NCBI RefSeq assembly: GCF_009712475.1 | Contig: NZ_VCJO01000005.1 | Location: forward strand, 124,001-188,000 | DNA: 64,000 nucleotides | DNA from: Micromonospora sp. CP22 | GTDB taxonomy: Bacteria; Actinomycetota; Actinomycetes; Mycobacteriales; Micromonosporaceae | Reading direction: 5' to 3' | Shown here: piece after piece, positions 1-64,000 of the stretch | Layout: each line of letters opens with the position of its first letter | Numbering within the stretch: the stretch's first letter is position 1 | Notes under the pieces: model-generated | What the model saw: only the letters and a program-made list of their open reading frames with translations | Told to the model about the DNA's origin: nothing | Databases searched by the model: none | Translations under genes and position numbers: made by a program

Positions 1-1
1 G

Positions 2-529
2 TTCTGTGGGCTGCACTTCTTCAACCCGGTCTGGGCGATGGCCCTGCTGGAGATCGTGGTCGGGCCGGCCACCGCCGCGCAGACCACGGACGCGGCCGTC
101 ACGCTCGCCGGTCGGCTGGGCAAGGATCCCGTCGTGGTACGCGACATGCCCGGTTTCGCCACGTCGCGGCTCGGCGTGACCCTCGGCCTGGAGGCGATCC
201 GGATGGTCGCCGACGGGGTCGCCAGCCCCGCCGACATCGACAAGGCGATGGTGCTCGGCTACCGGCACCCCATCGGCCCGTTGGAGTTGACCGACCTGGT
301 CGGGCTGGACGTGCGCCTGGACATCGCGCGTACGTTGCAGGCCGCGTACGGCGATCGCTTCGCTCCGCCGCCGCTGCTGACGGAACTGGTCGCCGCCGGG
401 CGGCTGGGGAAGAAGTCCGGGCACGGCTTCTACCGCTGGACCGACGGGGTGCGCTCCGGCGGCACCGAACCGGTCGTGCCCGCTGGCGACACGCCGACCG
501 AGGGCTCTGCGTCGGCGGTGACCCGATGA
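2..529 (+). CDS. 3-hydroxyacyl-CoA dehydrogenase (C-terminal part, cut by window edge)
   Basis: NAD-dependent oxidation of 3-hydroxyacyl-CoA to 3-ketoacyl-CoA in fatty-acid or hydroxybutyrate metabolism, cytoplasmic. The gene is open through the left window edge. The visible part begins just before the family motif HFFNP, which closes the NAD-binding domain. The all-helical dimerisation domain follows, with the typical RDMPGF stretch and PIGPLELTDLVGLD. The C-terminus ends normally with a short charged tail. The stop overlaps the next start (ATGA), so it is translationally coupled to the enoyl-CoA hydratase gene downstream, a logical partner in beta-oxidation. Whether it prefers hydroxybutyryl-CoA or longer substrates cannot be told from this part. 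Confidence 0.93.
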   Translation, partial: FCGLHFFNPVWAMALLEIVVGPATAAQTTDAAVTLAGRLGKDPVVVRDMPGFATSRLGVTLGLEAIRMVADGVASPADIDKAMVLGYRHPIGPLELTDLVGLDVRLDIARTLQAAYGDRFAPPPLLTELVAAGRLGKKSGHGFYRWTDGVRSGGTEPVVPAGDTPTEGSASAVTR

Positions 530-1269
530 GCGGGCTGCGGGTCGAGGAACAGCCGGACCGGCTGGTGGTCACGCTGGATCGGCCGGAGAAACGCAACGCC
601 ATCGACGCGGACCTGATCGCGGCCCTGCACGAGGTCTGCGCCGAGTTGGAGGCCCGCCCCCGGATGCTGTTGCTGACCGGTGGCACCGACGGGATCTTCG
701 CCGGTGGGGCCGACATCGCCCAACTGCGGGAACGCGGGCGGCTGGACGCACTGGCCGCGATCAACTCGGCCGCCTTCGCCCGGATCCGGGCGCTGCCGAT
801 GCCCACCGTGGCGGCGATCGACGGCCCGGCGCTGGGCGGCGGTGCCGAACTGGCGTACGCCTGTGATCTTCGGGTCTGCTCGGAGCGGGCGGTCTTCGGC
901 CAGCCGGAGGTGCGGCTCGGCATCCTGGCCGGCGCTGGCGCCACGCACCGGCTGCCCGCGCTGGTCGGCGAGACCCTGGCCAAGGAACTGCTGTTCACCG
1001 GCCGGCGGGTGGACGCGGCGGAGGCGCTGCGGATCGGGCTGGTCAACCGGGTGGTGGCCGCACCGGAGGAACTGCTGCCGACGGCCCACGCCCTGATCGA
1101 CGAGATGGCCAAGGGGTCGGCCTTGGCGCTGCGGCTCACCAAGCTCGCCGTCGACGCTCCGGCCAGCGCGCATCCGCAGCTGGACCTGGTCAGTCAGGCG
1201 GTCCTCTTCACCGACGAGGAGAAGCAGCGCCGGATGACCGAGTTCCTGGAACGGCGACGCGGGCGCTGA
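526..1269 (+). CDS. enoyl-CoA hydratase/isomerase (crotonase family)
   Basis: Hydrates trans-2-enoyl-CoA or performs a related crotonase reaction. The 247 residues cover one crotonase domain. The oxyanion-hole segment AGGADIAQLRE lies near residue 65. GGGAELAYACD and FGQPEVRLGI, near residues 105 and 125, supply the two glutamates expected in hydratases, so a hydratase role is more likely than a non-hydratase crotonase. The start ATG overlaps the stop of the hydroxyacyl-CoA dehydrogenase by 4 nt, so the two form one transcriptional unit of beta-oxidation type. A strong hairpin follows 18 nt after the stop. The exact acyl substrate is not readable from sequence. Confidence 0.92.
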   Translation: MSGLRVEEQPDRLVVTLDRPEKRNAIDADLIAALHEVCAELEARPRMLLLTGGTDGIFAGGADIAQLRERGRLDALAAINSAAFARIRALPMPTVAAIDGPALGGGAELAYACDLRVCSERAVFGQPEVRLGILAGAGATHRLPALVGETLAKELLFTGRRVDAAEALRIGLVNRVVAAPEELLPTAHALIDEMAKGSALALRLTKLAVDAPASAHPQLDLVSQAVLFTDEEKQRRMTEFLERRRGR

Positions 1270-1287
1270 GCTACCCCGCACAGCAGC

Positions 1288-1318
1288 GACGGCCGCACCG
1301 TCACACGGTGCGGCCGTC
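1288..1318. terminator. bidirectional hairpin terminator between convergent genes
   Basis: A perfect 14-bp inverted repeat, GACGGCCGCACCGT and its complement, with a 3-nt loop CAC. It sits between the convergent hydratase and substrate-binding protein genes. There is no T-tract, which is usual for high-GC actinobacterial terminators. Confidence 0.85.
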
Positions 1319-1333
1319 CGCGTCAGGGGTGGC

Positions 1334-2692
1334 TCAGGAGGCGGCCAGCGCCGCCAGCGGCACCTCTGCGTCGGCGAGCGCCCGGATCACCGCGGCGGAC
1401 TCGCTGAAGCCGATGATCAGCACCGCGTCGGCACCGAACTCCTTGATCTGCTTGGCGCCCTCGGCGAAGTTGATCGGAGTGGCCTCGGCGTCCTCGACCG
1501 GCTCGTAGCCGAGCAGCTTGACCTTGTCGCCGCCGAATCCGGCCCGCTCCAGCTCGGCCCGGACGACCTCCCGGAGACCCTCGCCGTAGGAGTCCTGACG
1601 CGCCACGAGCGCGATCTTCTGCGGGCCGTCCCGGAGGATGACGTCGGCCAGCGCCCGCCCCTGGAGGCTGTCCGGCGGCGCGGTGCGGAAGTAGAGACCC
1701 TTGTCGTCGGCGTCGGTCAGGCTGGCCGCCGTGTTCGACGGCGAGAACAGGATCAGCCCGGCCTCCACCACGTCCGGCAGCACGGCCGCGGAGATACCCG
1801 AACCGCCGGCACCGATGATCACGTGTACGCCCGCCTCGACGTGGCTGGCCACCGTCGCCTTGGCCACGGCCGGGTTGGTGCCGTCGTCACCGTCGATCCA
1901 CACCACGTCCTCGCCGAGCACCCCGCCAGCGGCGTTGACCTCCTTGAGCGCCAGCGCCGCACCGGCCGCGAGCGGCGGGTTGGCCAGCGCCAGGTCACCG
2001 GTCTTGGGCAACAGGCCACCGAGGACCAGGGGTGCGCCGGTCTCCGCGCTGGAAACGCCGGTCTGCTTCTTGGGCTTCGGCGGGGACTTCTTGCTGGCCG
2101 CCGACTCGTCACCGGCGCCGACGAACTCCGTCTTGGCGTCGTTGAGCTGCTGACCGTCGAAGTGCAGGGTGGCGTAACTGGCGGTGGCCGGTTCGCCCGC
2201 GTCCGTGAAGCCGGCCCGGGTGATCGACACGCTGCGGTACTCGATGTCGGTGCCCTGCCGGGCCAGCCGCAGACACTGGTTCACCGAGGTGCAGCTGGTG
2301 CCGCCGTTGGTGACGCCCACGATCTGCTTGGCGATGGCCGTGGGTTCGGTCGACCCGGCGAGCTGTGCGGCGAGCGCGCTGATCACCACCGCGTCGTACG
2401 CCTCGGCGGCGTAGAGGTAGTCGGTCAGCTCAGGGTCCACGGACCGTAGCCGGTTCTTGAAGTTGTCCGGCAGCGGTGTGAGCGGCGTGGTGCCCTTCAT
2501 CCCGTCGACCAGGTTGGCACGATCCTTCAACTCTTCCGGGTACGAGTTGAGCATGTTGCCGTCCGTGCCGTAGAGGCGCACCTGTTGGGTGGTCGCCTCT
2601 TCGGGCTGGTCATCCCCGCAGGCGCTGGTGGCGAGCAGGACCGTGGCGCAGACAGCCAGGATGGCCGTACGCGAGCCGCGCGACATGTGCAT
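1334..2692 (-). CDS. ABC transporter substrate-binding lipoprotein, branched-chain amino-acid (LivJ) type
   Basis: Likely an extracytoplasmic, lipid-anchored solute receptor. The first 25 residues are a lipoprotein signal peptide ending in a lipobox ATSAC, with Cys25 the predicted acylated residue. The C-terminal two thirds (from about residue 215) resemble the periplasmic-binding type 1 fold of LivJ/amide-binding proteins, with the phrase PLVLGGLLPKTGDLALANPP and later VLFSPSNTA-like text. The first 200 residues before that domain are unusual and contain a second region resembling part of the same fold (YLYAAEAYDAVVISALAA). That suggests an internally rearranged or two-part protein. No permease or ATPase genes lie nearby, so it may be an orphan receptor or serve a transporter encoded elsewhere. 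Confidence 0.8.
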   Translation of the reverse strand: MHMSRGSRTAILAVCATVLLATSACGDDQPEEATTQQVRLYGTDGNMLNSYPEELKDRANLVDGMKGTTPLTPLPDNFKNRLRSVDPELTDYLYAAEAYDAVVISALAAQLAGSTEPTAIAKQIVGVTNGGTSCTSVNQCLRLARQGTDIEYRSVSITRAGFTDAGEPATASYATLHFDGQQLNDAKTEFVGAGDESAASKKSPPKPKKQTGVSSAETGAPLVLGGLLPKTGDLALANPPLAAGAALALKEVNAAGGVLGEDVVWIDGDDGTNPAVAKATVASHVEAGVHVIIGAGGSGISAAVLPDVVEAGLILFSPSNTAASLTDADDKGLYFRTAPPDSLQGRALADVILRDGPQKIALVARQDSYGEGLREVVRAELERAGFGGDKVKLLGYEPVEDAEATPINFAEGAKQIKEFGADAVLIIGFSESAAVIRALADAEVPLAALAAS

Positions 2693-2846
2693 GGTCGTCC
2701 TTCCTCGGGCGAAGGTCCGCTGCGCAGACTAGCGTGCCGTGACCGGCGGCGGGACCGTGGAGCCTGGCCTATCCGCAGGTCGCCTCCACCATGAGCGGAG
2801 AGTAATCACCGTGGGTTCCTTGACCGGTACCCGTACTGTGCGTTCC

Positions 2847-3236
2847 GTGACCGACTCGCCACAGCAAATGTTCGAGGATGCCACCGCCATCCTCAACTCG
2901 GCTCTCGCCGGGGACACCGACGCCGTGGTGGGTACCTTCGACGAAGTGGTCGACCGGGACGGCCTGGCCGGCGCGTACGACGTGGCGTGGTGCCTGGCCG
3001 CGACGATGGTCGGCGATCCGGTGCCGCCCGGCGTCTGCGCGCTCGACTTTCCCGGCATCGACCAGGCCAGGTACGACGCCCGGTGGGTGGCCCGCTTCGT
3101 CAGCGCGTACGCCAACGACGACCTCGACACCGGCCGGGCGCTGTTCGGCGCGGCGGCTGCCGACGGGCTGCTGCCCGAGTGTCTGCTCACCTTGGCCGGC
3201 TCGACCGTGGCGACGCTGCGGCACCGGGCGGCCTGA
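2847..3236 (+). CDS. small hypothetical protein
   Basis: About 129 residues, not recognised. The GTG at 2847 is chosen because the upstream in-frame stretch reads like non-coding DNA and the protein-like sequence begins VTDSPQQMFEDA. The product is acidic and mostly helical, with many short aliphatic and aspartate-rich segments. It has no signal peptide or membrane segment, so it should be a soluble cytoplasmic protein. It diverges from the substrate-binding lipoprotein gene and converges with an SRPBCC gene. The codon pattern is typical for the window, with G or C at nearly every third position, which supports a real gene. No function is proposed. Confidence 0.6.
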   Translation: MTDSPQQMFEDATAILNSALAGDTDAVVGTFDEVVDRDGLAGAYDVAWCLAATMVGDPVPPGVCALDFPGIDQARYDARWVARFVSAYANDDLDTGRALFGAAAADGLLPECLLTLAGSTVATLRHRAA

Positions 3237-3270
3237 CCGCACGGGTCGGTCGCGGTGCCCGGTGTGGCGC

Positions 3271-3783
3271 TCATGCCGGTGAGTGGATCAGTGTCGCCGC
3301 GTAGCGGGAGAGCAACTCGTGCCAGCCGGCGGTCAGGGCTCGCCGGTATCCCTCGGCGGCCGTGCCGTGCCGGTCGAAGTGCCGGTGCGCCACCTCGACG
3401 AGGGTGCCGGATTCGGTGGGCGTGAAGAGCACCTCGACCTCGCTGGCCCGCGCCGGATCGGGCACCGGTGCGCGATCCGCACCGATCTGCCAGGTGAACA
3501 CCAGGCGGCGCGGCGGATCCCAGGTGAGTACCCGCCCCCAGTCGTTGCGGAATCCGTAGGGGCCGATCTCGTAGAGCATCCCGCCGGGGCGGGGCTCCAT
3601 GCCCAACTCAGCCAGGAGGGCGGGGCCGGACCAGGTGTACTCCATGACCCACCAGTCGGCGATCCGGCCGGTGAAGACGTCGTACGCACGTTCGGCCGAG
3701 ACGGGAACGAACAGGGTGCTGCGGAGTGCGAACCGCTCAAGATCCTGCTGGATGTTGGCAGGTTCGGCCATCCCCTGTCCCAT
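3271..3783 (-). CDS. SRPBCC/AHSA1-type START-fold protein
   Basis: A 170-residue protein of the Aha1/SRPBCC superfamily (hydrophobic-cavity ligand binding). Evidence is the N-terminal pattern ALRSTLFVPVSAERAYDVFT, a central WDPPRRLVFTWQIG strand pair, and the C-terminal GTLVEVAHRHFDRHG followed by the long closing helix with GWHELLSRY. These are hallmarks of the AHSA1 branch, often annotated as SRPBCC domain-containing proteins. It has no signal peptide. Two starts are possible; the second methionine, four codons in (MAEPAN), may be the real one. The ligand is unknown. It is apparently monocistronic, converging with the hypothetical gene upstream in coordinate order. Confidence 0.85.
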   Translation of the reverse strand: MGQGMAEPANIQQDLERFALRSTLFVPVSAERAYDVFTGRIADWWVMEYTWSGPALLAELGMEPRPGGMLYEIGPYGFRNDWGRVLTWDPPRRLVFTWQIGADRAPVPDPARASEVEVLFTPTESGTLVEVAHRHFDRHGTAAEGYRRALTAGWHELLSRYAATLIHSPA

Positions 3784-3979
3784 GGGCCCGGACCATACCG
3801 GCTCATGCCCGGATGCGCAGCTTTCTCGGATGTACGTCCCGCCTGGTGATCGCAGTACTCACGGATGTCGATCTAGTTCGGGTTGGTGGCGGCGCGGCGC
3901 ACCGGGATGGCCGTCCGCAGAGCGGGTATGCGCGGCGGGAACGTCGCCGGGTGATGCGACGGTGAGGTGGAGCGGGAAC

Positions 3980-4879
3980 ATGACAGACAGCGAAGCCGGG
4001 CGGTCGCCCGGTCCAGTCGGTGGTGGCGAGCCCGAGCCGGACGTACTGCTCGACGTGCCCAACGTCTCGGTCAGGTCGATCCAGCTCTCCGTGGACCAGT
4101 TGGACGCCGACCTGTCGCTGCGTGCCCGGCTCGCCGGACTGCTCCAGCTCGACGCCGGTATCCGCGTACACGTCGAGGGGGTCGAACTCGACATCGAGGG
4201 CGTGGAGGCGCAGGCCCTGCTGAAGGTACGCCTGGAGAAGCTGGTGACGATCCTCGACCGCGCGCTCACCACGATCGACCGGAATCCGCAGGTCATCGAC
4301 GCGCTCGCCCGTTCCGCGAGCGTCGCATTGGAGGAGGTGGACCGCGCGGCGGAAACGGCGGCCGGCGCGGGTGAGCAGCTGGCTGCCGCTGTCGGACCTG
4401 CCGCCGGTCAGGCGGTGGGGCGCCCGGACCCCGCCCTGCGACGGACCGGGCCGCTGCCGCCGACCGCCGCCCCGGCCGATGGTCCGCTCGCCCGGCCCGC
4501 CGCTACGCCGGGTGGTCCGCTCGCCCGGCCCGGGGGGCCGGTCGGTGCGCCGGAGGCCGAGCCGTCGGGTCGGGCAGCCGAACGGGCGGGACCGGTGGGT
4601 GGACCGCCCGGCGGTGCGACCGACGACCTGGGGCAGCAGGTGGGTGCCATCGGCGCGGTCAGCGACCGGACGACCGGAGGCGGGCCCGACGACCGGGACC
4701 AGGGCCGGGAGCCGGACGACGGGACTGCGCCGCCGGAGCACGAGCCGCCTGACCACGGTCCGACGTCCGGGCGACAGTTCGCCGAGCGGGCGGGCGAGAC
4801 GCTGCTCCAGGCGGGCCGCAGCGTGTGGGAGGCGATCCAGAGCGGTGTGACACCACCGCACCGGCAGCAGGACGGCTAG
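3980..4879 (+). CDS. hypothetical protein with amphipathic N-terminal region and disordered proline/glycine tail
   Basis: 299 residues starting at ATG 3980; the in-frame sequence before it does not look coding. Residues about 20-110 are a well-behaved domain with alternating leucine/valine and acidic residues (VSVRSIQLSVDQLDADLSLR, then VEGVELDIEGVEAQALLK). Its repeated V-x-G-V-E-L-D pattern suggests beta hairpins followed by helices. Residues 130-265 are low-complexity Pro/Gly/Ala/Arg with no fold expected. The last 30 residues form a helix (FAERAGETLLQAGRSVWEAIQ). I do not recognise the family. It could be a scaffold or surface-associated protein, but no signal peptide or membrane segment is seen. 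Confidence 0.65.
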   Translation: MTDSEAGRSPGPVGGGEPEPDVLLDVPNVSVRSIQLSVDQLDADLSLRARLAGLLQLDAGIRVHVEGVELDIEGVEAQALLKVRLEKLVTILDRALTTIDRNPQVIDALARSASVALEEVDRAAETAAGAGEQLAAAVGPAAGQAVGRPDPALRRTGPLPPTAAPADGPLARPAATPGGPLARPGGPVGAPEAEPSGRAAERAGPVGGPPGGATDDLGQQVGAIGAVSDRTTGGGPDDRDQGREPDDGTAPPEHEPPDHGPTSGRQFAERAGETLLQAGRSVWEAIQSGVTPPHRQQDG

Positions 4880-4886
4880 GACCTGA

Positions 4887-5050
4887 TCATCCCCGTCGCC
4901 GCCGCACGACGGCGGCCCGGTCGGCGAGGCCGTCGAGCACGTCGACGTACCCGGCCGGTACGCGGACGTCCATGGTCAGTGACGTCGGGTCGGGTCGGGA
5001 GACGGTGAAGGCGAAGAACGAGCAGCAGGAGGACTCCCGTGCGGCAAGTG
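4887..5050 (-). pseudogene. C-terminal remnant of a CC-motif protein
   Basis: An uninterrupted C-terminal tail of about 54 residues with no start or N-terminus. It reads LAARESSCCSFFAFTV, a beta segment, then VPAGYVDVLDGLADRA and a stop. The vicinal Cys-Cys followed by an aromatic cluster is like the tail of small actinobacterial proteins often found near metal- or MerR-type regulators (family recalled, not searched). Its 5' end runs directly, in another frame, into the truncated gene upstream. The junction looks like a deletion fusion of two broken genes. Confidence 0.55.
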
Positions 5051-5227
5051 GTAGTGAAAGACGACGTCGCCTGTTCGAGTCTCCGAAACCAGGGCGTAGG
5101 ACCAGTTCTCCTTGCCACTGCCGTCGAAGCGGGGGGCTGTGAGGTCGTCTCCGAGTAGGTCCCGGTCGGTGATCTCCATCCAGAACCTCTCGGCAGGACG
5201 ATCAGACCACCAGATGTTCAGCGGCAT
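5051..5227 (-). pseudogene. N-terminal fragment of an EVE/HNH-associated type protein
   Basis: About 58 credible residues begin MPLNIWWSDRPAERFWMEIT and end at the phrase TGDVVFHYH. After this the frame becomes low-complexity text that belongs, in another frame, to the neighbouring CC-motif remnant. The WW/YWMEITDR and GDVVFHY phrases resemble the start of actinobacterial proteins with EVE-like or HNH-endonuclease parts. This family assignment is tentative. In this reading the body of the protein has been lost at about 5050. The true start may lie further upstream, since the frame stays open with SKKYGF before the chosen methionine. Confidence 0.45.
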
Positions 5228-5364
5228 GAAGCCATACTTCTTGCTCCGACGCCGGTGCGAAACCCTCTCACTGGTCGAGAGCTCGAAGGCGGCGACCAGG
5301 CCGCTCCAGCCTGCAGAGTCAGGATGGCGGGTGGCGTGCCGGGTTCACTCGACTGCCTGGCGGG

Positions 5365-5790
5365 CTATCGAGCATCGATGATTCGGAGTACGTCCTTGGC
5401 GGCGAAGACGCGAGCGTAACGACGCCCCGTCCGCTCTTGGAGGATTCCGAGGTGCTCTAGCCGACGGATGGCAGTGTTCACAGCTGGGTAGGAGACGCTG
5501 TACATCTGGGCTGCAGTGGTCGGGGTGAGCATGGGGTAACCGATCAGATCCTCGACGATCCTGGCTGCGACGCCGCGAACATTCGCCTCTCTGAGGCGGT
5601 CAAGCGCGTGCTGCTTCCAGTCGAGCAGAGCGTCGATGCGGTCAACAGCCAGGACGGCCTGTGCTCGTACTGCCTCGGAGAAGAACCGGATCCACGGATC
5701 GAACTTGCCGGTCATGCTGGTCCGCAGCAGGTGGTCCTGATACTCCCGCCGTCGTACCTCTAGCAAGTCTACCCAGCACTCGAGGTCACA
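5365..5790 (-). pseudogene. C-terminal winged-helix fragment of a Fic-family protein
   Basis: Homology-like sequence starts near 5790 with LECWVDLLEVRRREYQDHL and continues for about 140 residues to the stop. It contains DPWIRFFSEAV, GYPMLTPTTAAQMYSVSYP and a terminal helix-turn-helix with GRRYARVFAAKDVL. This is the C-terminal half of actinobacterial Fic/DOC proteins. The upstream Fic domain with the HxFx(D/E)GN(G/K)R motif is absent. The open frame before 5790 is unrelated text rich in Arg/Ser. The gene is therefore a 5'-truncated remnant, part of a scarred 0.9-kb region next to the tRNA cluster. Confidence 0.75.
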
Positions 5791-6080
5791 TCTAAAGCCT
5801 CGAGGCGAAAACTTACATTTGGAGGCTGGGTTTGTAACTACAGAGCGCGAGCGAGAGTTCGAGCCAGCGCGAGCGTCAGCTACGGAGAGTAGTTTCAGCA
5901 TCACTACTGGCTTCCCTCGTGGACGACGGGTGAGGGACTTGGGCAGCGTCGGGACCATGGACGCTTGCGTGAGTAGCAAGGTCTGTCCGTGCAATCCCCG
6001 CGCAACAAGAGTCGGTCGTCAGAGGGATCTCGGGGTCAACGAGGGTTGCACCGGACAGGCGGGATCTCTGGGCACAAAGC
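5791..6080. other. gene-free stretch between Fic remnant and tRNA cluster
   Basis: About 290 bases with no credible coding sequence on either strand. Open frames here have random composition and no ribosome-binding sites. The stretch has noticeably more A and T than the surrounding genes. It probably represents leftover intergenic or degraded mobile DNA. Confidence 0.5.
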
Positions 6081-6082
6081 AA

Positions 6083-6114
6083 AACGCCGACCGGCGTTTC
6101 CGCTGATCGGCGTT
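6083..6114 (-). terminator. terminator of the tRNA cluster
   Basis: On the minus strand, AACGCCGA pairs with TCGGCGTT across a 16-nt loop and is followed by a T-rich tail (TTTTGCTTT, including the last stem bases). It lies 25 nt beyond the tRNA-Phe 3' end and would end the Glu-Asp-Phe transcript. Confidence 0.75.
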
Positions 6115-6138
6115 GCAATAGCCCGGCGAAAGGCTATG

Positions 6139-6212
6139 TGGCCAGGGGCGGGGTCGAACCGCCGACCTTCCGATTTTCAGTCGGACGCTCGTACCAACTG
6201 AGCTACCTGGCC
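6139..6212 (-). tRNA. tRNA-Phe (GAA)
   Basis: 74 nt including discriminator A. The acceptor stem GGCCAGG/CCTGGCC is perfect, the anticodon loop is CTGAAAA with anticodon GAA, and the T arm GGCGGTTCGACCCCGCC is standard. CCA is not encoded. Last gene of a Glu-Asp-Phe cluster. Confidence 0.97.
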
Positions 6213-6313
6213 GTGGTGCTCGGACCATGCTACCCAACCGGCGGGATCACCGCTGGGACGGGTCACATGCCCGATACGCAGAACGCCGCGCGATGGCGCG
6301 GCGTCAGCGCTTG

Positions 6314-6387
6314 CGGTCCTGACGGGACTTGAACCCGCGACCTCCGCCTTGACAGGGCGGCGAGCACTCCAACTGCTCCACAGGACC
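6314..6387 (-). tRNA. tRNA-Asp (GTC)
   Basis: 74 nt. The acceptor GGTCCTG pairs with CAGGACC, the anticodon loop is CTGTCAA (anticodon GTC), and the discriminator is G as expected for Asp. The T arm is GCGGGTTCAAGTCCCGT. CCA is not encoded. Middle gene of the cluster. Confidence 0.97.
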
Positions 6388-6420
6388 TTGCTGGTGTTGC
6401 ATTCGACCTGAGCCGAACCG

Positions 6421-6493
6421 TGCCCCCAACGGGATTCGAACCCGTGCTACCGCCTTGAAAGGGCGGCGTCCTGGGCCGCTAGACGATGAGGGC
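6421..6493 (-). tRNA. tRNA-Glu (TTC)
   Basis: 73 nt. The acceptor GCCCTCA pairs with TGGGGGC (one T-G pair), and the anticodon loop is CTTTCAA, anticodon TTC. The discriminator is A. First gene of the cluster in transcription order; the promoter should lie in 6494-6560. Confidence 0.97.
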
Positions 6494-6648
6494 GGCCCCG
6501 CCATCATTGCATACTCGCAACGCTGAACGGTCTTGCTCCCATCCGGCCCCGCCGGAGGCTTCGAAAGCATACGTGATGGCGCACCGGTCGGCCAAACCGG
6601 TATGGCGGCAGCCACAACGCGCCGGAAACCCGCAGCTGGAAGCCGTCT

Positions 6649-7437
6649 CTAGGCGATCTTCGCGACGCCGTGGTCGCGCTTCAGCCCTTTGATCAATTTG
6701 GCGCAGGCCGCGAGGGTCGCCGCCCGGTCGCCGCCGCCGTCGTGCAGCAGGACCACCGCACCGGGACGGGCGGCCCGCTTCACCCGCTTCGCGATGGTGG
6801 CCGCGGTCGGCTTGGCCCAGTCCTGCGGGTCGACGGTCCAGTGCAGTGAGCGCATGTCGAGCTGCTTGGCGACCTTCACCACCTCGGCGGTCCACCGGCC
6901 GCCGGGCTGTCGGTAGAACGGCACCTCCGCGTCCGGCACCGCCCGCCGGATCTCCTTGTTCGTGCGGGCCAGGTCGGCGCGGATCTCGGCAACCGGCCGT
7001 CGGGCCAGGTCGAGATCGTGGTTCCAGCTGTGGTTGCAGAGCTGGTGCCCCTCCCGGACGATCCGCCGGAGCAGGGCCGGATGCTTACGGACCTGTGAGC
7101 CGACCACGCAGAAGGTGGCCTTCACCTTGGCCGCCTTCAACTGGTCGAGCACCTTCGGCGTCCAGGCCGGGCTCGGCCCGTCGTCGAAGGTGAGGGCCAC
7201 CTTCTCGGAGCCGGTGGTGCGGACCAGGCCGGCCGGCAGCTTCTTCGGCAGCGGTCGTAGCCGTGGCTTCGGCGGCACGGTGCGGGTCGGCGACGGGGAC
7301 GGGGACGCCTCCGGCGGAAGGGCGGCCGAGGGCGGCGGACTGGTGGGTGCGGTGGCCTCCGGGGTGCCGCCGCTGTCGCCGCCGCAACCGGCGACGAGCA
7401 GGACGACCAGGAAAGCCAGCAGAGCGGGGTGGCGCAT
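6649..7437 (-). CDS. polysaccharide deacetylase (CE4/NodB) lipoprotein
   Basis: Removes N- or O-acetyl groups from a surface polysaccharide or peptidoglycan, acting outside the membrane. A lipoprotein signal with lipobox LVAGC puts the anchor at Cys18. A Pro/Ser linker follows to about residue 68. The NodB domain shows motif 1 TFDDGP (83-88), motif 2 NHSWNHD (135-141, the metal-binding His pair), motif 3 RQPGGR (176-181), DPQDW (203-207) and LLHDGGG (230-236). All catalytic and metal ligands of the family are in place, so it should be active. It lies upstream of the tRNA cluster but appears to be its own unit. Confidence 0.93.
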   Translation of the reverse strand: MRHPALLAFLVVLLVAGCGGDSGGTPEATAPTSPPPSAALPPEASPSPSPTRTVPPKPRLRPLPKKLPAGLVRTTGSEKVALTFDDGPSPAWTPKVLDQLKAAKVKATFCVVGSQVRKHPALLRRIVREGHQLCNHSWNHDLDLARRPVAEIRADLARTNKEIRRAVPDAEVPFYRQPGGRWTAEVVKVAKQLDMRSLHWTVDPQDWAKPTAATIAKRVKRAARPGAVVLLHDGGGDRAATLAACAKLIKGLKRDHGVAKIA

Positions 7438-7590
7438 CGTTCGCTCCCGAGAGGGGTTCGGGGTACGCGGACCCCCCGACGCTAGTTCACCCGATTTGAG
7501 TCGATGGACGGCGGGTCAGGACGTGAGCGCCCTCCGTGCCGATGCGGGGTCCGGCGTCGATGGGTGAGGCTGCCGGTCCCCGACGAGCGG

Positions 7591-8529
7591 TCAGGAGGCG
7601 GCCGGGCGGTCCAGCGAGTCGAGCAGGGCGACGGTGAGGGATAGTGCCTCCGTCAGGTCGGCCGGGCTGACTACCCCGACCGGCAGGGTCCGGGCCTGCC
7701 AGCCCGGACCGGCCGCGAGCACCAGCAGCGGTCGGCTCGGCGTGGTCAGCAGAGCGGTGAGTTGGGCCGGATCGGCGGTGGCCGGAGTGTGCGACCAGAG
7801 CACGACCGCGGCCGGTCCGGTCCGGGCGATCGCGGCGAGCAGTGCCGCCACCGGCACCCGGGCACCGAGCATCCGGTAGCCGACGCCGGCCTCGGCCAGC
7901 GCTGCGGCCAGGGCCTCCAGCGGCAGGCTGTGCTGCTCCTCGTCGGCGCAGGAGAGCAGCACGCGTGGCGGCCCGCAGGCAGGGTTGGCGGATGCCACCG
8001 AGCCCAACGCCGTCGATACGCAGCGGGTCACCAGATGCTCGACCTCGACCAGCGCGCCGGTGGCGGCGTGCCGCTCGCCGATACCCACGAGCAGCGGACG
8101 CAGCAGCCGATCCCAGGTCGTCACCACGCCGTCGGCGGCGAGGGCCTGGGCGACCGCCTCGCTGATGGCGTCGGCGTCCAGCCGCATCGCGGCACGGGCC
8201 AGCCCCCGGGCCGCCGGTCCGGCACGCCCGACGGGGATGGTCGTACCGCCGCCGTCGCGTGCCCGGCGCGGGTCGGCGGTGCCGACGGAGGCGAGGCTGT
8301 CGGGTGCCTGCCGGGCCCATCGGGCCGCCTCGGCGGGGCTTACCCCTTCGGCGGTGAGTCGTCGCATCACCTCTAGCCGGGCCAGGTCGGCCGGTGTGTA
8401 GCGCCGGTGATGGCCCGGAACATGGTGGCTGGGCCCGAGGCCGTACCGCTGGTGCCAGGTACGTAGCGTGGTCACCGCGACCCCCAGGCGGCGGGCGACG
8501 ATGCCCGCGCTCAGCGCCTCATCGGCCAC
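7591..8529 (-). CDS. MerR-family regulator with B12-binding-like domain (CarH/LitR type)
   Basis: Probable regulator of the adjacent carotenoid genes. From GTG 8529 the protein has 312 residues. Residues 5-70 are a MerR winged helix (VARRLGVAVTTLRTWHQRYG, HRRYTPADLARL), about 110-180 a four-helix module, and 185-300 a Rossmann-like cobalamin-binding domain. Key positions are altered. The Trp of the CarH Wx9EH motif is His154, while E164-H165 are kept. The DxHxxG cobalamin signature reads E-Q-H-S-L-P (Glu198, His200, Pro in place of Gly). Light sensing through adenosyl-B12 is therefore uncertain; a B12-independent or altered response is possible. The start overlaps the end of idi by 11 nt, so it is the last gene of the crtE-crtI-idi unit. 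Confidence 0.85.
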   Translation of the reverse strand: MADEALSAGIVARRLGVAVTTLRTWHQRYGLGPSHHVPGHHRRYTPADLARLEVMRRLTAEGVSPAEAARWARQAPDSLASVGTADPRRARDGGGTTIPVGRAGPAARGLARAAMRLDADAISEAVAQALAADGVVTTWDRLLRPLLVGIGERHAATGALVEVEHLVTRCVSTALGSVASANPACGPPRVLLSCADEEQHSLPLEALAAALAEAGVGYRMLGARVPVAALLAAIARTGPAAVVLWSHTPATADPAQLTALLTTPSRPLLVLAAGPGWQARTLPVGVVSPADLTEALSLTVALLDSLDRPAAS

Positions 8530-9100
8530 CTGGCCGCTCCGGCGCGTCGTCGTCCGGCTGCCCGGGCAGTTGCAGGAGTCGATCCAGTACGCCACTCAGC
8601 CACGGGGCGTAGGCGTCGGGATCGTGGTGCAGCGCGGCGGCCAGTTGGTCCGGCTCGACCCAGCGCAGCTCCGCCACCTCGGTCGGCTCCGGGCGTAGTG
8701 ACCCGTCGGTGTGGAACTCGCCGCACAGGACGTGGTCGTACTCCACCTCGACCCGCCCGGTGGCCGGGTCCTCGGCACGGTAGACGTAGACGCCGATCTC
8801 GCGCAGCGGCACCGGGTCGGCACCCAACTCCTCCGTCAGTCGCCGGTTGGCGGCCTCGGCCAGGGTCTCGCCCGGCTGGGGGTGGCCGCAGCAGGAGTTC
8901 GCCCAGCGCAACGGGAAGCGGGTCTTCGTCGCGGCGCGGCGCTGAAGCAGCACCCGGCCGTCGGGCGCGACGAGTAGGACGGAGAACGCCCGGTGCAGTT
9001 GACCAGGCGGCTGGTGGGCGGCGGCCACCGTGGCCTCCCCGACCGGCCGGCCGCTGTCGTCGACCAACTCGACGAGGTGGCTCTCCCGGGACTGCGGCAT
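8519..9100 (-). CDS. idi: isopentenyl-diphosphate delta-isomerase, type 1
   Basis: Interconverts isopentenyl and dimethylallyl diphosphate, priming isoprenoid chains for carotenoid synthesis. The 193-residue protein from ATG 9100 has the type-1 IDI Nudix layout. NSCCGHP supplies the catalytic Cys71 and metal-ligand His73, the Nudix helix runs GETLAEAANRRLTEELG (78-93), and RVEVEYDHVL provides Glu118/Glu120, matching the catalytic glutamate region. The in-frame upstream extension is rejected because it runs into the crtI end without a ribosome-binding site. The gene sits 55 nt after crtI and overlaps the MerR/B12-type regulator, in one operon. Confidence 0.95.
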   Translation of the reverse strand: MPQSRESHLVELVDDSGRPVGEATVAAAHQPPGQLHRAFSVLLVAPDGRVLLQRRAATKTRFPLRWANSCCGHPQPGETLAEAANRRLTEELGADPVPLREIGVYVYRAEDPATGRVEVEYDHVLCGEFHTDGSLRPEPTEVAELRWVEPDQLAAALHHDPDAYAPWLSGVLDRLLQLPGQPDDDAPERPGGR

Positions 9101-9155
9101 CAACGCGCTCCTCCGTTCCTGACCGCAGGGCTCGGCACCGCTTCGCTGGTCGAGC

Positions 9156-10637
9156 TCACTGCTGCTTCCCGGTGATCCGGGCCGCGGCAAGCTTGCCAGA
9201 GATGAGCACCATCGGTACGCCGACGCCGGGTTGGGTGCCCGAGCCGACGAAGACCACGTTGGACAGCGAACGGTGCAGATTGGACGGCCGGAACGGGCCG
9301 GTCTGGAACAGGGTGTGTGCGGAGGCGAACGGCGTACCGGCCGCCATGCCCTGCTCGGCCCAGTCCGCCGGGGTGATCGCCCGCAGCACCTCGACGCCCG
9401 CGCCGAAGCCGACGTAGCCGCGCTCCTCCAGGGTGGTGATGAGCTGATCGGTGTACCGGGCGGTGAGGTCGCCGCGCCAGTCGAACGGCGCCCGTTCGAG
9501 GTTCGGCACCGGAGCCAGCACGTAGTAGGTGTGCCGATCGGTCGGCGCCACCGCCGGATCCGTCCGGCTCGGGTTGGTGACCAGCAGGGATGGGTCGGAC
9601 ATCAGGTTTCCCTGGCGGATGACCTCGTCGAAGGTGCCCTGCCAGGCCCGCCCGAAGTGGATGTTGTGATGGGCGATGCGTCGGTATCCCTGGGTCGAGC
9701 CGACGTGCAGCACGACACACGAGGGTGAGTAGGTGAGCCGGCGCTGCCGGGCTGGCGGCAGCAGGTCGCGGTAGGCCACCGGAAGGTCCGGATTGAGGAC
9801 CACGGCGTCGGCGGGTACGAACTCCCCGTCGGCGGTCACCACTCCGGTCGCCCGGCCGTTCGCGGTTTCCACCCGGTCGACCGTGGTGCCGTACCGGATC
9901 TTCACGCCGTGCTTCTCGGCGGCACCGGCCAGTCCTCGGGAGACCGCGTGGATGCCGCCGCGCGGGAAGAAGACCCCGGCCACCGAGTCGAGGTACGCGA
10001 TGACCGCGTAGATGGCCAGCGCGTCGTGCGGGGCGAGCCCGGCGTACATCGCCTGGAAGGAGAAGATCCGCCGGGTACGCGGGTCGCGGAAGAACTGGTC
10101 GATCTTGGTTTGCAGCCGCCGGAAGGCGCCCGTGGCGACCAGTTTGAGCAGGTTGCCGGTGAGTAGGTCGGTCGGGGCGTCGAGATTGCGCTCGATGAAA
10201 TCGGCCCGTTCCAGGCGCCACAGGTTCCGGGCGAAGTCGACGAACCGCAGGTAGCCGTCGGCCTCCCGAGGCCCGCAGACCCGGGAGATCTCCGCCGCCA
10301 TCGCAGCCGTGTCGGTGAGCACATCGAGCGTGGAGCCGTCCGGGTAGTAGGCACGGTAGGCCGGATCGAGCGGCATCAGATCGAGCCAGTCGGTCAGCTC
10401 CTCGCCGACCGCGGCCAGCGCCTCGGCGATCAGGTCGGGCATGGTGAGCACCGTGGGTCCGGTGTCGAACTCGTAGCCGTCGACGCTGAGCCGACCGGCC
10501 CGCCCGCCCGGCACCGGCTCGCGTTCCAGCACGGTCACCTGGCGTCCGCTGCCGGCCAGGTGCAGCGCGCAGGCCAGCCCGCCGAGACCGGCACCGACAA
10601 CCACTACCTGATCAGTACGCCCGTCAACGGTCCGCAC
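9156..10637 (-). CDS. crtI: phytoene desaturase
   Basis: FAD-dependent desaturation of phytoene towards lycopene. 493 residues, the usual length for bacterial CrtI. The N-terminus holds the dinucleotide-binding motif VVVVGAGLGGLACALHLA and the ERxxxPGGRA phrase (EREPVPGGRAGRL). The C-terminus has the family signature HTLFQTGPFRPSNLHRSLSNV-like text and VFVGSGTQPGVGVPMVLISGKLAA. GTG 10637 is preceded by AGAGAGGTGG at good spacing. It lies between crtE (30 nt upstream) and idi. How many desaturation steps it performs cannot be told. No cyclase (crtY) or elongase is in the window. Confidence 0.95.
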   Translation of the reverse strand: MRTVDGRTDQVVVVGAGLGGLACALHLAGSGRQVTVLEREPVPGGRAGRLSVDGYEFDTGPTVLTMPDLIAEALAAVGEELTDWLDLMPLDPAYRAYYPDGSTLDVLTDTAAMAAEISRVCGPREADGYLRFVDFARNLWRLERADFIERNLDAPTDLLTGNLLKLVATGAFRRLQTKIDQFFRDPRTRRIFSFQAMYAGLAPHDALAIYAVIAYLDSVAGVFFPRGGIHAVSRGLAGAAEKHGVKIRYGTTVDRVETANGRATGVVTADGEFVPADAVVLNPDLPVAYRDLLPPARQRRLTYSPSCVVLHVGSTQGYRRIAHHNIHFGRAWQGTFDEVIRQGNLMSDPSLLVTNPSRTDPAVAPTDRHTYYVLAPVPNLERAPFDWRGDLTARYTDQLITTLEERGYVGFGAGVEVLRAITPADWAEQGMAAGTPFASAHTLFQTGPFRPSNLHRSLSNVVFVGSGTQPGVGVPMVLISGKLAAARITGKQQ

Positions 10638-10667
10638 CGGCGACCACCTCTCTATGCAGGAAGCCCA

Positions 10668-11822
10668 TCATGCCCGCCGGTGGGTGGCGGCGATCGCGAG
10701 GCCGACCAGTGCGGTGCGGGCGGTCTCGTCGACGGCGACCGTGTCGAGCGCGGCCAGCGCCTCCTCGACCCGTTCGTCGATCATCCGCTCGATCCGTCGC
10801 ACCGCCCCGGTGTCCACCACGACCTCGGCGAGGCGGGCGATCTCCGGCTCGGCGGCGTGCCGGTCGGTGTCGTCGAGGGCCCGCAACTGGGCCGGCGTGG
10901 CCAACTCCCGGGCCAGTACGAGCAGCGCCGTCGGCTTGCCGGTGCGCAGGTCGTCCCCAGCCGGTTTGCCGGTGGTGGTCGGGTCACCGAAGACCCCGAG
11001 CAGGTCGTCGCAGAGCTGGAAAGCCTCGCCGACGGCGAGGCCGTAGCGGGTGTACGCGGTGGCCAGCGGGCCGTCCGGGTCGACGCCGGCCAGGCTGGCC
11101 CCGAAGAGCAGCGGTCGCTGCACGGTGTAGCTGGCGGTCTTGTACCGGGCCACCCGGAGCGCGCGGTCCACCGACCAGCTCTCCGGGTCGGTCTCGCCGA
11201 GCACGTCGAGGTACTGCCCGGCGACCGTCTCCACCCGCATCCGGTCGTAGCCACGCCGGACCTGGAGCAGCCGGTCCGCCGGCAGGTCGGCGAGGGCCAT
11301 GAGTTGGTCGGCCCAGACCATGCAGAGATCGCCGATGAGGACCGCGACCGCCTCACCGAAGCGCCCCGAGTCGCCGCTGCGACCCGCCGCCGCGTGCTGG
11401 GCGGCCACCGCGACGTGCGCGGTCGGTCGGCCGCGTCGGGTAGCGGAGGCGTCCATCACGTCGTCGTGCACCAGCGCGAAGGTGTGCAGCAACTCCAGGG
11501 TGGCCAGTGCGGGCAGCACCGGGGTGACCGGCGTGTTGCCGCCGACCGCGCCGCGCCACCCCCAGTAGGCGAACGTGGGCCGGACCCGCTTGCCGCCCGA
11601 GAGGACGCAGTCGCGGGCGGTGGCGGCGAAACCGCCCATCGCCGGGTCGATAGCGGTGAGTGCGTCGACCTCGGCATCGAGGAACTCGGCCAGGGTGGTG
11701 TCGACGGCGGTGACGAGGTCCCGCGTGTAGGCGGCCAGGACGGCAGCGATCGGGTCGACTCCACCGATCGGCTGCTCATTCACCACCCGGAGGAGGTTAC
11801 CCGTTGGTTCATCGCTGGCCAT
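10668..11822 (-). CDS. crtE: polyprenyl (geranylgeranyl) diphosphate synthase
   Basis: Chain-elongating prenyltransferase supplying GGPP for phytoene synthesis. 384 residues. The first aspartate-rich motif is HDDVMD, following ELLHTFALV. The second is CDDLLGVFGD with GKPAGDDLRTGKPT after it, as in actinobacterial CrtE proteins. GGKRVRPTF is the substrate-binding phrase. The first 70 residues form a helical extension. First gene of the minus-strand carotenoid unit, divergent from crtB with 64 nt between. A perfect 14-bp palindrome lies 11-24 nt upstream of the start and there is no good Shine-Dalgarno. The transcript may therefore be leaderless or the start a few codons downstream. Confidence 0.93.
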   Translation of the reverse strand: MASDEPTGNLLRVVNEQPIGGVDPIAAVLAAYTRDLVTAVDTTLAEFLDAEVDALTAIDPAMGGFAATARDCVLSGGKRVRPTFAYWGWRGAVGGNTPVTPVLPALATLELLHTFALVHDDVMDASATRRGRPTAHVAVAAQHAAAGRSGDSGRFGEAVAVLIGDLCMVWADQLMALADLPADRLLQVRRGYDRMRVETVAGQYLDVLGETDPESWSVDRALRVARYKTASYTVQRPLLFGASLAGVDPDGPLATAYTRYGLAVGEAFQLCDDLLGVFGDPTTTGKPAGDDLRTGKPTALLVLARELATPAQLRALDDTDRHAAEPEIARLAEVVVDTGAVRRIERMIDERVEEALAALDTVAVDETARTALVGLAIAATHRRA

Positions 11823-11832
11823 GCCGCCGAGC

Positions 11833-11846
11833 GTACCCTAGGGTAC
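11833..11846. promoter_or_regulatory. perfect palindrome GTACCCTAGGGTAC in the crtE-crtB divergent promoter
   Basis: A 14-bp perfect palindrome in the 64-nt gap between the two divergent carotenoid genes. On each strand it contains TAGGGT, which fits an actinobacterial TANNNT -10 box, so both promoters may overlap here. It is also a candidate operator. Binding is inferred only. Confidence 0.5.
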
Positions 11847-11850
11847 AGGT

Positions 11851-11872
11851 TGCGTCGATTGGTGCGTCGATT
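11851..11872. promoter_or_regulatory. direct repeat TGCGTCGATT x2, candidate CarH-type operator
   Basis: Two identical copies of TGCGTCGATT (11851-11860 and 11863-11872), 12 bp apart start to start, right before the crtB ribosome-binding site AGAGGAGG. CarH-type regulators are known to bind tandem direct repeats of about one helical turn, and such a regulator is encoded at the end of the crtE unit. The link is an inference. Confidence 0.45.
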
Positions 11873-11886
11873 TAGAGGAGGGGCCG

Positions 11887-12798
11887 GTGGACTTGGATCT
11901 CGCCGATGCCTACGACAGATGCCGCGAACTGCACAGACGTCATGGCCGTACTTACTATCTCGCCACCCGGCTGCTGCCCGCTTGGAAACGGCGGCATGTG
12001 CACGCTTTATATGGATTCACGCGCTACGCCGACGAGATCGTCGATCAGACCGACGCCCTGCCACCGGCCGCGCGTGCGGCCCGACTGGACGACTGGGCGG
12101 GTCGGTTCGTCGCCGGGCTGCACGGTGCGCCGGTGACCGATCCGTTGCTCCCGGCGGTGCTGCACACCATCGCCGTCTTCAACCTCGACCGGGAGGACTT
12201 CGCCTCGTTCCTCAAGAGCATGGCGATGGACCTGACCGTCACCTCCTACCGCACCTACGAGCACCTGCTGGACTACATGGAGGGGTCGGCGGCGGTCATC
12301 GGCACGATGATGCTGCCGATCCTGGGCAGCTCCGATCCGGCGGCGGCCCGCGAGCCCGCCCGGCAGCTCGGCTTCGCGTTCCAGCTGACCAACTTCATCC
12401 GGGACGTCGGTGAGGACCTGGTTCGCGGCCGGACGTACCTGCCCGACGAGGACCTGGCCGCCTTCGGCGTGACGCGGGACGACCTGTTGGCCTGCCACGC
12501 CGCCGGGCGGGCCACCGAACCGGTTCGGGAGTTGATCCGGTACGAGGTGGCTCGTGCCCAGGCGCACTACGTCGCCGCCGCGCCGGGTGTGGTCCTGCTC
12601 GACGGTGCCTCACAGGCCTGCATCCGCACGGCCTACCTGCTCTACGGCGGCATCCTCGACGAGGTGGCCGCCCAGGGCTACGACGTCTTCGCCCGCCGGG
12701 CCACGGTGCCGCAGCGGCGTCGGCTCGCGGTGGCCACCCGCGCCCTGCTGACCCCGGCCGGCACCCCGGTCGAGGTGCCCGGACCGCCGTTGCGGTGA
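11887..12798 (+). CDS. crtB: phytoene synthase (squalene/phytoene synthase family)
   Basis: Condenses two GGPP to phytoene, the first committed carotenoid step. 303 residues. First aspartate-rich motif YADEIVDQTD near residue 51, second NFIRDVGEDLVRGRTYLP near residue 175, both in standard order. YLATRLLPAWKRRHVHALYGF is the typical N-terminal phrase. GTG 11887 has a strong AGAGGAGG five bases upstream. It is transcribed away from crtE and shares the promoter region containing the palindrome and the direct repeat. With crtE, crtI and idi it completes the route from IPP to a lycopene-type product. Confidence 0.95.
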   Translation: MDLDLADAYDRCRELHRRHGRTYYLATRLLPAWKRRHVHALYGFTRYADEIVDQTDALPPAARAARLDDWAGRFVAGLHGAPVTDPLLPAVLHTIAVFNLDREDFASFLKSMAMDLTVTSYRTYEHLLDYMEGSAAVIGTMMLPILGSSDPAAAREPARQLGFAFQLTNFIRDVGEDLVRGRTYLPDEDLAAFGVTRDDLLACHAAGRATEPVRELIRYEVARAQAHYVAAAPGVVLLDGASQACIRTAYLLYGGILDEVAAQGYDVFARRATVPQRRRLAVATRALLTPAGTPVEVPGPPLR

Positions 12799-12843
12799 GC
12801 CGGCATCCGCGCGACCCGCTGGCCGACGACAGGCCGGTGCGCG

Positions 12844-14334
12844 ATGCTGGGCGACATGGCGGAGCCGGAACTGGTGGACGTGGTGGTGCTCGGGCTCGGT
12901 GTCGGTGGGGAGGAGGTGGCCGGTCGGCTCGCGGAGGCCGGACTCACCGTGGTCGGCATCGAACGGGACCTGGTCGGTGGGGAGTGCCCGTACTGGGGCT
13001 GTGTCCCGAGCAAGATGATGATCCGGGCGGCGAACGCGCTCGCCGAGGCCCGTCGGGTCGACGGTCTCGCGGGCACCGTGCAGCTCACTGCGGACTGGAC
13101 GCCGGTGGCGCAGCGGATCCGCGCGGAGGCCACCGACAACTGGGACGATCGGGTGGCGGTGCAGCGGTTCACCGACAAGGGCGGGCGCTTCGTCCGGGGC
13201 AGCGGCCGGATCGACGGCCCCGGCCGGGTCCGGGTCGGTGACCAGGTCTTCCAGGCACGCCACGGCATCGTGCTGGGCACCGGCACGCGTCCCTCGGTGC
13301 CGCCGGTGGAGGGATTGGCGCAGACCCCGTACTGGACCAACCGGGCGGCCATCGAGGTCGAGCGGTTGCCTGCCTCGTTGCTGGTGCTGGGCGGTGGGGC
13401 GATCGGGCTGGAGTTGGCCCAGGTGTTCGCCCGCTTCGGCGTACGCGTCACCGTGGTCGAGGCGCTCGATCGGGTGCTGGCCGTCGAGGAGCCGGAGTCG
13501 TCCGAGGCGGCGGCGACCGCACTGCGGGCGGACGGGGTGGAGATCCACACCGGGGTCAAGGCCGCTCGGGTGGAGTACGACGACGCGGTTTTCACCCTGC
13601 ACGGCTCCGAGGGTGAGGAGTTCACCGCCGAACGACTGCTGGTGGTGACCGGTCGCCGCGCCCACCTCGAGGAGTTGGGGCTGGACTCAATCGGCGTCGA
13701 CACCAGCGGGCGGTACCTGCGGGTGGACGACCGGCTGCACGTCACCGACGGGATCTGGGCGGTCGGTGACGTCACCGGCGAGGGTGCCTTCACCCACGTC
13801 GCCATGTACCAGGCGTCCATCGTGGTCGCCGACCTGCTCGACCACTTCCGGCGCGCGGACAGCGGCGCGGACCCGAGCGGGATGGCCAGCGTGGTCGGCG
13901 GTGCGGCCGGCGCGGCCAGTTCGCTGGCCGGCACCGGCGCGGGCGGCTCGGCCGGGTCGGTGCCCCGCGCCGACTACCGGGCGCTGCCCCGGGTCACCTT
14001 CACCGATCCGGAGATCGGCGCGGTCGGCCTCACCGAGCAGCAGGCCCGTGAGCGCGGCGTCAACGTGCAGGTCGGCTTCACCCGGCTGCCGTCGTCGGCC
14101 CGGGGCTGGATCCACCGCACCGACGAGGTCGGTTTCGTCAAGCTCGTCGCCGACGCCGACCAGGGGGTGTTGATCGGTGCCACCTCGGTCGGTCCAGCCG
14201 GCGGTGAGGTGCTGTCCGGCCTGGCGGTGGCCGTGCACGCGGCCGTCCCGCTGACCCAGCTCCGACACATGATCTACGCGTACCCGACCTTCCACCGGGC
14301 GATCTCCGACGCGCTGAGCAACCTGGGACGATGA
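12844..14334 (+). CDS. FAD-dependent pyridine nucleotide-disulfide oxidoreductase
   Basis: A class I flavoprotein disulfide reductase of the dihydrolipoamide dehydrogenase/mercuric reductase group. 496 residues. FAD-binding start VVVLGLGVGGEEVA, then the redox motif GGECPYWGCVPSKMM with the two catalytic cysteines (CxxxxC). NAD(P) domain with LVLGGGAIGLELAQVFARFG, second FAD motif WAVGDVTGEGAFTHVA, and a dimer interface ending IYAYPTFHRAISDAL. The His-Glu pair of the interface is partly changed: HMIYAYPTFHRA keeps the His. An insertion rich in Gly/Ala/Ser lies at about 345-375. A second start, MAEPELV, four codons in, is equally possible. The physiological disulfide is unknown. Confidence 0.9.
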   Translation: MLGDMAEPELVDVVVLGLGVGGEEVAGRLAEAGLTVVGIERDLVGGECPYWGCVPSKMMIRAANALAEARRVDGLAGTVQLTADWTPVAQRIRAEATDNWDDRVAVQRFTDKGGRFVRGSGRIDGPGRVRVGDQVFQARHGIVLGTGTRPSVPPVEGLAQTPYWTNRAAIEVERLPASLLVLGGGAIGLELAQVFARFGVRVTVVEALDRVLAVEEPESSEAAATALRADGVEIHTGVKAARVEYDDAVFTLHGSEGEEFTAERLLVVTGRRAHLEELGLDSIGVDTSGRYLRVDDRLHVTDGIWAVGDVTGEGAFTHVAMYQASIVVADLLDHFRRADSGADPSGMASVVGGAAGAASSLAGTGAGGSAGSVPRADYRALPRVTFTDPEIGAVGLTEQQARERGVNVQVGFTRLPSSARGWIHRTDEVGFVKLVADADQGVLIGATSVGPAGGEVLSGLAVAVHAAVPLTQLRHMIYAYPTFHRAISDALSNLGR

Positions 14335-14409
14335 GCTGAATCCCCGGTCCGATGGCGGTTCGTCCCCGACGACCGGTTTGCGTCGGCGTACGGCGGGAAG
14401 TCGTTACCC

Positions 14410-15261
14410 GTGCGAGCGTTGTTGACGAAAATCGAGCAAGCCTCCGGCCTCGACCGGTTCGGTGACCGGTTGCAGCAGAGAGTGCAGGGGGTGCTGCGCC
14501 CGCAACGGGTGCGTGACCTGCTGCACGGCGTCTGGCTGGCCCATCCACTGCATCCGGCGCTGGTGCAGGTGCCGGTCGGCGCGTGGATCAGCGCGGCCGT
14601 GCTGGACCTGATGCCCGGCCAGCGGAGGGCGGCCACCACCCTGACCGCGGTCGGCACGCTGAGCGCGCTGCCGGCGGCGGTCGCCGGGCTCAACGACTGG
14701 GCGGGGCTCTCCCGCGACCAGCGCCGGGTCGGCCTGGTGCACGCCGCGTCGAACTCCGTCGGGTTGGCGCTGTACGGCGCCTCGCTGGCCGCGCGCCTGT
14801 CCGGTCGGCACGGGCTCGGGCGTACCCTCGGGTGGCTCGGGCTCAGCGCCGCCGGTGCCGGGGCGTACCTCGGCGGGCACCTGGCGTACAAGCAGGGTGC
14901 CCAGGTGAACGTCAGCGTCTCCGACCTGCATCTGATCAGCGATGGCTGGCACCCGGTCGCGGAGATGACCAGCCTGCCGCAGCGGCAACTCGTCACCCGC
15001 AAGGTCGACGATGTATCGGTGATCCTCTACCGGCACGGCGACGACGTGACCGTCATGCTGGAGCGCTGCCCGCACCAGAGCGGCCCGCTCGGCGAGGGCG
15101 AGGTACGCGAGGTCGACGGGCACGCGTGCGTGGTGTGCCCGTGGCACGGCAGCACCTTCCGCCTCAACGGGGGCGAGGTGGTGCACGGCCCGTCCCCGAA
15201 CGACCAGCAGGTCCTACCGACCCGGATCGTAGACGGTCGCCTGGAGGCCCGGCTGCCCTGA
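14410..15261 (+). CDS. DUF2231 membrane domain fused to a Rieske [2Fe-2S] domain
   Basis: 283 residues. Residues about 40-165 contain the DUF2231-type membrane part, with HPLHPALVQVPVGAW, LPAAVAGLNDWAGL and GLGRTLGWLGLSAAGAGAYL (about four transmembrane helices). Residues 185-283 are a Rieske ferredoxin domain with cluster motifs CPHQSGPLGEG (CxH) and CVVCPWHGS (CxxH). Electron transfer at the membrane is likely, but no oxygenase partner is adjacent. GTG 14410 is used. It is an independent gene downstream of the disulfide oxidoreductase. The two redox genes could be functionally linked, but the sequence does not show it. Confidence 0.88.
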   Translation: MRALLTKIEQASGLDRFGDRLQQRVQGVLRPQRVRDLLHGVWLAHPLHPALVQVPVGAWISAAVLDLMPGQRRAATTLTAVGTLSALPAAVAGLNDWAGLSRDQRRVGLVHAASNSVGLALYGASLAARLSGRHGLGRTLGWLGLSAAGAGAYLGGHLAYKQGAQVNVSVSDLHLISDGWHPVAEMTSLPQRQLVTRKVDDVSVILYRHGDDVTVMLERCPHQSGPLGEGEVREVDGHACVVCPWHGSTFRLNGGEVVHGPSPNDQQVLPTRIVDGRLEARLP

Positions 15262-15350
15262 CGGGCGGTCGCCCGCCCGCTCGACCCGCCTCGTCGCGGG
15301 CCCCGGCCGCCCCGTTGCGGGCACGCGCGGACGCCGAGCCCGTGCCGGGG

Positions 15351-16520
15351 TCAGTCCCGGCGGTGTCGACCCACGGGCAACTCCCGGGGAACGTGGCCGC
15401 TCGGGTGGTGCCGGGAAGTGGCGGGCCGACGGCGCAGGCCCAGCACCGCCCCGATCTGCGCGCCGACGATGCTGGCCACGGCCAGTACCGCGGAGACGGC
15501 GAGCGGACGGTTCACCCCGTCGGGTTCACCGGCCCGAGCCGCGCCCACCGTCACCACCGGGGAGTGGTCCTCCGACGTCTCATCTCGTGACGGTTCCGGC
15601 TGCCGCTGCTCGGTCGGCACCGGAGCGGGCGTGGCCTTACCGGCTCGGTCCGTCGCGCCGTCAGGTTGTTGCGTCGAGCCGCCGGGCAGCTCCACCGCCT
15701 CGCCGGGCTGTTGGGTCGAGCTGTCCGGCCGCTCCGGCGCCGGACGGGTCTGCTCGGTGCGCTCCGGGCCGGGTGCGGGCCGGGGCTTCGGCGCGACCAA
15801 CCGCCCGGTGGCGTGTGGCCGGGAACCCTGGTCGCGTGCGTCACCGGGCAGTTTGATCAGCTGACCGGGACGGATCCGGTCCGGGTCGCGCAGCTTGTTG
15901 AGCGCGGCGAGACGGTGGTAGTCGTCGAAGTCGTCGAGATACCGGTCGGCGACCCCGCCCAGGTAGTCGCCCTTGGCGACCCGGTACACCGGTGCGTGGC
16001 TGGAGGTGTCGTCCGTCGCCCGTACGGCCGTCGTCGTCGGCCCGGTCGTCGAGGGTGCGGCCATGGCGACCACCGCCGGCCCGCTCGCCGACGGCGCGTA
16101 CGCGGGGGCGGCGTATCCGGTGGTGGCGGCCGTGGCGGCCGGGCTGGCGGCGAGGATCAGCGCGACCGATCCCACCAACGCTGCGGCGGCCCGCTGCTGC
16201 CGACCCATGCCGGGCAACCGGGGAGCGGGCCGATCCAGCGCCTGCGCGCCCAACTCCACGAGCACGGAGAGGGCGAAGGTGGCCCAGCCGAACCAACCGA
16301 CGATCGCCAGTGCCCGCAGGAAGAGTTGCCCGTCGTCGCGGCTGGTCAGCGTGCTGCCGATCTCCGCGAGTGTGGGTACGTGGTCGGGGAGGGGGTTGCC
16401 GGCGAAGGCCAGCAGGGCGATCGGCCCGCCGACCAGCAGGCCGACCAGTACGACCAGCGCACCGAACCCGGTCAGCGCCCGACCGACCCGCCGTGCGGCG
16501 GTGCCACCCGATGCGGCCAT
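15351..16520 (-). CDS. LysM-domain membrane protein, end of Tad pilus operon
   Basis: 389 residues. Two transmembrane helices near residues 18-42 and 68-90, a third hydrophobic stretch at 110-132, then a LysM module at 178-225 (VYRVAKGDYLGGVADRYL, then IRPGQLIKLP). A long Pro/Glu/Ala-rich linker follows, with a final hydrophobic helix at about 336-360. LysM binds peptidoglycan, so the protein may anchor or guide the pilus across the wall. It starts 14 nt after the TadG-like gene and is probably the last gene of the minus-strand Tad unit. The role is inferred from position; the LysM fold is clear. Confidence 0.8.
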   Translation of the reverse strand: MAASGGTAARRVGRALTGFGALVVLVGLLVGGPIALLAFAGNPLPDHVPTLAEIGSTLTSRDDGQLFLRALAIVGWFGWATFALSVLVELGAQALDRPAPRLPGMGRQQRAAAALVGSVALILAASPAATAATTGYAAPAYAPSASGPAVVAMAAPSTTGPTTTAVRATDDTSSHAPVYRVAKGDYLGGVADRYLDDFDDYHRLAALNKLRDPDRIRPGQLIKLPGDARDQGSRPHATGRLVAPKPRPAPGPERTEQTRPAPERPDSSTQQPGEAVELPGGSTQQPDGATDRAGKATPAPVPTEQRQPEPSRDETSEDHSPVVTVGAARAGEPDGVNRPLAVSAVLAVASIVGAQIGAVLGLRRRPATSRHHPSGHVPRELPVGRHRRD

Positions 16521-16534
16521 GGCTACCTTCCTTC

Positions 16535-16960
16535 CTAGGGAGCCCCGGTCAGCGCCCGTGCGGTCGCCTCACCGGAGACGGTGACGGTGTTGGAGAAGCC
16601 GAACAGGCCGAGCATCGCCCGGTCGTAGGTGACCTGGACGCGTACCCGGATCAGGGTTTCGCCGTCGACCACGGGAAAGACCACCGTGTAGTTGTCGGCC
16701 CCGGCGGCGGTCAGGTAGTCCCGGACGGCGATGCGGGCCTGGGCCTGGTCTATCCGCTTCGGGCCGCCCTCGATGGCGGTCGCCCGGTCGATCGCCTGGC
16801 CTCCGGCGCGGGCCGCCTCGGCGGCCAGGTTCTCGGCGCGTTGGAGCGTCCGGAGCTGGCCGGCGCCGTCGAACGCCATGCCGATGATGCCGAGTACCCC
16901 GAGCAGGGCCACGGCGAGGAAGATGCTCACCCGGCCGGCGTCACCGCGTGCGGCCGTCAT
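16535..16960 (-). CDS. TadG-like pilus assembly protein (minor pseudopilin)
   Basis: 141 residues beginning with the TadE/TadG-type segment RGDAGRVSIFLAVALLGVLG, a short cationic head followed by one transmembrane helix, then an extracytoplasmic helical and beta domain. The G-rich head with a following hydrophobic core is where a prepilin-type peptidase would cut, although the classic Glu is replaced (VSIF in place of the more usual E at +5). The start overlaps the preceding TadE-like gene by 4 nt (ATGA). It is one of three consecutive small pilin-like genes. Confidence 0.78.
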   Translation of the reverse strand: MTAARGDAGRVSIFLAVALLGVLGIIGMAFDGAGQLRTLQRAENLAAEAARAGGQAIDRATAIEGGPKRIDQAQARIAVRDYLTAAGADNYTVVFPVVDGETLIRVRVQVTYDRAMLGLFGFSNTVTVSGEATARALTGAP

Positions 16961-17409
16961 CGCCGGCTCCGGTAACGGTCCAGCGGCGAGGTGAACGAGG
17001 CGGTGATCCGCTGCCCGTTCGGCATCCGCAGTGCCGGAAGTCGGATGTCGGCGTAGGAGACGGTGCAGGCGACCTCGACGGTGACCGACGCCTCCTGCCC
17101 GATGGCGCTGCCGAACGCCTGATTGAAGGTGGTCGAGCGACCGTCGACCGAGCCGCGGAAGGTCACCTGTGGGGCGCTGGTGCAGGCCACGCCCCGCCAG
17201 TCGAGTTGCTGCCGGGCCGCTTCCCGGGCCGCCGCACGCGCGGTGGAGGCGTCGCGGGAGATCGACGCGGCCCGCGCCGCATCGTGCGCGGCGGCTTCCA
17301 ACGCCGCGCTGGCCACCGCGGTACGCCCGGCGACCCCGCCCAGCACCATCATCGCCACGAATGCCGGTGCCAGCACCGCCACCTCGATCGACACGGAGCC
17401 CCGGCTCAT
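16957..17409 (-). CDS. TadE-like minor pilin
   Basis: 150 residues from ATG 17409, whose codon overlaps the upstream TadE stop (TGATG). An alternative ATG at 17424 gives MDRAV in front. The start reads MSRGSVSIEVAVLAPAFVAMMVLGGVAG, with RGSVSIE matching the TadE pattern G/xxxxE before one transmembrane helix. The rest is an extracytoplasmic domain with Cys pairs (GVACTSAP, VEVACTVSYAD). A minor pseudopilin in the Tad system is the natural reading. It is translationally coupled to both neighbours. Confidence 0.8.
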   Translation of the reverse strand: MSRGSVSIEVAVLAPAFVAMMVLGGVAGRTAVASAALEAAAHDAARAASISRDASTARAAAREAARQQLDWRGVACTSAPQVTFRGSVDGRSTTFNQAFGSAIGQEASVTVEVACTVSYADIRLPALRMPNGQRITASFTSPLDRYRSRR

Positions 17410-17852
17410 CACGGCTCGGTCCATCGTTCGGCTGTCCCGTGTGCCGTCTGCCTGACGGAGAAGCGCACCCCCGGCACCACTGAGAGGGCCCGGCCGGTCA
17501 CCGTGCAGGTCACGTCGGTGTCCGTGACGGCGCAACTCGGCCCCGGCTCGTCCCAGTCGACCAGCCAGTCCCCGGCGGTCCGGAGGAACCGGGCGGCGCG
17601 TTCCTCACCGGCCCCCGCCGGGGCGTCGAGGAGCCGCGCCGCGTTGACCCCGCTCTGCGCCGCGTTGAGCGCGGTCGACCGGGCGACGAAGACGGCGGCG
17701 ACCTGGATCGAGGCGAACAGCATCAGCAGGACCGCCGGTAGCGCCACCGCCAACTCCACCGGGTTGCCGCCCCGCTCGCCGTCGCCGGGCAACCGACGGT
17801 GCCGGGTGGCGGCGACCACCCGGCACCAGCCGGTGGAGAGGGTACGGCGCAT
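17409..17852 (-). CDS. TadE-family minor pilin
   Basis: 147 residues. The N-terminal 28 residues are basic, then GERGGNPVELAVALPAVLLM with the TadE cleavage-type motif (G followed by E five residues on) and one membrane helix. The extracytoplasmic part carries two cysteines (SCAVTDTDVTCTV) probably forming a disulfide. TadE proteins are pseudopilins that help assemble Flp fibres. It sits 3 nt after the small Flp-like pilin gene. The end overlaps the next TadE-like start, so all four pilin-type genes are translated as a block. Confidence 0.83.
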   Translation of the reverse strand: MRRTLSTGWCRVVAATRHRRLPGDGERGGNPVELAVALPAVLLMLFASIQVAAVFVARSTALNAAQSGVNAARLLDAPAGAGEERAARFLRTAGDWLVDWDEPGPSCAVTDTDVTCTVTGRALSVVPGVRFSVRQTAHGTAERWTEP

Positions 17853-17855
17853 TGA

Positions 17856-18059
17856 TCAGGGGGCCGTCGGGTTCTGGTGGCTCGGGATGTTGCTCATCCA
17901 GTCGTTGGCCGCGCCGAGGGCGGCGGCGGTCACCGCCATCGCCACGGCCACCAGGCCGAAGATGATCACAGCTGTCGGCACCGGGCTGTCGCCACGGTCA
18001 CCGCGCAGCTCGGCCAGCCGCGCCCGTAGCGCGACGTGTACGTAGGTGAGGACGGTCAT
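17856..18059 (-). CDS. Flp-type pilin (small)
   Basis: 67 residues, the size of a Flp major pilin. A 20-residue hydrophilic head ends ELRGDRGDSPVPTAVIIFGL, leading into a single hydrophobic helix, followed by a short polar tail. The head-helix break at RGD-SP would fit processing by the A24 peptidase at 25.0-25.85 kb. However, the canonical Flp motif with Glu-Tyr at +5/+6 is absent (PT occupies that place). It lies between tadC and tadE, exactly where the major pilin is expected. It may be an unusual Flp or another pseudopilin; no other Flp candidate is seen in the locus. Confidence 0.7.
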   Translation of the reverse strand: MTVLTYVHVALRARLAELRGDRGDSPVPTAVIIFGLVAVAMAVTAAALGAANDWMSNIPSHQNPTAP

Positions 18060-18084
18060 TCGGGGCTCCTTTACTCGGGTCGGC

Positions 18085-18948
18085 CTAGAGGCGGGCCAGG
18101 AACGGATAGATGGCGAAGCCGAGCAGGACGAAGACCAGCAGCGCGCCAGGGATGTCGAGCCGGCTCGTCACCCCCTCGGCCCGAGCCAGGTTGTCGGTGC
18201 GGATCTGGTCTCGCAGCGAGTCGGCCCGACTGCGGAGGGTCTCGTGCACCTGCGCGCCCTCGCTGCCGGAGGAGCGCATGATCGCGCCGACATCGCCCAG
18301 CTCGGGGATGCCGATCTGGTCGGCGAGATCGCGTAGCTCGTCCCAGGGCGAGTGCATCTGCATCTGGGCCATCCGCAGCGCCTCGGAGATGCGGTCGAAG
18401 ACCCAGCCCTGGCAGATCGCGGCGGCCCGCTCCAGCGACTGCACCGGGCCGTGCGCCGCGGACAGCTGCAACGCCACCAGGTCGAGGTAGGTGCAGACCG
18501 CCTGGCGGAACTCGTCCCGCGCGGCGTCGGCCTTGGTCAGCACCGAACGGTGCGCCACCAGCGCGCAGAGCAGCGCCAGACCGAGGCTGCCCACCACCGG
18601 TACGGCCAGCGGCAGCGAGACGCCGACGCTGAGCAGGGTGACGCTGAGCAGCGCCGGAGCGGAGAGCCCGATCAGGGCGGACAACAGCAGGGAGAGGGCG
18701 TACTGCTCGGGGGTGCGGTCGAGCAGGGCCAGTTGCCGGTGTGGCGGGCGCAGCCAGCGCGCCAACCCGGTGAGCCAGTCCAGCCGCCGGTCGGCGGGAC
18801 CGGTGTGGGCGGCCCCCGTCGGCTGGTGCAGCCGGCGCAGCGCCGGGCCGAGCGCGGGGGTCGCCGGCACCAGCTCGCGGACCACCAGGAACACGCCCAA
18901 CCCGAAGCTGGCACCGGCCACCACCGCCAAGGTGAGGATCAGGTTCAC
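18085..18948 (-). CDS. tadC: type II secretion/Tad inner-membrane protein TadC
   Basis: 287 residues with a GspF-like (type II secretion F) domain. N-terminal membrane helix (residues 2-20), a helix pair near 90-130, a cytoplasmic helical region (residues 135-250, with LDLVALQLSAAHGPVQSLERAA and MRSSGSEGAQVHETLRSRADSL) and a terminal helix LLVFVLLGFAIYPFL. TadC pairs with TadB to form the platform on which the CpaF motor acts. The start overlaps the tadB stop by 4 nt (ATGA). Assignment follows from motif and gene order. Confidence 0.88.
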   Translation of the reverse strand: MNLILTLAVVAGASFGLGVFLVVRELVPATPALGPALRRLHQPTGAAHTGPADRRLDWLTGLARWLRPPHRQLALLDRTPEQYALSLLLSALIGLSAPALLSVTLLSVGVSLPLAVPVVGSLGLALLCALVAHRSVLTKADAARDEFRQAVCTYLDLVALQLSAAHGPVQSLERAAAICQGWVFDRISEALRMAQMQMHSPWDELRDLADQIGIPELGDVGAIMRSSGSEGAQVHETLRSRADSLRDQIRTDNLARAEGVTSRLDIPGALLVFVLLGFAIYPFLARL

Positions 18949-19847
18949 GCCACCACCTCGCTCGGGTCCGGCGCGGGCAGGAAACGGGCCGGTCGGGGCG
19001 GTTGGCTCATCGAGCGCACCCAGGCCAGCAGCCCCACGAAGGCGGCACCGAGCACCGCCATCACCAACTGCCCGAACGGGGTGTCGTAGGGCTGGACGTA
19101 TTCGCGGTTGAGCAGTCCGTACGCGAGGGTGGCCAGCGTCATCCCGGTGAGGAAGCGGACCGCGAACCGGGGCTGGGTGCGCTTGGCCTCGATTTCCCGG
19201 CGGGTCGCCACCTCGGCCGCGGCGGCCGAGGCGATCGAGCCGAGCACATCGCCGAGACGCTCACCCCGGTCAGTGAGGTGCAGGATGAGCGCCGCCACCA
19301 CCTGGTCGCAGACCGGGTCGCCGATCTCGTCGGCGAAGGCCAGCAGCGCGGAGCGGGCCAGCCAGCCGGCCTGGAGCCGGGCGGCGAGCAGGCGTACCTC
19401 CTCCTGGATCTCCTCGGGCGCGGTGGTGACCGTGCCGATGATCGCCTGCTGGAGTCCCTGTCCGGTGGCGGAGACGTCCTTGAGTCGGCGGGTCCACTCG
19501 CCGACCGCCTCGATCCGGGCGATGGCCCGCTGCTCGGCCCGGCCGACCGAGAACAGCCACGGGGTGCCCGGTACCGCCACCGCGACCAGCAGGCCGACCA
19601 CCGGCAAGCCGGTCAGCAGGAAGGCCAGCGCGCCCGCGATCACCGCACTCACCAGCAGTGTCTGGTGTGCCCGCTGCTCGCGGGCGGTGGTGCCGGAGCC
19701 GCGCCAGAGCCGCTCGATCCCCGGGCCCGCCCCAGGTGCCCGGCCGGGTGGCCGACGGGTGCCGACCAGCGCGACGACCGCCAGCACCAGACCGGCCACA
19801 CAGGCCGCACCCGAGACCAGGGCGATCAGCTCGACGTTGGTACCCAC
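18945..19847 (-). CDS. tadB: Tad inner-membrane platform protein TadB
   Basis: 300 residues, GspF-like. Helices at residues 5-27, 65-95 and near 255-285 bracket a cytoplasmic region with GLQQAIIGTVTTAPEEIQEE and LHLTDRGERLGDVLGSIASAAA, the typical T2SF helical repeat. It lies 3 nt after cpaF and overlaps tadC, so the motor and platform genes are translated together. Its role is assembly-platform protein of the Flp pilus in the cytoplasmic membrane. Confidence 0.88.
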   Translation of the reverse strand: MGTNVELIALVSGAACVAGLVLAVVALVGTRRPPGRAPGAGPGIERLWRGSGTTAREQRAHQTLLVSAVIAGALAFLLTGLPVVGLLVAVAVPGTPWLFSVGRAEQRAIARIEAVGEWTRRLKDVSATGQGLQQAIIGTVTTAPEEIQEEVRLLAARLQAGWLARSALLAFADEIGDPVCDQVVAALILHLTDRGERLGDVLGSIASAAAAEVATRREIEAKRTQPRFAVRFLTGMTLATLAYGLLNREYVQPYDTPFGQLVMAVLGAAFVGLLAWVRSMSQPPRPARFLPAPDPSEVVA

Positions 19848-19850
19848 GGC

Positions 19851-21386
19851 TCACCGCCGCCCGAGTCGGGTCTGCCGGGGGCGACGCCAGGCGCCCTGAC
19901 CGGCCTCGATCCAACGGCTCAGCAGCCGGGCGTCGTAGCCGACCCGCAACAGCTGGTCCCGGACCCGTTCCGGCAGGTGCTTCGGGACCGCCCGACCGTC
20001 CGGGCCGGGACCGAAGACCTGCGTGGTGGTGATCCGGCTGCCCTCACCGACCCCCACGACCTCCTCGACGTGTGAGACGAAGCGGTGTTTGCGCCCGCCG
20101 ATGCCGGTCTCGTCGTCGACGTTGACGTAGACGATCAGGTCGAGCGCGTTGCCGGCCATCCGGCGGGCCTGGTCGACGGTCATCTCCCGGCCGTGCGACA
20201 GCGCCAGCTCGATGATCCGCTCGCTCACCCCGGCGGGCGTACGCGCGTGGATGGTGCACATGGATCCCCGGCTGGTGGTCATCGCCTGGAGCATCGGCAC
20301 GATCTCCCGGGACCGCACCTCGCCGACGATGATCCGCAGCACACCCATCCGCAGCGAGACCGGGATCAGGTCGGCGATGCTCACCTCACCGGCGGGCCGA
20401 CCGTCCGGCCCGCGTTCCCCGTGCCCCTCCCGGGCCTCGAAGCTCATCACCGCGCGATGCCGCTCGCCGCGTCGCGCCGGGAGCAGTTCCCGGCTCTCCT
20501 CCAGCAGGACGTACGGCTCGTCCGGTGGGATCTCGTTCATCATGGCCCGGATCACCGTGGTCTTACCGGCACCGGCCAGCCCGGCGACCATGATGTTCAA
20601 CCCGGCCCGCATCGACGCCCGGAGGAAGTCCCGCAGCAGTGGGTCGATCATCTCGTCGAGATCGCCCCGCCCGCCGGCCAGGTCGTCCAGGCTGACGTCG
20701 AGGGTGTTGTGCTTGCGGATCACCGCGTACGGACGGTGGCTGACCAGGAACACCGCGGCCAGTCGACTGCCGTCGGGCAGTTGCAGGTCCAGGGTGGGTT
20801 TCGAGGTCGACAGGGAGCGTTCCGTGGCACCGGCCCGGCGGGCCGCCGCCTGAAGGATCTCCACCAACTCGTCGTCGCTGTCGGCGATGGGGTCGGCCCA
20901 GTCGACGCCGCCGCCGTGCCGGGTGATGCGCACCTGGTCGCAGCCGAGGATGTGCACCTCCTCGATGGTGTCGTCGACCAGCAGCGTCTGGAGCCGACCG
21001 AGACCGGCCAGTTCGGCGGTCACCTGGTCGAGCAGCAGGCGTTCCTCACCGGCGGCCATCGGCGTGCCGGCGCGACGCACCGAGTCGGCGTACTCGGCGA
21101 CCAGTTCGACGGCGAGCCGGGCCCGCTCGGTGTCCTCCTCGGCGACGGTGAACTCCCGGCCGCGTTGCCACCGGGTGAGCCGCTCACTGAGCTGACGGCG
21201 CAGCTCGCGTACCACCTGGAAGTCCAGCCGTGGCCGGGGCGGCGGGGCCGCTGGTGGCGCGGTGACCGGGACCGGCGGCTGCGCGGGCGGGGGGTGCCAG
21301 CCGTTGACGGGCGGCAGCGGCGGGGCGATGGAGGTGGCGCCGGGTGGTTGCCGACGCGGGTCCGACGAGACCGGCTCAAATCGCAT
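19851..21386 (-). CDS. cpaF: Tad pilus secretion ATPase CpaF/TadA
   Basis: 511 residues. A disordered Pro-rich N-terminus (1-50) is followed by a helical domain and then the secretion-ATPase core. Walker A GLAGAGKTT at 269-277, the Asp-box/Walker B phrase RIIVGEVRSREIVPMLQAM, and the His box MCTIHARTP follow. All nucleotide-binding elements are present, so it should power Flp pilus assembly. The start overlaps the CpaE-like gene by 11 nt. The N-terminal Pro-rich extension is a feature of actinobacterial CpaF proteins. Confidence 0.94.
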   Translation of the reverse strand: MRFEPVSSDPRRQPPGATSIAPPLPPVNGWHPPPAQPPVPVTAPPAAPPPRPRLDFQVVRELRRQLSERLTRWQRGREFTVAEEDTERARLAVELVAEYADSVRRAGTPMAAGEERLLLDQVTAELAGLGRLQTLLVDDTIEEVHILGCDQVRITRHGGGVDWADPIADSDDELVEILQAAARRAGATERSLSTSKPTLDLQLPDGSRLAAVFLVSHRPYAVIRKHNTLDVSLDDLAGGRGDLDEMIDPLLRDFLRASMRAGLNIMVAGLAGAGKTTVIRAMMNEIPPDEPYVLLEESRELLPARRGERHRAVMSFEAREGHGERGPDGRPAGEVSIADLIPVSLRMGVLRIIVGEVRSREIVPMLQAMTTSRGSMCTIHARTPAGVSERIIELALSHGREMTVDQARRMAGNALDLIVYVNVDDETGIGGRKHRFVSHVEEVVGVGEGSRITTTQVFGPGPDGRAVPKHLPERVRDQLLRVGYDARLLSRWIEAGQGAWRRPRQTRLGRR

Positions 21387-22176
21387 CCGGCACCCCCTGG
21401 GAGACGGGCCACGCCAGCCGGGCCCGCCGACGTTCCAGCAGCGCGCCGATCGGCACCTCCAACTCGCGGGCCGCGCGCAGCAGCGGCCGGTTGGCGCGCA
21501 CCGTCCCGCCGAGGCTCAACACCGCCGCGGTACGCGGGTCGTGCGGCAGCCGGGCGATCACCGGAAGCCGGAGGGCCTTGCTGACCTCACTCTTGCCGTG
21601 CCCGCCGCCGACCAGCAGCAGCCGCAGCGTGCCCGGCGTGACCCGGTGTTCGGTGAAGTCCCGCTCGATGGCCTGGACCATGGCCCGGGTGCCGGACAGG
21701 TCGGGCAGTTGCGCCCGGGTCACCACCAGCACCACCGAGGCGGCGCGCAGCAGCGGCCAGGGCGGGCCCAGGACGTGCAGCCGGCCACAGTCGACGATCA
21801 CGTCGTACGGCGGATCGCCGCGTTCGAGGCTGGTGAAGAAGTCGGCGAAGCGCTGCCAGAGCGGGGTGACGCTGCCCGCCTGAGCCGGGTCGACCACTCC
21901 CGGCAGCAGGAGCCGCTCTCGACGGGGTGCGTCGAGGTCGACCAACTGTGACCAGAACGAGGTCTCCATGGTGCCGTCGCGCAGTTCGCCGACGGCCAAC
22001 TCGCCGATGCCGCGTGGCCCGTCGAGCGCTCCACCGAGGTATCCGGCGAGGATGGAGCCGCCGGCCGGGTCGCACTCGGCGAGGATCAGCCGCCGGTGCC
22101 AGCTCAACGCGCAGGCCAGCGCGGTGGTGGTCACCCCTGGCGAACCCTTGGCCGAGACCAGCGCGATGATCGCCAT
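21376..22176 (-). CDS. CpaE-like MinD/ParA-family protein of the Tad locus
   Basis: 266 residues with a deviant Walker A at the N-terminus, AKGSPGVTTTALACA (residues 9-23). The signature Lys10 is kept, but the P-loop lysine expected before TT is Val15. LILAECDPAGGSILAGYLGG provides the A' region, and VIVDCGRLHV the Walker B aspartate. CpaE/TadZ proteins localise the pilus machine at a pole or on the membrane. Loss of the P-loop lysine suggests weak or no ATP hydrolysis, with a scaffold role. It begins 2 nt after CpaB and overlaps cpaF, so it is part of the same unit. Confidence 0.82.
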   Translation of the reverse strand: MAIIALVSAKGSPGVTTTALACALSWHRRLILAECDPAGGSILAGYLGGALDGPRGIGELAVGELRDGTMETSFWSQLVDLDAPRRERLLLPGVVDPAQAGSVTPLWQRFADFFTSLERGDPPYDVIVDCGRLHVLGPPWPLLRAASVVLVVTRAQLPDLSGTRAMVQAIERDFTEHRVTPGTLRLLLVGGGHGKSEVSKALRLPVIARLPHDPRTAAVLSLGGTVRANRPLLRAARELEVPIGALLERRRARLAWPVSQGVPDAI

Positions 22177-22178
22177 AC

Positions 22179-22838
22179 TCAGGCCGCCTTGGTCAGCACG
22201 ACCGCGATCCGATCCTGGGCGGCCAGCGCCACCACTGCCGGCACGTCCCGGACGGCGAGCGCCAGGTAGACCACGACCTCGTCCCGCCCGTCGGTGGAGA
22301 CGGCATCGGTGACGGTGGCGGTGAATCGGGTGGCGGCCGACGAACCCTTGCCGCTGTCGTTGTCCGGGGTGCTGACCAGCAGCACCTGGTCACCGGGGCG
22401 CAGCTTCGGCGCGGGCACCTGGGCGGCCCGTAGCCCGAGGGCGAACTGCTGCTGCCCGGGGCCGAGCAGCGGTTCGTCGGTGAGTTGGCTCATCGTCAGC
22501 AGGGAGCCCGGGGCAAGTGAGACGGCGGCGCGCATCCCGATCACGTCGGCGAGCCGGGAGGCGGGCACCGGTTCGAGTCCCTGACCGCCGGCCACCTGCA
22601 CCGACATCAGGTCGTCGGCGCGTACCACGCTGCCCACCTCGACCGCGCGGGCCACCGCCAGGTAGCTGCCGGTCGCCCGGACCGAGGTCACCGCGAACGC
22701 GGAGCCCAGCCCGCCGAGGGCGATCAGCAGGACGGCGAGGCCGAGCAGCCCCGGTCGAACCCGACGTTGGCGGACCACCCGGGGTGGGGCGACCGGCGCA
22801 TCCACCGGAGGGATCTCGTTCCGGGTCGCCACGCTCAT
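22179..22838 (-). CDS. cpaB: SAF-domain pilus assembly protein CpaB
   Basis: 219 residues. A cytoplasmic head, one membrane helix (LLGLAVLLIALGGLGSAFAV, residues 30-50), then an SAF domain (VGSVVRADDLMSVQVAGGQG, with IGMRAAVSLAPGSLLTMSQL). A C-terminal RcpC-type beta domain follows (LRPGDQVLLVSTPDNDSG, FTATVTDAVSTDG). CpaB/RcpC is an extracytoplasmic subunit of Tad systems. It precedes the CpaE-like gene by 2 nt. Gram-positive versions lack the outer-membrane secretin partner, and none is found here. Confidence 0.85.
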   Translation of the reverse strand: MSVATRNEIPPVDAPVAPPRVVRQRRVRPGLLGLAVLLIALGGLGSAFAVTSVRATGSYLAVARAVEVGSVVRADDLMSVQVAGGQGLEPVPASRLADVIGMRAAVSLAPGSLLTMSQLTDEPLLGPGQQQFALGLRAAQVPAPKLRPGDQVLLVSTPDNDSGKGSSAATRFTATVTDAVSTDGRDEVVVYLALAVRDVPAVVALAAQDRIAVVLTKAA

Positions 22839-22887
22839 CGGTGCCCACCTTTCGCTCGCGACTGCGGAACGCGCAGGACGTGCTCGC

Positions 22888-23904
22888 TCACCGCGTCACC
22901 ACCTGAAGCTCGTTGATCTCGATCTCGACGGGGTCCGTGGTGCGGGTGACACCGTCGATGCTTCCGCTGTCATTTCTGTTGCTGGTCCACGTCACCGACC
23001 AGTGCGTGGTCGCTCGGACCGTGTACGTGTCGGCCCGGTCGTAGCCGCTGTGGTAGCCGCAGTCGGGGGAGCGTCGCCCGGCGTACCGACCCTGAGGGTC
23101 GTACCCGGTGCCGGGGCCGGTGCAGGTGACCTTGTCACCGTTGCCCATGTCCCAGACCACCCGCTCCACCTCGGCCCAGATCGTCACGGTCAGGCCGCGA
23201 TCCGAGGCGGAGGCGCGCAACGGGCCGAACTGGTTGGCGCCCCGTTCGGCCCACATCCAGACCGGGAGGCCGACCAGACCCGGGCCGACGCGCTTGCGTG
23301 GTGCGACCGCCGCGCGGGGCGCGAGCAGGGTGATCGAGGCGAACGCCCGGCGGGCCAGCTCATCCGGGTCCGGCGGGGCGCCGAAGCCCGGCGGCGGCTC
23401 GTCCAGCGACACGAGCGTGCCCTGGCCCAGCGTGCCGATGCAGTTCCGCAGGTACCACTGCTGGCCCGGCGGAGGTTCCGTGGCCGGGGACTCGACGAGC
23501 TTGTAGTAGCAGCCGTCACCGCTGTTGAACCAGCCGAACAACTCGTCGTAGCAGGGGACGGTGCGACCCTGCCACTGGCAGACGCCCCCGCCTCCGCCGC
23601 CGTTGTCGCCACCGCCGTTGTCGCCTCCGTTACCGCCGCCGCCGGGCGTACCCGGGTCGTCGTCCCAGACGTTGCAGTTGGGTTGGGCCGGTGGGCAATC
23701 GGCACCGGGGTCGGCGGTCGCCGGTACCGCGCCGACGGCCGCCAGCAGCACCGCCAGCGCCCCGCCGAGCAGCGCCCGGCGGAGATCGACGATCCGGGTG
23801 GTGGCCGGTCGGCGTCGACGGCCGACCGATACCGACTCGGGTCGGCCGGGAAACGCGTCGACGGGTCGGCGTGGGCCGCGACCGTTGGTCCGCCGGGTCA
23901 GCAC
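22888..23904 (-). CDS. secreted Gly-rich protein of unknown function, Tad locus
   Basis: 338 residues. A basic N-terminus of 40 residues precedes a signal helix (LLGGALAVLLAAVGAVPATADP), then a mature part beginning with Cys-containing NCNVWDDDPG and a long Gly/Asn/Asp linker. The C-terminal half shows beta-rich text with W/Y motifs (VTIWAEVERVVWDMGNGDKVTC, then SDCGYHSGYDRADTYTVRAT), resembling PKD- or Ig-like folds. It is exported and probably displayed at the wall. The stop of the lipoprotein gene upstream overlaps its start by 7 nt, so it belongs to the Tad unit. I do not recognise a named family; an adhesin or pilus-associated protein is a guess. Confidence 0.72.
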   Translation of the reverse strand: MLTRRTNGRGPRRPVDAFPGRPESVSVGRRRRPATTRIVDLRRALLGGALAVLLAAVGAVPATADPGADCPPAQPNCNVWDDDPGTPGGGGNGGDNGGGDNGGGGGGVCQWQGRTVPCYDELFGWFNSGDGCYYKLVESPATEPPPGQQWYLRNCIGTLGQGTLVSLDEPPPGFGAPPDPDELARRAFASITLLAPRAAVAPRKRVGPGLVGLPVWMWAERGANQFGPLRASASDRGLTVTIWAEVERVVWDMGNGDKVTCTGPGTGYDPQGRYAGRRSPDCGYHSGYDRADTYTVRATTHWSVTWTSNRNDSGSIDGVTRTTDPVEIEINELQVVTR

Positions 23905-24467
23905 GGCTGGTCCTGGTGAGCCGCGCCGGCGCTGATCCGCCAGCGGCCGTCGGGATAGCGGGTGGCGGTGGCGGTGGCCAGGTGACGGGAGCCACGGGTG
24001 CCCGGTACGACCTTGTCGTCGGCGACGTAGACCAGCCGGTAGTTGCTGGCGTCGACGCAGTCCTGGATCTCCACAGTGGGGGGATCGGCGTCCAGGTCCA
24101 TCGAGACGACTGTGGGACCTTCCGAGCGCAACGTGCCGGCAGCGACCGCGCCGTGCTGGCGGGCCTGCCGCAGGTTGAACCGGACGTTGGTCAGCAGCGG
24201 GTCGGCGAGGAACCGGGCCAGTTGCGGCTCCTGCGGGTCACTGCGGCGGCTTGCCGCGCGGGAGGCGGCGAGATAGCCGGAGTAGGCCGCCAGCGCCGCC
24301 TTCTCCGCAGCCGCCTGCTCGGCGGCGCGCTCGGCACCGGCAGGCGTGTTCCGTTCGGGTGTCGCGGCGGTGGACGTCGTCTGGGTGCCGCCGCAGGCGG
24401 TGCTGGTGCCGACCGTGGCCACCGCGATCAGGCTGGCCGTCCAGCGGCTCACTTGCCGTGCTCGCAC
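23898..24467 (-). CDS. lipoprotein of unknown function, first gene of Tad unit
   Basis: 189 residues with a lipoprotein signal ending in the lipobox GTSTAC (Cys near residue 25). A helical Ala/Glu-rich segment follows, with AERAAEQAAAEKAALAAYSGYL, then a compact domain containing YRLVYVADDKVVPGTRGSRHL and a terminal Cys. The domain resembles small NTF2-like proteins, but this is not certain. It is transcribed first in the minus-strand Tad gene series and overlaps the next gene. A palindrome lies some 190 nt upstream of its start. Anchoring of a Tad-associated factor on the outer face of the membrane is a reasonable inference. Confidence 0.7.
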   Translation of the reverse strand: MRARQVSRWTASLIAVATVGTSTACGGTQTTSTAATPERNTPAGAERAAEQAAAEKAALAAYSGYLAASRAASRRSDPQEPQLARFLADPLLTNVRFNLRQARQHGAVAAGTLRSEGPTVVSMDLDADPPTVEIQDCVDASNYRLVYVADDKVVPGTRGSRHLATATATRYPDGRWRISAGAAHQDQPC

Positions 24468-25043
24468 CTCGTGCCCTCCTCGGTGCCGACCGGCGGACGC
24501 TTTCGCCGGGCGTGCGGCAGCGCGACCGGAAGGATCACTCCGGTCTGTCCCCCGTACGCAGCCGCATTGACTTTTGTGGATCTCCTATGAATGCACTGGC
24601 CTGGCTGCTTGTCGGTAGTGGACGTGGGTTGTGTCACATCCAAGGGGCGAGCATAGGCTGACGTCAGCCGATGCAACAGAGGCAATTCATGTGAACACTC
24701 TTAGTGATGATCGGTGGTGGCGCGGCGTGGTTTCCGGAAGGTTGCCGGCGTTTGTCGGCTCGATGTGTGGGGCGGGCCGGTGGGGTCGGCGGGGTGGTCG
24801 ATCCCGCCCTCGATCGGGCTCACAGCCGACCGGTCGCAATGGGGTGGGAAATGGCAATCGGTCCGATCCGTCCCCGGCAATAACGGTGCCAATTGGGCGT
24901 CAATTGCATCCCGTGGGAATTGCATCTTCCGGTGTCGATCATGCTCGTCGACCCTCGAACGGCGCCCCGACAAGGCCCGCTGACCGGTCGGTTCGCCACC
25001 CGAACCGACCGGTCACACTACCCTCCGTGAGGGGGTGGATGGC
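24468..25043. other. divergent intergenic region between Tad unit and prepilin peptidase
   Basis: No credible gene is seen in these 576 bases. The stretch is less GC-rich than its neighbours and holds a perfect palindrome at 24656-24669 and a direct repeat AATTGCATC (24902-24910 and 24918-24926, 16 bp apart). It must contain the promoters for the minus-strand Tad genes and the plus-strand peptidase. Confidence 0.6.
24656..24669. promoter_or_regulatory. perfect palindrome GGCTGACGTCAGCC
   Basis: A 14-bp perfect palindrome, 189 nt upstream of the first Tad-unit gene, in a region that must carry its promoter. Candidate operator for a dimeric regulator; no binding protein is identified. Confidence 0.4.
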
Positions 25044-25850
25044 GTGACCCGGCGACCCGCCGCACCGGCACCGCCGGACCGGACCGTCGCGTCGACCGTT
25101 TCTCCGCCGAGGCGCGCCCCCCGACCGTGGCCGCACGCCGCAGCCGTGCTCGCGATCACCCCACTGCTGCGGTACGCCGTCGCCCGACACGCCGTACCCC
25201 CGGGAACCGATCGCCGGGTCGGCTGCGACGCCTGCGGCGCGCCGATCAGCCCCAGCCGTCCCTGGCCGGCGCTCGGCCCCACCGCCCGCTGCGGGGGCTG
25301 CGGTGCACGGGTCGGTGCCGCGCCGGTCGTCGTCGAACTGACCGCCCTGGCCACGGTGACCGCGCTGCTGCTGGCCCGCCCACCCGTCGTCGAACTGGCC
25401 GCCGCCACATGGTGGCTGGCCTTCGCGGTGCCGTTGGTCTTCATCGACCTCGCGGTCCACCGGCTGCCGGACCGGCTCACCCTGCCGGCCGCCGCCGGTA
25501 CCTGGCTGCTGCTCGGGCTGGCCGCGCTGACCGGTGCCGGGGCCGCCCCGTGGCTGCGCGCCATCGCCGCCGGGCTCGGGTTGGCGCTCTTCTTCGGAAC
25601 CACCACCCTGTTGCTCGGCAACCGGGGCTTCGGCATCGGCGACGCCAAGCTGGCACTGAGCGCGGGCGCGCTCCTGGGCTGGTACGGCTGGAGCGTGCCG
25701 GTGCTCGGGCTGCTCCTCGCGCTGACCCTGTCCGGGCTGGTCGCCCTGGCCCTGCTGGTCAGCCGACGGGCCCACTGGTCGAGCCACCTGCCGTTCGGGC
25801 CCTACCTGGTCCTCGGCGGGCTCGGCGCGTTACTGCTGGTGTGGTGGTGA
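25044..25850 (+). CDS. prepilin peptidase (A24, TadV/CpaA-type with Cys pairs)
   Basis: Cuts prepilin signal sequences, here likely those of the Flp- and TadE-like proteins. GTG 25044 is chosen because GAGGGGG at 25029-25035 sits at the right spacing; the GTG at 25035 is less well placed. The N-terminus has a membrane helix, then two CxxC pairs (CDACGAP and CGGCGA) of the zinc-type loop found in full-length A24 peptidases. Catalytic aspartates lie in FIDLAVHRLPDRLT and FGIGDAKLAL. Six or more membrane helices follow from hydrophobicity. It faces away from the Tad pilus operon but fits it functionally. The Cys loop is present although Tad peptidases often lack it. Confidence 0.92.
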   Translation: MTRRPAAPAPPDRTVASTVSPPRRAPRPWPHAAAVLAITPLLRYAVARHAVPPGTDRRVGCDACGAPISPSRPWPALGPTARCGGCGARVGAAPVVVELTALATVTALLLARPPVVELAAATWWLAFAVPLVFIDLAVHRLPDRLTLPAAAGTWLLLGLAALTGAGAAPWLRAIAAGLGLALFFGTTTLLLGNRGFGIGDAKLALSAGALLGWYGWSVPVLGLLLALTLSGLVALALLVSRRAHWSSHLPFGPYLVLGGLGALLLVWW

Positions 25851-25926
25851 GCCGCTGCTGGTGTGGCGAGCCAGCCGCTGGGGAACTGTCAGCCCTGCAG
25901 GACCAACGGAAACGCCTGGAGGCGCT

Positions 25927-28314
25927 GTGCAGCCCAACACCGACCCGTCGCCCCCGGAGGCCGACGAGCCGCAGCCCGACGAGCGGTGGCGGATCCGACG
26001 TACCCGGGACGACCTGGACCGGCTCGGTGAGACCGAGTCGGTCTTCGCATTGAGCAACGGCTGGCTGGGTTGGCGCGGCACCCTCGACGAAGGCGATCCG
26101 GTCGACATGCCGGGCAGCTACCTCAGTGGGCTGCACGAATGCCGACAGCTGAACTACCCCGAGGACGGGTACGCCTTCCCGCAGCTCAGTGACACCGCGA
26201 TCAGCGCGCCGAACGCCACACTGATCCGGCTCTGGGTCGGTGACGAGCCGCTGGACCTGCGCACCGGCACGGTGCTCGCCCACGAGCAGGTGCTGGACCT
26301 GCGCGCCGGAGTGATCGAACGGCACACCGAATGGATCTCGCCGGCCGGTGACGGGGTGCGGGTACGCAGCCGGCGGCTGGTGTCGCTGCGCCGCCGCCGG
26401 GTCGCCGCCGTCGACTGGACGGTGGAGCCCCTGGACGGGCCGGTCGACGTCCGGATCTGCGCGGACCTGCTGGCCAACGAACGGATCCCGGAACGCGGCG
26501 ACGACCCTCGGGCCGCCTCGCTGATCCAGGAGCCGCTGACCGCCGAACTGCACCGTGCCGACGACTCCGACGCGCTGCTGGTGCACCGTACCCAACGCAG
26601 CGGGCAGCGGGTCGCCGTCGCGGTCGCGCACCGGACGGCCCTGCCGGAGCACGTCGCCACCGGGGTGGACGCCACCGCAGACCGGATCCGGCTCACCCTC
26701 ACCGGGGCGCTGCGCCCCGGTGAGCGGGCCCGACTGACCAAGTTCGCGGCGTACGAGTGGAGGCCGGTCGCGGACTCCTCGGTCGAGGAACTGGCCGACC
26801 AGGTGTCCGGCGACGCGGACGCCGCGCGTACCGACGGCTTGGACGCCCTGCTCGCCGAACAGCGGGCCGCGTTCGACGGCGCCTGGCGCACCGCCGACGT
26901 GGTGCTCGACGGCGCTGAGGAGTTGCAGCTGGCCACCCGGTTCGCGATGTTCCACCTGATCCAGGCCGGGCGTTCGGACAGCGACCGGGCCATCCCCGCC
27001 AAAGGGCTGACCGGCAACGGCTACGACGGGCACGTCCTCTGGGACACCGAGGGGTATGTGCTGCCGGTGCTGACCTACGTGGCGCCGGACGTGGCCCGGT
27101 CGGCGCTGCGGTGGCGGCACGCGCACCTGCCGCAGGCGTTCGACCGTGCGGCGGAGCTGCGGCTCACCGGTGCCACCTTCCCCTGGCGGACCATCGGCGG
27201 CAGGGAGTGCTCCGGCTACTGGCCGGCCGGCACCGCCGGGCTGCACGTCAACGCCGACATCGCCGACGCGGTCCTGCGCTACGTCGCGGCCACCGGCGAC
27301 GAGGACTTCCTGGTCGGTGCCGGGCTGGACCTGCTGGTGGCCACCGCCCGGCTGTGGCACGGCTTCGGGCACTTCACCGACGACGGCAGCTTCCACATCG
27401 TCGGGGTGACCGGTCCGGACGAGTACACGGCGCTGGTCGACGACAACCTGTTCACCAACCTGATGGCACGACGGAACCTGCGCGGCGCGGCCGACGCCGT
27501 GCAGCGGCACCCGGAGGCAGCCGGTCGGCTGGGCGTGGATCCGGCCGAGGTGGCCGGTTGGCGGGCCGCCGCCGAGGCGATGACCATCCCGTACGACTCG
27601 AAGCGCGGGGTGCACCAGCAGGCCGCCGGATTCACCGACCTGCCGGAATGGGACTTCGCCAACACCAGCGACGACGACTACCCGCTGCTGCTGCACTTCC
27701 CCTATCTGGAGCTGTACCGGCACCAGGTGGTCAAGCAGGCCGATCTGGTGCTGGCGATGCTGCGCTGCCCAGGCGAGTTCACCGCCGAGGAGAAGGCCGC
27801 CAACTTCGCCTACTACGAGGCGCGGACGGTCCGGGACTCGTCGCTGTCCGCCGCCCCGCAGGGGGTGCTCGCCGCCGAACTGGGCCACCTCGACCTGGCG
27901 TACGACCTGTTCGCCGAGTCGGTGCTCCAGGACCTGAAGGATCTCGGCGACAAGACGGGCGACGGGCTGCACCTGGCCTCCCTGGGCGGGGCCTGGCTGA
28001 CGCTGGTGCAGGGCTTCGGCGGGTTGCGTGACGACCGGGAACTGCTGTCGTTCGACCCACGGCTGCCCGACCGGATCGACCGCCTCGCGTTCAGCCTGCT
28101 TTGGCACGGTCACCGGCTGCACGTCACGTTGACCGCCGAGGAGGCCCGGTACGCGCTGCCGGACGCCGACGCGGACACCGCGATCGAGCTGTGGCACCAC
28201 GGTGAGCGCCTGCGGGTGACCGCCGGGCAACCGACGGTCCGTCCCATGCCCGCGCTACCCGACTTCGGTCCCGAACCGCCGTCGCCGCCCGGTCGCCGCC
28301 CCGCCCACCGCTGA
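25927..28314 (+). CDS. glycoside hydrolase family 65 phosphorylase (kojibiose/trehalose type)
   Basis: 795 residues from GTG 25927 with TGGAGG just upstream; earlier in-frame codons do not look coding. The GH65 layout is clear: N-terminal beta-sandwich (SNGWLGWRG, YLSGLHE), then the alpha/alpha barrel with GLTGNGYDGHVLWDTEGYVLP. GVTGPDEYTALVDDN carries the general acid Glu, followed by the C-terminal jelly-roll. Phosphorolysis of an alpha-glucosyl disaccharide (trehalose, kojibiose or maltose) to beta-glucose-1-phosphate is expected. The usual beta-phosphoglucomutase partner is not adjacent. Substrate specificity cannot be set from sequence alone. Confidence 0.9.
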   Translation: MQPNTDPSPPEADEPQPDERWRIRRTRDDLDRLGETESVFALSNGWLGWRGTLDEGDPVDMPGSYLSGLHECRQLNYPEDGYAFPQLSDTAISAPNATLIRLWVGDEPLDLRTGTVLAHEQVLDLRAGVIERHTEWISPAGDGVRVRSRRLVSLRRRRVAAVDWTVEPLDGPVDVRICADLLANERIPERGDDPRAASLIQEPLTAELHRADDSDALLVHRTQRSGQRVAVAVAHRTALPEHVATGVDATADRIRLTLTGALRPGERARLTKFAAYEWRPVADSSVEELADQVSGDADAARTDGLDALLAEQRAAFDGAWRTADVVLDGAEELQLATRFAMFHLIQAGRSDSDRAIPAKGLTGNGYDGHVLWDTEGYVLPVLTYVAPDVARSALRWRHAHLPQAFDRAAELRLTGATFPWRTIGGRECSGYWPAGTAGLHVNADIADAVLRYVAATGDEDFLVGAGLDLLVATARLWHGFGHFTDDGSFHIVGVTGPDEYTALVDDNLFTNLMARRNLRGAADAVQRHPEAAGRLGVDPAEVAGWRAAAEAMTIPYDSKRGVHQQAAGFTDLPEWDFANTSDDDYPLLLHFPYLELYRHQVVKQADLVLAMLRCPGEFTAEEKAANFAYYEARTVRDSSLSAAPQGVLAAELGHLDLAYDLFAESVLQDLKDLGDKTGDGLHLASLGGAWLTLVQGFGGLRDDRELLSFDPRLPDRIDRLAFSLLWHGHRLHVTLTAEEARYALPDADADTAIELWHHGERLRVTAGQPTVRPMPALPDFGPEPPSPPGRRPAHR

Positions 28315-28333
28315 CCCCGGCACGCCGCCGGGC

Positions 28334-28990
28334 TCACCGGTTCCGAACGCCAAAGATGATCAGGTAACCGAGGATCCAGAACTCGCCCACGGTCGCGGGG
28401 ATCACCAGCAGGTCGGCGGCGGCTCCAGCACCGGGGGCGAGGTAGTTGACGAACGTCATGAGCACGTAGCCCACCCCACCGGCGACGAGGATCCAGCCGA
28501 GCGGGCGGGGTAGCCAGCCCGAACGCAGCACGCACCAGCCCATCGGCACCAGCCAGAGGCCGAAGAAGATCCCGCCGACTCCCCACAGGTTCTCGCTGAC
28601 GAGATACAGCAATTGGACGGTGCCGGCGGCGTCGCCGGTCCCGTCGGTGGCCACCCCGACGGCGGTCGCGAGCAGGGCGGCGCTGCCGAGGATCGCGACG
28701 GCGTTGACGATGCCGAAGGCGGCGATACTTCCGGCGGCGGTGCTGTCGACGGTACGGAACAGCCGGTAGAACCAGACGGCGGCGAGTGACTGGGTGAGCA
28801 CGACGAGCAGTTCGAGGGCCACCCCCGCCCGCGCCAACGACTCGTTGGCGACCAGGTTGGCGAGGGTCGCGTCGGCGTCACCGGCGTCGAAGATCATCGG
28901 GCGGATGGTGAGGAACCCCAGCATGCCGGCGACACCGAGGCCGAGGTAGAACAGTCCGGTCGTACGGGCGGTGCGAATCAGCGGATGCAT
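28334..28990 (-). CDS. DUF4386-type membrane protein
   Basis: 218 residues with six predicted membrane helices (near residues 10-32, 55-75, 88-108, 125-145, 155-175 and 188-210) and the family phrases GLFYLGLGVAGMLG and LVVLTQSLAAVWFYRLFR. It belongs to the DUF4386 group, whose function is unknown. GAAGGAG lies upstream of the start. It is transcribed away from a TetR gene across a short gap with a repeated operator-like motif, so that repressor probably controls it. Confidence 0.85.
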   Translation of the reverse strand: MHPLIRTARTTGLFYLGLGVAGMLGFLTIRPMIFDAGDADATLANLVANESLARAGVALELLVVLTQSLAAVWFYRLFRTVDSTAAGSIAAFGIVNAVAILGSAALLATAVGVATDGTGDAAGTVQLLYLVSENLWGVGGIFFGLWLVPMGWCVLRSGWLPRPLGWILVAGGVGYVLMTFVNYLAPGAGAAADLLVIPATVGEFWILGYLIIFGVRNR

Positions 28991-29039
28991 GGTGGCTCCT
29001 TCGGTTGCGGCAGTTCCCGGGGCGGACCGGGCAGACGAG

Positions 29040-29076
29040 CCTTACGTCGTAAGGCCAACCGTACGTTGTAAGGTCA
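29040..29076. promoter_or_regulatory. repeated operator-like motif in a TetR divergent promoter
   Basis: ACGTCGTAAGG (29044-29054) and ACGTTGTAAGG (29063-29073) are nearly identical, one 19-bp period apart. The first is part of an inverted repeat CCTTACGTCGTAAGG. They sit between the divergent DUF4386 and TetR genes, the usual place of a TetR self-regulating operator. Confidence 0.6.
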
Positions 29077-29094
29077 AGGAGAGGTGGGGGTCAC

Positions 29095-29793
29095 GTGGCA
29101 GCGAGGAAGCGGCGGGAGCCGCTGAGCCGTGACCGGGCCCTGGCCGCCGCGACAGCGCTGGTGGACGCGGAGGGGATGGCGGCGCTGACGATGCGTCGGC
29201 TCGCCGCCGATCTAGGCGTCGAGGCGATGTCGCTCTACCACCATCTGCCCGGCAAGGAAGGGCTGCTGGACGGCCTCGTCGACGCCGTCATCGCCGAGAT
29301 CACCGCAGCCGCCGACCAGGCCGAGACGGACGCGGCCGGCGGAGACTGGCGTACCCGGCTCCGACTGCGTTTCCTCGCCGCACGTACGGTCATGCTGCGG
29401 CACCCGTGGGCACCCGCACTGCTCAGCTCCCGCCCGACCATTCCCCCCGGGGTCTACGGCTACTACGAGGGCATCCTCGCCACCCTGGTCGACGGCGGCT
29501 TCTCGTACCGGATCGCCCACCGGGCGCTGCACGCGTTCGGCAGCCTGGCACTCGGCTTCGCCCAGGAGGTCCTCAAGCCCGCCACCGGCGAGGAGGCCGA
29601 CGCCGCAGAGGCGGAACTGGCCGTGCTGGCCGAGCAGCTGCCCCACCTCGGCGCGATGGTCGCCGCCGAGATGCACGCCGCCACCGACCCCACCCTGGGC
29701 TGGTGTGACAGTCAGACCGAGTTCGAGTTCACCCTCGACCTGCTCTTCGACGGACTGGAACAGGCGCGCTGCCGATCCGCCGCGGATGAATGA
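29095..29793 (+). CDS. TetR/AcrR-family repressor with TetR_C domain
   Basis: 232 residues. N-terminal HTH LAADLGVEAMSLYHHLPGKEGLLDGLVDAV (residues about 40-70) is typical of the TetR branch with a tetracycline-repressor-type C-terminal domain. The remainder is helical. GTG 29095 follows GGAGAGG. It likely represses itself and the divergent DUF4386 membrane gene through the repeat motifs between them. The inducer is unknown. Confidence 0.9.
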   Translation: MAARKRREPLSRDRALAAATALVDAEGMAALTMRRLAADLGVEAMSLYHHLPGKEGLLDGLVDAVIAEITAAADQAETDAAGGDWRTRLRLRFLAARTVMLRHPWAPALLSSRPTIPPGVYGYYEGILATLVDGGFSYRIAHRALHAFGSLALGFAQEVLKPATGEEADAAEAELAVLAEQLPHLGAMVAAEMHAATDPTLGWCDSQTEFEFTLDLLFDGLEQARCRSAADE

Positions 29794-29860
29794 CGGCCCG
29801 CCGCGCGTGGTGCCGGGCCGCACGGATGGCGGCGGCTCACGGCGGCGGCCGGTGGTCGGA

Positions 29861-30442
29861 TCAGCATCCGTTGCGGGCGTCGAGCAGCGTGGTGGGGGTG
29901 ATCCTGACGTGCCGTACGCGGGCATCGAATCCGTCGCCCATCGGCGACTGCACGCTGAAGCCGACCCGGTGGCTGGCTATCGGCCCGAGCGTGAACAGCC
30001 GGGCCAACTTCCAACGCGCGCCGTCGTCGGAGTGGTGGAACGCGTACACCACCCCCATGCGGGAGATCCGCAGCCACGAGCGCCCCGGACACGCCACGGC
30101 GACCCCGTTGGCGTCGTCGGACACCCCACGGGTCACCACCGTGACGATCGTGTCCGTACCGGCCGGTGATCGTTCCATGGCCAGCTTCGCCCAGCTCGTC
30201 GCTCCACCATGGACGAACAGCGCAACCGCGTCGTAGGTTTCCGTCAGCGTGGCCTCGACCAGGGCGCTGAGCTGGAAATCGCCGACGCATCGAGTCAGCG
30301 CGAGTGGCGCTGACCCGGTCGGTTCGCCGCCGGCCGGGTCGGCGAACCAGTCCGTACGGGCCGGTGCGCTGAGCAGACCGCTGTCAGGAGATCCGACGCG
30401 ATTACCGTTGACGTCCTGCCAGTCGAGCGACTCCATCGACAT
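29861..30442 (-). CDS. DUF1349-type concanavalin-like protein
   Basis: 193 residues from the methionine at 30442 (MSMESLDW); an upstream in-frame methionine exists but lacks support. The fold text GDFQLSALVEATLTETYDAVALFV and WLRISRMGVVYAFHHSDDGARWKLAR matches DUF1349 proteins, a jelly-roll family described as regulation-of-enolase-1-like and related to carbohydrate-binding folds. It has no signal peptide, so it is cytoplasmic. The gene is alone and its function unknown. Confidence 0.8.
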   Translation of the reverse strand: MSMESLDWQDVNGNRVGSPDSGLLSAPARTDWFADPAGGEPTGSAPLALTRCVGDFQLSALVEATLTETYDAVALFVHGGATSWAKLAMERSPAGTDTIVTVVTRGVSDDANGVAVACPGRSWLRISRMGVVYAFHHSDDGARWKLARLFTLGPIASHRVGFSVQSPMGDGFDARVRHVRITPTTLLDARNGC

Positions 30443-30539
30443 GCCGGCAAGGGTGCCGTGCGGGCTTGGCCCGGACAACCCGCCCCGATCGATCTGACCA
30501 GCTCAGCCGGGTGTGGAAGCGCTTTCACTCAGGACGTTG

Positions 30540-31625
30540 TCAGTCGGTGTCGGTGGCCGCGAGTACCGCCAGACGCCGCCGGTCCGGTGTCACGACCGCC
30601 AGGCCGATATCCCAGGCGACTCTGTCGAACCACGGGGTGGAGAGGGCGAACGAGTACCAGGAGCAGCGGTTCGCGATGGCCTCGACGTCACCGGCTGGTG
30701 CGTCGTGCGGGGCACCGACCAGTGCCGCGACCGACCGCCAGGCGAGCAGCCTTCCGTACGCGCCGAACTCGCCGCTGTTGTAGGCCCCACCGGTGGAGGC
30801 TGCGGAGAACAACTGCCGCCACGCCTGGGAGGCGGAGCAGACCTTGAGTCCGGTCGTCATGCCCTGGGCGCATTGCAGACCGACGCGGACCAGCGCGTCC
30901 CCGACCGCCGCTGCCGGGAGGTCGTCGTCGAAGGCGAACGTTCGCGCCTCGATGTGACCGTTGGACTCCTCGGCCCAGTTGTCCACGGCGGCGGCGAGCG
31001 AGGCCGCCTCGTCGGGAGTGGTCGTCTCCTGCCAGTGGGGTACGGGTCCGTGTCCGCGCACCGCCTCGGCCGCGATGACCGGCAACTCCTGGCTGCTTCC
31101 GTGGAGGTGGTAGTCGGGCAGGACGGGGCGTCCTTCGATCGGAGTCAACGACAGCGGCAGCCAGCCGAGCGGGTGGTAGCGCCAGTGCGAGGAGGTCGCC
31201 CACCGGTGGCGAACTTCGGCACCACGCAGCACCAACTCCTGGAGCACGCAGGCCCGCAGCTCCTCCGACCGGCCCGCGTCGAACACGACGCCCAGGTCAG
31301 CCGGGCTATGGGCCGAAGCGAGCAGGGACGCGGCGTAGCGGGTCGTGTGGCGGTCCTGCACGACGGAAACCAACCGGGCCGCCTGGTCGACGACACCCGG
31401 CGTGAGCGTCAACAGCCGCAGCACCGAATCGAAGACGCTGCGGTACTGCCACGGTGAGACGGCTTGCCCTGCGTACCTTCGCCACAACGCGATGCCGAGA
31501 TCCGCGACGAAGCGCGCATCGCCGGCACCGAGACGCCGCTCGGCGAGTTCGTGGACCCTCGTCACATCGTGCAACTCGGTGACCGTGGCCGCGATATCCC
31601 GAGGGTCCTCATCCACGTCGGGCAC
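30540..31625 (-). CDS. hypothetical protein, DUF6183-like
   Basis: About 361 residues. The start is uncertain: GTG 31625 lies just after the upstream stop, and an ATG at 31658 is also open. The body is alpha-helical with the phrases RLGAGDARFVADLGIALWRR, AARLVSVVQDRHTTRYAASLL and FALSTPWFDRVAWDIGLAVV. These recall the actinobacterial DUF6183 group, whose role is unknown. It is next to, and nearly overlaps, a saccharopine-dehydrogenase-like gene in the same orientation, so the two could be co-transcribed. Family placement is from memory, not a search. Confidence 0.65.
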   Translation of the reverse strand: MPDVDEDPRDIAATVTELHDVTRVHELAERRLGAGDARFVADLGIALWRRYAGQAVSPWQYRSVFDSVLRLLTLTPGVVDQAARLVSVVQDRHTTRYAASLLASAHSPADLGVVFDAGRSEELRACVLQELVLRGAEVRHRWATSSHWRYHPLGWLPLSLTPIEGRPVLPDYHLHGSSQELPVIAAEAVRGHGPVPHWQETTTPDEAASLAAAVDNWAEESNGHIEARTFAFDDDLPAAAVGDALVRVGLQCAQGMTTGLKVCSASQAWRQLFSAASTGGAYNSGEFGAYGRLLAWRSVAALVGAPHDAPAGDVEAIANRCSWYSFALSTPWFDRVAWDIGLAVVTPDRRRLAVLAATDTD

Positions 31626-31626
31626 T

Positions 31627-32712
31627 CTAACCAGCGTGCGCCCCTGGCCGACCGTCATCGGAGAGGCAGGCCGTGCGGGTGTCCGCCGGTCCGTGCAGCG
31701 TGAGGTGCGCGGACAGGGCGTCGAGGAAGTCGCGGGCGTCGAAGGCCGCACCGGCGGAGACGACACCGGTCGCCCGGGTCCGTCCGGTGAGGACGCGGTC
31801 GACGGCCTCCACCGCGAGCGGCGCGCTGGTGGCGTAGATGTCCTGGCCGGTCGCGGTCACGCGGCGTTTCGCGTCGCCTGAGCGGACGAGAACGTCGACG
31901 ACGAACGTCTGCGCGGAGCGGCCGCGCTCGTCGACCCCGGTCAGCGCCGTGGGATCGGCGGAGAGCAGGTCCGAGGCGGCTTTGGCGGCCATGTAGGTAC
32001 GCACCTCCGGCACCGCCAAATGGCTGGGGACGGTGACGACGTCGGCCATGGTGAACTCGCCGATGACGCGCTGCGGGCCGAGCGGCGTAGGGAAGGGCCA
32101 CTCCAGGGTCGGCAGCGGGTCGTCGTGGTACTGCAACCGACCGCCGGTGAAACGGACCCGGCGGCCACCGCGCCGCCGCGCCGAGACGGCGCCCGCGGCG
32201 AGCGTGCCCTCGGTCGGGTGCCAACTGCTCAGCCCGTAGGCGACGTGCACCTCATCCGCAGTGGTCCAGTCGCCCATCGCGGCGGTGACCAGCAGGTCGC
32301 CGAGACCGCCGTAGAAGGCCATCGCCGGGACGACCACCGTGCCGGCGGCGCGGGCGCGTGCGGCGAAGTGCGCGAACGTGTCGACGTTCGCCTCGATCTC
32401 GGCCGCCACGTCGACGTACGGAATGCCGGCGCGCAGCGCGGCCTCGATCACCGGGCCGGCGGTCAAGGCGAACGGTCCGGCGGTGTTGATCAACGCGACG
32501 GCGCCCTCCAGTGCCCGGTCGAGCGAGGCCGGATCGTCGACCGACGCCTGCCGCGTCTCAAGATCCGGCTGGTCCCGCGCCAGCGCCCGCAACTTGTCCC
32601 GGTCGCGTCCGAGCAGCAGCGGTACGTGCCCGCGCCGCCGGAGTTCGGCGACCACGAACCGCCCGGTGTGTCCGTACGCCCCGTAGACCGCGATGCTTCC
32701 AACCGCCACCAT
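31627..32712 (-). CDS. saccharopine dehydrogenase-like NAD(P)-binding protein
   Basis: 361 residues from ATG 32712 (MVAVGSIAVYGAYGHTGRFVV). An earlier in-frame start would add 50 residues of poor composition. The N-terminal Rossmann motif GAYGHTG and the long central domain (YVDVAAEIEANVDTFAHFAAR, FYGGLGDLLVTAAMGDW) fit the saccharopine dehydrogenase NADP-binding family used by many actinobacterial trans-acting enoyl reductase or short-chain-like proteins. A real saccharopine role is unlikely. It diverges from an AraC/GlxA-type regulator, suggesting regulation by it. Confidence 0.8.
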   Translation of the reverse strand: MVAVGSIAVYGAYGHTGRFVVAELRRRGHVPLLLGRDRDKLRALARDQPDLETRQASVDDPASLDRALEGAVALINTAGPFALTAGPVIEAALRAGIPYVDVAAEIEANVDTFAHFAARARAAGTVVVPAMAFYGGLGDLLVTAAMGDWTTADEVHVAYGLSSWHPTEGTLAAGAVSARRRGGRRVRFTGGRLQYHDDPLPTLEWPFPTPLGPQRVIGEFTMADVVTVPSHLAVPEVRTYMAAKAASDLLSADPTALTGVDERGRSAQTFVVDVLVRSGDAKRRVTATGQDIYATSAPLAVEAVDRVLTGRTRATGVVSAGAAFDARDFLDALSAHLTLHGPADTRTACLSDDGRPGAHAG

Positions 32713-32815
32713 GTCCTGCTCCCGCACGCCGAAGTGTTCCCGTTGCTGAAGATCCTCTTCGGTACGGCGTACCCCTGCCAGTGTCCGGAACGACGCGACC
32801 CGCACAATTTCCGAC

Positions 32816-33763
32816 ATGGCCCTTCGCCCGCGTTCCGTCGCCCTCGCCGCCACCGACGGCATGCTGCACTTCGAACTGGCCCTGGCCTACGAGGTCTTCG
32901 CCTCCGCCCCCGACGCCGTGCGAGTCCCCTGGTACGACGTGGCCGTGTGCGGCACCCGGCCGGTGCGCGTCGGCAGGTTCCGGCTGGACCCGGACCACGG
33001 ACTCGACCAGCTGGCCCACGCCGAAACGGTGATCGTCCCCGCCCTGGCAGACGTCGACGAGGACCCGCCGATCGACCTCGTCGAAGCGGTACGCGCCGCT
33101 CACGAGGCCGGTGCGCGGGTGGTCTCCCTGTGCACGGGCGCGTTCGTACTCGCCGCCGCCGGTCTGCTGGACGGGCTGCGTGCCACCACCCACTGGGCGC
33201 ACACCGAGCAGCTCGCCGCGCGCCACCCCCGGGTCACCGTCGACCCGGACGTGCTCTACGTCGACAACGGCAACGTGCTCACCTCGGCAGGCAAGGCCGC
33301 GGCAATGGACCTGTGCCTGCACCTGGTGCGCCGCGACCACGGCTCGGCGATCGCCAACATCGCCGCCCGCCGCCTGGTCGTGCCGCCGCACCGAGCCGGC
33401 GGCCAGGCACAGTTCGTCACCACACCGGTGCCCGCCCAGGACGACCATCCCCTGGCCGACGTGATCCCCTGGGTCATGCGGCACCTGGACCAGCCACTCA
33501 CCGTGGAGGACATGGCCCGCCAGGCGAACCTGAGCTCACGCCACCTGACCCGGTACTTCCACGCGATCACCGGCACCACCCCGCTTCAGTGGCTGCTGAC
33601 CCAGCGGATCCGCCGCGCGCAGGAGCTGCTCGAAACCACCAGCGACAGCATCGACGCCATCGCCGCCGCCTCCGGCATGGGCACCGCGACAACCCTGCGC
33701 CGCCACTTCCGTCGTACGGTCGGCGTGCCGCCCGACACCTACCGCCAGACGTTCACGCGGTAG
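32816..33763 (+). CDS. AraC-family regulator with DJ-1/PfpI domain (GlxA type)
   Basis: 315 residues. Residues 8-180 are a DJ-1/PfpI-like domain with the nucleophile-elbow segment VSLCTGAFVLAAAGLLDG. Residues about 215-310 are two AraC HTH motifs (VEDMARQANLSSRHLTRYFHAITG and IDAIAAASGMGTATTLRRHFRR). This architecture is shared by GlxA-like activators of amine or metabolite pathways. It is divergent from the saccharopine-dehydrogenase-like gene across 100 nt, a plausible target. The ligand is unknown. Confidence 0.9.
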   Translation: MALRPRSVALAATDGMLHFELALAYEVFASAPDAVRVPWYDVAVCGTRPVRVGRFRLDPDHGLDQLAHAETVIVPALADVDEDPPIDLVEAVRAAHEAGARVVSLCTGAFVLAAAGLLDGLRATTHWAHTEQLAARHPRVTVDPDVLYVDNGNVLTSAGKAAAMDLCLHLVRRDHGSAIANIAARRLVVPPHRAGGQAQFVTTPVPAQDDHPLADVIPWVMRHLDQPLTVEDMARQANLSSRHLTRYFHAITGTTPLQWLLTQRIRRAQELLETTSDSIDAIAAASGMGTATTLRRHFRRTVGVPPDTYRQTFTR

Positions 33764-33865
33764 CAAGCCCGGGCCAGTCGTCAGGCCACGCTCCAGCCAC
33801 GGGTTCGATTCCGGTCAGCAGGTGGCGACGATCCCCTCTCGGACGGTCGGATAGCCTCGCTGGCC

Positions 33866-34357
33866 ATGCAGCGAAAGGGCTTCGTAGTAGCTACTCTGTG
33901 CTACGCCGCAGCGGTCGGTTACGGTGCACTCGTCTGGCCGGAGCGGGTGGCGCTGCACTTCGGGACCGATCTGCGCGCGGACTCGTACAGCTCACGCGGC
34001 ACGGCGATCCTGGTCGCCGTGGTGCTCGGTCTCTGCCTGGTGGCGATGTTCGTCGGTCTTGCCGCCCTGGTCGGTCGGATCCCGATCGACCTCCTCAACG
34101 TCCCGCATCCGTCGTACTGGAAACAACCGGAGCACGTGGCCGAGCTGCGCCGCCGCTCCGCCGAGGACATATACCACCTCGGAGCGGTCACGATGCTCTT
34201 TCTCGTCGGCGTCCTCGTCCTGGCCGTCCAGGCATCGACCAGTGCCGACCACCGGTTGTCCGGGGCGGCCCCGATCCTGCTGGTCGGATATCTCGGCTAT
34301 CTCATCGGGTGGACGATCTGGCTCTGGCTTCGCCGCTACCGGCCGCCGGCACACTGA
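33866..34357 (+). CDS. DUF1648/SdpI-like small membrane protein
   Basis: 163 residues, with four hydrophobic segments near 6-23, 47-70, 110-130 and 140-158. The N-terminal phrase ATLCYAAAVGYGALVWPERVALHFG resembles DUF1648 proteins, which are related to the SdpI immunity protein. The extracellular/central loop carries YWKQPEHVAELRRRSAEDIYHLG, also typical. It could respond to a membrane-active peptide, but no toxin gene is adjacent. An independent gene with a gene-poor stretch of about 250 nt behind it. Confidence 0.75.
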   Translation: MQRKGFVVATLCYAAAVGYGALVWPERVALHFGTDLRADSYSSRGTAILVAVVLGLCLVAMFVGLAALVGRIPIDLLNVPHPSYWKQPEHVAELRRRSAEDIYHLGAVTMLFLVGVLVLAVQASTSADHRLSGAAPILLVGYLGYLIGWTIWLWLRRYRPPAH

Positions 34358-34611
34358 ACCACTCCGTGCCTGTGCCACGTCCGTTCGGGGGCGAGATGCC
34401 GAGCAGGTGGAGGCCTCGCCAGAGCATCCGGGCGGTCAGGTGGCAGAACTCGGATCACGGGAGGCTGCGCTCCCGCAGGTCAGAAGTGGCGAATGGTGGG
34501 CCGGAGGCGCCACCATGCGAACCACACCGCCACGATCGCCGGTGACCCGCTACCACTCAGGTTGGCCGCCGCCCCAAGGACCTCAGGCCGATACTCCTCG
34601 GGCGGCTACCG

Positions 34612-35028
34612 TCAAGACGCCGCGAGCAGCCGGATCTCGCAGCGGACGCCGTTGGCCTTGGCGAGCCGACCATCACCGGTCACGAGTGGACAGGCCAGCA
34701 ACTCGGCCGCCGCGACATACGCCGCGTCGTACGCCGTGACATTGCCCCGCAACTGCCACATCCGATCAAGCAGTGTCGCGACACCAACCTCGTCGATGAC
34801 CAACGAAGGCAGGGTGTCGATCGCCTCCTGTGCCCGAGCAAGGCCGAGCTTCCCACCGAGGACCTTGCCTCTGATCACCGACATGACCTCGATCAGAAGA
34901 TGGCTCGGCGCGGCCCAGTGCGGATCTCCGGTCAGTTCCGCCCGCGCCGCGTCGCCGACCGGCCCGTCGTCGACCAGGGCATCGGCCAGAACCGACGCAT
35001 CCACCACGATCACGCGGCGGTTCCCCAC
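34612..35028 (-). CDS. vapC: VapC-type PIN-domain ribonuclease toxin
   Basis: 138 residues with the PIN quartet: Asp10 (VVDASVLADAL), Glu47 (LLIEVMSV), Asp101 (AYDAAYVAAAEL) and Asp119 (TGDGRLAKA). All metal-binding residues are present, so an active RNase toxin is likely. The start overlaps the VapB-type gene by 19 nt, the normal antitoxin-first order. An alternative GTG start five codons in (VIVVDAS) would shorten the overlap. It lies just outside the tRNA-Lys island. Confidence 0.9.
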   Translation of the reverse strand: MGNRRVIVVDASVLADALVDDGPVGDAARAELTGDPHWAAPSHLLIEVMSVIRGKVLGGKLGLARAQEAIDTLPSLVIDEVGVATLLDRMWQLRGNVTAYDAAYVAAAELLACPLVTGDGRLAKANGVRCEIRLLAAS

Positions 35029-35264
35029 GGTCCGCGCTGCTCCCGCTGGTCATCCAACTCGGCGGCACTCTCCCCCGGCAGGGAGCGAGCACCGTCCGAT
35101 CGGCCGGCGAAGCGATCAAGGGCCGCCGTGTTGCGCAGCCGTCGAGCCTGGGTCTCCACCAACTCCAGCAGGTACGCCTGGAGTGACTGCCCACGCGCCT
35201 TGGCCTGGGCCGCCAGGGCGTCTCGCACCTCTTCCGGCACGTCTCGAATCTGGAGCGCAACCAT
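35010..35264 (-). CDS. vapB: VapB/FitA-type antitoxin
   Basis: 84 residues from ATG 35264, starting MVALQIRDVPEEVRDALAAQA. An earlier methionine lies five codons upstream. The N-terminus forms a ribbon-helix-helix (IRDVPEEVRDALAAQAKARG, SLQAYLLELVE), as in FitA/VapB antitoxins. The C-terminus is disordered and binds the toxin. It precedes and overlaps vapC. ATGCAT repeats overlap the start region and may be the autoregulatory operator. Confidence 0.85.
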   Translation of the reverse strand: MVALQIRDVPEEVRDALAAQAKARGQSLQAYLLELVETQARRLRNTAALDRFAGRSDGARSLPGESAAELDDQREQRGPWGTAA

Positions 35265-35279
35265 GCATTCATTATGCAT
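35263..35279. promoter_or_regulatory. ATGCAT repeats at the vapBC start
   Basis: Two self-palindromic ATGCAT units (35263-35268 and 35274-35279) flank a 5-bp spacer and overlap the antitoxin start codon. On the minus strand GCATAAT resembles a -10 box. A VapBC autoregulation site is a fair inference. Confidence 0.45.
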
Positions 35280-35363
35280 GCAGTCTCACTTGCTGGCCAG
35301 AAAGACTCGAACCTCGACCAACCGGTTCGCATGACGACTGCGGCACGTACCAAGAACCGCAGG

Positions 35364-35558
35364 TCAGAGAAGTACGTGGGCCGCCAGGGACTCGAACCCT
35401 GAACCTATGGATTGCCGACGAGCTGGCCGGATCAGGTTCCGTGTCCGGCGGACCTGCTCGTCCCAGGCTGCCTGGTCGTAGTCCGGGTCCGGCGGGATCC
35501 ACTTATGGGAGCCATCGCTGTAGTGGAACTTCTCGTTGCCTGGCCGGATGATGCTCAT
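35364..35558 (-). CDS. small mobile-element ORF running into att repeat
   Basis: 64 residues. The first 49 (MSIIRPGNEKFHYSDGSHKW and onward, with the acidic phrase IPPDPDYDQAAWDEQV) resemble small proteins of actinomycete integrative elements. The last 15 are encoded by the tRNA-Lys repeat, so the native end was replaced when the element recombined. The start overlaps the preceding zinc-finger-like ORF by 4 nt. The function is unknown and the gene is probably decayed. Confidence 0.5.
   Translation of the reverse strand: MSIIRPGNEKFHYSDGSHKWIPPDPDYDQAAWDEQVRRTRNLIRPARRQSIGSGFESLAAHVLL
35376..35413. repeat. 38-bp partial duplicate of tRNA-Lys 3' half (att site)
   Basis: Identical over 38 bp to 36566-36603, the 3' half of the intact tRNA-Lys gene plus the flanking base. 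It ends where the tRNA anticodon loop begins. Such duplications mark integration of elements carrying a tyrosine integrase. Confidence 0.88.
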
Positions 35559-35764
35559 CGGGTCCAGCCGAGGAATCGGTGGTGCAGGTGGCCGGCGGGG
35601 ACGTGGGCCAGGTCCTGGGCGGCGTCGACGAGTTGGGCGGCCAGGTAGAGGGCCAGCGACACCGGCGCGCGGTCGTACTCCGCTCGCAGCTCCCGCCGCC
35701 GAGTGTGGCAGGGCCAGTCAGCGCCGCAGCCGCCGCACGTCCAGCCCGGCATGATCAGCCGCAC
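35555..35764 (-). CDS. small Cys-containing element ORF
   Basis: 69 residues with a CxxC...C pattern at the start (WTCGGCGADWPCHTRR) and a helical body EYDRAPVSLALYLAAQLVDAA. Similar small proteins accompany integrases in Micromonosporaceae elements (recalled, not searched). It could be a zinc-finger accessory factor. Its start abuts the integrase stub on the other strand. Whether it is still expressed is unknown. Confidence 0.5.
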   Translation of the reverse strand: MRLIMPGWTCGGCGADWPCHTRRRELRAEYDRAPVSLALYLAAQLVDAAQDLAHVPAGHLHHRFLGWTR

Positions 35765-35845
35765 GCGCAGTTCGCCATCACCATGGAGATCTACACGGTG
35801 GTGTCCTCGGCGGCCACCCGCGACGCGCTCGAGCGGCTCGGCTAG
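35762..35845 (+). pseudogene. C-terminal stub of a tyrosine integrase
   Basis: About 27 residues, HAQFAITMEIYTVVSSAATR and onward to ALERLG and a stop. This matches the extreme C-terminus of phage-type integrases, where the region after the catalytic His carries the nucleophile Tyr (EIYT). The preceding catalytic Arg/His boxes are missing. It lies within the att-bounded remnant and explains the repeat. Confidence 0.72.
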
Positions 35846-35892
35846 GCGCTCGACCGATGACCGTCGGCGCTGCTGGCTCCGCGCCGGTCCGA

Positions 35893-36150
35893 CTACCGGT
35901 CGCCGTAGTGGTATCGGCAGGCGATGATCTCGACGTCGTCCTTGGTGATTCGATACACCAGCCGGTGTTCGCGGTCGATTCGGCGGGACCAGAAGCCGGA
36001 CAGCTCTCCCCGAAGGGGTTCCGGCTTGCCGATGCCCTCGTATCCGTTGCGCATCACGTCCGCGATCAGGTCGTTGATGCGCTTGACCAGTCTGCGGTCG
36101 GTGTGGCTGAGGTACTGATTCCAGGCTGTCGCGGTGAAGACCAACCTCAC
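35893..36150 (-). CDS. yoeB: YoeB-type mRNA interferase toxin
   Basis: 85 residues, the family length, cleaving mRNA on the ribosome when free of antitoxin. GKPEPLRGELSGFWSRRI and EHRLVYRI are the family core. By alignment to E. coli YoeB, Glu44, Arg63, His81 and Tyr82 fill the catalytic roles (E46, R65, H83, Y84). The protein therefore looks active. It overlaps the antitoxin gene by 4 nt. It lies in the tRNA-Lys remnant, a typical addiction position. Confidence 0.92.
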   Translation of the reverse strand: MRLVFTATAWNQYLSHTDRRLVKRINDLIADVMRNGYEGIGKPEPLRGELSGFWSRRIDREHRLVYRITKDDVEIIACRYHYGDR

Positions 36151-36422
36151 GCGACGTCTCGCACGGTGGCCGGGTCGATCAGGTCCCGCTCGGCCGCGTC
36201 GCCCTGCTCAAGCTCCGCGATCGAGCGGCGCAGGGCTGCGGCGTTGGCCGGGTTGCGCAGGAGGTACTCGGTCTCCTTCATCGCCTCGTACTCGGCAAGC
36301 GGGACGATGACCACCGGTTCGTGGCCCGAGCGGGTCACCACCACTTCCTCGGCGTCGTTGATGACGCTGTCGAGTTCGGCGGCCAGGTTCTGGCGTAGCT
36401 GGGTGAAGTTCACGGTCCGCAT
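36147..36422 (-). CDS. yefM: YefM/Phd-type antitoxin
   Basis: 91 residues, starting MRTVNFTQLRQNLAAELDSV, with the Phd/YefM DNA-binding N-terminus (VVVTRSGHEPVVIVPLAEYEAMKETEYLL). The C-terminus is acidic and unstructured, as in toxin-neutralising tails. ATGA overlap with yoeB. A perfect inverted repeat 17-34 nt upstream of the start resembles the known YefM operator geometry, so autoregulation is likely. Confidence 0.92.
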   Translation of the reverse strand: MRTVNFTQLRQNLAAELDSVINDAEEVVVTRSGHEPVVIVPLAEYEAMKETEYLLRNPANAAALRRSIAELEQGDAAERDLIDPATVRDVA

Positions 36423-36438
36423 GACGACCTCCAGGGCA

Positions 36439-36456
36439 GGTACAGAAAACTGTACC
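36439..36456. promoter_or_regulatory. YefM-YoeB operator candidate
   Basis: Perfect inverted repeat GGTACAG-AAAA-CTGTACC. The two GTAC cores are 12 bp apart centre to centre. E. coli YefM-YoeB binds TGTACA-type motifs at the same spacing, so this is a strong candidate for autoregulation. Confidence 0.7.
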
Positions 36457-36565
36457 TCGGGTGGGGCGCTGTTGCCTCACTCGTGGCCGATGCTGTTCTT
36501 CGCTGCTGTGCGGGCCGAGATCGCGGTTCGTGCGACCCCACACAGAGCCGCTGACCTGCGGAGGA

Positions 36566-36603
36566 GTGGGCCGCCAGGGACTCGAACCCTGAACCTATGG
36601 ATT
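36566..36603. repeat. 38-bp att repeat inside intact tRNA-Lys
   Basis: The second, intact copy of the duplicated 38 bp. It coincides with the 3' half of tRNA-Lys, so integration preserved a functional tRNA. Confidence 0.88.
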
Positions 36604-36638
36604 AAAAGTCCACAGCTCTGCCATTGAGCTAGCGGCCC
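36567..36638 (-). tRNA. tRNA-Lys (TTT)
   Basis: 72 nt. Acceptor GGGCCGC/GCGGCCC is perfect, the anticodon loop is CTTTTAA with anticodon TTT, the discriminator A, T arm CAGGGTTCGAGTCCCTG. CCA is not encoded. A minus-strand -10-like TAACCT lies at 36647-36652. The 3' half is the core of the att duplication. Confidence 0.97.
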
Positions 36639-36655
36639 GCGCGATCAGGTTACCG

Positions 36656-36694
36656 GACACCGGCGGAAGCGGGCTCGCGGCTTCCGCCGGTGTC
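36656..36694. terminator. 15-bp inverted repeat upstream of tRNA-Lys
   Basis: Perfect 15-bp arms GACACCGGCGGAAGC and complement with a 9-nt loop. Located just upstream of the tRNA-Lys -10 region. It probably is the terminator of a gene whose body has been lost; a regulatory role cannot be excluded. Confidence 0.55.
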
Positions 36695-36729
36695 ATCGAT
36701 GGCTGGTGGCGGCTCCGGCCGGGGTGCGG

Positions 36730-36885
36730 GTGGACCTTGGAAGCCGCCGGGCCGTGGACGAGATCGATGATCTGGCGGGGGTACGCCGGTGGTTCGAGAC
36801 GCCGTGGGTGCGGTGGAACCTGGTCCGGACGGCCAGCTCGGTCGCCGCTTTCGCCTGCCTGATCGGCGCGCTGCTCGCCCGCTGA
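36730..36885 (+). pseudogene. C-terminal fragment, possibly DUF1772-type membrane protein
   Basis: A short open stretch of about 51 codons to a stop, ending FETPWVRWNLVRTASSVAAF and a final hydrophobic run. The W-x-x-x-N-x-x-R-T phrase before a last membrane helix recalls DUF1772 (anthrone oxygenase-like) proteins, whose N-terminal helices are missing here. Family assignment is weak. It lies between the tRNA-Lys hairpin and the epimerase gene and may be a scar. Confidence 0.35.
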
Positions 36886-36951
36886 TCGGCGGGAGCCGAG
36901 GACGGCGCGGCGGGCGCGCTTGGAAAGCGGCTGACCGGGTACGGGCCGGAC

Positions 36952-38001
36952 ATGCGGATCGTGGTCGTGGGAGCGAGCGGGAACGTGGGTTCGGCGCTGC
37001 TGCGCCGGATGCGGCGCGAGCGTGACGTGGAGATCGTCGGGGTGGCGCGGCGGTTGCCGCCTCGGGGAGCGGGTGAGCCGTACGACGGGGTGCGGTGGCA
37101 CTCCTGCGACATCGGCTTGGCGGGCGCGACCGACGAGCTTTCCGGGGTCTTCGCCGGTGCCGATGTGGTGGTGCATCTGGCCTGGCAGATCCAGCCTAGC
37201 CACGACCAGCATGTGCTGCGCCGGACCAATGTCGGCGGCAGCCGGGCGGTGGTCGACGCGGTGCTGCGCGCCCGGGTGCCGGCCCTGGTGTACGCCTCGT
37301 CGGTCGGTGCCTACGCACCCGGCCCGAAGGACGCGCCGGTCAGTGAGCGCTGGCCGGTGACCGGGGTGCCCGAGTCGTCGTACAGCCGGGACAAGGCGAC
37401 GGTGGAGGAGATGCTCGACGGGATCGAGCGCAGCCATCCGGCGCTACGGCTGGTCCGGATGCGCCCCGGGCTGATCTTCCAGCGGGAGGCCGGTACCGAG
37501 ATCGTCCGCTACTTCCTCGGTCCGCTGGCACCGGTGCGGCTGCTGCGGTTCGGTCGGCTGCCGTTGGTGCCGACCAACCGGCGACTACGGATGCAGGTGG
37601 TGCACGCCGACGACGTGGCTGACGCGTACGCCCGGGCGATCATGGGTGATGCGCGCGGCGCGTTCAATGTCGCCGCGGACCCGGTGCTGACTCCCGAGCT
37701 GGTGGCCCGGCACTTCCACGGCTGGACGGTGCCGGTGGCCGCACCGGTGCTGCGGGTCGCGGCGGCGCTCACCTGGCGGGCGCGGCTGCAACCGGTCGAT
37801 GCCGGATGGGTGGAGTTGGCGCTCAACGCGCCGCTGATGTCCAGCGAGCGGGCCGAGAACGAGCTTGGCTGGAGCCCGACGGTCGACTCGGTCAGCGCGT
37901 TGCGCGAGCTGTTCGGCGGCATGGCCGACGGGGCCCAAGCACCCAGCCCAGCCCTGTCCACCGCGCCCACCTTCCCCACCGGCCAGGGCAACCCCCACTG
38001 A
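36952..38001 (+). CDS. NAD-dependent epimerase/dehydratase family protein
   Basis: 349 residues of the extended short-chain dehydrogenase fold. Nucleotide motif IVVVGASGNVGSALLRRM (GxxGxxG) at the N-terminus, VVHLAWQIQPS with the NTNV-like QHVLRRTNVGGS next. YSRDK gives the catalytic YxxxK (SSYSRDKATVEEML), and VHADDVADAYARAI closes the substrate domain. UDP-sugar or related substrates are possible, but it is alone, so specificity is open. It ends next to a long inverted-repeat element shared with 42.7 kb. Confidence 0.9.
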   Translation: MRIVVVGASGNVGSALLRRMRRERDVEIVGVARRLPPRGAGEPYDGVRWHSCDIGLAGATDELSGVFAGADVVVHLAWQIQPSHDQHVLRRTNVGGSRAVVDAVLRARVPALVYASSVGAYAPGPKDAPVSERWPVTGVPESSYSRDKATVEEMLDGIERSHPALRLVRMRPGLIFQREAGTEIVRYFLGPLAPVRLLRFGRLPLVPTNRRLRMQVVHADDVADAYARAIMGDARGAFNVAADPVLTPELVARHFHGWTVPVAAPVLRVAAALTWRARLQPVDAGWVELALNAPLMSSERAENELGWSPTVDSVSALRELFGGMADGAQAPSPALSTAPTFPTGQGNPH

Positions 38002-38009
38002 CCCGGCCT

Positions 38010-38070
38010 GTTGACCAAGAGCTTTTGGTCGAGAAACCGCCCTGCGGGTGACGAAAACTTCTTGATCAAC
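38010..38070. repeat. hairpin repeat, TTGATCAAGAAG family (diverged copy)
   Basis: Arms 38010-38032 and 38048-38070 are imperfect inverted copies that contain CTTGATCAAC at the right side. It is related in sequence to the element at 42734-42794, and lies between convergent genes, where it can terminate both. The right arm is nearly identical to that of the second copy. Confidence 0.7.
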
Positions 38071-38081
38071 AAAGATCGGGG

Positions 38082-39293
38082 TCAGCGGATGGTGGAGGTG
38101 GTGAAGGTTGGTGTGCCGGCGCCGAGGTAGAAGATGCCGGGGTGGGTCTGGAAGCCACGGCTGGGGTTGCGGCGCAGGGTCGAGTTCTCGATGCGCAGGG
38201 TGCCGGTGCGGTCGTTGCTGACGAAGAAGATCGCCCCGCCGCCCTCCCGGGCGTCGTTGCCCTCGATGACCGTGCCGGCGATGCGTACGGAGAACGTGTT
38301 GCCGTCGCAGTAGACCGCCCCACCGCTGCCGCCGCCGGGCGTGCCGGAGCGGGCCGGATTCGCGCCCGTGCCGATCGCCTCGTTGTCCCGCAGCACGCTG
38401 TTGAGGACCACCCAGGACACACCGATGCTGCTCAGCGCGCCGCCGTTGGCGCAGGAGCCGCCGGTGAAGGTGCTGTTGACCACGTACACCGGCTGGTCGT
38501 CGTGCTGGTCGAGGACCCGGATCGCGGCACCGCCCACGTCCGGGCCGCTCCGGTCGCAGCGGTTGTCGACGAAGCGTGAGTTGACCACCTTGAACCGACC
38601 GCCCCGGACGAAGATCGCACCTCCGCCGCCACCGTCGGTGCCTTGGCCGGTGGCGTCGCCGTCGGCGAAGGTGAGGTTCTGCACGGTCAGACGCGGGTGG
38701 TCCTGGTTGTCGCAGTGCGAGGTGGTCCAGCCCTGCAACGGGTCGCAGGTGTTCATGTAGAGGATGCGCCGCTTGCCTTGGCCGCTGAGCGTGATCTTGC
38801 CGCCGCCGTCGAGCACCACCTGTGGACCGTTGGCGTTGCGTACCTTTGCGGTCGCGGTCATCCGGATGGTCACCGGGTCGGGGCCGCAGTCGAAGGTGAT
38901 GATCCCGCCGGCCGCGACCGCCCGGACGACGGCCGCGGAGGTGCAGCTCGCGGCGGTGCCGTCGCCGACGGTACGGGTCGGTTTCGACGTGTCGACCGCC
39001 CGCCCCGCCGCCGGTACGCTCACCCGCCCGGACGGGTTGCCGGTACCGGACCCCCGGGGCGTACCGGACGGGGTGGCGCTGGGGCTTGGGCTGCCCAGCC
39101 CGGTCCGCGCCGCCGGGGTGGCCTGCGCGCCCGGTTCCTGCTCCGGTTCGGTCGGCGAGGCGGCGGTGTCCTCGCCGGTCACCGGTGCCTGCGCGTCGCG
39201 TGGGTCGGCGCTCGGCACGGACGGGCCGCACGCGGTGAGGGTGGCGATGGCGACGCCGAACGCGATCAGGGCATTGAAGGATCTCAGGCGCAC
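38082..39293 (-). CDS. secreted right-handed beta-helix lipoprotein
   Basis: 403 residues. Signal peptide with lipobox TLTAC (Cys near 22), a Pro/Ser/Thr-rich spacer to about residue 105, then a parallel beta-helix of repeated short strands such as GGGAIFVRGGRFKVVNSRF and GGAAIRVLDQHDDQPVYVVN. These are characteristic of pectate-lyase-like and other polysaccharide-acting or adhesive proteins. No catalytic motif of a known lyase or hydrolase is recognised. Anchored outside the membrane. The gene is alone between the epimerase and ABC permease genes. Confidence 0.78.
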   Translation of the reverse strand: MRLRSFNALIAFGVAIATLTACGPSVPSADPRDAQAPVTGEDTAASPTEPEQEPGAQATPAARTGLGSPSPSATPSGTPRGSGTGNPSGRVSVPAAGRAVDTSKPTRTVGDGTAASCTSAAVVRAVAAGGIITFDCGPDPVTIRMTATAKVRNANGPQVVLDGGGKITLSGQGKRRILYMNTCDPLQGWTTSHCDNQDHPRLTVQNLTFADGDATGQGTDGGGGGAIFVRGGRFKVVNSRFVDNRCDRSGPDVGGAAIRVLDQHDDQPVYVVNSTFTGGSCANGGALSSIGVSWVVLNSVLRDNEAIGTGANPARSGTPGGGSGGAVYCDGNTFSVRIAGTVIEGNDAREGGGAIFFVSNDRTGTLRIENSTLRRNPSRGFQTHPGIFYLGAGTPTFTTSTIR

Positions 39294-39345
39294 CCCGTGA
39301 TGCTAGGGCCCGTGTCAACGAGGGGCGGGCCCTAGCATCTGGGGA

Positions 39346-40038
39346 TCAGGTGAGCGGCATGTGGTGCAGATGTCGCCGCTGGCGCAGCCGGACGGCGAAG
39401 ACGGCCGCCACCGTCACGATCAGCAGCACGGTGACCACCACCCCGTGCACGGAACCACGGGTCAGGTAACCGTCGTCGGTGTGGTCCACCGCCCAGGTGG
39501 CGATCTCCCGGCTCGACCAGAACGGCGTCAGCTTCGCTCCCGCGTCCGCCGGGTCGAGCAGCATCTGTACCGCCACCACGGTGAGCAGCAGCAGCGTGCC
39601 CTCCAGTTCGCGGGGCAGCAGGGCACCGATCAACATGCCGAACGGCGCGGCCACCGCCACGCAGCAGAGCATCGCCACGGCGATCCCGCCGTACCGCAGG
39701 TTGTTCGCGTCCACGACGGTGAGCAGGAAGAACGGCACCGAGATCGCCACTCCGAGCGCCCACAGGCCGAGCATCCGACCGACGTAGAGGTGGTGCGGCC
39801 GGTAACCGGCGAGCCGCAGCCGGGGCTCCAGTTCACGGGCCGCGCTGGTGGCGAAGAGGGCCGCCGTGCTGACCGCCCAGCTGATGCCGAGCAGCAGCGC
39901 ACGTACGGACTGCCCGACGTAGGAGTCGCGCCGGATCAGCCAGAAGGTCAACGGCATCAACAGCAGAAGCAGGAGTACGCCCCGACGGCGCGCCAACTCC
40001 CGCAGCGTCATCTCGGCCACGGTGACCAGCCGGTTCAC
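39346..40038 (-). CDS. ABC-2-type exporter permease
   Basis: 230 residues from GTG 40038 (the reading MNRLVTVAEMTLREL). It has six hydrophobic helices, with LLLLLLMPLTFWLIRRDSYV and an ABC-2-type central region. The start overlaps the stop of the ABC ATPase gene by 4 nt. Together with the ATPase and the PadR gene it forms a small exporter operon. Substrate unknown. Confidence 0.8.
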   Translation of the reverse strand: MNRLVTVAEMTLRELARRRGVLLLLLLMPLTFWLIRRDSYVGQSVRALLLGISWAVSTAALFATSAARELEPRLRLAGYRPHHLYVGRMLGLWALGVAISVPFFLLTVVDANNLRYGGIAVAMLCCVAVAAPFGMLIGALLPRELEGTLLLLTVVAVQMLLDPADAGAKLTPFWSSREIATWAVDHTDDGYLTRGSVHGVVVTVLLIVTVAAVFAVRLRQRRHLHHMPLT

Positions 40039-40855
40039 GATCGGCCTCCCTGGTGGACGGGGGTCAGGTCGAGCACGACATCGACCCGGTCGAGCTGGTT
40101 GAGTAGGTGGGTCACCACGACGATGGCCCGTCCCTCGTCGCGCAGCCGGGTCAGCTGGTCCCACAGGTTGACGTAGCTGCCCTGGTCGAAGCCCTGGTAC
40201 GGCTCGTCGAGCAGGAGCACGTCCGACTGCGTCAGGGTGGACATGGTCAGGTTCAGTTTCTGCCGCGTACCCCCGGAGAGGTTTCTGGCGAGCGCGGCGT
40301 TCTCGGCGTCCCAGCCGAGCTGTCGGGCCGCCGCCCGACCGGCCTGCCGGGCGGGTCCTCGGGACATGCCCTGACCGGCACCCACCAGCATGAAGTGCTC
40401 GTCGGGCAGCAGGAAGTCGGCGGTGCCGCCCTGCTGCGGGCAGTAACTCAGCCGGGGCCCGAGACGGTCACCTTTCCCGCGTCCGGGGAGATCAGCCCGG
40501 CGCAGATCCGCAGGAAGGTGCTCTTGCCGCAGCCGTTCGCGCCGATCACGGCGGCGATCTGCCCGGCGCGTACGGTCAGCGACGCGTCGTTGAGCACCAC
40601 GTGTCGGCCGTACCGCTTGGTGATGCCCTGGGCTTGCAGCCGGACGGGGCCGGGACGCGGGCCGGGCACGGTGCCGATGCTCTCCACGATGGCGGCGGCG
40701 TACGCCTGCGGCGAGCCGAAGACCAGCCACGGATCACCGCCGCCCTCGCGCAGGTGGGTGGCCGCCTCGGCGACCACGTGCCGGATGGCGTCGTGGCCCG
40801 CCCGGCGATGGTGCAGCTCGGCCGCGAACGTCCGCAGCCAGTCGTCGGCGTTCAC
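40035..40855 (-). pseudogene. ABC transporter ATPase split by a -1 frameshift
   Basis: The N-terminal part (from GTG 40855) holds a helical extension of about 80 residues and Walker A (GANGCGKST). It hits a TGA at 40450-40448. The remaining part, in the -1 frame, has the Q loop (YCPQQGG), the signature LSGGTRQKLN, Walker B (DVLLLDEPYQGFD) and the H loop (VVVTHLL). All motifs are intact, so the break is recent, a sequencing error, or programmed. The switch site on the minus strand is G GGC CCC, which fits a formal X XXY YYZ slippery heptamer just before the stop. GTGA overlap with the PadR gene and 4-nt overlap with the permease. Confidence 0.72.
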
Positions 40856-41190
40856 CCGTCGACCCCCTTCGTGACGATGCCGGTCACCGGGGCCACGAAC
40901 GCCAACCAGGCGTTGCCGCCGTGGCGCAGCGCCGCTCGCCCGTCGTCGGTGAGGCGGTAGTACTTGCGGGCGGGACCGGAACCCCCGTGCCGCCACTGCG
41001 CGGTGACCAGCCCGGTGCGTTGCAGCCGCAGCAGCACCGGGTAGAGCGTGCCGCCCTGGATCGGTCCGACGCCCGCGGCGTCGAGTGACTGGGCGAGTTG
41101 GTAGCCGTAGGACTCGCCGTCACGCAGCAGGGCGAGGACGCAGAGGTCGAGCACCCCGCGCAGCCACTGCCCCCGACGGTCGTAATCCAC
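40852..41190 (-). CDS. PadR-family transcriptional regulator
   Basis: 112 residues from GTG 41190. The PadR HTH is clear: LRGVLDLCVLALLRDGESYGYQLAQSL, then GGTLYPVLLRLQRTGLV and the wing ARKYYRLTDDGRAAL. The C-terminal helix is short, as in PadR subfamily-2 proteins. It is the first gene of the ABC exporter operon, with GTGA overlap to the ATPase gene. It probably represses the operon. An ATCTAGAT palindrome and a set of ~48-bp repeats precede it. Confidence 0.9.
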   Translation of the reverse strand: MDYDRRGQWLRGVLDLCVLALLRDGESYGYQLAQSLDAAGVGPIQGGTLYPVLLRLQRTGLVTAQWRHGGSGPARKYYRLTDDGRAALRHGGNAWLAFVAPVTGIVTKGVDG

Positions 41191-41199
41191 CCGCCGAAC

Positions 41200-41239
41200 C
41201 CTAGTGCCGCTATCTAGATGGCGCAACTACCTAGTGCGG
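41200..41239. promoter_or_regulatory. PadR promoter region with ATCTAGAT palindrome and CCTAGTGC motifs
   Basis: Contains the 8-bp palindrome ATCTAGAT at 41212-41219. It is flanked by CCTAGTGCCG (41200-41209) and CCTAGTGCGG (41230-41239), which recur in the downstream repeats. A probable PadR operator. No ligand known. Confidence 0.5.
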
Positions 41240-41360
41240 GCGCGCGGACCGTGCGCGGGTGGCCGGACCCGCAACTACCTGGTGTGGCGCGTGGACCGTG
41301 CGCGGGTGGCCGGACCCGCAACTACCTGGTGCGGCGGCGCGTGGACCGTGCGCGGCGACC
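41223..41360. repeat. three tandem ~48-bp repeats upstream of the PadR gene
   Basis: Units begin GCAACTACCT at 41223, 41271 and 41318. Lengths are 48, 47 and about 43 bp; the last unit is truncated. Each carries CCTRGTGYGG and GGACCGTGCGCGG segments. They lie between the PadR and PP2C genes and do not read as coding. Could be an operator array or a short tandem duplication. Confidence 0.8.
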
Positions 41361-41418
41361 GGCGGGCAGGATTGACCACCGGCGGACCCCCGGTGGATGT
41401 CGCTGGTGTCGGGCTGTC

Positions 41419-42138
41419 TCAGCCGTTGACGACGTCGGAGATCACCACTGTGACGTTGTCCGGCGCGCCGGCCTGGTGGGCCAGCTTCACCAACTGCTCG
41501 CCGCACTGGTGGCGGTCGGCGTGCATGCTCAAGGTGGCGGCGATGGCGTCGTCGGTCACGTAGTCGGAGAGCCCGTCGCTGCACAGCAGCAGCCGGTCAC
41601 CGGCGACGAGGGTCACCGCCCCCATCGTCGGTGGCGCGTCCGCGCCCTGCACCGCCCGGGTCACCAGCGATCGCTGCGGGTGGTGGCGAGCCTGCTCGGG
41701 GGAGAGGGCGCCCTGGTCGACAAGTGCCTGCACGAAGGTGTCATCCCGGGTCAGCTGGCGCAGTTGGCCGTCCCGGAGCAGGTAGCAACGGGAGTCACCG
41801 ACCTGCGCCACCACCAGCGTGTCCCCGGCCAGCAGGGCGGCGGTCAGCGTGGTACCCATGCCGTCGCGGGCGGGGTCGGTGACGATCGCGGCGTGGATGC
41901 GCTGGTTGGCGGTGCTCACCACCGCGCGCAGCGCCTCGGCGGCGGCGTCCGGTGCGGTCGGTGGGACCAGCTCGTCGAGGATCCGGATGACGATCTCACT
42001 GGCCACCTCACCAGCGGGCAGTCCACCCATGCCGTCGGCCACCGCGACGAGGCGCTCGCCGGCAAGAGCGGAGTCCTCGTTGTTGGTCCGGACCAGACCG
42101 ATGTCGTTGAGGATGGCCGAGCGGAGGATCAGCGTCAT
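41419..42138 (-). CDS. PP2C-family serine/threonine protein phosphatase
   Basis: 239 residues with PPM/PP2C metal motifs: RTNNEDS (16-23), VADGMGGLPAGE (about 33-45), QVGDSRCYLLRDGQL (138-152), LCSDGLSDYV (about 195) and DNVTVVISD near the end. All metal-binding aspartates are in place. Cytoplasmic catalytic domain with no membrane anchor, unlike PstP. No kinase is adjacent, so the substrate is unknown. Likely a single-gene unit. Confidence 0.9.
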   Translation of the reverse strand: MTLILRSAILNDIGLVRTNNEDSALAGERLVAVADGMGGLPAGEVASEIVIRILDELVPPTAPDAAAEALRAVVSTANQRIHAAIVTDPARDGMGTTLTAALLAGDTLVVAQVGDSRCYLLRDGQLRQLTRDDTFVQALVDQGALSPEQARHHPQRSLVTRAVQGADAPPTMGAVTLVAGDRLLLCSDGLSDYVTDDAIAATLSMHADRHQCGEQLVKLAHQAGAPDNVTVVISDVVNG

Positions 42139-42298
42139 GGGTCAAGCTTGCCAAGAACTCCCTTCCCGCGTCTCTACGCACTACTGCGTCGGGTTGAGGA
42201 ATGTTTGCCGGTGTCCCTGATCGGGTGTGTCGACATGCCGGTTGAGCTGGGCGTACACCCGGTTTGGCTCCATGGTCGACAAGTCCGGCGGGCGGGGG

Positions 42299-42673
42299 TC
42301 AGTCTGCTGGTGGCAGATCGGCGGCGGGGGTGTCCAGGGCCACGGTGGTGGGGGTGACGGCGGAGATCTGGTCGGCGAGGACGTAGACGGCGCCGGTGGG
42401 CACCAGGTCGGTGGAGACCTTCAGATAGCCGGTACGCAGTAGTCGGGCCGCCAGGTCCGCCGGCACGTCCGGCTCCTGCACGGCTGCGGATTCGATCAGT
42501 TCGTCGAGGCTGCTGCCGGGGTCGGTGGTCGGCGCCTGCACGGTCACCGCGTTCGGGTCGCCGCGTTGTACGAGGTCCACGGTGCCCACGTCGAGGCCGG
42601 TCGAGTCGACCACCCGCATGCCGGTGGTGACCTGCGAGAGGGTTGTCCGTTGATCGATGCCCTGCTGCTCCAT
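42299..42673 (-). CDS. small hypothetical protein, PRC-barrel/DUF2171-like
   Basis: 124 residues from ATG 42673, starting MEQQGIDQRTTLSQVTTGMR. The phrase VTTGMRVVDSTGLDVGTVDLVQRGDPN resembles the beta-barrel of DUF2171/PRC-like proteins that bind small ligands or membranes. The C-terminal half repeats a similar strand pattern (YLKVSTDLVPTGAVYVLADQISAVT). It has no signal or membrane segment. The function is not known. The hairpin repeat at 42734-42794 lies just upstream, and would insulate it from the 77-residue ORF. Confidence 0.6.
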   Translation of the reverse strand: MEQQGIDQRTTLSQVTTGMRVVDSTGLDVGTVDLVQRGDPNAVTVQAPTTDPGSSLDELIESAAVQEPDVPADLAARLLRTGYLKVSTDLVPTGAVYVLADQISAVTPTTVALDTPAADLPPAD

Positions 42674-42733
42674 CCCCGCGCGGTTCCCACCCTCCCCTCC
42701 CCCTAAACCCACCCTCCCGCCCCGCAGACCCGT

Positions 42734-42794
42734 GTTGATCAAGAAGTTTTGGTCAGAATCCACGCCGGTTCCTGACCAAAACTTCTTGATCAAC
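42734..42794. repeat. hairpin repeat, TTGATCAAGAAG family (perfect 23-bp arms)
   Basis: Arms 42734-42756 and 42772-42794 are perfect inverted copies of 23 bp around a 15-nt loop. The arm includes GTTGATCAAGAAG. A diverged copy is at 38010-38070. The TTGA of the right arm supplies the stop codon of the 77-residue ORF, so the element may serve as a terminator. Confidence 0.85.
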
Positions 42795-43023
42795 GCGAGT
42801 GGGGGCGGGGGGTTAGTTCGCGCCAGGTGTCGGTGCCGTGGAGCAGTGCGCGGATGGTCTCTTCGGCCTCGTCGACGGTGTCGTACTCGTAGAACCGGGA
42901 GACGCCCTCGGCGCCGCCGGCCCGCTGCTCGACGAACCATCGGTCGGCATCCGTTCGGAGGAAGACGTCCCGCCGGGCCAGTCGCCCCCATTTCCCGTTC
43001 CACCAGTGCTTTCGCTGCTCCAT
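42790..43023 (-). CDS. 77-residue protein under LexA box control
   Basis: Starts MEQRKHWWNGKWGRLARRDV, then FLRTDADRWFVEQRAGGAEG and a helical end with TVDEAEETIRALL. The pattern W...RDV.L...D.RW.VE.R.GG..G.S..Y is a small actinobacterial family of unknown function (recalled). It is soluble and basic at the start. The stop lies in the hairpin repeat. A perfect SOS box 10-31 nt upstream predicts DNA-damage induction. No known SOS protein matches it. Confidence 0.75.
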   Translation of the reverse strand: MEQRKHWWNGKWGRLARRDVFLRTDADRWFVEQRAGGAEGVSRFYEYDTVDEAEETIRALLHGTDTWRELTPRPHSR

Positions 43024-43032
43024 GGCGGGACT

Positions 43033-43054
43033 CTATCGAACATCTGTTCGATAG
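43033..43054. promoter_or_regulatory. perfect LexA/SOS box
   Basis: CGAAC-ATCT-GTTCG (43037-43050) matches the actinobacterial SOS consensus, extended by matching bases to a 22-bp palindrome. It is 10-31 nt upstream of the 77-residue ORF start. Repression by LexA and induction on DNA damage are expected. Confidence 0.85.
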
Positions 43055-43056
43055 GA

Positions 43057-43089
43057 GCAGGCCCCTGCGGGATTCCCGCCGGAGCCTGC
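43057..43089 (-). terminator. hairpin downstream of mscL
   Basis: 16-bp arms (14 matches) around a very short loop, beginning GCAGGC and ending GCCTGC, 17 nt after the mscL stop on the minus strand. A likely rho-independent terminator without a T-tract; it separates mscL from the SOS-boxed gene. Confidence 0.6.
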
Positions 43090-43105
43090 CTGGGTGTTGC
43101 CGGTT

Positions 43106-43567
43106 TCAGCGCGCGGCGGGCGGTTCGTCCCGACGGCCGAGGACGTCGTCCAGTGCCCCGCGCTGCTGGGCCGGGGTGGTCCGGCCGGCGGCGACGAGCG
43201 CGTCCCGGATCTCGGTGAGCAGCTTGACCTCCTCGCTCGGCGCGGCCGGCGGCGGCTCCTCGCCCCGCTTGCGGCGCTCCGCGAGCCTGTTCATCGGGTA
43301 GACGACCAGGAAGTATAGCGCGGCGGCGGTGAGCAGGAAGGTGATCAACGCGTTGAGGAAGACGCCCCAGGTGACGGGGTTGTCCTTTCCGAGACTGAAC
43401 TGGGCCCCGTCGCCGGCCGGGCCGGTGCCGATCAGGTTGATGATCGGCTGGAGGAACGAGTCGGTGAAGGTTGTGACCAGGCCGGTGAAGGCGGCGCCGA
43501 TGACGATACCGACCGCGAGGTCGACGACGTTGCCGCGCATGATGAAGTCTTTGAAGCCCTTGAGCAT
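43106..43567 (-). CDS. mscL: large-conductance mechanosensitive channel
   Basis: 153 residues. MLKGFKDFIMRGNVVDLAVG is the conserved N-terminal helix and first membrane segment. ALITFLLTAAALYFLVVYPMNRL is the second, with EVKLLTEIRDAL the C-terminal helical bundle. Opens under membrane tension to release solutes during hypo-osmotic shock. Length is typical. It appears monocistronic. Confidence 0.97.
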   Translation of the reverse strand: MLKGFKDFIMRGNVVDLAVGIVIGAAFTGLVTTFTDSFLQPIINLIGTGPAGDGAQFSLGKDNPVTWGVFLNALITFLLTAAALYFLVVYPMNRLAERRKRGEEPPPAAPSEEVKLLTEIRDALVAAGRTTPAQQRGALDDVLGRRDEPPAAR

Positions 43568-43605
43568 CCGCACTCCCGAGGTGTCCCGTCTTTGTCGGGG
43601 ACAAC

Positions 43606-44289
43606 CTATGCCCCGGGCTGGTGCTCCAGGAAAGCGCCGGCTTCCCGGGCGGCGAGTTCCGGATCGCCGGCCCTGATCGCGGCCACCAGCCGGGCGTGGT
43701 CGACGTGTCGTTCCGGGGTCAGCGCGTCGCCCATGGCCTGCGTCAGGGTGCTGCGCATGGCGGTGCTGACCGAGGCGTACAACTCGGCGAGCATGGCGTT
43801 GTGCGCCGCCGCGACCACCGCGGTGTGCAGGGCGGCGTCGGCCGCCACGAACTCGTCGACCCGGCCGCCGCGCCAGGCCGCCTCGCGGGCGGCGAGCGCG
43901 TCGTCGAGGGCGGCCAGATCCTCGGGGGTACGCCGTCGCGCGGCGAGCCGCGCCGCCTCCACCTCGAAGGCGCGGCGCACCTCGATCACCTCGGTCATCC
44001 GGTCGTCGGTGAGTCGACGGGCCACCACCGGGGCGAGTTCGTCGGTGGAGAGCACGTAGGTGCCGGAGCCCTGACGGCATTCGAGCACCCCGGCGTGGGC
44101 GAGAGCCCGGACCGCTTCGCGAACCGTGTTGCGTCCCACGCCGAGTGCCTCGACCAGTTGCGGCTCGGTCGGGATCCGACCACCCACCGGCCACTCTCCG
44201 GCCATGATCCGCTGCCGGAGCTGGGTGATCGTCTCCCGGACCCGTCGGCCACGGGGCGGTACGGAGATGGAATCGGCTGCGGGTGTCAC
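43606..44289 (-). CDS. GntR-family (FadR/FCD) regulator
   Basis: 227 residues. N-terminal winged helix with RIPTEPQLVEALGVGRNTVREAVRALAHAGVLECRQGSGTYVL-type order of elements (about residues 38-80), and the FCD effector domain after it. The FCD metal-binding residues look present (DAALHTAVVAAAHN and HARLVAAIRAGD). It is divergent from an MFS transporter, its likely target. The effector is unknown, probably a small carboxylic acid. Confidence 0.9.
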   Translation of the reverse strand: MTPAADSISVPPRGRRVRETITQLRQRIMAGEWPVGGRIPTEPQLVEALGVGRNTVREAVRALAHAGVLECRQGSGTYVLSTDELAPVVARRLTDDRMTEVIEVRRAFEVEAARLAARRRTPEDLAALDDALAAREAAWRGGRVDEFVAADAALHTAVVAAAHNAMLAELYASVSTAMRSTLTQAMGDALTPERHVDHARLVAAIRAGDPELAAREAGAFLEHQPGA

Positions 44290-44339
44290 TGGTTACAACC
44301 TCTCGCCGGAATTCATCCCATGATTGTAGGTTCGAGGTC

Positions 44340-45650
44340 ATGCCCCCGTCACCCCCTGGCGTCCCCGCCGTCCCCACGAACCCGGTCGCCGTCTCGGCCG
44401 GTGCGGCGGAGGCGGTGACCGGCCCGGGGTCGCCAGGTGCGGTTGACCCGGCCGGTGGCGCGGCTCCGGCCACCTCCCGCGCCAACGCCGGATGGCTGGT
44501 GCTGGCCGGGATGCTGCTGGTCGCGCTCAACCTGCGCGCCGCCGTCACCAGCCTGGGCGCACTGCTCGACGAGGTACGCGTCGGACTGGCCCTCTCCGGG
44601 ACGATGGCCGGCTTCGTCACCACCCTGCCCACCATCGCCTTCGCCGCGCTCGGCGCGGCCACCCCGTGGCTGGTCCGCCGGTTCTCCCCGGCCAGGCTGC
44701 TGGTGGCGGCGATGATCGCGCTCACCGTCGGGCAGGTGCTCCGGGCACTCACCGGTTCCGCCCTGGTTTTCCTGATCACCAGCGCGCTCGCGCTGGCCGG
44801 GATCGCGGTGGCGAACATCCTCCTGCCGATGCTGGTCAAGCAGCACTTCCCGCACCGCACCGGGCTGGTCACCGGGGCGTACACGATGGCGCTGACGGTG
44901 GGCACGACGGTGGCCGCCGCCGCTGCGGTGCCGGTGGCCCACGCCTTCGGTAGTTGGCGGGCCGGGCTGGGGGTCTGGGCCGGGTTGGCGGCGCTGGCCG
45001 TACTCCCGTGGCTGCCGGCGGCGCTGCGCAGCCGCACCACCGTGCGGCGCGACGGAACCTCCCGGCGGGTGGTGCGACCCGGACGCACCCGGCTGGGCTG
45101 GGCGATGGCGGTCTACTTCGGCGCGCAGTCGCTGAGCGGGTACTCGATCATGGGCTGGTTGGCCCAGATGTTCCGGGACGCGGGTTTCCACCCGCAGGAC
45201 GCCGGGCTGCTGCTCGCCGGGGTGACCGCGCTCGGGGTGCCGATCGCGCTGCTGATGCCGACGCTGGCCGGGCGGCTGGGCAGCCTACGGCCGTTGGTCT
45301 TCGGGTTGACCGCCGCGTCTAGCCTGGCGTACCTGGGGCTGGCGTTCGCACCGCGCGGCGGGGCGGTGGTGTGGGTGGTGTTGCTGGCGTTCGGACAGGG
45401 GGCGTTCCCCCTCATCCTGGCCACCATCGGGCTGCGGGCCCGCACCGCCGACGGCACGGTCGCGCTGTCGGCCTTCGCGCAGAGCACGGGCTACGTCATC
45501 GCGGCATCCGGTCCGCTTCTGGTCGGGATCCTCCACGACGTGACCGGGGGATGGCTGGCGCCGATCGGCTTCCTGCTGGCGGCCCTGGCCGTGCAGACCT
45601 GCGCGGGCGTACTGATCGCTCGTCCCCGCTACATCGAGGACGAGCCGTGA
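44340..45650 (+). CDS. MFS transporter, CynX/NimT-like
   Basis: 436 residues from ATG 44340 with GAGG before it. Twelve membrane helices are expected; motifs such as LNLRAAVTSLGALLDEVR, AFAALGAATPWLVRRF and GWLAQMFRDAGFHPQDAGLLL fit the CynX/NimT (cyanate/nitroimidazole permease) group. Divergent from the GntR-type regulator with a 50-nt gap. TTACAA and TTGTAG half-sites in that gap may be the operator. Substrate cannot be inferred. Confidence 0.85.
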   Translation: MPPSPPGVPAVPTNPVAVSAGAAEAVTGPGSPGAVDPAGGAAPATSRANAGWLVLAGMLLVALNLRAAVTSLGALLDEVRVGLALSGTMAGFVTTLPTIAFAALGAATPWLVRRFSPARLLVAAMIALTVGQVLRALTGSALVFLITSALALAGIAVANILLPMLVKQHFPHRTGLVTGAYTMALTVGTTVAAAAAVPVAHAFGSWRAGLGVWAGLAALAVLPWLPAALRSRTTVRRDGTSRRVVRPGRTRLGWAMAVYFGAQSLSGYSIMGWLAQMFRDAGFHPQDAGLLLAGVTALGVPIALLMPTLAGRLGSLRPLVFGLTAASSLAYLGLAFAPRGGAVVWVVLLAFGQGAFPLILATIGLRARTADGTVALSAFAQSTGYVIAASGPLLVGILHDVTGGWLAPIGFLLAALAVQTCAGVLIARPRYIEDEP

Positions 45651-45660
45651 GCCGACCGGG

Positions 45661-46017
45661 TCAGGAGGAAGCCGGCGTCGGATCGCCGGCGACCGCCTGC
45701 TCGACGGTGGGATAGGTGTGCAGCACCTCGACCAGGCCACTCACCTCAAGGATCCGCAGCACGCCGCGCTGCGGCGCGGCGAGCCGGACCACTCCGCCGG
45801 CCTCGTCGCAGCTGTTCTTCGCGCGGACGAACACCGACAGACCGGTAGAGTCGCAGAACGAGACATCCGACAGGTCGAACACGAGGCGACTGCGCCCCTT
45901 GTCGAGCAGGTCGGTGATCTGGTCTTGCAACTGCGGTGCGGTGGCCATGTCCAACTCGCCAGCGACCGACACGACGACCACGTCACCGCGCTGTTCCGTG
46001 TGCACCGTCAAGGACAT
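45661..46017 (-). CDS. STAS-domain anti-sigma factor antagonist
   Basis: 118 residues, RsbV/SpoIIAA-like. ELDMATAPQLQDQITDLL and FDLSDVSFCDSTGLSVF contain the phosphorylatable Ser57 at the standard position. AGGAGG precedes ATG 46017. It would sequester an anti-sigma kinase when unphosphorylated. It diverges from the stressosome operon, so it may be its output partner, but the sigma factor is not in the window. Confidence 0.88.
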   Translation of the reverse strand: MSLTVHTEQRGDVVVVSVAGELDMATAPQLQDQITDLLDKGRSRLVFDLSDVSFCDSTGLSVFVRAKNSCDEAGGVVRLAAPQRGVLRILEVSGLVEVLHTYPTVEQAVAGDPTPASS

Positions 46018-46182
46018 TCGCCAGACCTCCTGTTTATCGGTGGAACGGTATCCCACGCGGACCGTGGTACGCAGAACGGGAGCAGGATCAGGTGTTCAAA
46101 GCCATTTCCATTGCATTACGACAAGTAGTTGACCGGGCCCCGGTGATAGAGTCCGGCCGGTCCAGGTCTAGGGGGTATTGCC

Positions 46183-47043
46183 ATGGCGCTCAGCGCTGAC
46201 GAGAGCAGCCGATTGGGTGAGCTGCTGACCAGCCGGGCCGAGCAGGTCACCCAGCAGTGGACGGAGATCATCGCCGGGCAGCTGCGGGGGCGGCTCAGCC
46301 AAGCCGAACTGGTCCGGCAGGTGCAGGAGTTGCACCGCGCCATGGTCGACGCCCTCGGCAAGGGCACGGTCGACCTGAACGGCGAGGAGGCCACCGAACT
46401 GCGGGCCGTACTCGCCGAGTTCTCCCGGGGACAGGCCCGTCAGGGCTTCTCCGCCACCGAGACCGCCACCGGCGTGTTCGCCCTCAAGGAGGCGCTACTC
46501 GCGGTGCTGGAAGTCGACCAGAGCATCGAGACGCTGCGCGACTACGTCGCCTTCTCCACGCTGATCGACCAGATGGGGCTGTTCACCTTCGAAAGCTTCG
46601 TCCGCACCCGGGAGAGTCTGATCGCCGACCAGGCCGAGCAGCTGCTGGAGCTGTCCACCCCGGTGGTCAAGCTCTGGGAGGGTGTGGTGGCGGTGCCGCT
46701 GGTCGGCACGCTCGACTCGGCCCGCGCCCAGGTCGTGATGGAACGGCTGTTGCAGACCCTGGTCGACACCGGCTCGCCGTACGCGATCATCGACATCACC
46801 GGCGTACCGGCGGTGGACACGCAGGTGGCCCAGCACATCCTGAAGACCGTGGTGGCCGCCCGGCTGATGGGTGCCGACTGCATCATCTCCGGCATCCGGC
46901 CGCAGATCGCGCAGACCATCGTCGCGCTCGGCATCGAGTTCGGCGACATCGCCACCAAGGCGAGCCTCGCCGACGCACTGCGCCACGTCCTGCGACTCAC
47001 CGGGGTCGAGACGGCCCGCCGCCAACCGCGTCGGGAGGCGTGA
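46183..47043 (+). CDS. rsbR: RsbR-type stressosome protein
   Basis: 286 residues. The first 150 form a helical, non-haem-globin-like N-terminus (TSRAEQVTQQWTEIIAGQL, then DYVAFSTLIDQMG), the sensor/turret part. Residues 160-275 are a STAS domain with LVGTLDSARAQVVMERLL (Ser179, equivalent to Thr171 of B. subtilis RsbRA) and IDITGVPAVDTQVAQHIL (Thr213, equivalent to Thr205). Both phospho-sites are kept. First gene of the stressosome operon; TGATG overlap with rsbS. Confidence 0.9.
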   Translation: MALSADESSRLGELLTSRAEQVTQQWTEIIAGQLRGRLSQAELVRQVQELHRAMVDALGKGTVDLNGEEATELRAVLAEFSRGQARQGFSATETATGVFALKEALLAVLEVDQSIETLRDYVAFSTLIDQMGLFTFESFVRTRESLIADQAEQLLELSTPVVKLWEGVVAVPLVGTLDSARAQVVMERLLQTLVDTGSPYAIIDITGVPAVDTQVAQHILKTVVAARLMGADCIISGIRPQIAQTIVALGIEFGDIATKASLADALRHVLRLTGVETARRQPRREA

Positions 47044-47456
47044 TGGAGCGGGTGCCGATCCTCAAGATCGGCGACATCCTGCTGGTCTCCATCCAGGTCG
47101 ACATGTCCGACCAGACGGCCGTGGCCCTCCAGGAGGACCTGGCGGAGCGGATCGTCGAGACCGGTTGCCACGGCGTGATCATCGACATCACCGCGCTGGA
47201 CATCGTCGACTCCTTCGTCGGTCGGATGCTCTCCACCATCGCCTCGATCTCCCGCGTGCTCGACGCGGAGACGGTGGTCGTGGGGATGCGCCCGGCCGTC
47301 GCCATCACCCTGGTCGAGCTGGGGCTGTCGCTCAACGGCATCCGAACCGCGCTCAACGTCGAGCGGGGGATGGAACTCATCGCGATCGAGCGGGCCGACG
47401 AGCCCTACGACGAGCGGGACGACGGTCCGATCCCAGAGCCGACGGCGTCACCGTGA
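47043..47456 (+). CDS. rsbS: RsbS-type stressosome scaffold
   Basis: 137 residues, a single STAS domain. IIDITALDIVDSFVGRML carries Ser57, equivalent to the RsbT-phosphorylated Ser59 of B. subtilis RsbS. With RsbR it forms the stressosome shell that holds RsbT. The start and stop overlap neighbouring genes (TGATG and GTGA), so RsbR:RsbS:RsbT synthesis is coupled. The C-terminus has a short acidic tail. Confidence 0.93.
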   Translation: MERVPILKIGDILLVSIQVDMSDQTAVALQEDLAERIVETGCHGVIIDITALDIVDSFVGRMLSTIASISRVLDAETVVVGMRPAVAITLVELGLSLNGIRTALNVERGMELIAIERADEPYDERDDGPIPEPTASP

Positions 47457-47872
47457 CGAGCGGGGTCGACCTGGGGCGTCCCCAGGCGCAGGCGGTGGGC
47501 AGCGACGAGGACGTCGTCCGCGTCCGTCAGTTGGTGCGTACCGTGGCCGTGGCGGTCAAGCTCTCCCTGGTCGACCAGACGAAGGTGGTCACCGCGGCGA
47601 GCGAACTCGCCCGGAACACGCTCGTCTACGGCGGCGGCGGAACCGTCGAGGTGGCCGTCGTCGACAACGGCCGACGCACCGGTCTGCGAATCGTCTTCGT
47701 CGACTCCGGCCCCGGCATCGCGGACGTGGATCTCGCGCTGACCGACGGGTACACCACCGGCGGTGGCCTCGGCCTCGGGCTCAGCGGGGCCCGTCGATTG
47801 GTCGACGAGTTCGACATCCAGACCACGCCCGGTCAGGGCACCCGCGTCACGATCACCAAGTGGTCCCGGTGA
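47453..47872 (+). CDS. rsbT: RsbT-type switch kinase
   Basis: 139 residues, a GHKL ATPase. The N box SELARN (TAASELARNTLVYGGGG) with the Mg-binding Asn is intact, and the G1/G2 boxes VDSGPGIAD and GLGLGLSGARRL follow. It should phosphorylate RsbR and RsbS, then leave the shell to activate a downstream phosphatase. GTG start overlaps rsbS by 4 nt; the end overlaps the next gene. Confidence 0.93.
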   Translation: MTSGVDLGRPQAQAVGSDEDVVRVRQLVRTVAVAVKLSLVDQTKVVTAASELARNTLVYGGGGTVEVAVVDNGRRTGLRIVFVDSGPGIADVDLALTDGYTTGGGLGLGLSGARRLVDEFDIQTTPGQGTRVTITKWSR

Positions 47873-48882
47873 CCGTCGAACCGATCGCCGATCGGGGCAT
47901 CTGGTTCCGGGTGGAGAACGGCAGCACCGGCAGCGCCGTACGGCGGGCCGCCGAGCGACTCGGCGACCAGTTGGGTCTGCCGGCCGCCCGCCTCGCCGAC
48001 CTGGCCATCGTCACGGCCGAGCTGACCAGCAACCTCATCAAGCACGCCGATGACGGGGTGCTGCTGCTGCGACCGGTACGCCGTGAGCTGGACGCAGGGG
48101 TGGAGCTGATCGCGATCGACACCGGTCCGGGCATGGTCGACCTCGCCGAATCCGCCCGCGACGGGCACTCCACCACCGGCACCCTCGGCATCGGTCTGGG
48201 CGCGATCGTCCGGCAGGCGAGCTGGTTCGACGCGTACTCGCGGCCGGGCCGGGGGACCGTCATCGCCGTGCGGGTCTTCGCCGCCCCGGACGTCGCGGTG
48301 TCCTGGGCCGACGGGCTGACCCGCCCGTTGACCGGAGAGACGGTCAGCGGGGACGGCTACGCGCTCCGGCTCCTGGGCGACCGCCGTCAGGTGCTGGTCA
48401 CCGACGGACTGGGCCACGGTCCGCTGGCCGCCGCAGCCTCCGCCGCCGCGCTCACCGCCTTCCGGGAGGCTCCGGCGGGTTCGCCGGCCGAGGTGGTCGG
48501 TCACCTGCACCGGGCGATGTCGCACACCCGGGGCGCGGCCCTCGCGGTGGCCGAGCCGGACCCGGCGGCCGGGGCGCTGCGCTACTGCGGTCTGGGCAAC
48601 ATCACCGGCGTGGTGGCCACCGGTGACGGTCGACAGCGTGGTCTGGTTTCGCTACCCGGCATCGCCGGGCACCAACGACCGGTGATCCGGCAGTACGACT
48701 ATCCCTTCGAGGCCGGCAGTCTGCTGATCATGCACACCGACGGTGTGGTCGACCGGTGGCAGCTCGCCGACTACCCGGGTCTGACCGGGCGGACGCCCCT
48801 GGTGGTGGCCGCCACCCTATTGCGCGACGCGGGCATCCGGCGTGACGACGCCGGGGTGTTGGTGGCAAGGTCCTGGTCATGA
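47869..48882 (+). CDS. HATPase + PP2C (RsbX/SpoIIE-like) bifunctional protein
   Basis: 337 residues from GTG 47869, which overlaps the rsbT stop. Residues 5-135 are a GHKL kinase domain (TAELTSNLIKHADDG and GTLGIGLGAIVRQ), residues 150-330 a short PP2C-type domain (LVTDGLGHGPLAAAASAAAL, MHTDGVVDRWQLADY). RsbX-type phosphatases reset the stressosome. The fused kinase could also act as an anti-sigma/switch factor. The combination fits a feedback component. 4-nt overlap with the histidine kinase gene. Confidence 0.85.
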   Translation: MTVEPIADRGIWFRVENGSTGSAVRRAAERLGDQLGLPAARLADLAIVTAELTSNLIKHADDGVLLLRPVRRELDAGVELIAIDTGPGMVDLAESARDGHSTTGTLGIGLGAIVRQASWFDAYSRPGRGTVIAVRVFAAPDVAVSWADGLTRPLTGETVSGDGYALRLLGDRRQVLVTDGLGHGPLAAAASAAALTAFREAPAGSPAEVVGHLHRAMSHTRGAALAVAEPDPAAGALRYCGLGNITGVVATGDGRQRGLVSLPGIAGHQRPVIRQYDYPFEAGSLLIMHTDGVVDRWQLADYPGLTGRTPLVVAATLLRDAGIRRDDAGVLVARSWS

Positions 48883-50225
48883 CCGCGACACCGCTGCTTC
48901 AGATGGCACTGCGGGTGGAGCAGGACATCTTCGTGGTCCGCCAGCGCGGCCGGGAGGTCGCCGCCGCGATCGGGCTGGAGCACCAGGACCAGGTCCGGAT
49001 CGCCACCGCGTTGAGCGAGGTGGCCCGGGACCTGCTCCGGACGGTCGGCGGGGCGGACGTGACGTTCGCCGTCGCCAACGCGTCGGGCGGCCGTTGTCAC
49101 CTGCGTGTCGATCTCACTCCGGTGGCCCCGCTGCCCGGTGGGCGGTACGAGCCGGAATCCGGCGCGGTGGCACGCCTGGTGGACACATTGAGCGTGTTGA
49201 CCGTCCAGCGGGATACGGTCGTCAGGATGTCCCGACGGGTTCCCACCACGGCACAGGCGCTCACCACCGAGCGCCTGGCGGAGCTGCGCGCCCAGCTCCG
49301 CGAGAGTGCCCCGGGCACCGCCGAGGAGGAACTCGCCACCCAGAACCTTCAGTTGATCAATGCGCTGGACGAGGTACGCAACCAGCGCGACGAGTTGGCC
49401 CGACTCAACGAGGAACTGGAGCAGACCAATCGGGGCGTGATGGCGCTCTATCAACAGCTGACCGACGAGTTGGAGGCGACCAACCAGGGCGTGGTGGCCC
49501 TCTACGCGGAGTTGGACGAGAAGTCGGCGCAGCTGCGTACGGCCAGCGAGTCCAAGAGCCGGTTCCTGGCCAACATCAGTCACGAGTTGCGGGCACCGGT
49601 GACGGCGATCATCGGGCTGGCCCGCCTGCTCGGTGACTCCGCGTCCGATCCGCTCACCACCGAGCAGGAACGGCAGGTCGGTCTCATCCGTACCTCGGCC
49701 AAGGACCTGCTCACCCTGGTCAACGAGCTGCTCGACCTGGCCAAGGCGGAGTCGGGCCGGATCGAGCCGGACTGGGCCGAGGTGGACCTGCGGGCCGTCT
49801 TCGGCCAGCTGCGCGGCACCCTGCGGGCACTGCCCTCCGCCGAGAATGTCGAACTGGTGGTGGAGGACCCGGCGCCGCCGGCCACGGTGCGTACCGACGA
49901 GGTGCTGCTCGCCCAGGTGTTGCGCAACCTGCTGCACAACGGCCTGAAGTTCACCACCGACGGTGAGGTTCGGCTGCGGGCCGAGCGGAACGGGGACGGC
50001 TGGCGGCTCACCATCACCGACACCGGTCCGGGCATCCCGCCGGAGCTGCACGATCGGGTGTTCGAGGAGTTCTACCAGGTGCCCGGCCCGGCTCGGGTCG
50101 GCGGCACCGGCCTCGGGCTGCCGTACGCCCGGCGACTGGTGAAGCTGCTCGGCGGGACACTCGAACTGGCCAGCGAGCCGGGTCGGGGCAGCACCTTCAC
50201 GGTTCGGCTTCCGGACGGGACGTGA
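48879..50225 (+). CDS. histidine kinase with degenerate RsbT-like head
   Basis: 448 residues. Residues 10-120 resemble a GHKL/RsbT domain, but the N-box Asn is Asp51 (SEVARD) and the G boxes are lost, so it is likely a binding module. Residues 130-225 are coiled coil, with SHELRAPV at His235 and the HATPase domain later (NLLHNGLKFTTDGEV, DTGPGIPPELHDR, GTGLGLPYARRLV). Position inside the stressosome operon suggests that the head docks on RsbR/RsbS. No cognate regulator gene other than the receiver-phosphatase immediately downstream. Confidence 0.88.
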   Translation: MTATPLLQMALRVEQDIFVVRQRGREVAAAIGLEHQDQVRIATALSEVARDLLRTVGGADVTFAVANASGGRCHLRVDLTPVAPLPGGRYEPESGAVARLVDTLSVLTVQRDTVVRMSRRVPTTAQALTTERLAELRAQLRESAPGTAEEELATQNLQLINALDEVRNQRDELARLNEELEQTNRGVMALYQQLTDELEATNQGVVALYAELDEKSAQLRTASESKSRFLANISHELRAPVTAIIGLARLLGDSASDPLTTEQERQVGLIRTSAKDLLTLVNELLDLAKAESGRIEPDWAEVDLRAVFGQLRGTLRALPSAENVELVVEDPAPPATVRTDEVLLAQVLRNLLHNGLKFTTDGEVRLRAERNGDGWRLTITDTGPGIPPELHDRVFEEFYQVPGPARVGGTGLGLPYARRLVKLLGGTLELASEPGRGSTFTVRLPDGT

Positions 50226-50226
50226 C

Positions 50227-51762
50227 GTGGACGGCACGGCGACAGTGCTGGTGGTCGACGACAGTCGGACCAAGCGCTACCTCCTGGTGAACTGGCTGAC
50301 CCGTGCCGGGTTCACCGTGCTGGAGGCGGAGACCGGTGGTGAGGCGCTGCGCCGGGTCGGGGTGGACCCGATCGACCTGGTCGTGCTCGACGTCCGACTG
50401 CCGGACCTCAGCGGCTTCGAGGTGTGTGAGCGGATCAAGTCGGCGCACCCGGCGCTGCCGGTGATCCACGTGTCCGCGCACGCCGTCGACACGAACGACC
50501 GGACCCAGGGCCTGACCCGAGGGGCGGACGCGTACCTGGCCGAGCCGATCGAGCCGGAGGAACTCGTCGCCACCACACAGTCGGTGTTGCGGTACTACCA
50601 GGCCCGGCGGCGAGCCGAACTGCTCGCCGAGCGGCTCACCGGGCTGGCGGACACCACCGTCGCGGTGCACGCCGCGCCGAGCTTCACCAAGCTGCTCCAG
50701 GTGGCGGCGGCCGGTGCCGCGGAGATCTTCAAGAGTCCCGCCGCAGTGATCGCCGAGACCTTCGACGGCGACTGCCTGGCCGGGGTCTGCGCCGGGCCCG
50801 GGGCCGAGGCCGGCATCGTGCCGTGGATCGTCGACGACACCGGAGTGCCGACCGGTGCCACCGTCGTGGTGCAGGAGCCGTCGGCCTGGTCGTTGGTCGA
50901 CTGGCCCGCCGGCGACACCGTCACCGTCGCGGCTGCCCGGCTGCGTGAGGATCGCGCGCCGCTCTACGTGGTGGTGCCCACCGCGACGCAGACCGCCCGT
51001 ACCCCGGTGCTGGTCCAGCTCGCCCAGGCGGTGGCCTCCGCAGTGGAGGCGCAACGCTCCTTCGACGAGGAGCACCGGATCGCGGTGACGCTGCAACGCA
51101 GCCTGCTGCCGCGTCGGATCCCGCAGATCGCCGGTCTCGACCTGGCGGTGCGCTACGAGCCGGCCAGTGCCCAGACCGAGGTGGGTGGCGACTTCTACGA
51201 GCTGGTGATGCTCGACGGGCACCTGCTGTTGGCGATCGGGGACGTGGCCGGTCACTCGCTGCACGCCGCCACCATCATGGCCGAGTTGCGATACGCGCTG
51301 CGGGCGTACGCGGTGGAGGGGCACCAGCCGGGCGAGATCCTGCACCGGGTCAACGAGTTGATGCGTACGCTGCTGCCCACCGAACTGGCGACGATCTGCG
51401 TTCTGCTGCTGGAGCCGACCACCGGGCACGTCCGGCTGGCCAGCGCCGGGCACCTGCCGCCGTTGATCGTGCAGGACGGCAAGGCGGAGTACGTGCACCA
51501 TGTCGCGCCGCTGCTCGGGGTGCGTGCGCCCCGCCCCGCCGACCTGGAGTTCGTGCTGCGTGCCGGGGCGACGATGGTCTTCTACACCGATGGTCTGATC
51601 GAACGGCGGGACGTCAGCATCGACGAGGGGCTGGCCGCGCTCTCGGCGTGTGCCGCACACGTGGATCACGACCTCGACCGGTTCTGCGAGCGGCTGCTGG
51701 TGGAGTTGGCCCCGGACGAGATCCAGGACGACGTCGCCGTAGTCGCCCTCCGCCGCCGCTGA
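50227..51762 (+). CDS. receiver-GAF-PP2C phosphatase (RsbU-like)
   Basis: 511 residues. Receiver domain with Asp55 (LVVLDVRLPDLSGFEVC) at 1-120, a GAF-like region to about 285, and a SpoIIE-type PP2C (SLLPRRIPQIAGLDLAVRYE, GGDFYELVMLD, GDVAGHSLHAATIMAEL) with metal sites. It probably dephosphorylates an anti-sigma antagonist when its receiver is phosphorylated by the kinase upstream, which would couple the stressosome to the phosphorelay. GTG start 1 nt after the kinase stop. Last gene of the operon. Confidence 0.9.
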   Translation: MDGTATVLVVDDSRTKRYLLVNWLTRAGFTVLEAETGGEALRRVGVDPIDLVVLDVRLPDLSGFEVCERIKSAHPALPVIHVSAHAVDTNDRTQGLTRGADAYLAEPIEPEELVATTQSVLRYYQARRRAELLAERLTGLADTTVAVHAAPSFTKLLQVAAAGAAEIFKSPAAVIAETFDGDCLAGVCAGPGAEAGIVPWIVDDTGVPTGATVVVQEPSAWSLVDWPAGDTVTVAAARLREDRAPLYVVVPTATQTARTPVLVQLAQAVASAVEAQRSFDEEHRIAVTLQRSLLPRRIPQIAGLDLAVRYEPASAQTEVGGDFYELVMLDGHLLLAIGDVAGHSLHAATIMAELRYALRAYAVEGHQPGEILHRVNELMRTLLPTELATICVLLLEPTTGHVRLASAGHLPPLIVQDGKAEYVHHVAPLLGVRAPRPADLEFVLRAGATMVFYTDGLIERRDVSIDEGLAALSACAAHVDHDLDRFCERLLVELAPDEIQDDVAVVALRRR

Positions 51763-51769
51763 GGTGTAA

Positions 51770-51822
51770 GGAAGGGCACCTTGTTAACGCCTGCGGTAGA
51801 GGAAGGGGCCCTTCCTAACGCC
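51770..51822. repeat. two 22-bp GGAAGGG...TAACGCC repeats
   Basis: Copies at 51770-51791 and 51801-51822, 31 bp apart, both reading GGAAGGG-n-n-CCTT-n-n-TAACGCC. The second contains a near-palindrome AGGAAGGG-G-CCCTTCCT. The second copy holds the stop codon of the AraC gene. Similar repeats are common in Micromonosporaceae genomes (recalled). Confidence 0.75.
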
Positions 51823-52615
51823 GGTTGTGGGCGTACGCGGCGGGCGAGACGCCGGTCGCGGCGGTGAAGTCGCGTACCAGGTGGGCCTGGTCGCTGTAAC
51901 CGAGCTCGGCGGCGAGCCCGGCCCAGTCGGGAGGTTCACCCGCCGCCCGCTCGATCGCCTCGTGCAGCCGGTAGCGGCGGATCACCCACTTGGGACCGAC
52001 ACCGACGTGGGTGAGGAAGAGTCGCTGCAACCGGCGGACGGAGACGCCGTGCTCGCGGGCGAACTCGTCGACCCGGCGTACGTTCCGGTCGGTCCGGATC
52101 ATCTCGACCAGGCTCATCACCTCGTCGTTGACGGGATCCGGCCGGGGTGCCCACTCGATCAGCAGCGCGTCCAGTGCCTGGCCGCGCTCGGTGTCCGTAC
52201 CGGCGCAGACCGGCCTGGCCGGTGGGACACCGACGTCGGCCAGGTCGGCGAAGGGACGTCTCAGGCCGGTCAGTTCGGCGACCGGTCGACGCCAGAACGG
52301 ATGGAAGCCGCCCGGCCGGAACTGCACCCCGCTGACCCGCCCGGAACCGGACAGCGTGATCGAGAAGAGGTGCCGACCGACGCCCGCGACCTCCGGGCGT
52401 TCCGGGCCGTCCCCGTCGCGCTGGACCACCACGTTGACCGCCGGATGCGGCAGGATCCGCTGCTCGAACGGCTCGTCGAGATCCCAGTCGATCAGCCAGT
52501 AGTGCTCCACCCACCGGCGTAGCGCAACGGCGGGCAGGTGCCTGCGGAACCGGACCTGCCGCTTCAGCCGGGCGGGGTCGAGGATGCCCCGGCTGTCTGC
52601 GCGCGGCTGTCGCAT
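51815..52615 (-). CDS. AraC-family transcriptional regulator with N-terminal DUF6597-like domain
   Basis: 266 residues from ATG 52615. The N-terminus (RHLPAVALRRWVEHYWLIDW and PHPAVNVVVQRDG) is the small beta-domain common in actinobacterial AraC regulators. The C-terminus has two HTHs: VDEFAREHGVSVRRLQRLFLTHVG and LAAELGYSDQAHLVRDFTAATG. It is divergent from the TIGR03086-type gene with only about 30 nt between, so that gene is a plausible target. Confidence 0.9.
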   Translation of the reverse strand: MRQPRADSRGILDPARLKRQVRFRRHLPAVALRRWVEHYWLIDWDLDEPFEQRILPHPAVNVVVQRDGDGPERPEVAGVGRHLFSITLSGSGRVSGVQFRPGGFHPFWRRPVAELTGLRRPFADLADVGVPPARPVCAGTDTERGQALDALLIEWAPRPDPVNDEVMSLVEMIRTDRNVRRVDEFAREHGVSVRRLQRLFLTHVGVGPKWVIRRYRLHEAIERAAGEPPDWAGLAAELGYSDQAHLVRDFTAATGVSPAAYAHNRR

Positions 52616-52646
52616 TTCTTCAAGACCACCCTCATACGCTGGCCAT

Positions 52647-53219
52647 ATGGCCACACAGACTAGCGATTTGCTGGCGGCTGCGGCGCCGCGAACCGTGGCG
52701 GTGGTCCGGCAGATCACCGACGACCAGCTCGACCTGCCGACCCCCTGCCGGGACTTTCGCGTCCGCGACCTGCTCAACCACCTGTACGAGGTGGTGGTGA
52801 ACTTCCAGGGCCTCGCCCGACGTTCGACGGTGACCTGGGCAGACAAACCCGACCACCTGACCGCCGGGTGGCGGGACCGGTTCGAGGCCGAGACCGGGCG
52901 GCTGGTCGAGGCGTGGGCGGATCCGGCCAGCGAGCAGGGGGTCTCGCCGGGAATGGGGATGCCGCAGCAGGTGGTGGGCGGGATGGCAATGCTCGACCTC
53001 ACCGTGCACGGTTGGGATCTCGCGGTGGCCACCGGTCAGGCGTACGAGCCGGCCCCCGAGGTGCTGCCCGCGCTGCACGAGCTGACCGGGCAGTTGGCGA
53101 CGACCGCCCGGCAGATGGGCGTCTTCGCCGAGGAGGTGCCGGTCGACGGCACCCTGCCGGAGCTGGACCGGCTGCTCGGCGCGACCGGCCGCGACCCGGC
53201 CTGGTCGCCAGCCGGCTGA
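52647..53219 (+). CDS. TIGR03086/DinB-like metal-binding protein
   Basis: 190 residues from ATG 52647 (MATQTSDLLAAAAPRTVAVV). The pattern DLPTPCRDFRVRDLLNHLYEVVVNFQGLA and GMAMLDLTVHGWDLAVATG fits the TIGR03086 actinobacterial branch of the DinB/mycothiol-dependent isomerase fold, with metal ligands at the first His region and the HGWDL His. Possible thiol-linked detoxification. Divergent from the AraC-type regulator. Confidence 0.85.
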   Translation: MATQTSDLLAAAAPRTVAVVRQITDDQLDLPTPCRDFRVRDLLNHLYEVVVNFQGLARRSTVTWADKPDHLTAGWRDRFEAETGRLVEAWADPASEQGVSPGMGMPQQVVGGMAMLDLTVHGWDLAVATGQAYEPAPEVLPALHELTGQLATTARQMGVFAEEVPVDGTLPELDRLLGATGRDPAWSPAG

Positions 53220-53257
53220 CCGCATCGACACCGGTCCGGTCGCACCGGATGCTTGAC

Positions 53258-53286
53258 GGCCACTATTCACTCAGTGAATAGTGGCC
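53258..53286. promoter_or_regulatory. 29-bp perfect palindrome overlapping PadR start
   Basis: Two 14-bp arms (GGCCACTATTCACT and complement) around one central base. It covers the candidate GTG start at 53274 of the PadR gene. A strong candidate autoregulatory operator for the regulator and its downstream exporter. Confidence 0.7.
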
Positions 53287-53825
53287 TGGTGTCCACCTCC
53301 CACCTGCTGCTGGGACTGCTCTCGACCGGCACCATGCACGGGTACGAGCTGAAGCGGGCCCACGACACGCGGCTGCCGCAGGCCCGTCCGCTGGCGTTCG
53401 GGCAGGTCTACGCCACGCTCAACCGGCTGCTGCGGGACGGGTTGGTGGCACCGGCCGGGCAGGAGCGCCTCGCCGGGCCGGAGCGGACGGCGTACACGCT
53501 GACCGAGCAGGGGCGGGCCGCCCTCGACCAGTGGTTGAGCAGCGTCGAGCCACCGATGCCGCACGTGAACAGTCCGCTGTTCACGAAGGTCGTGGTGGCG
53601 CTGCTGGTCGCCGACGTGGACCGGGCGCGTGCGTACCTCGTCGCGCAGCGCCGCGCACACACCGAGCGGCTGCGTGAGCTGACCGCGCTGAAGACGGCCC
53701 CGTCAGCCACCGTCGACGACGTCGTGGCGGCCGACTACGCCATCGCCCATCTCGACGCCGACCTGCGGTGGTTGCACACCACCCTGGAACGGGTCGCCGA
53801 CTGGCACCGGGAGGTGCACTCGTGA
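53274..53825 (+). CDS. PadR-family regulator
   Basis: 183 residues from GTG 53274; a GTG at 53289 (VSTSHLLLG) is also possible and would place the palindrome entirely upstream. Winged HTH with LLLGLLSTGTMHGYELKRAHD and GQVYATLNRLLRDGLV, then a C-terminal helical dimerisation domain (subfamily 1, Vir-type). First gene of a MacB-type exporter operon (4-nt overlap). It probably represses the exporter until an unknown compound binds. Confidence 0.88.
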   Translation: MNSGLVSTSHLLLGLLSTGTMHGYELKRAHDTRLPQARPLAFGQVYATLNRLLRDGLVAPAGQERLAGPERTAYTLTEQGRAALDQWLSSVEPPMPHVNSPLFTKVVVALLVADVDRARAYLVAQRRAHTERLRELTALKTAPSATVDDVVAADYAIAHLDADLRWLHTTLERVADWHREVHS

Positions 53826-54523
53826 CGCAACTTCAGGCTCGCGGTCTGGTGAAGTCGTACGGACCGACACCCGCCCTGCGCGGCATCACCCTCGACATCG
53901 ACGAGGGGGAGATCGTCGCGGTGACCGGACCGAGCGGCTGTGGCAAGTCGACCCTGCTGCACTGCCTCGCCGGCATCATCCGACCCGACGCCGGTGAGGT
54001 GAGCTGGCGCGGTCACCGGCTGGACACCTGGTCCGAGGCGGCCCGATCCCGCCTGCGGCGTACCGAGTTCGGGGTGCTGTTCCAGTTCGGTCAGCTCGTC
54101 CCCGAGCTGACCGCGGCGGAGAACGTCGCCCTTCCGCTGTTGCTCGCCGGCACGGGGCGGCGAGCGGCCCGGACGGCGGCGCTGACCTGGTTGACCCGGC
54201 TCGGTGTGGCCGAGTGTGCCGACGTGCGCCCCGGCGAGATGTCCGGCGGTCAGCAGCAGCGCTGTGCCACCGCCCGGGCGCTGGTCACCGAGCCACGGGT
54301 GCTCTTCGCGGACGAGCCGACCGGCGCGTTGGACACCCTCTCCGGTGAGCAGGTGCTCACGCAACTGGTCCGGGTGGCGAAGGAGCAGCACACCAGCGTC
54401 GTCCTGGTCACCCACGAGCCACGGATCGCCGCGTACGCCGATCGTGAGGTCATCCTGCGCGACGGCATGATCGACCACACCGGCCTGGGTCTCGACGCGC
54501 CACTTGCCGGCGGCTCCCGGTGA
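53822..54523 (+). CDS. MacB/LolD-type ABC exporter ATPase
   Basis: 233 residues. Walker A GPSGCGKST, Q loop FQFGQLVPE, signature MSGGQQQR, Walker B VLFADEP and H loop VTHEP are all intact. The family pairs with FtsX-like permeases for export of peptides or antibiotics. GTG start overlaps the PadR stop, and its own stop overlaps the permease start (GTGA). Confidence 0.94.
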   Translation: MTQLQARGLVKSYGPTPALRGITLDIDEGEIVAVTGPSGCGKSTLLHCLAGIIRPDAGEVSWRGHRLDTWSEAARSRLRRTEFGVLFQFGQLVPELTAAENVALPLLLAGTGRRAARTAALTWLTRLGVAECADVRPGEMSGGQQQRCATARALVTEPRVLFADEPTGALDTLSGEQVLTQLVRVAKEQHTSVVLVTHEPRIAAYADREVILRDGMIDHTGLGLDAPLAGGSR

Positions 54524-55944
54524 GCCCCTCGACCCTGACCAGCTTGGCTCTGGCGGGCAACCGCACGGACGCCGCGCGGGTGGCGTTGACCGCGCTGAGC
54601 GCCCTGCTGGCCACCCTCGCCGGGCTCGCCGCCCTGACGGTGCTGGCCATCGAGAAACCGCCGGGTGACCAGTGGCAGCGGTCCGAGCAGTACACCAGCG
54701 AGCTGCTCAGCCAGCCGGGGCTGCGCGGCGGGACGGCGTTCGCGCTGGTGCTGCTGACCATCCCGGTGCTGGCGCTGGCCGGGCAGAGCGCCCGGCTGGG
54801 CGCGCCGTCGCGGGATCGGCGACTCGCCGCGCTCCGGCTGGCTGGGGCGACCCCCGGTCAGGTGAGCCGGATCGCCATGCTGGAGACCGGCTTCGCCAGC
54901 CTGCTCGGCGCCCTGGCCGGGCTGGCCTGCTACCTGGGTGGGCGGGAGCTGCTGCATCGTCCCAACGCCGACGGTCTGCTGGCGCTGCCCACGGACGTGT
55001 TGCCGCCGGTGTCGGCGATGGCGGCGGTGGTGCTCGGGCTTCCGGTGCTCGCCGCGGCGGCCACCGCCCTGCTGCTCCGCAGGGTGGTCACCACGCCGCT
55101 CGGTGTGGTCCGGCGGGCCGGTCGCACCGGGTCGCCCCGGCCGTGGCCGGCGCTGCTGATCGGGCTCGGCGTGCTGGCGGCGGCGATGATCGACCAGATC
55201 CAGTGGGCCCTGCGGGGTGCCAGCCTCGAATTGCTGGCCCTGGCCGCGCTGCTCGGCATCTTCGGTGCGGTGATGGGGGTGATCTTCGGGGTCGGCTGGA
55301 TCTCCCACCTGGCCGGGCGGACGCTGCACCGGTTCGCCCGACGTCCGGCCGCGCTGCTGGCGGCCCGCCGACTGACCGACGACCCCTGGGCCAGCAGCCG
55401 TACCTTCGCCGCCCTGCTGGCCGCCCTGGTCATCGCCGGCGGCGCGGCCGCCTTCCGCGCCGCGTTCCAGTTCCAGGCGCAGCGCGAGCAGGAGCAGAAC
55501 GAGCTGGCCGGTTACGGCGGCGAAGCCTCCTACAACTCGTTCTACCTGGACACCATGAATCTGGTCGACCTGGCCGTGGCCGTGGCGGTGGCCATCGCCG
55601 CCGCCGGTCTGTTCGTCACCCTGGTGGAGGGGATCGTCAGCCGCCGCCGGGCGTACGCCGCACTGGTGGCGACAGGCGTGCCCCGCAGCACCATCGGCAC
55701 CTCGATCGTCTGGCAGATGTTGGCCCCGGTGGTGCCCGCGGTGCTGATCGCACTCGGCGTCGGTTACGCCATCGGTCGACTGCTCACCGGCGAGTTCGGT
55801 CGGAGCGGCCCTCAGCCGGGCGTACCGCTGGGGCAGTTGGCGTTGCAGGGGGCCGGTGCGACCGTCGCGGTGTTGTTCGTGGTGGGGTTGGGCGTGCTCT
55901 TCCTCCGCGCCAACACGGCGGTGGCGGAACTGCGGGCCACCTGA
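54520..55944 (+). CDS. FtsX-like ABC permease
   Basis: 474 residues with the MacB/FtsX plan: helices near 20-45, 65-85, 125-150, 165-190, 210-240, 285-310, 345-370 and 395-420, and two FtsX cores (AALRLAGATPGQVSRIAMLE, YAALVATGVPRSTIGTSIVW). The extracytoplasmic domain is small, unlike classic MacB. 4-nt overlap with the ATPase gene; ends 7 nt before a convergent response regulator. Confidence 0.88.
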   Translation: MSPSTLTSLALAGNRTDAARVALTALSALLATLAGLAALTVLAIEKPPGDQWQRSEQYTSELLSQPGLRGGTAFALVLLTIPVLALAGQSARLGAPSRDRRLAALRLAGATPGQVSRIAMLETGFASLLGALAGLACYLGGRELLHRPNADGLLALPTDVLPPVSAMAAVVLGLPVLAAAATALLLRRVVTTPLGVVRRAGRTGSPRPWPALLIGLGVLAAAMIDQIQWALRGASLELLALAALLGIFGAVMGVIFGVGWISHLAGRTLHRFARRPAALLAARRLTDDPWASSRTFAALLAALVIAGGAAAFRAAFQFQAQREQEQNELAGYGGEASYNSFYLDTMNLVDLAVAVAVAIAAAGLFVTLVEGIVSRRRAYAALVATGVPRSTIGTSIVWQMLAPVVPAVLIALGVGYAIGRLLTGEFGRSGPQPGVPLGQLALQGAGATVAVLFVVGLGVLFLRANTAVAELRAT

Positions 55945-55951
55945 GAGCGGA

Positions 55952-56614
55952 TCAGGCGGTGTTGGCCCGCAGGTAGGTCAGGGTCGCCAGCACCCGGCGG
56001 TTGGTGTCGTCGTCCGGTGGCAGGCCGAGTTTGGCCAGGATGTTGCCGATGTGCTTGCCGACCGCCGCCTCGGTGATGTGCAGCCGTCCGGCGATCGCCG
56101 CGTTGGACCGCCCTTCGGCGACCAGCACCAGCACCTCCCGCTCGCGGGCGGAGAGGGCGGCGAGCGGATCGCGTGGGCGGTGCAGTAGTCGGCGGACCAC
56201 GTCGGGATCGACCAGCGTGCCACCGGCGACGACGGTGCGCAGGGTGTCGACGAAATCGGTGACCTCGGCGACCCGGTCCTTGAGCAGGTAGCCGACCCGT
56301 CGGCCGTCGGCGCTGGCGAGCAGCGCCGAGGCGTACTCGGACTGTACGTGCTGACTGAGCACCACCACGGCCAGCCCGGGTTGCTCGGCGCGCAGCTCCA
56401 CCGCCGCGCGCAGCCCGTCGTCACGGTGCCCGGGTGGCATCCGGATGTCGGTCACCACCAGGTCCGGTCGGTGCGTCCGGACGGCGTCCAGCAGCGCCGG
56501 TGCGGTGCCGACGGCGGCGAGCACCTCGAAGCCGAAGCGGTCGAGCAGGGCCACCAGCCCTTCCCGCAGCAGCACCTCGTCCTCGGCGAGTACGACCCGG
56601 GTCACCCGTTGCAC
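55952..56614 (-). CDS. NarL/LuxR-type response regulator
   Basis: 220 residues. Receiver with Asp56 (LVVTDIRMP), LSQHVQSEY and the Lys phrase YLLKDRV; C-terminal Lux[24 protein letters not shown] and [19 protein letters not shown]. The start overlaps the sensor kinase stop by 13 nt. It probably controls the adjacent exporter or other genes; no target motif is visible. Confidence 0.93.
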
Positions 56615-57888
56615 GGTAGCTCCACCCGTACGACCGTGGGGCCGCCCGGCGGGCTGGCCAGCAGCAACCGTCCCTCGGCGGCGGCCACCCGGTCGGCCAG
56701 CCCGGTCAGTCCGCTGCCCCGGGCCGGGTCCGCTCCGCCCCGGCCGTCATCGCTGATCTCGACGACCAGCGCGGTGCCGCTGTCGCTGAGCCGGACCTGG
56801 GCGCGGGTCGCCTCCGCGTGCCGGGCGACGTTGCTGAGCGCCTCCGACACCACGAAGTACGCCGTGGTCTCGACCGCCTCGGGTATCGGACGTCGGAGTT
56901 CGGTGTGCACCTCGACGGGAATCGTCGCCTCGTCGGCCAGTTCCCGGACCGCACCGGCCAGCCCCAGGTCGGTGAGGCTCTGCGGGCGGATGCCCCGCAC
57001 GATCTGCCGGAGCAGCTCCATCAGTCCCTTCGCCTGCTCGTGTGCCACGGCGAGCGGGCGGGCGGCCGGTGAGTCCTCCGGCACGTCCAGCCGGGCCAGA
57101 CCGAGTTGGAGGCTGAGGCTGGTCAGCCGGGGCTGCGCGCCGTCGTGCAGGTCACGTTCGATGCGTCGGCGCTCGGCCTCGTACGCGTCGACCAACCGGG
57201 CCCGCGACCGGGTCACCTCGCGCAACGCGGCCCCGTCGGCGCTCCACAGCAGCCACCGTGTCACCGCGCCCTGAGCCGCCGCGAGGGCACCGACCGCGTA
57301 CCACAGCAGCGGCGCGAGCAGCACGCCGACGATCGCGTACGGTACCGCCTCGACCACGGTGTCCGCAGTTGTCCAGAGCAGCACCACCTCCTCGCCGGGG
57401 CCGACCACGAACGGGCTGACGATCAGCATGGCGTCCAGCAGCACCAGCATGGTGAAGAGCCAGTAGACGGCGGGGACGACGCCGCCGAGGAAGAACAGGT
57501 GGGCCACCTCCCGCCAGGCCGCGCCCGTGGTGTACCGGGCGGCGAGGCCGCGCCAGGACGTGCCGGGCACCGGCCGGTCGTCGACCAGGCCGAGCCGGTA
57601 GCGCTCGAATGCCGCCACCGGCACGCTCAGCAGCGGCGCCAGCGCCAGGATGATCAGCGCGCCGAAGGCCAGGAAGACGCCGAGCGTCAGCGACGGGGGA
57701 CGGCCCTGGCGGGCCGCGTTGATGGCGGCGAACAGCGGCGCCAGCACGACGAGCAGCCCGATCGAGAGCACGCCGGCCAGTGGCACGCTGGTGAGCAGGT
57801 ACCCCAGGGCGCGCCAGGGCCAGCCGGTCAGCGGGTAGCGGGCTCGCCGTAGGGCCTGGGCGAGATGGGTCGGTGCGGCCGATGTCAT
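56602..57888 (-). CDS. NarL-type sensor histidine kinase
   Basis: 428 residues from ATG 57888. The N-terminus has a sensor module of about 6 membrane helices ([20 protein letters not shown], and pairs to residue 225). HisKA_3 phosphoacceptor [20 protein letters not shown] at about 245-265, and HATPase [18 protein letters not shown] and DDGRGGADP near the end. Cognate response regulator overlaps downstream. The stimulus is probably membrane-related, as is usual for this sensor type. Confidence 0.92.
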
Positions 57889-57974
57889 GCCGCCGACGCT
57901 AGTGAGACGGCGAGTCCGTCCCCAGCCGACTGGGCCCACTTTCGCGGGTATACCCAGCCCTACCTCGATCCGCC

Positions 57975-58111
57975 GCGTGGCTCGCGGCATGCGGCATGTC
58001 GGGCTCTCCCCGGTCGGGGACGCCACGAACCACCGCATGCCGCGAGCTACCGCATGCCGCGAGCCACCGCACGCCACGAACCACCGCATGCCGCGAGCCA
58101 CCGCATGCCGC
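57975..58111. repeat. 17-bp tandem repeat GAGCCACCGCATGCCGC-type
   Basis: Five full 17-bp units at 58027, 58044, 58061, 58078 and 58095, with single-base variation, end in a partial unit. An inverted partial copy lies at 57975-57990. A duplicate of the S9 peptidase tail (GCGGCCGGTCAG) follows. It is a 5' non-coding region of the kinase gene and not clearly coding. Confidence 0.8.
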
Positions 58112-58150
58112 GAGCCACCGGGCGGCCGGTCAGACGCGAGCGGCGGCCGG

Positions 58151-60247
58151 TCAGGCGCGGCCGATGCGGTCCAGGATCCAGGCGTTGATGAACGCCTCCT
58201 CCCGCCAGGCGTCGTAGCGCCCACTCGGACCGCCGTGACCCGCCTCCATCTCGGTCTTGAGCAGGTAGTCACCCTGCGGCGCGACCGCCCGCAGCCGCGC
58301 GATCCACTTCGCCGGCTCGTGGTAGAGCACCCGGGTGTCGTTGAGGCTGGTCATGGCCAGGATCGCGGGGTAGTCCAGCGGGGCCACGTTCTCGTACGGG
58401 GTGTACGACTTCATGTACGCGTACACCTCGGGGTCGGCCAGCGGGTTGCCCCACTCCTCCCACTCGGTGACGGTCAGCGGTAGCGACGGGTCCAGGATGG
58501 TGTTGAGCGCGTCCACGAAGGGCACCTGCGCGACGATGCCGGCGAAGGCGTCCGGCGCCAGGTTCGCCACCGCGCCCATCAGCAGCCCGCCCGCCGAGCC
58601 ACCCCGGGCGACCAGCCGGTCCGGTGCCGTCCAGCCCGTCTTGGCCAGGTGCCGGGCACAGGCCACGAAGTCGGTGAAGGTGTTCTTCTTGGCCAGCATC
58701 TTGCCGTGGTCGTACCACCGGCGTCCCAGCTCGCCACCGCCCCGGATGTGCGCCACCGCGAAGACCACCCCACGGTCCAGCAGGGACAGCCGGCCGACGG
58801 AGAACCACGGGTCCATGCTCGCCTCGTACGAGCCGTAGCCGTAGATGACGCAGGGCGCCGAGCCGTCCCGGGGGGTGCCGCGCCGGTAGACCAGCGAGAT
58901 CGGCACCTTGGTGCCGTCGTCGGCCAGGGCCCAGTCGCGCTGCTGCTCGTAGTCCTCCGGTCGGTACGCCTGACCGTCCGGTCCGGGCAGCACCGGGCGC
59001 TGGCGCAGCAGCGTCATCTCGCGGGTGACCAGGTCGTAGTCGTACACCGAGTCGGGGGTGACCAGCGAGGTGTAGCGCAGCCGCAGCCGCCCGGTGCGGT
59101 ATTCGGGGTTGGCGTCCAGCCCGACGGTGTGCAGCGGCTCCGGGAACTCGATGTCGTGGGCGTCGCCGCCGCCGACGGGCAGCACCCGCAGCCCGGTCAG
59201 GCCGTTGCTGCGTACCGAGACGACCAGGTGGTCGGCGAAGGCGTCGACCGACTCCAGCCGGGTGCCCGGGGAGTGTTCGATCAGCGGCACCCAGTCGCCC
59301 GGGGCGTCGGCGGAGGTGTACGCGAGGGCGAAGTCCTCGGCGTTGTCGTTGTGCAGGATCAGGAACCGGTGGCCGTGGTGTTCCACGGAGTACTCGACAC
59401 CCTGTCGGCGGGGTGCGATCACCGCGGGTTCGCCGGTCGGGTTGTCGGCCGGGATCACCCGTACCTCGCTGGTGAGCTTGCTGGCGATGTCGATCAGGAT
59501 GAACCGCTCCGAGCGGGTCAGCTCGACGCCGACCCAGAACCGCTCGTCGTCCTCGGTGTGCACCACCACGTCCTCGGCGGCGGCGGTGCCGATGACGTGT
59601 CGCCAGACCCGGTTGGGTCGCCACGCCTCGTCCACGGTGACGTAGAACAGCACCGAGGCGTCGGCGGACCAGGCGGTGCCGTAGAAGGTGCCGGGGATCT
59701 CGTCGGGCAGCAACTCGCCGGTGTCGAGGTCCTTGACCCGCAGGGTGAACCGTTCGTCGCCGGAGTAGTCGGTGGAGTAGGCCAGGTAGCGCCCGTCGGG
59801 GCTGACGTCGAAGGCGCCCAGGGCGAAGAAGTCGTGCCCCTCGGCCAGCTTGTTGCCGTCCAGCAGCACCTGCTCACCGTCCAGCGGGGCACCGTCCGCG
59901 CTGATCGGCGGGGTGGTCTCGTCGGGGTGGACCGCCCGGCGGCAGTGCACTCCGTACTGCTGGCCCTCGACCGTGCGGGTGTAGTACCAGTGCTTCCCCT
60001 TGCGGGTCGGCACGGACAGGTCGGTCTCCTGGGTGCGTCGCCGGATCTCCTCGAACAACTCTGTCCGCAGCCCGGACAGGTGCGCCGTCCGGGCCTCGGT
60101 CCAGGCGTTCTCCGCGTTCAGATAGTTGATTGTTTCCGGATCGTCCTTGACTGCGAGCCAGGCGTACTCGTCGACGACGGTGTCGCCGTGGTGGACGCGT
60201 TCGGTCGGTACCCGCCTGGCCGCGGGAACGGGGGTCTCGGTGGTCAC
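58151..60247 (-). CDS. prolyl oligopeptidase-family (S9A) peptidase
   Basis: 698 residues, the oligopeptidase B/POP length. A seven-bladed propeller occupies the first 430 residues (VSPDGRYLAYSTDYSGDE, DNPTGEPAVIAPRRQG). The hydrolase domain has Ser in GGSAGG (about residue 548), Asp in SLNDTRVLYHEPAKW and His in AGHGGPSGRYDAW. No signal peptide, so it is cytoplasmic. Cleaves short peptides after Pro or Arg/Lys; specificity is not settled. Monocistronic. Confidence 0.95.
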   Translation of the reverse strand: MTTETPVPAARRVPTERVHHGDTVVDEYAWLAVKDDPETINYLNAENAWTEARTAHLSGLRTELFEEIRRRTQETDLSVPTRKGKHWYYTRTVEGQQYGVHCRRAVHPDETTPPISADGAPLDGEQVLLDGNKLAEGHDFFALGAFDVSPDGRYLAYSTDYSGDERFTLRVKDLDTGELLPDEIPGTFYGTAWSADASVLFYVTVDEAWRPNRVWRHVIGTAAAEDVVVHTEDDERFWVGVELTRSERFILIDIASKLTSEVRVIPADNPTGEPAVIAPRRQGVEYSVEHHGHRFLILHNDNAEDFALAYTSADAPGDWVPLIEHSPGTRLESVDAFADHLVVSVRSNGLTGLRVLPVGGGDAHDIEFPEPLHTVGLDANPEYRTGRLRLRYTSLVTPDSVYDYDLVTREMTLLRQRPVLPGPDGQAYRPEDYEQQRDWALADDGTKVPISLVYRRGTPRDGSAPCVIYGYGSYEASMDPWFSVGRLSLLDRGVVFAVAHIRGGGELGRRWYDHGKMLAKKNTFTDFVACARHLAKTGWTAPDRLVARGGSAGGLLMGAVANLAPDAFAGIVAQVPFVDALNTILDPSLPLTVTEWEEWGNPLADPEVYAYMKSYTPYENVAPLDYPAILAMTSLNDTRVLYHEPAKWIARLRAVAPQGDYLLKTEMEAGHGGPSGRYDAWREEAFINAWILDRIGRA

Positions 60248-60306
60248 GGCGCCACGTTACCGGCCACGGCGGCCTGTGGTGCGGCGCAATTCTGCACCGG
60301 ATTGTT

Positions 60307-60320
60307 CGAACACATGTACG
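60307..60320. promoter_or_regulatory. LexA-box-like site, one mismatch
   Basis: CGAAC-ACAT-GTACG differs from the SOS consensus at one base (GTACG for GTTCG), 10-23 nt upstream of the flavoprotein start. Weak candidate only. Confidence 0.25.
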
Positions 60321-60329
60321 ATCGCCGAC

Positions 60330-61676
60330 ATGGTGCCACCCCCTTCCACCGGTACGCCCGGTGTCCGCGAGATCACCCGTCGGCTGGCCGAGATCTGCGG
60401 TCCGCGCTTCGCCCGCCTCGCCGGCCCTGCCGACGAGGTGGCCGGGAGCACGGCCCGTTGGGTCGCGGTGCCGGGCGGCCCGCACGCCGCCGCCGAGGTG
60501 CTGCGGCTGGCCGCCGGGCACGACCTGACCGTGGTGCCCCGAGGAGCGGGCACGAAGATCGATTGGGGTGCGCCCCCCGAGCGGGTCGACATCATGCTCG
60601 ACACCGGGAGACTGGCCGGCATCGGCCACCGGTCGCCGGGTCGGGGCACCGCCGAGATCGGTGCCGGTACTCCGCTGCGCGCGGTACAGGCCACCCTGGA
60701 GCGCACCGGTCAGCGGCTCGCGTTGGACGCCCCCTCACCCGGCGCGACCCTGGGCGGGGTGCTGGCGGCGGACGAGGCCGGTCCGCTGCGTCACCGCCAC
60801 GGCACCGCCTGCGATCAACTCGTCGGGCTGCGTTATCTGGCCGCCGATGGTGAGCTGGCCGAGGCGGGTGGTGGGGCGGCGGGGCTGGCCGAGGCGCGCC
60901 TGCTCTGCGGTTCGGAGGGGGCGCTCGGGGTGCTGGTCAGCGCGACGCTGCGGGTGCAGGCGGTGCCGGCCGCCCGGGTGTGGGTGACCCGGCCGGTGTG
61001 GACGCCGCTTGAGGTGCACGATCTGATCGGGGCGGTGCTCGCCGCTCGGCTCGATCCGGCGGCGATCGAACTCGACCTGCCGGTCGGCACCGGCTGCCGA
61101 CCCCAGCGGGACCGCCGCGCCGAGTCGATGGCGATGCACCCGTCGATGACCGGGCGTGTGCCGACCGGGCCGACGGGCACCGGTTCGCTGGTGGTGCTGC
61201 TGGAGGGCGGTCCCGCCGAGGTGGCCGAGCGCACCGACCGACTGCTCGACATCTTCGGCTCCCGTTCGACGGTCGCGCGGACAGCGCCCGCGTGGTGGCG
61301 CAGCTACCCGTTCGCGCCCGGCGACACGGCGTTGCGGCTGGAGGTGCCGATAACCGACCTGCACGCCGCCGTCTACGCCCTGCGTGACGCGGCCGGTGGG
61401 CCGGTGCCGGTCCGTGGTTCGGCCGGGCTCGGCGTGGTGCACGCCGCCCTGCCCGGGTCGCTGCCGCCGGGGCGGGTCGCGTCGATCCTGGCCGCGGTGC
61501 GCAGCGTGCTGCTCGCCCGGCAGGGCCGCTGTGTGGTGCTCGCCGCCCCGCCCGCCGTGCGACACGGCGTCGACCTGTGGGGCGAGCGGGCCGACCTGGC
61601 CCACCTGCGCGCCGTGAAGCAACACCTCGACCCGACCCACCGCCTCGCGCCCGGCCGCCTCCCCGGTGGTCTCTGA
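60330..61676 (+). CDS. FAD-binding oxidoreductase, GlcE/D-lactate dehydrogenase-like
   Basis: 448 residues from ATG 60330. The PCMH-type FAD domain is clear: VPRGAGTKIDWGAPPERVDI, DAPSPGATLGGVLAADEAG and GSEGALGVLVSATLRV (up to about 220). A second half with a small alpha/beta domain follows, shorter than GlcD. It resembles the glycolate oxidase GlcE subunit or related alkyl-DHAP/D-2-hydroxyacid dehydrogenases. No partner subunits are nearby. Ends 6 nt before a convergent phosphatase gene. Confidence 0.82.
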   Translation: MVPPPSTGTPGVREITRRLAEICGPRFARLAGPADEVAGSTARWVAVPGGPHAAAEVLRLAAGHDLTVVPRGAGTKIDWGAPPERVDIMLDTGRLAGIGHRSPGRGTAEIGAGTPLRAVQATLERTGQRLALDAPSPGATLGGVLAADEAGPLRHRHGTACDQLVGLRYLAADGELAEAGGGAAGLAEARLLCGSEGALGVLVSATLRVQAVPAARVWVTRPVWTPLEVHDLIGAVLAARLDPAAIELDLPVGTGCRPQRDRRAESMAMHPSMTGRVPTGPTGTGSLVVLLEGGPAEVAERTDRLLDIFGSRSTVARTAPAWWRSYPFAPGDTALRLEVPITDLHAAVYALRDAAGGPVPVRGSAGLGVVHAALPGSLPPGRVASILAAVRSVLLARQGRCVVLAAPPAVRHGVDLWGERADLAHLRAVKQHLDPTHRLAPGRLPGGL

Positions 61677-61682
61677 CCCCGG

Positions 61683-63755
61683 TCAGCCGGCGTCGTTGCG
61701 CAGGACGAGGATGGCGATGTCGTCGCGGGGCTCCTCGACCGAGAAATTGATCGCGGTGGACCGCAGCCGGGCGGCCACCACGTCAGCCGGGTAGCCGGCG
61801 AGTGGGGCGGCGGCGTCGCGCAGCCGCCCGGTGCCGAACAGTTCCCGGCCCCGGCGGCGCTCGGTCACCCCGTCGGTGTAGAAGACCAGGCAGTCGCCCG
61901 GGTCCAGGACGATCTGCGCGGTGGGCGAGGCGATCGTGTCGAGCAGCCCGAGGGCGGTGCCACCGGTGCCGACGAAGGCGGCGGGCCCGCCGCCGGAGCG
62001 CAGCAGTACCGGCCGGTCGTGCCCGGCCAGGTGCAGATCGACGTCGAGCCGGTCACCCTCACCCGGCCCGACCGCAGCCAGTGCGAGCGTGCAGTAGCGG
62101 CCCGCACCCCGCTCGACCAGCGTCTCGTTGAGGCGGGACAGCACCTCGGGCAGCGGCTTGCCGTCACCGGCCAGCACCCGGATCACGTCCCGCACCAGCC
62201 CGGTGACCGCCGCAGCCTGAACTCCCTTGCCGGAGACGTCGCCGATCACCACCAGCCAGCGCCCGTCCGGCAGCGGCACCACGTCGTAGAAGTCGCCGCC
62301 CACGTCGACGTCGCCGCCGGTGGGGACGTACTCGGCGGCGAAGCCGATGCCCTCCACCACCGGCAGGACCGGCGGCAGCAGCGACTGTTGCAGGGTCTGC
62401 GCCACCCGGCGGCGTTCCGCGTGGATGCGGGCGTTCTCGATGGCGAGGGCGGCCCGGCGGGCCACATCCTCCAGCACCGCGATCTCGTCCGGGTCCTGCC
62501 GGTGCCGTTGGTGCCGCCCGACGGCCAGCGTGCCGAGGCGCTGCCCTCGGGCGATCAACGGGACGGCGAAGCCCTCCATCGGCGCACCGAGCGGGGTCCG
62601 GGTGCCGTTGCGGCTGGCCTCGCGCAGTCGGGCCTGGACCGAGTCGGGACCGGCCTCGCGGAGCGCGGCGTGCAGTTGCGGCAGCATCGACTCGTCGGCG
62701 TGGCTGGCCGCCGCCAGCCGCAGCCGCCCCCACTCGTCGGTGGTGTGCACCGCGCACCACTGGCCGAGCCGGGGCACCACCAACTGGGGGACGAGCGCCA
62801 TGGTCAGCTCCACGTCCAGCGACTGCGCGAGCAACTCGCTGGCCTCGGCGAGGAACGTCAGCCACGCCTGTCGGCGTACGTCCGCGCGGCGCAGCCGGTC
62901 GTTCTCCAGGTGCAGCGAGAGCCGCTCGGCGGTCAGCGCCGCCAGCGGCTGGGCGTACGCGGTGGGCGCGGCGTCCAGTTCCAGTTCCCCGGCGTACGGG
63001 CGGTGCACGGTCAACGGCACCCGGAGCAGGTCGTTGCCGGCCCGGGGCTGGCGGCCGTACCGGGCGAGGATGTGGGCTCCCTGACCGTCACCCCGGTCCA
63101 GCCGGACCAACCCACCGGCGGCACCGACCATCTCCGCCACCCGGGTGAGCAGGCCGGCGGCGAAGTCCGGCAGGGGATCCTCGGCGTACGGGTCGGGGGT
63201 GGTCTGCATCAGCGCGTTCATCGCACCGGCGCTCGGCACGGCGTTCTGTCCGGGGGTGTCCGGTTGGTCGTGGTACGTCGGCGGTGCGGGGGTCGACAGT
63301 CCGGTCTCCCCGCGATCGGCCCGGTCCAGCCGGAACCACACACCCTTGCCGGTGCGCAGATAGGTGGTGCCCCAGCGGCTGGCGAAGTGGTCGACCAGCA
63401 GCAGCCCACGTCCCCGTTCGGCGACCTCGGCGATGTCGGTGGACTTGTTGCGTACGCCGACGGTCAGTTCGTCGACCGGGCCGGCGGCGAAGTCGGAGAC
63501 CGTCACGGTCAGGCCCGAATGGTCGGCGGTGACCTCTATGTCCAGTTCGGTGCGCGCATGCTCGACCGCGTTGGTGGACAGCTCCGTGGTGAGCAGAAGT
63601 GCCTCGTTGAGCAGTTCGTCCAGCTCCGCTTCCGCGAGCACGGACCGGACGACCGCGCGTGCGGCGGCCGGTGTGCGGCGGTCTGCGGGGAGCCGGACGC
63701 GTCGTACGTGCTCGTCTGGGCCCGTCTTCGCCGCGGGCCCCGCCTCCGCTGACAC
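61683..63755 (-). CDS. HATPase-GAF-SpoIIE phosphatase (RsbU/anti-sigma kinase hybrid)
   Basis: 690 residues from GTG 63755, which has GGAGG at good spacing; upstream in-frame GTGs are possible. Residues 35-155 are an anti-sigma GHKL kinase with the N box TTELSTNAVEHARTE intact. Residues 190-430 hold GAF-like domains, and 440-690 the SpoIIE PP2C (SLLPPVLPVVEGIGFAAEYV, GGDFYDVVPLPDG, GDVSGKGVQAAAVTGLV). Such hybrids both inactivate and reset anti-sigma antagonists. No STAS or sigma gene is adjacent. A second stress-type switch beside the stressosome operon. Confidence 0.9.
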   Translation of the reverse strand: MSAEAGPAAKTGPDEHVRRVRLPADRRTPAAARAVVRSVLAEAELDELLNEALLLTTELSTNAVEHARTELDIEVTADHSGLTVTVSDFAAGPVDELTVGVRNKSTDIAEVAERGRGLLLVDHFASRWGTTYLRTGKGVWFRLDRADRGETGLSTPAPPTYHDQPDTPGQNAVPSAGAMNALMQTTPDPYAEDPLPDFAAGLLTRVAEMVGAAGGLVRLDRGDGQGAHILARYGRQPRAGNDLLRVPLTVHRPYAGELELDAAPTAYAQPLAALTAERLSLHLENDRLRRADVRRQAWLTFLAEASELLAQSLDVELTMALVPQLVVPRLGQWCAVHTTDEWGRLRLAAASHADESMLPQLHAALREAGPDSVQARLREASRNGTRTPLGAPMEGFAVPLIARGQRLGTLAVGRHQRHRQDPDEIAVLEDVARRAALAIENARIHAERRRVAQTLQQSLLPPVLPVVEGIGFAAEYVPTGGDVDVGGDFYDVVPLPDGRWLVVIGDVSGKGVQAAAVTGLVRDVIRVLAGDGKPLPEVLSRLNETLVERGAGRYCTLALAAVGPGEGDRLDVDLHLAGHDRPVLLRSGGGPAAFVGTGGTALGLLDTIASPTAQIVLDPGDCLVFYTDGVTERRRGRELFGTGRLRDAAAPLAGYPADVVAARLRSTAINFSVEEPRDDIAILVLRNDAG

Positions 63756-63905
63756 CCTCGTATCCTCCACCGCCACCTCTGAAGTGCCAAGCCGATCATC
63801 AGCGGTCTTTGCCGCCGGACAACGCCGCGCCGTGGCGTTTTCGAGGTCACGGGGACAATGATGGGGTGGCCGGTGGGAGCCGGTGAACCCCGAGGTGAGC
63901 GAGGA

Positions 63906-64000
63906 ATGATGACCACGGCGAAGAAGTCGGTGACCGCGGAGACCCCCGCCGCCGACCACGAGGCGGTCCTCACCGAGCTGGCGGAGGCGCTGCGGCGGGT
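63906..64000 (+). CDS. N-terminal fragment of an unassigned protein (cut by window edge)
   Basis: Starts MMTTAKKSVTAETPAADHEA and continues with VLTELAEALRR. AGCGAGGA precedes two tandem ATGs. The short helical beginning would fit a MarR-type regulator among others, but nothing is diagnostic. It diverges from the phosphatase gene with about 150 nt between. Confidence 0.5.
   Translation, partial: MMTTAKKSVTAETPAADHEAVLTELAEALRR

Follow-up and report, generated by a model that had tools for sequence, protein, structure and literature searches.

A small reading frame that lies directly downstream of a perfect palindrome of the LexA/SOS type poses two questions: whether the gene belongs to the SOS regulon of its host, and what its product might do there. 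The locus was studied within a stretch of 64,000 nucleotides (the window), which corresponds to C50:124001-188000 of the 5.85-Mb genome G000. The features of the locus are as follows.

42735..42793, no strand assigned: long inverted repeat on the downstream side of the reading frame, member of a family dispersed in this genome
42790..43023, minus strand: 77-aa reading frame (77 codons) with its ATG at 43023, predicted to be controlled by the SOS box and to adopt a WGR-like beta4-alpha fold
43030..43035, minus strand: predicted -10 element TAGAGT of a leaderless-type promoter, ending 6 nt before the ATG
43033..43054, no strand assigned: 22-bp palindrome CTATCGAACATCTGTTCGATAG, containing the LexA/SOS box with its 16-bp core TCGAACATCTGTTCGA at 43036-43051
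43056..43090, minus strand: GC-rich hairpin separating mscL from the SOS box, found by folding, with similar inverted repeats seen by eye in close relatives
43106..43567, minus strand: reading frame of 153 aa, recognized as and presumed to be mscL (large-conductance mechanosensitive channel), the same-strand upstream neighbour

The gene, its family and its neighbours

As judged from codon comparisons, the 77-aa reading frame is a real coding gene under purifying selection, with pN/pS values of 0.19–0.22. The higher value was obtained for pairs that include the window and the lower one over 600 random pairs, both computed on codons 1–70 of 81 distinct sequences, i.e. the window and 80 named relatives. 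A contig scan yielded 196 relatives, the best 80 of which were analysed and the other 116 left out. These best 80 of 196 loci belong to Micromonospora, Salinispora, Verrucosispora, Phytohabitans, Plantactinospora and one unclassified Micromonosporaceae strain, all of which we take to be Micromonosporaceae; the closest named relatives by the encoded protein are Micromonospora species. In the protein search, homologues were detected in 155 of 200 Micromonosporaceae genomes, and 38 genomes of the same genus are listed with a match (the one in G175 being distant only); the list leaves out 25 genomes that gave no match. A class-wide profile search of 394 genomes gave at least three matches, all within the genus of the window, a number that may be an undercount because 14 candidates per genome were scored. 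No tblastn match to the protein was found in the phage and plasmid collections. A phage or plasmid origin was rejected on this ground; the sole IMG/VR candidate (L204) covered 28 residues at 43% and was judged spurious from its sequence. A lineage-specific SOS gene is the best explanation for what was found.

Across 51 aligned homologues M1, W8, N9, R17, D19, G36, G40, A53, W67 and R68 are invariant, and H6, W7, G10, G13, V20, W29, V31, E32, R34 and G37 are conserved in at least 90%; the W..RDV..RW.VE.R.GG pattern that had been read from the single sequence was kept throughout this set. The net charge is 0, with +5 over residues 1–24 and −6 over residues 45–70, and no transmembrane segment was detected (the best 19-residue Kyte-Doolittle mean is −0.35). 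Searches of Pfam, NCBIfam and PHROGs gave no convincing family match, in line with the original prediction that this is not one of the known SOS genes. The PHROGs matches were scattered and weak, the best (0.0021) being to a family without a function name that was matched by 3 of the 51 members. DUF6504 (PF20114), a domain that sits by translesion polymerase genes, was considered and dropped: one of the 51 members matched it at E 0.069, and no protein of the own genome scored above the Pfam cut-off.

The presumed mscL lies directly upstream on the same strand at 75 of the 80 named loci (best 80 of 196), and at 19 of the 20 loci from other genera (L046–L065). At one of the latter, L046 (G001:C1:352404-355628), the boxed small gene has the opposite orientation with respect to mscL and the remaining conserved neighbours. 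In the remaining five of the 80, all Salinispora (L092, L094, L095, L096 and L104), the 5 kb of upstream sequence contain no mscL, whereas the small gene and its box are kept; the box therefore belongs to the small gene and not to mscL. The loss of mscL from Salinispora has been described in the literature. With a hairpin upstream and a long inverted repeat downstream, the gene is probably transcribed alone. The hairpin at 43056..43090 has no T-run and is a putative terminator; the inverted repeat at 42735..42793 may act as a terminator. The GATCAAGAAGTTTTGGTC arms of this repeat (also at about 38050-38069) had 34 forward and 34 reverse matches in the genome with up to 1 mismatch allowed, against 0 for the control, and the repeat is a dispersed palindromic element. 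None of five tested neighbours was found at the diverged homologues L066–L087, and the neighbours present there gave no functional clue; their reading frames were picked by a crude codon-position GC rule, which makes the survey weak evidence because the same rule missed mscL at the window locus.

The box and the promoter it would control

The original prediction described a perfect SOS box, CGAAC-ATCT-GTTCG, extended to a 22-bp palindrome 10–31 nt before the reading frame, and this is exact in the sequence: the palindrome at 43033-43054 has 9-bp arms and a 4-nt spacer, ends 10 nt and begins 31 nt before the ATG at 43023, and has no mismatch. Its outer extension belongs partly to the predicted promoter. 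TAGAGT (43030-43035), conserved as a −10-like element, abuts the 16-bp core and overlaps the outer palindrome by 3 bp; read along the coding strand, the right-hand arm passes into this element. Relatives show no conservation of the base that flanks the left-hand arm of the 16-mer.

Within the 64-kb window CGAACNNNNGTTCG occurs once free of mismatches, and 10 times with at most one mismatch, where 2.88 are expected by chance. The core TCGAACnnnnGTTCGA has two mismatch-free sites in the 5.85-Mb genome, one of them at the gene studied here. The relaxed pattern TCGWACnnnnGTWCGA has 6 sites in the own genome, as compared to 0 for the reversed control pattern, and at least one site in 60 of 61 family genomes; the control is present in some of these 61, up to 8 times in G042. 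LexA itself is encoded at C33:223854 (PF01726 match of 96.6 bits, above the cut-off), and upstream of the lexA coding region there are two box-like sites with two mismatches each.

Conservation of the box was followed across relatives; distances give the position of the first base of the 14-mer relative to the start codon. In all 80 named relatives (best 80 of 196) the box lies at −27 or −28. It reads CG[AT]AC....GT[TA]CG at 75 of them (−27 in 61, −28 in 14), including 24 with a perfect CGAAC....GTTCG, and in the remaining five it occupies the same position with one mismatch at an outer base. The half-site columns carry 1.7–2.0 bits, except for the A/T position (1.07), whereas the columns 61–100 nt upstream of the box average 0.45 bits; the region 6–60 nt upstream of it, which includes the hairpin, averages 1.00. 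Absence of the box in close relatives that keep the gene had been named beforehand as evidence against SOS control; the box was kept in 80/80. At 72 further loci (30 returned by the search, 40 chosen across genera and two own paralogues; the set overlaps in species with the 80) a box with at most two mismatches was found at −22 to −30 in 66. The boxed loci include diverged homologues at other genomic places, 16 of the 22 diverged homologues L066–L087 keeping it. The six loci that lack a box (L079, L080, L081, L082, L085 and L086, the last at G000:C12:47330-47542) form one paralogous subfamily whose proteins start with V-R-x-E-R-H-W-W-N-G. Similar promoter-like sequence, GCTATA or GCTGTA, was seen by eye before their starts, which suggests a different regulator.

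A TAnnnT hexamer precedes the start in all 80 named relatives, ending 6 nt before it in 65 and 7 nt in 15, and a Shine-Dalgarno-like motif (five motifs, last 20 nt before the start) was found in none of the 80. A −10-like hexamer just before the start together with the lack of a Shine-Dalgarno sequence is the usual layout of leaderless actinobacterial genes. The natural reading of the two observations is thus a LexA-repressed leaderless promoter, an architecture that the sequence comparison supports for the predicted promoter; LexA bound to its core, which immediately precedes the −10-like element, would be expected to block RNA polymerase.

Other genes of the own genome carry comparable sites; their distances refer to the first base of the 16-mer, which is at −28 for the gene studied here. 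A box TCGAACACATGTACGA at 60306-60321 of the window lies at −24 from the ATG at 60330 of a gene named by eye as an FAD-binding, glycolate-oxidase-like oxidase, and a TACGAT ends 7 nt before that ATG; this is likely another leaderless SOS gene. At L183 (3001-3028; G000:C50:13601) a perfect SOS box with its 16-mer at −28 precedes a gene that by eye looks PNPOx-like (pyridoxamine-oxidase-like) and that is oriented divergently from one that by eye looks dcd-like; the box layout is the same as at the studied gene. The own paralogue L087 has its box at −24, and the box at L180 (G000:C5:59342-59357) is identical to it, spacer included. A palindromic TCGTACnnnnGTACGA was found at L181 (1009-1024; G000:C11:1009), at −54 of a gene that looks DprA-like by eye.

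The layout has much in common with the LexA/SOS regulon of Streptomyces venezuelae as given in the available text of PMC9380542: a TCGAAC-N4-GTTC-type core (several boxes of Table 1), a position near the start codon and a LexA encoded in the same genome. In contrast to that regulon, homologues of the present gene were found only in the family of the window among 394 genomes of the class, with 14 candidates scored per genome. The same text bears on the possibility that the box arose by chance or is the target of another regulator, in which case the gene would not be damage-inducible. Not every LexA site responds, because 175 of 270 putative regulatory LexA sites in S. venezuelae were reported with differentially expressed units after mitomycin C (PMC9380542, available text). 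Either version of this possibility is nevertheless hard to reconcile with a box at a fixed distance in 80/80 relatives, with half-site columns of much higher information content than the sequence further upstream, and with the excess of TCGWACnnnnGTWCGA sites over the control, and we consider this explanation very improbable. Judging from the sequence comparisons, the gene is very probably under a genuine SOS box and predicted with high confidence to be under LexA control.

The predicted fold and the WGR domain

Structures were predicted with AlphaFold for the window protein (pLDDT 87.1, pTM 0.76) and for the boxless own-genome paralogue L086 (pLDDT 90.7, pTM 0.79), which is 41% identical to it. 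Both models consist of a four-stranded sheet and one main helix; they are not independent, because the alignment behind the first model contains every one of the 30 sequences used for the second. In the VIA re-alignment rows 1–8 for the window protein were PARP WGR domains, with a best Z of 6.8 (71 residues, rmsd 2.6), and for L086 these domains filled rows 1–12, with a best Z of 6.7 (72 residues, rmsd 2.9). A Z below 8, as here, can reflect no more than a common arrangement, and a SAGA subunit, an AP2 domain, an MMO inhibitory subunit and YkuJ followed in these lists at Z 5.2–6.1 (5.7–6.1 in the list for the window protein). In the viral structure library an Agrobacterium phage 'WGR domain-containing protein' ranked fourth (TM 0.69/0.56, rmsd 2.5, E 0.053) among mostly unnamed proteins. 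Three Foldseek searches gave no match at E≤0.001, the top PDB row being another protein, 2ra8. The sole result of the sequence search against solved structures, COMPASS BRE2, was set aside at E 0.58 and 0.82.

Profile comparison (hhalign) with an alignment of bacterial WGR domains scored 21.0, whereas the highest-scoring of 60 column shuffles reached 14.5; the register is the expected one, and the probability is 12.8% over 28 columns. In that register the W/Y-G-R triad before the G-x-x-G turn is absent, Q33-R34-A35 standing opposite Y-G-R; a literal WGR occurs at residues 12–14 of the window protein in a different loop. The Pfam WGR profile (PF05406) had no match at E≤1 among the 51 members scanned. 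The predicted beta4-alpha fold may correspond to the WGR domain (PF05406; PARP1/2/3, bacterial WGR proteins, E. coli MolR, Deinococcus DR2173) over nearly its whole length, and the G-x-x-G turn followed by a strand and the helix is in the same register; unlike WGR domains, the window protein lacks the canonical triad, the Pfam match and a high profile probability, and is a free-standing protein of 77 aa. On the strength of the models a WGR-like fold is probable; given the Z below 8, the weak profile match and the missing triad, we call the protein WGR-like and do not file it as a WGR domain.

In human repair proteins the WGR domain holds on to the ends of broken DNA. In the available text on PARP2, W138-G139-R140 is the conserved motif and Y188 recognizes the 5'-phosphate (PMC7608914). 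WGR proteins under damage regulators have been reported: DR2173 of Deinococcus and, as reported in the same source, E. coli MolR (PMC8533742, available text). For the WGR protein of the own genome (L199) no box-like site was found within 300 nt upstream of the start.

Possible functions of the product

The role that we favour, at about even chances, is that of a lineage-specific SOS gene for a soluble protein with a WGR-like fold, probably acting at damaged DNA. LexA would sit on the 16-bp box upstream of the −10 element and block the leaderless promoter; upon DNA damage, RecA-stimulated cleavage of LexA would free the promoter, and a short mRNA beginning at or next to the ATG would be made. 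The product, soluble and about 75 residues long, would have a WGR-like four-stranded sheet and one helix. Its working surface is likely formed by the conserved aromatic and basic strand and loop at the N-terminus (K/R-H-W-W-N-G-x-W-G-R-x-x-R-R-D), with W29, E32, R34 and the GG..G turn. With this surface it would most likely bind DNA that is damaged or broken, or else a repair complex assembled there, and protect, mark or bridge it during the SOS response. We infer LexA binding and damage induction for the gene, as well as DNA binding for the product; that the window protein itself contacts DNA or DNA ends is, on the models, a tentative proposal that we hold with less than even confidence.

The original prediction raised the possibility of a new damage-induced repair or cell-division factor, which gives a direction only: the resemblance of the model to WGR domains speaks for a role connected with DNA, and the lack of a membrane segment is against a membrane-anchored division inhibitor. 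SulA and YneA are SOS cell-division inhibitors, and the window gene resembles these and SosA in being small and in its presumed SOS control. Unlike the membrane-anchored inhibitors, its product has no membrane segment (SulA itself is soluble), and the curated libraries searched gave no convincing match for the window protein. The aromatic and basic N-terminus, the absence of a membrane segment, the presumed damage control and the WGR-like fold together favour binding to DNA or to a repair complex over a membrane-bound division inhibitor. A soluble checkpoint protein, induced with the regulon and transiently halting septation or hyphal growth through a division or replication protein and not through DNA, is a further option. 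Small SOS genes do include division inhibitors, e.g. SosA of Staphylococcus aureus (PMC6851548, available text), and the window protein is small and soluble with a highly conserved N-terminal motif; against this role stand the missing transmembrane segment, unlike the small membrane-bound inhibitors (PMC6051672, available text), and the resemblance of the predicted fold to DNA-binding WGR domains, and we regard it as unlikely.

A slightly better prospect, still well short of even, is an accessory protein that binds a partner in SOS repair (e.g. RecA, a translesion polymerase or the sliding clamp) and uses the WGR-like fold as a protein-interaction module. Similarity of fold shows no function, the net charge is neutral with an acidic C-terminal half, and a protein might dock at the WWNG loop and the invariant W67-R68. 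Against this role, no conserved operon partner was seen (the gene follows mscL in the main group, but Salinispora keeps it after losing mscL), and the neighbours of the diverged homologues, partly identified by the crude rule for reading frames, are varied. In a bolder version of the favoured DNA-directed role, to which we give little credence, Micromonosporaceae would have evolved a family, present in several copies, of stand-alone WGR-like proteins that are induced in the SOS response, have no catalytic domain and hold broken DNA ends by clamping or bridging them.

The DNA-damage response of Micromonosporaceae seems hardly described. Members of this family make DNA-cleaving antibiotics such as enediynes. 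Among titles and the beginnings of abstracts of the full-text literature, no study of the LexA regulon of Micromonospora, Micromonosporaceae or Salinispora was seen, and no description of the 77-aa gene. The leaderless operator layout suggests a rule for finding more of the Micromonosporaceae LexA regulon. A conserved gene that carries one of only two perfect TCGAACnnnnGTTCGA boxes and belongs to no known family offers a short, testable route to a new SOS effector, and the modelled fold of its 77-aa product hints towards break recognition. If the family does consist of SOS-induced proteins that hold broken ends, it would be the bacterial equivalent of the part of PARP that senses breaks, and would bind through a non-canonical WWNG/RRD surface of its own.
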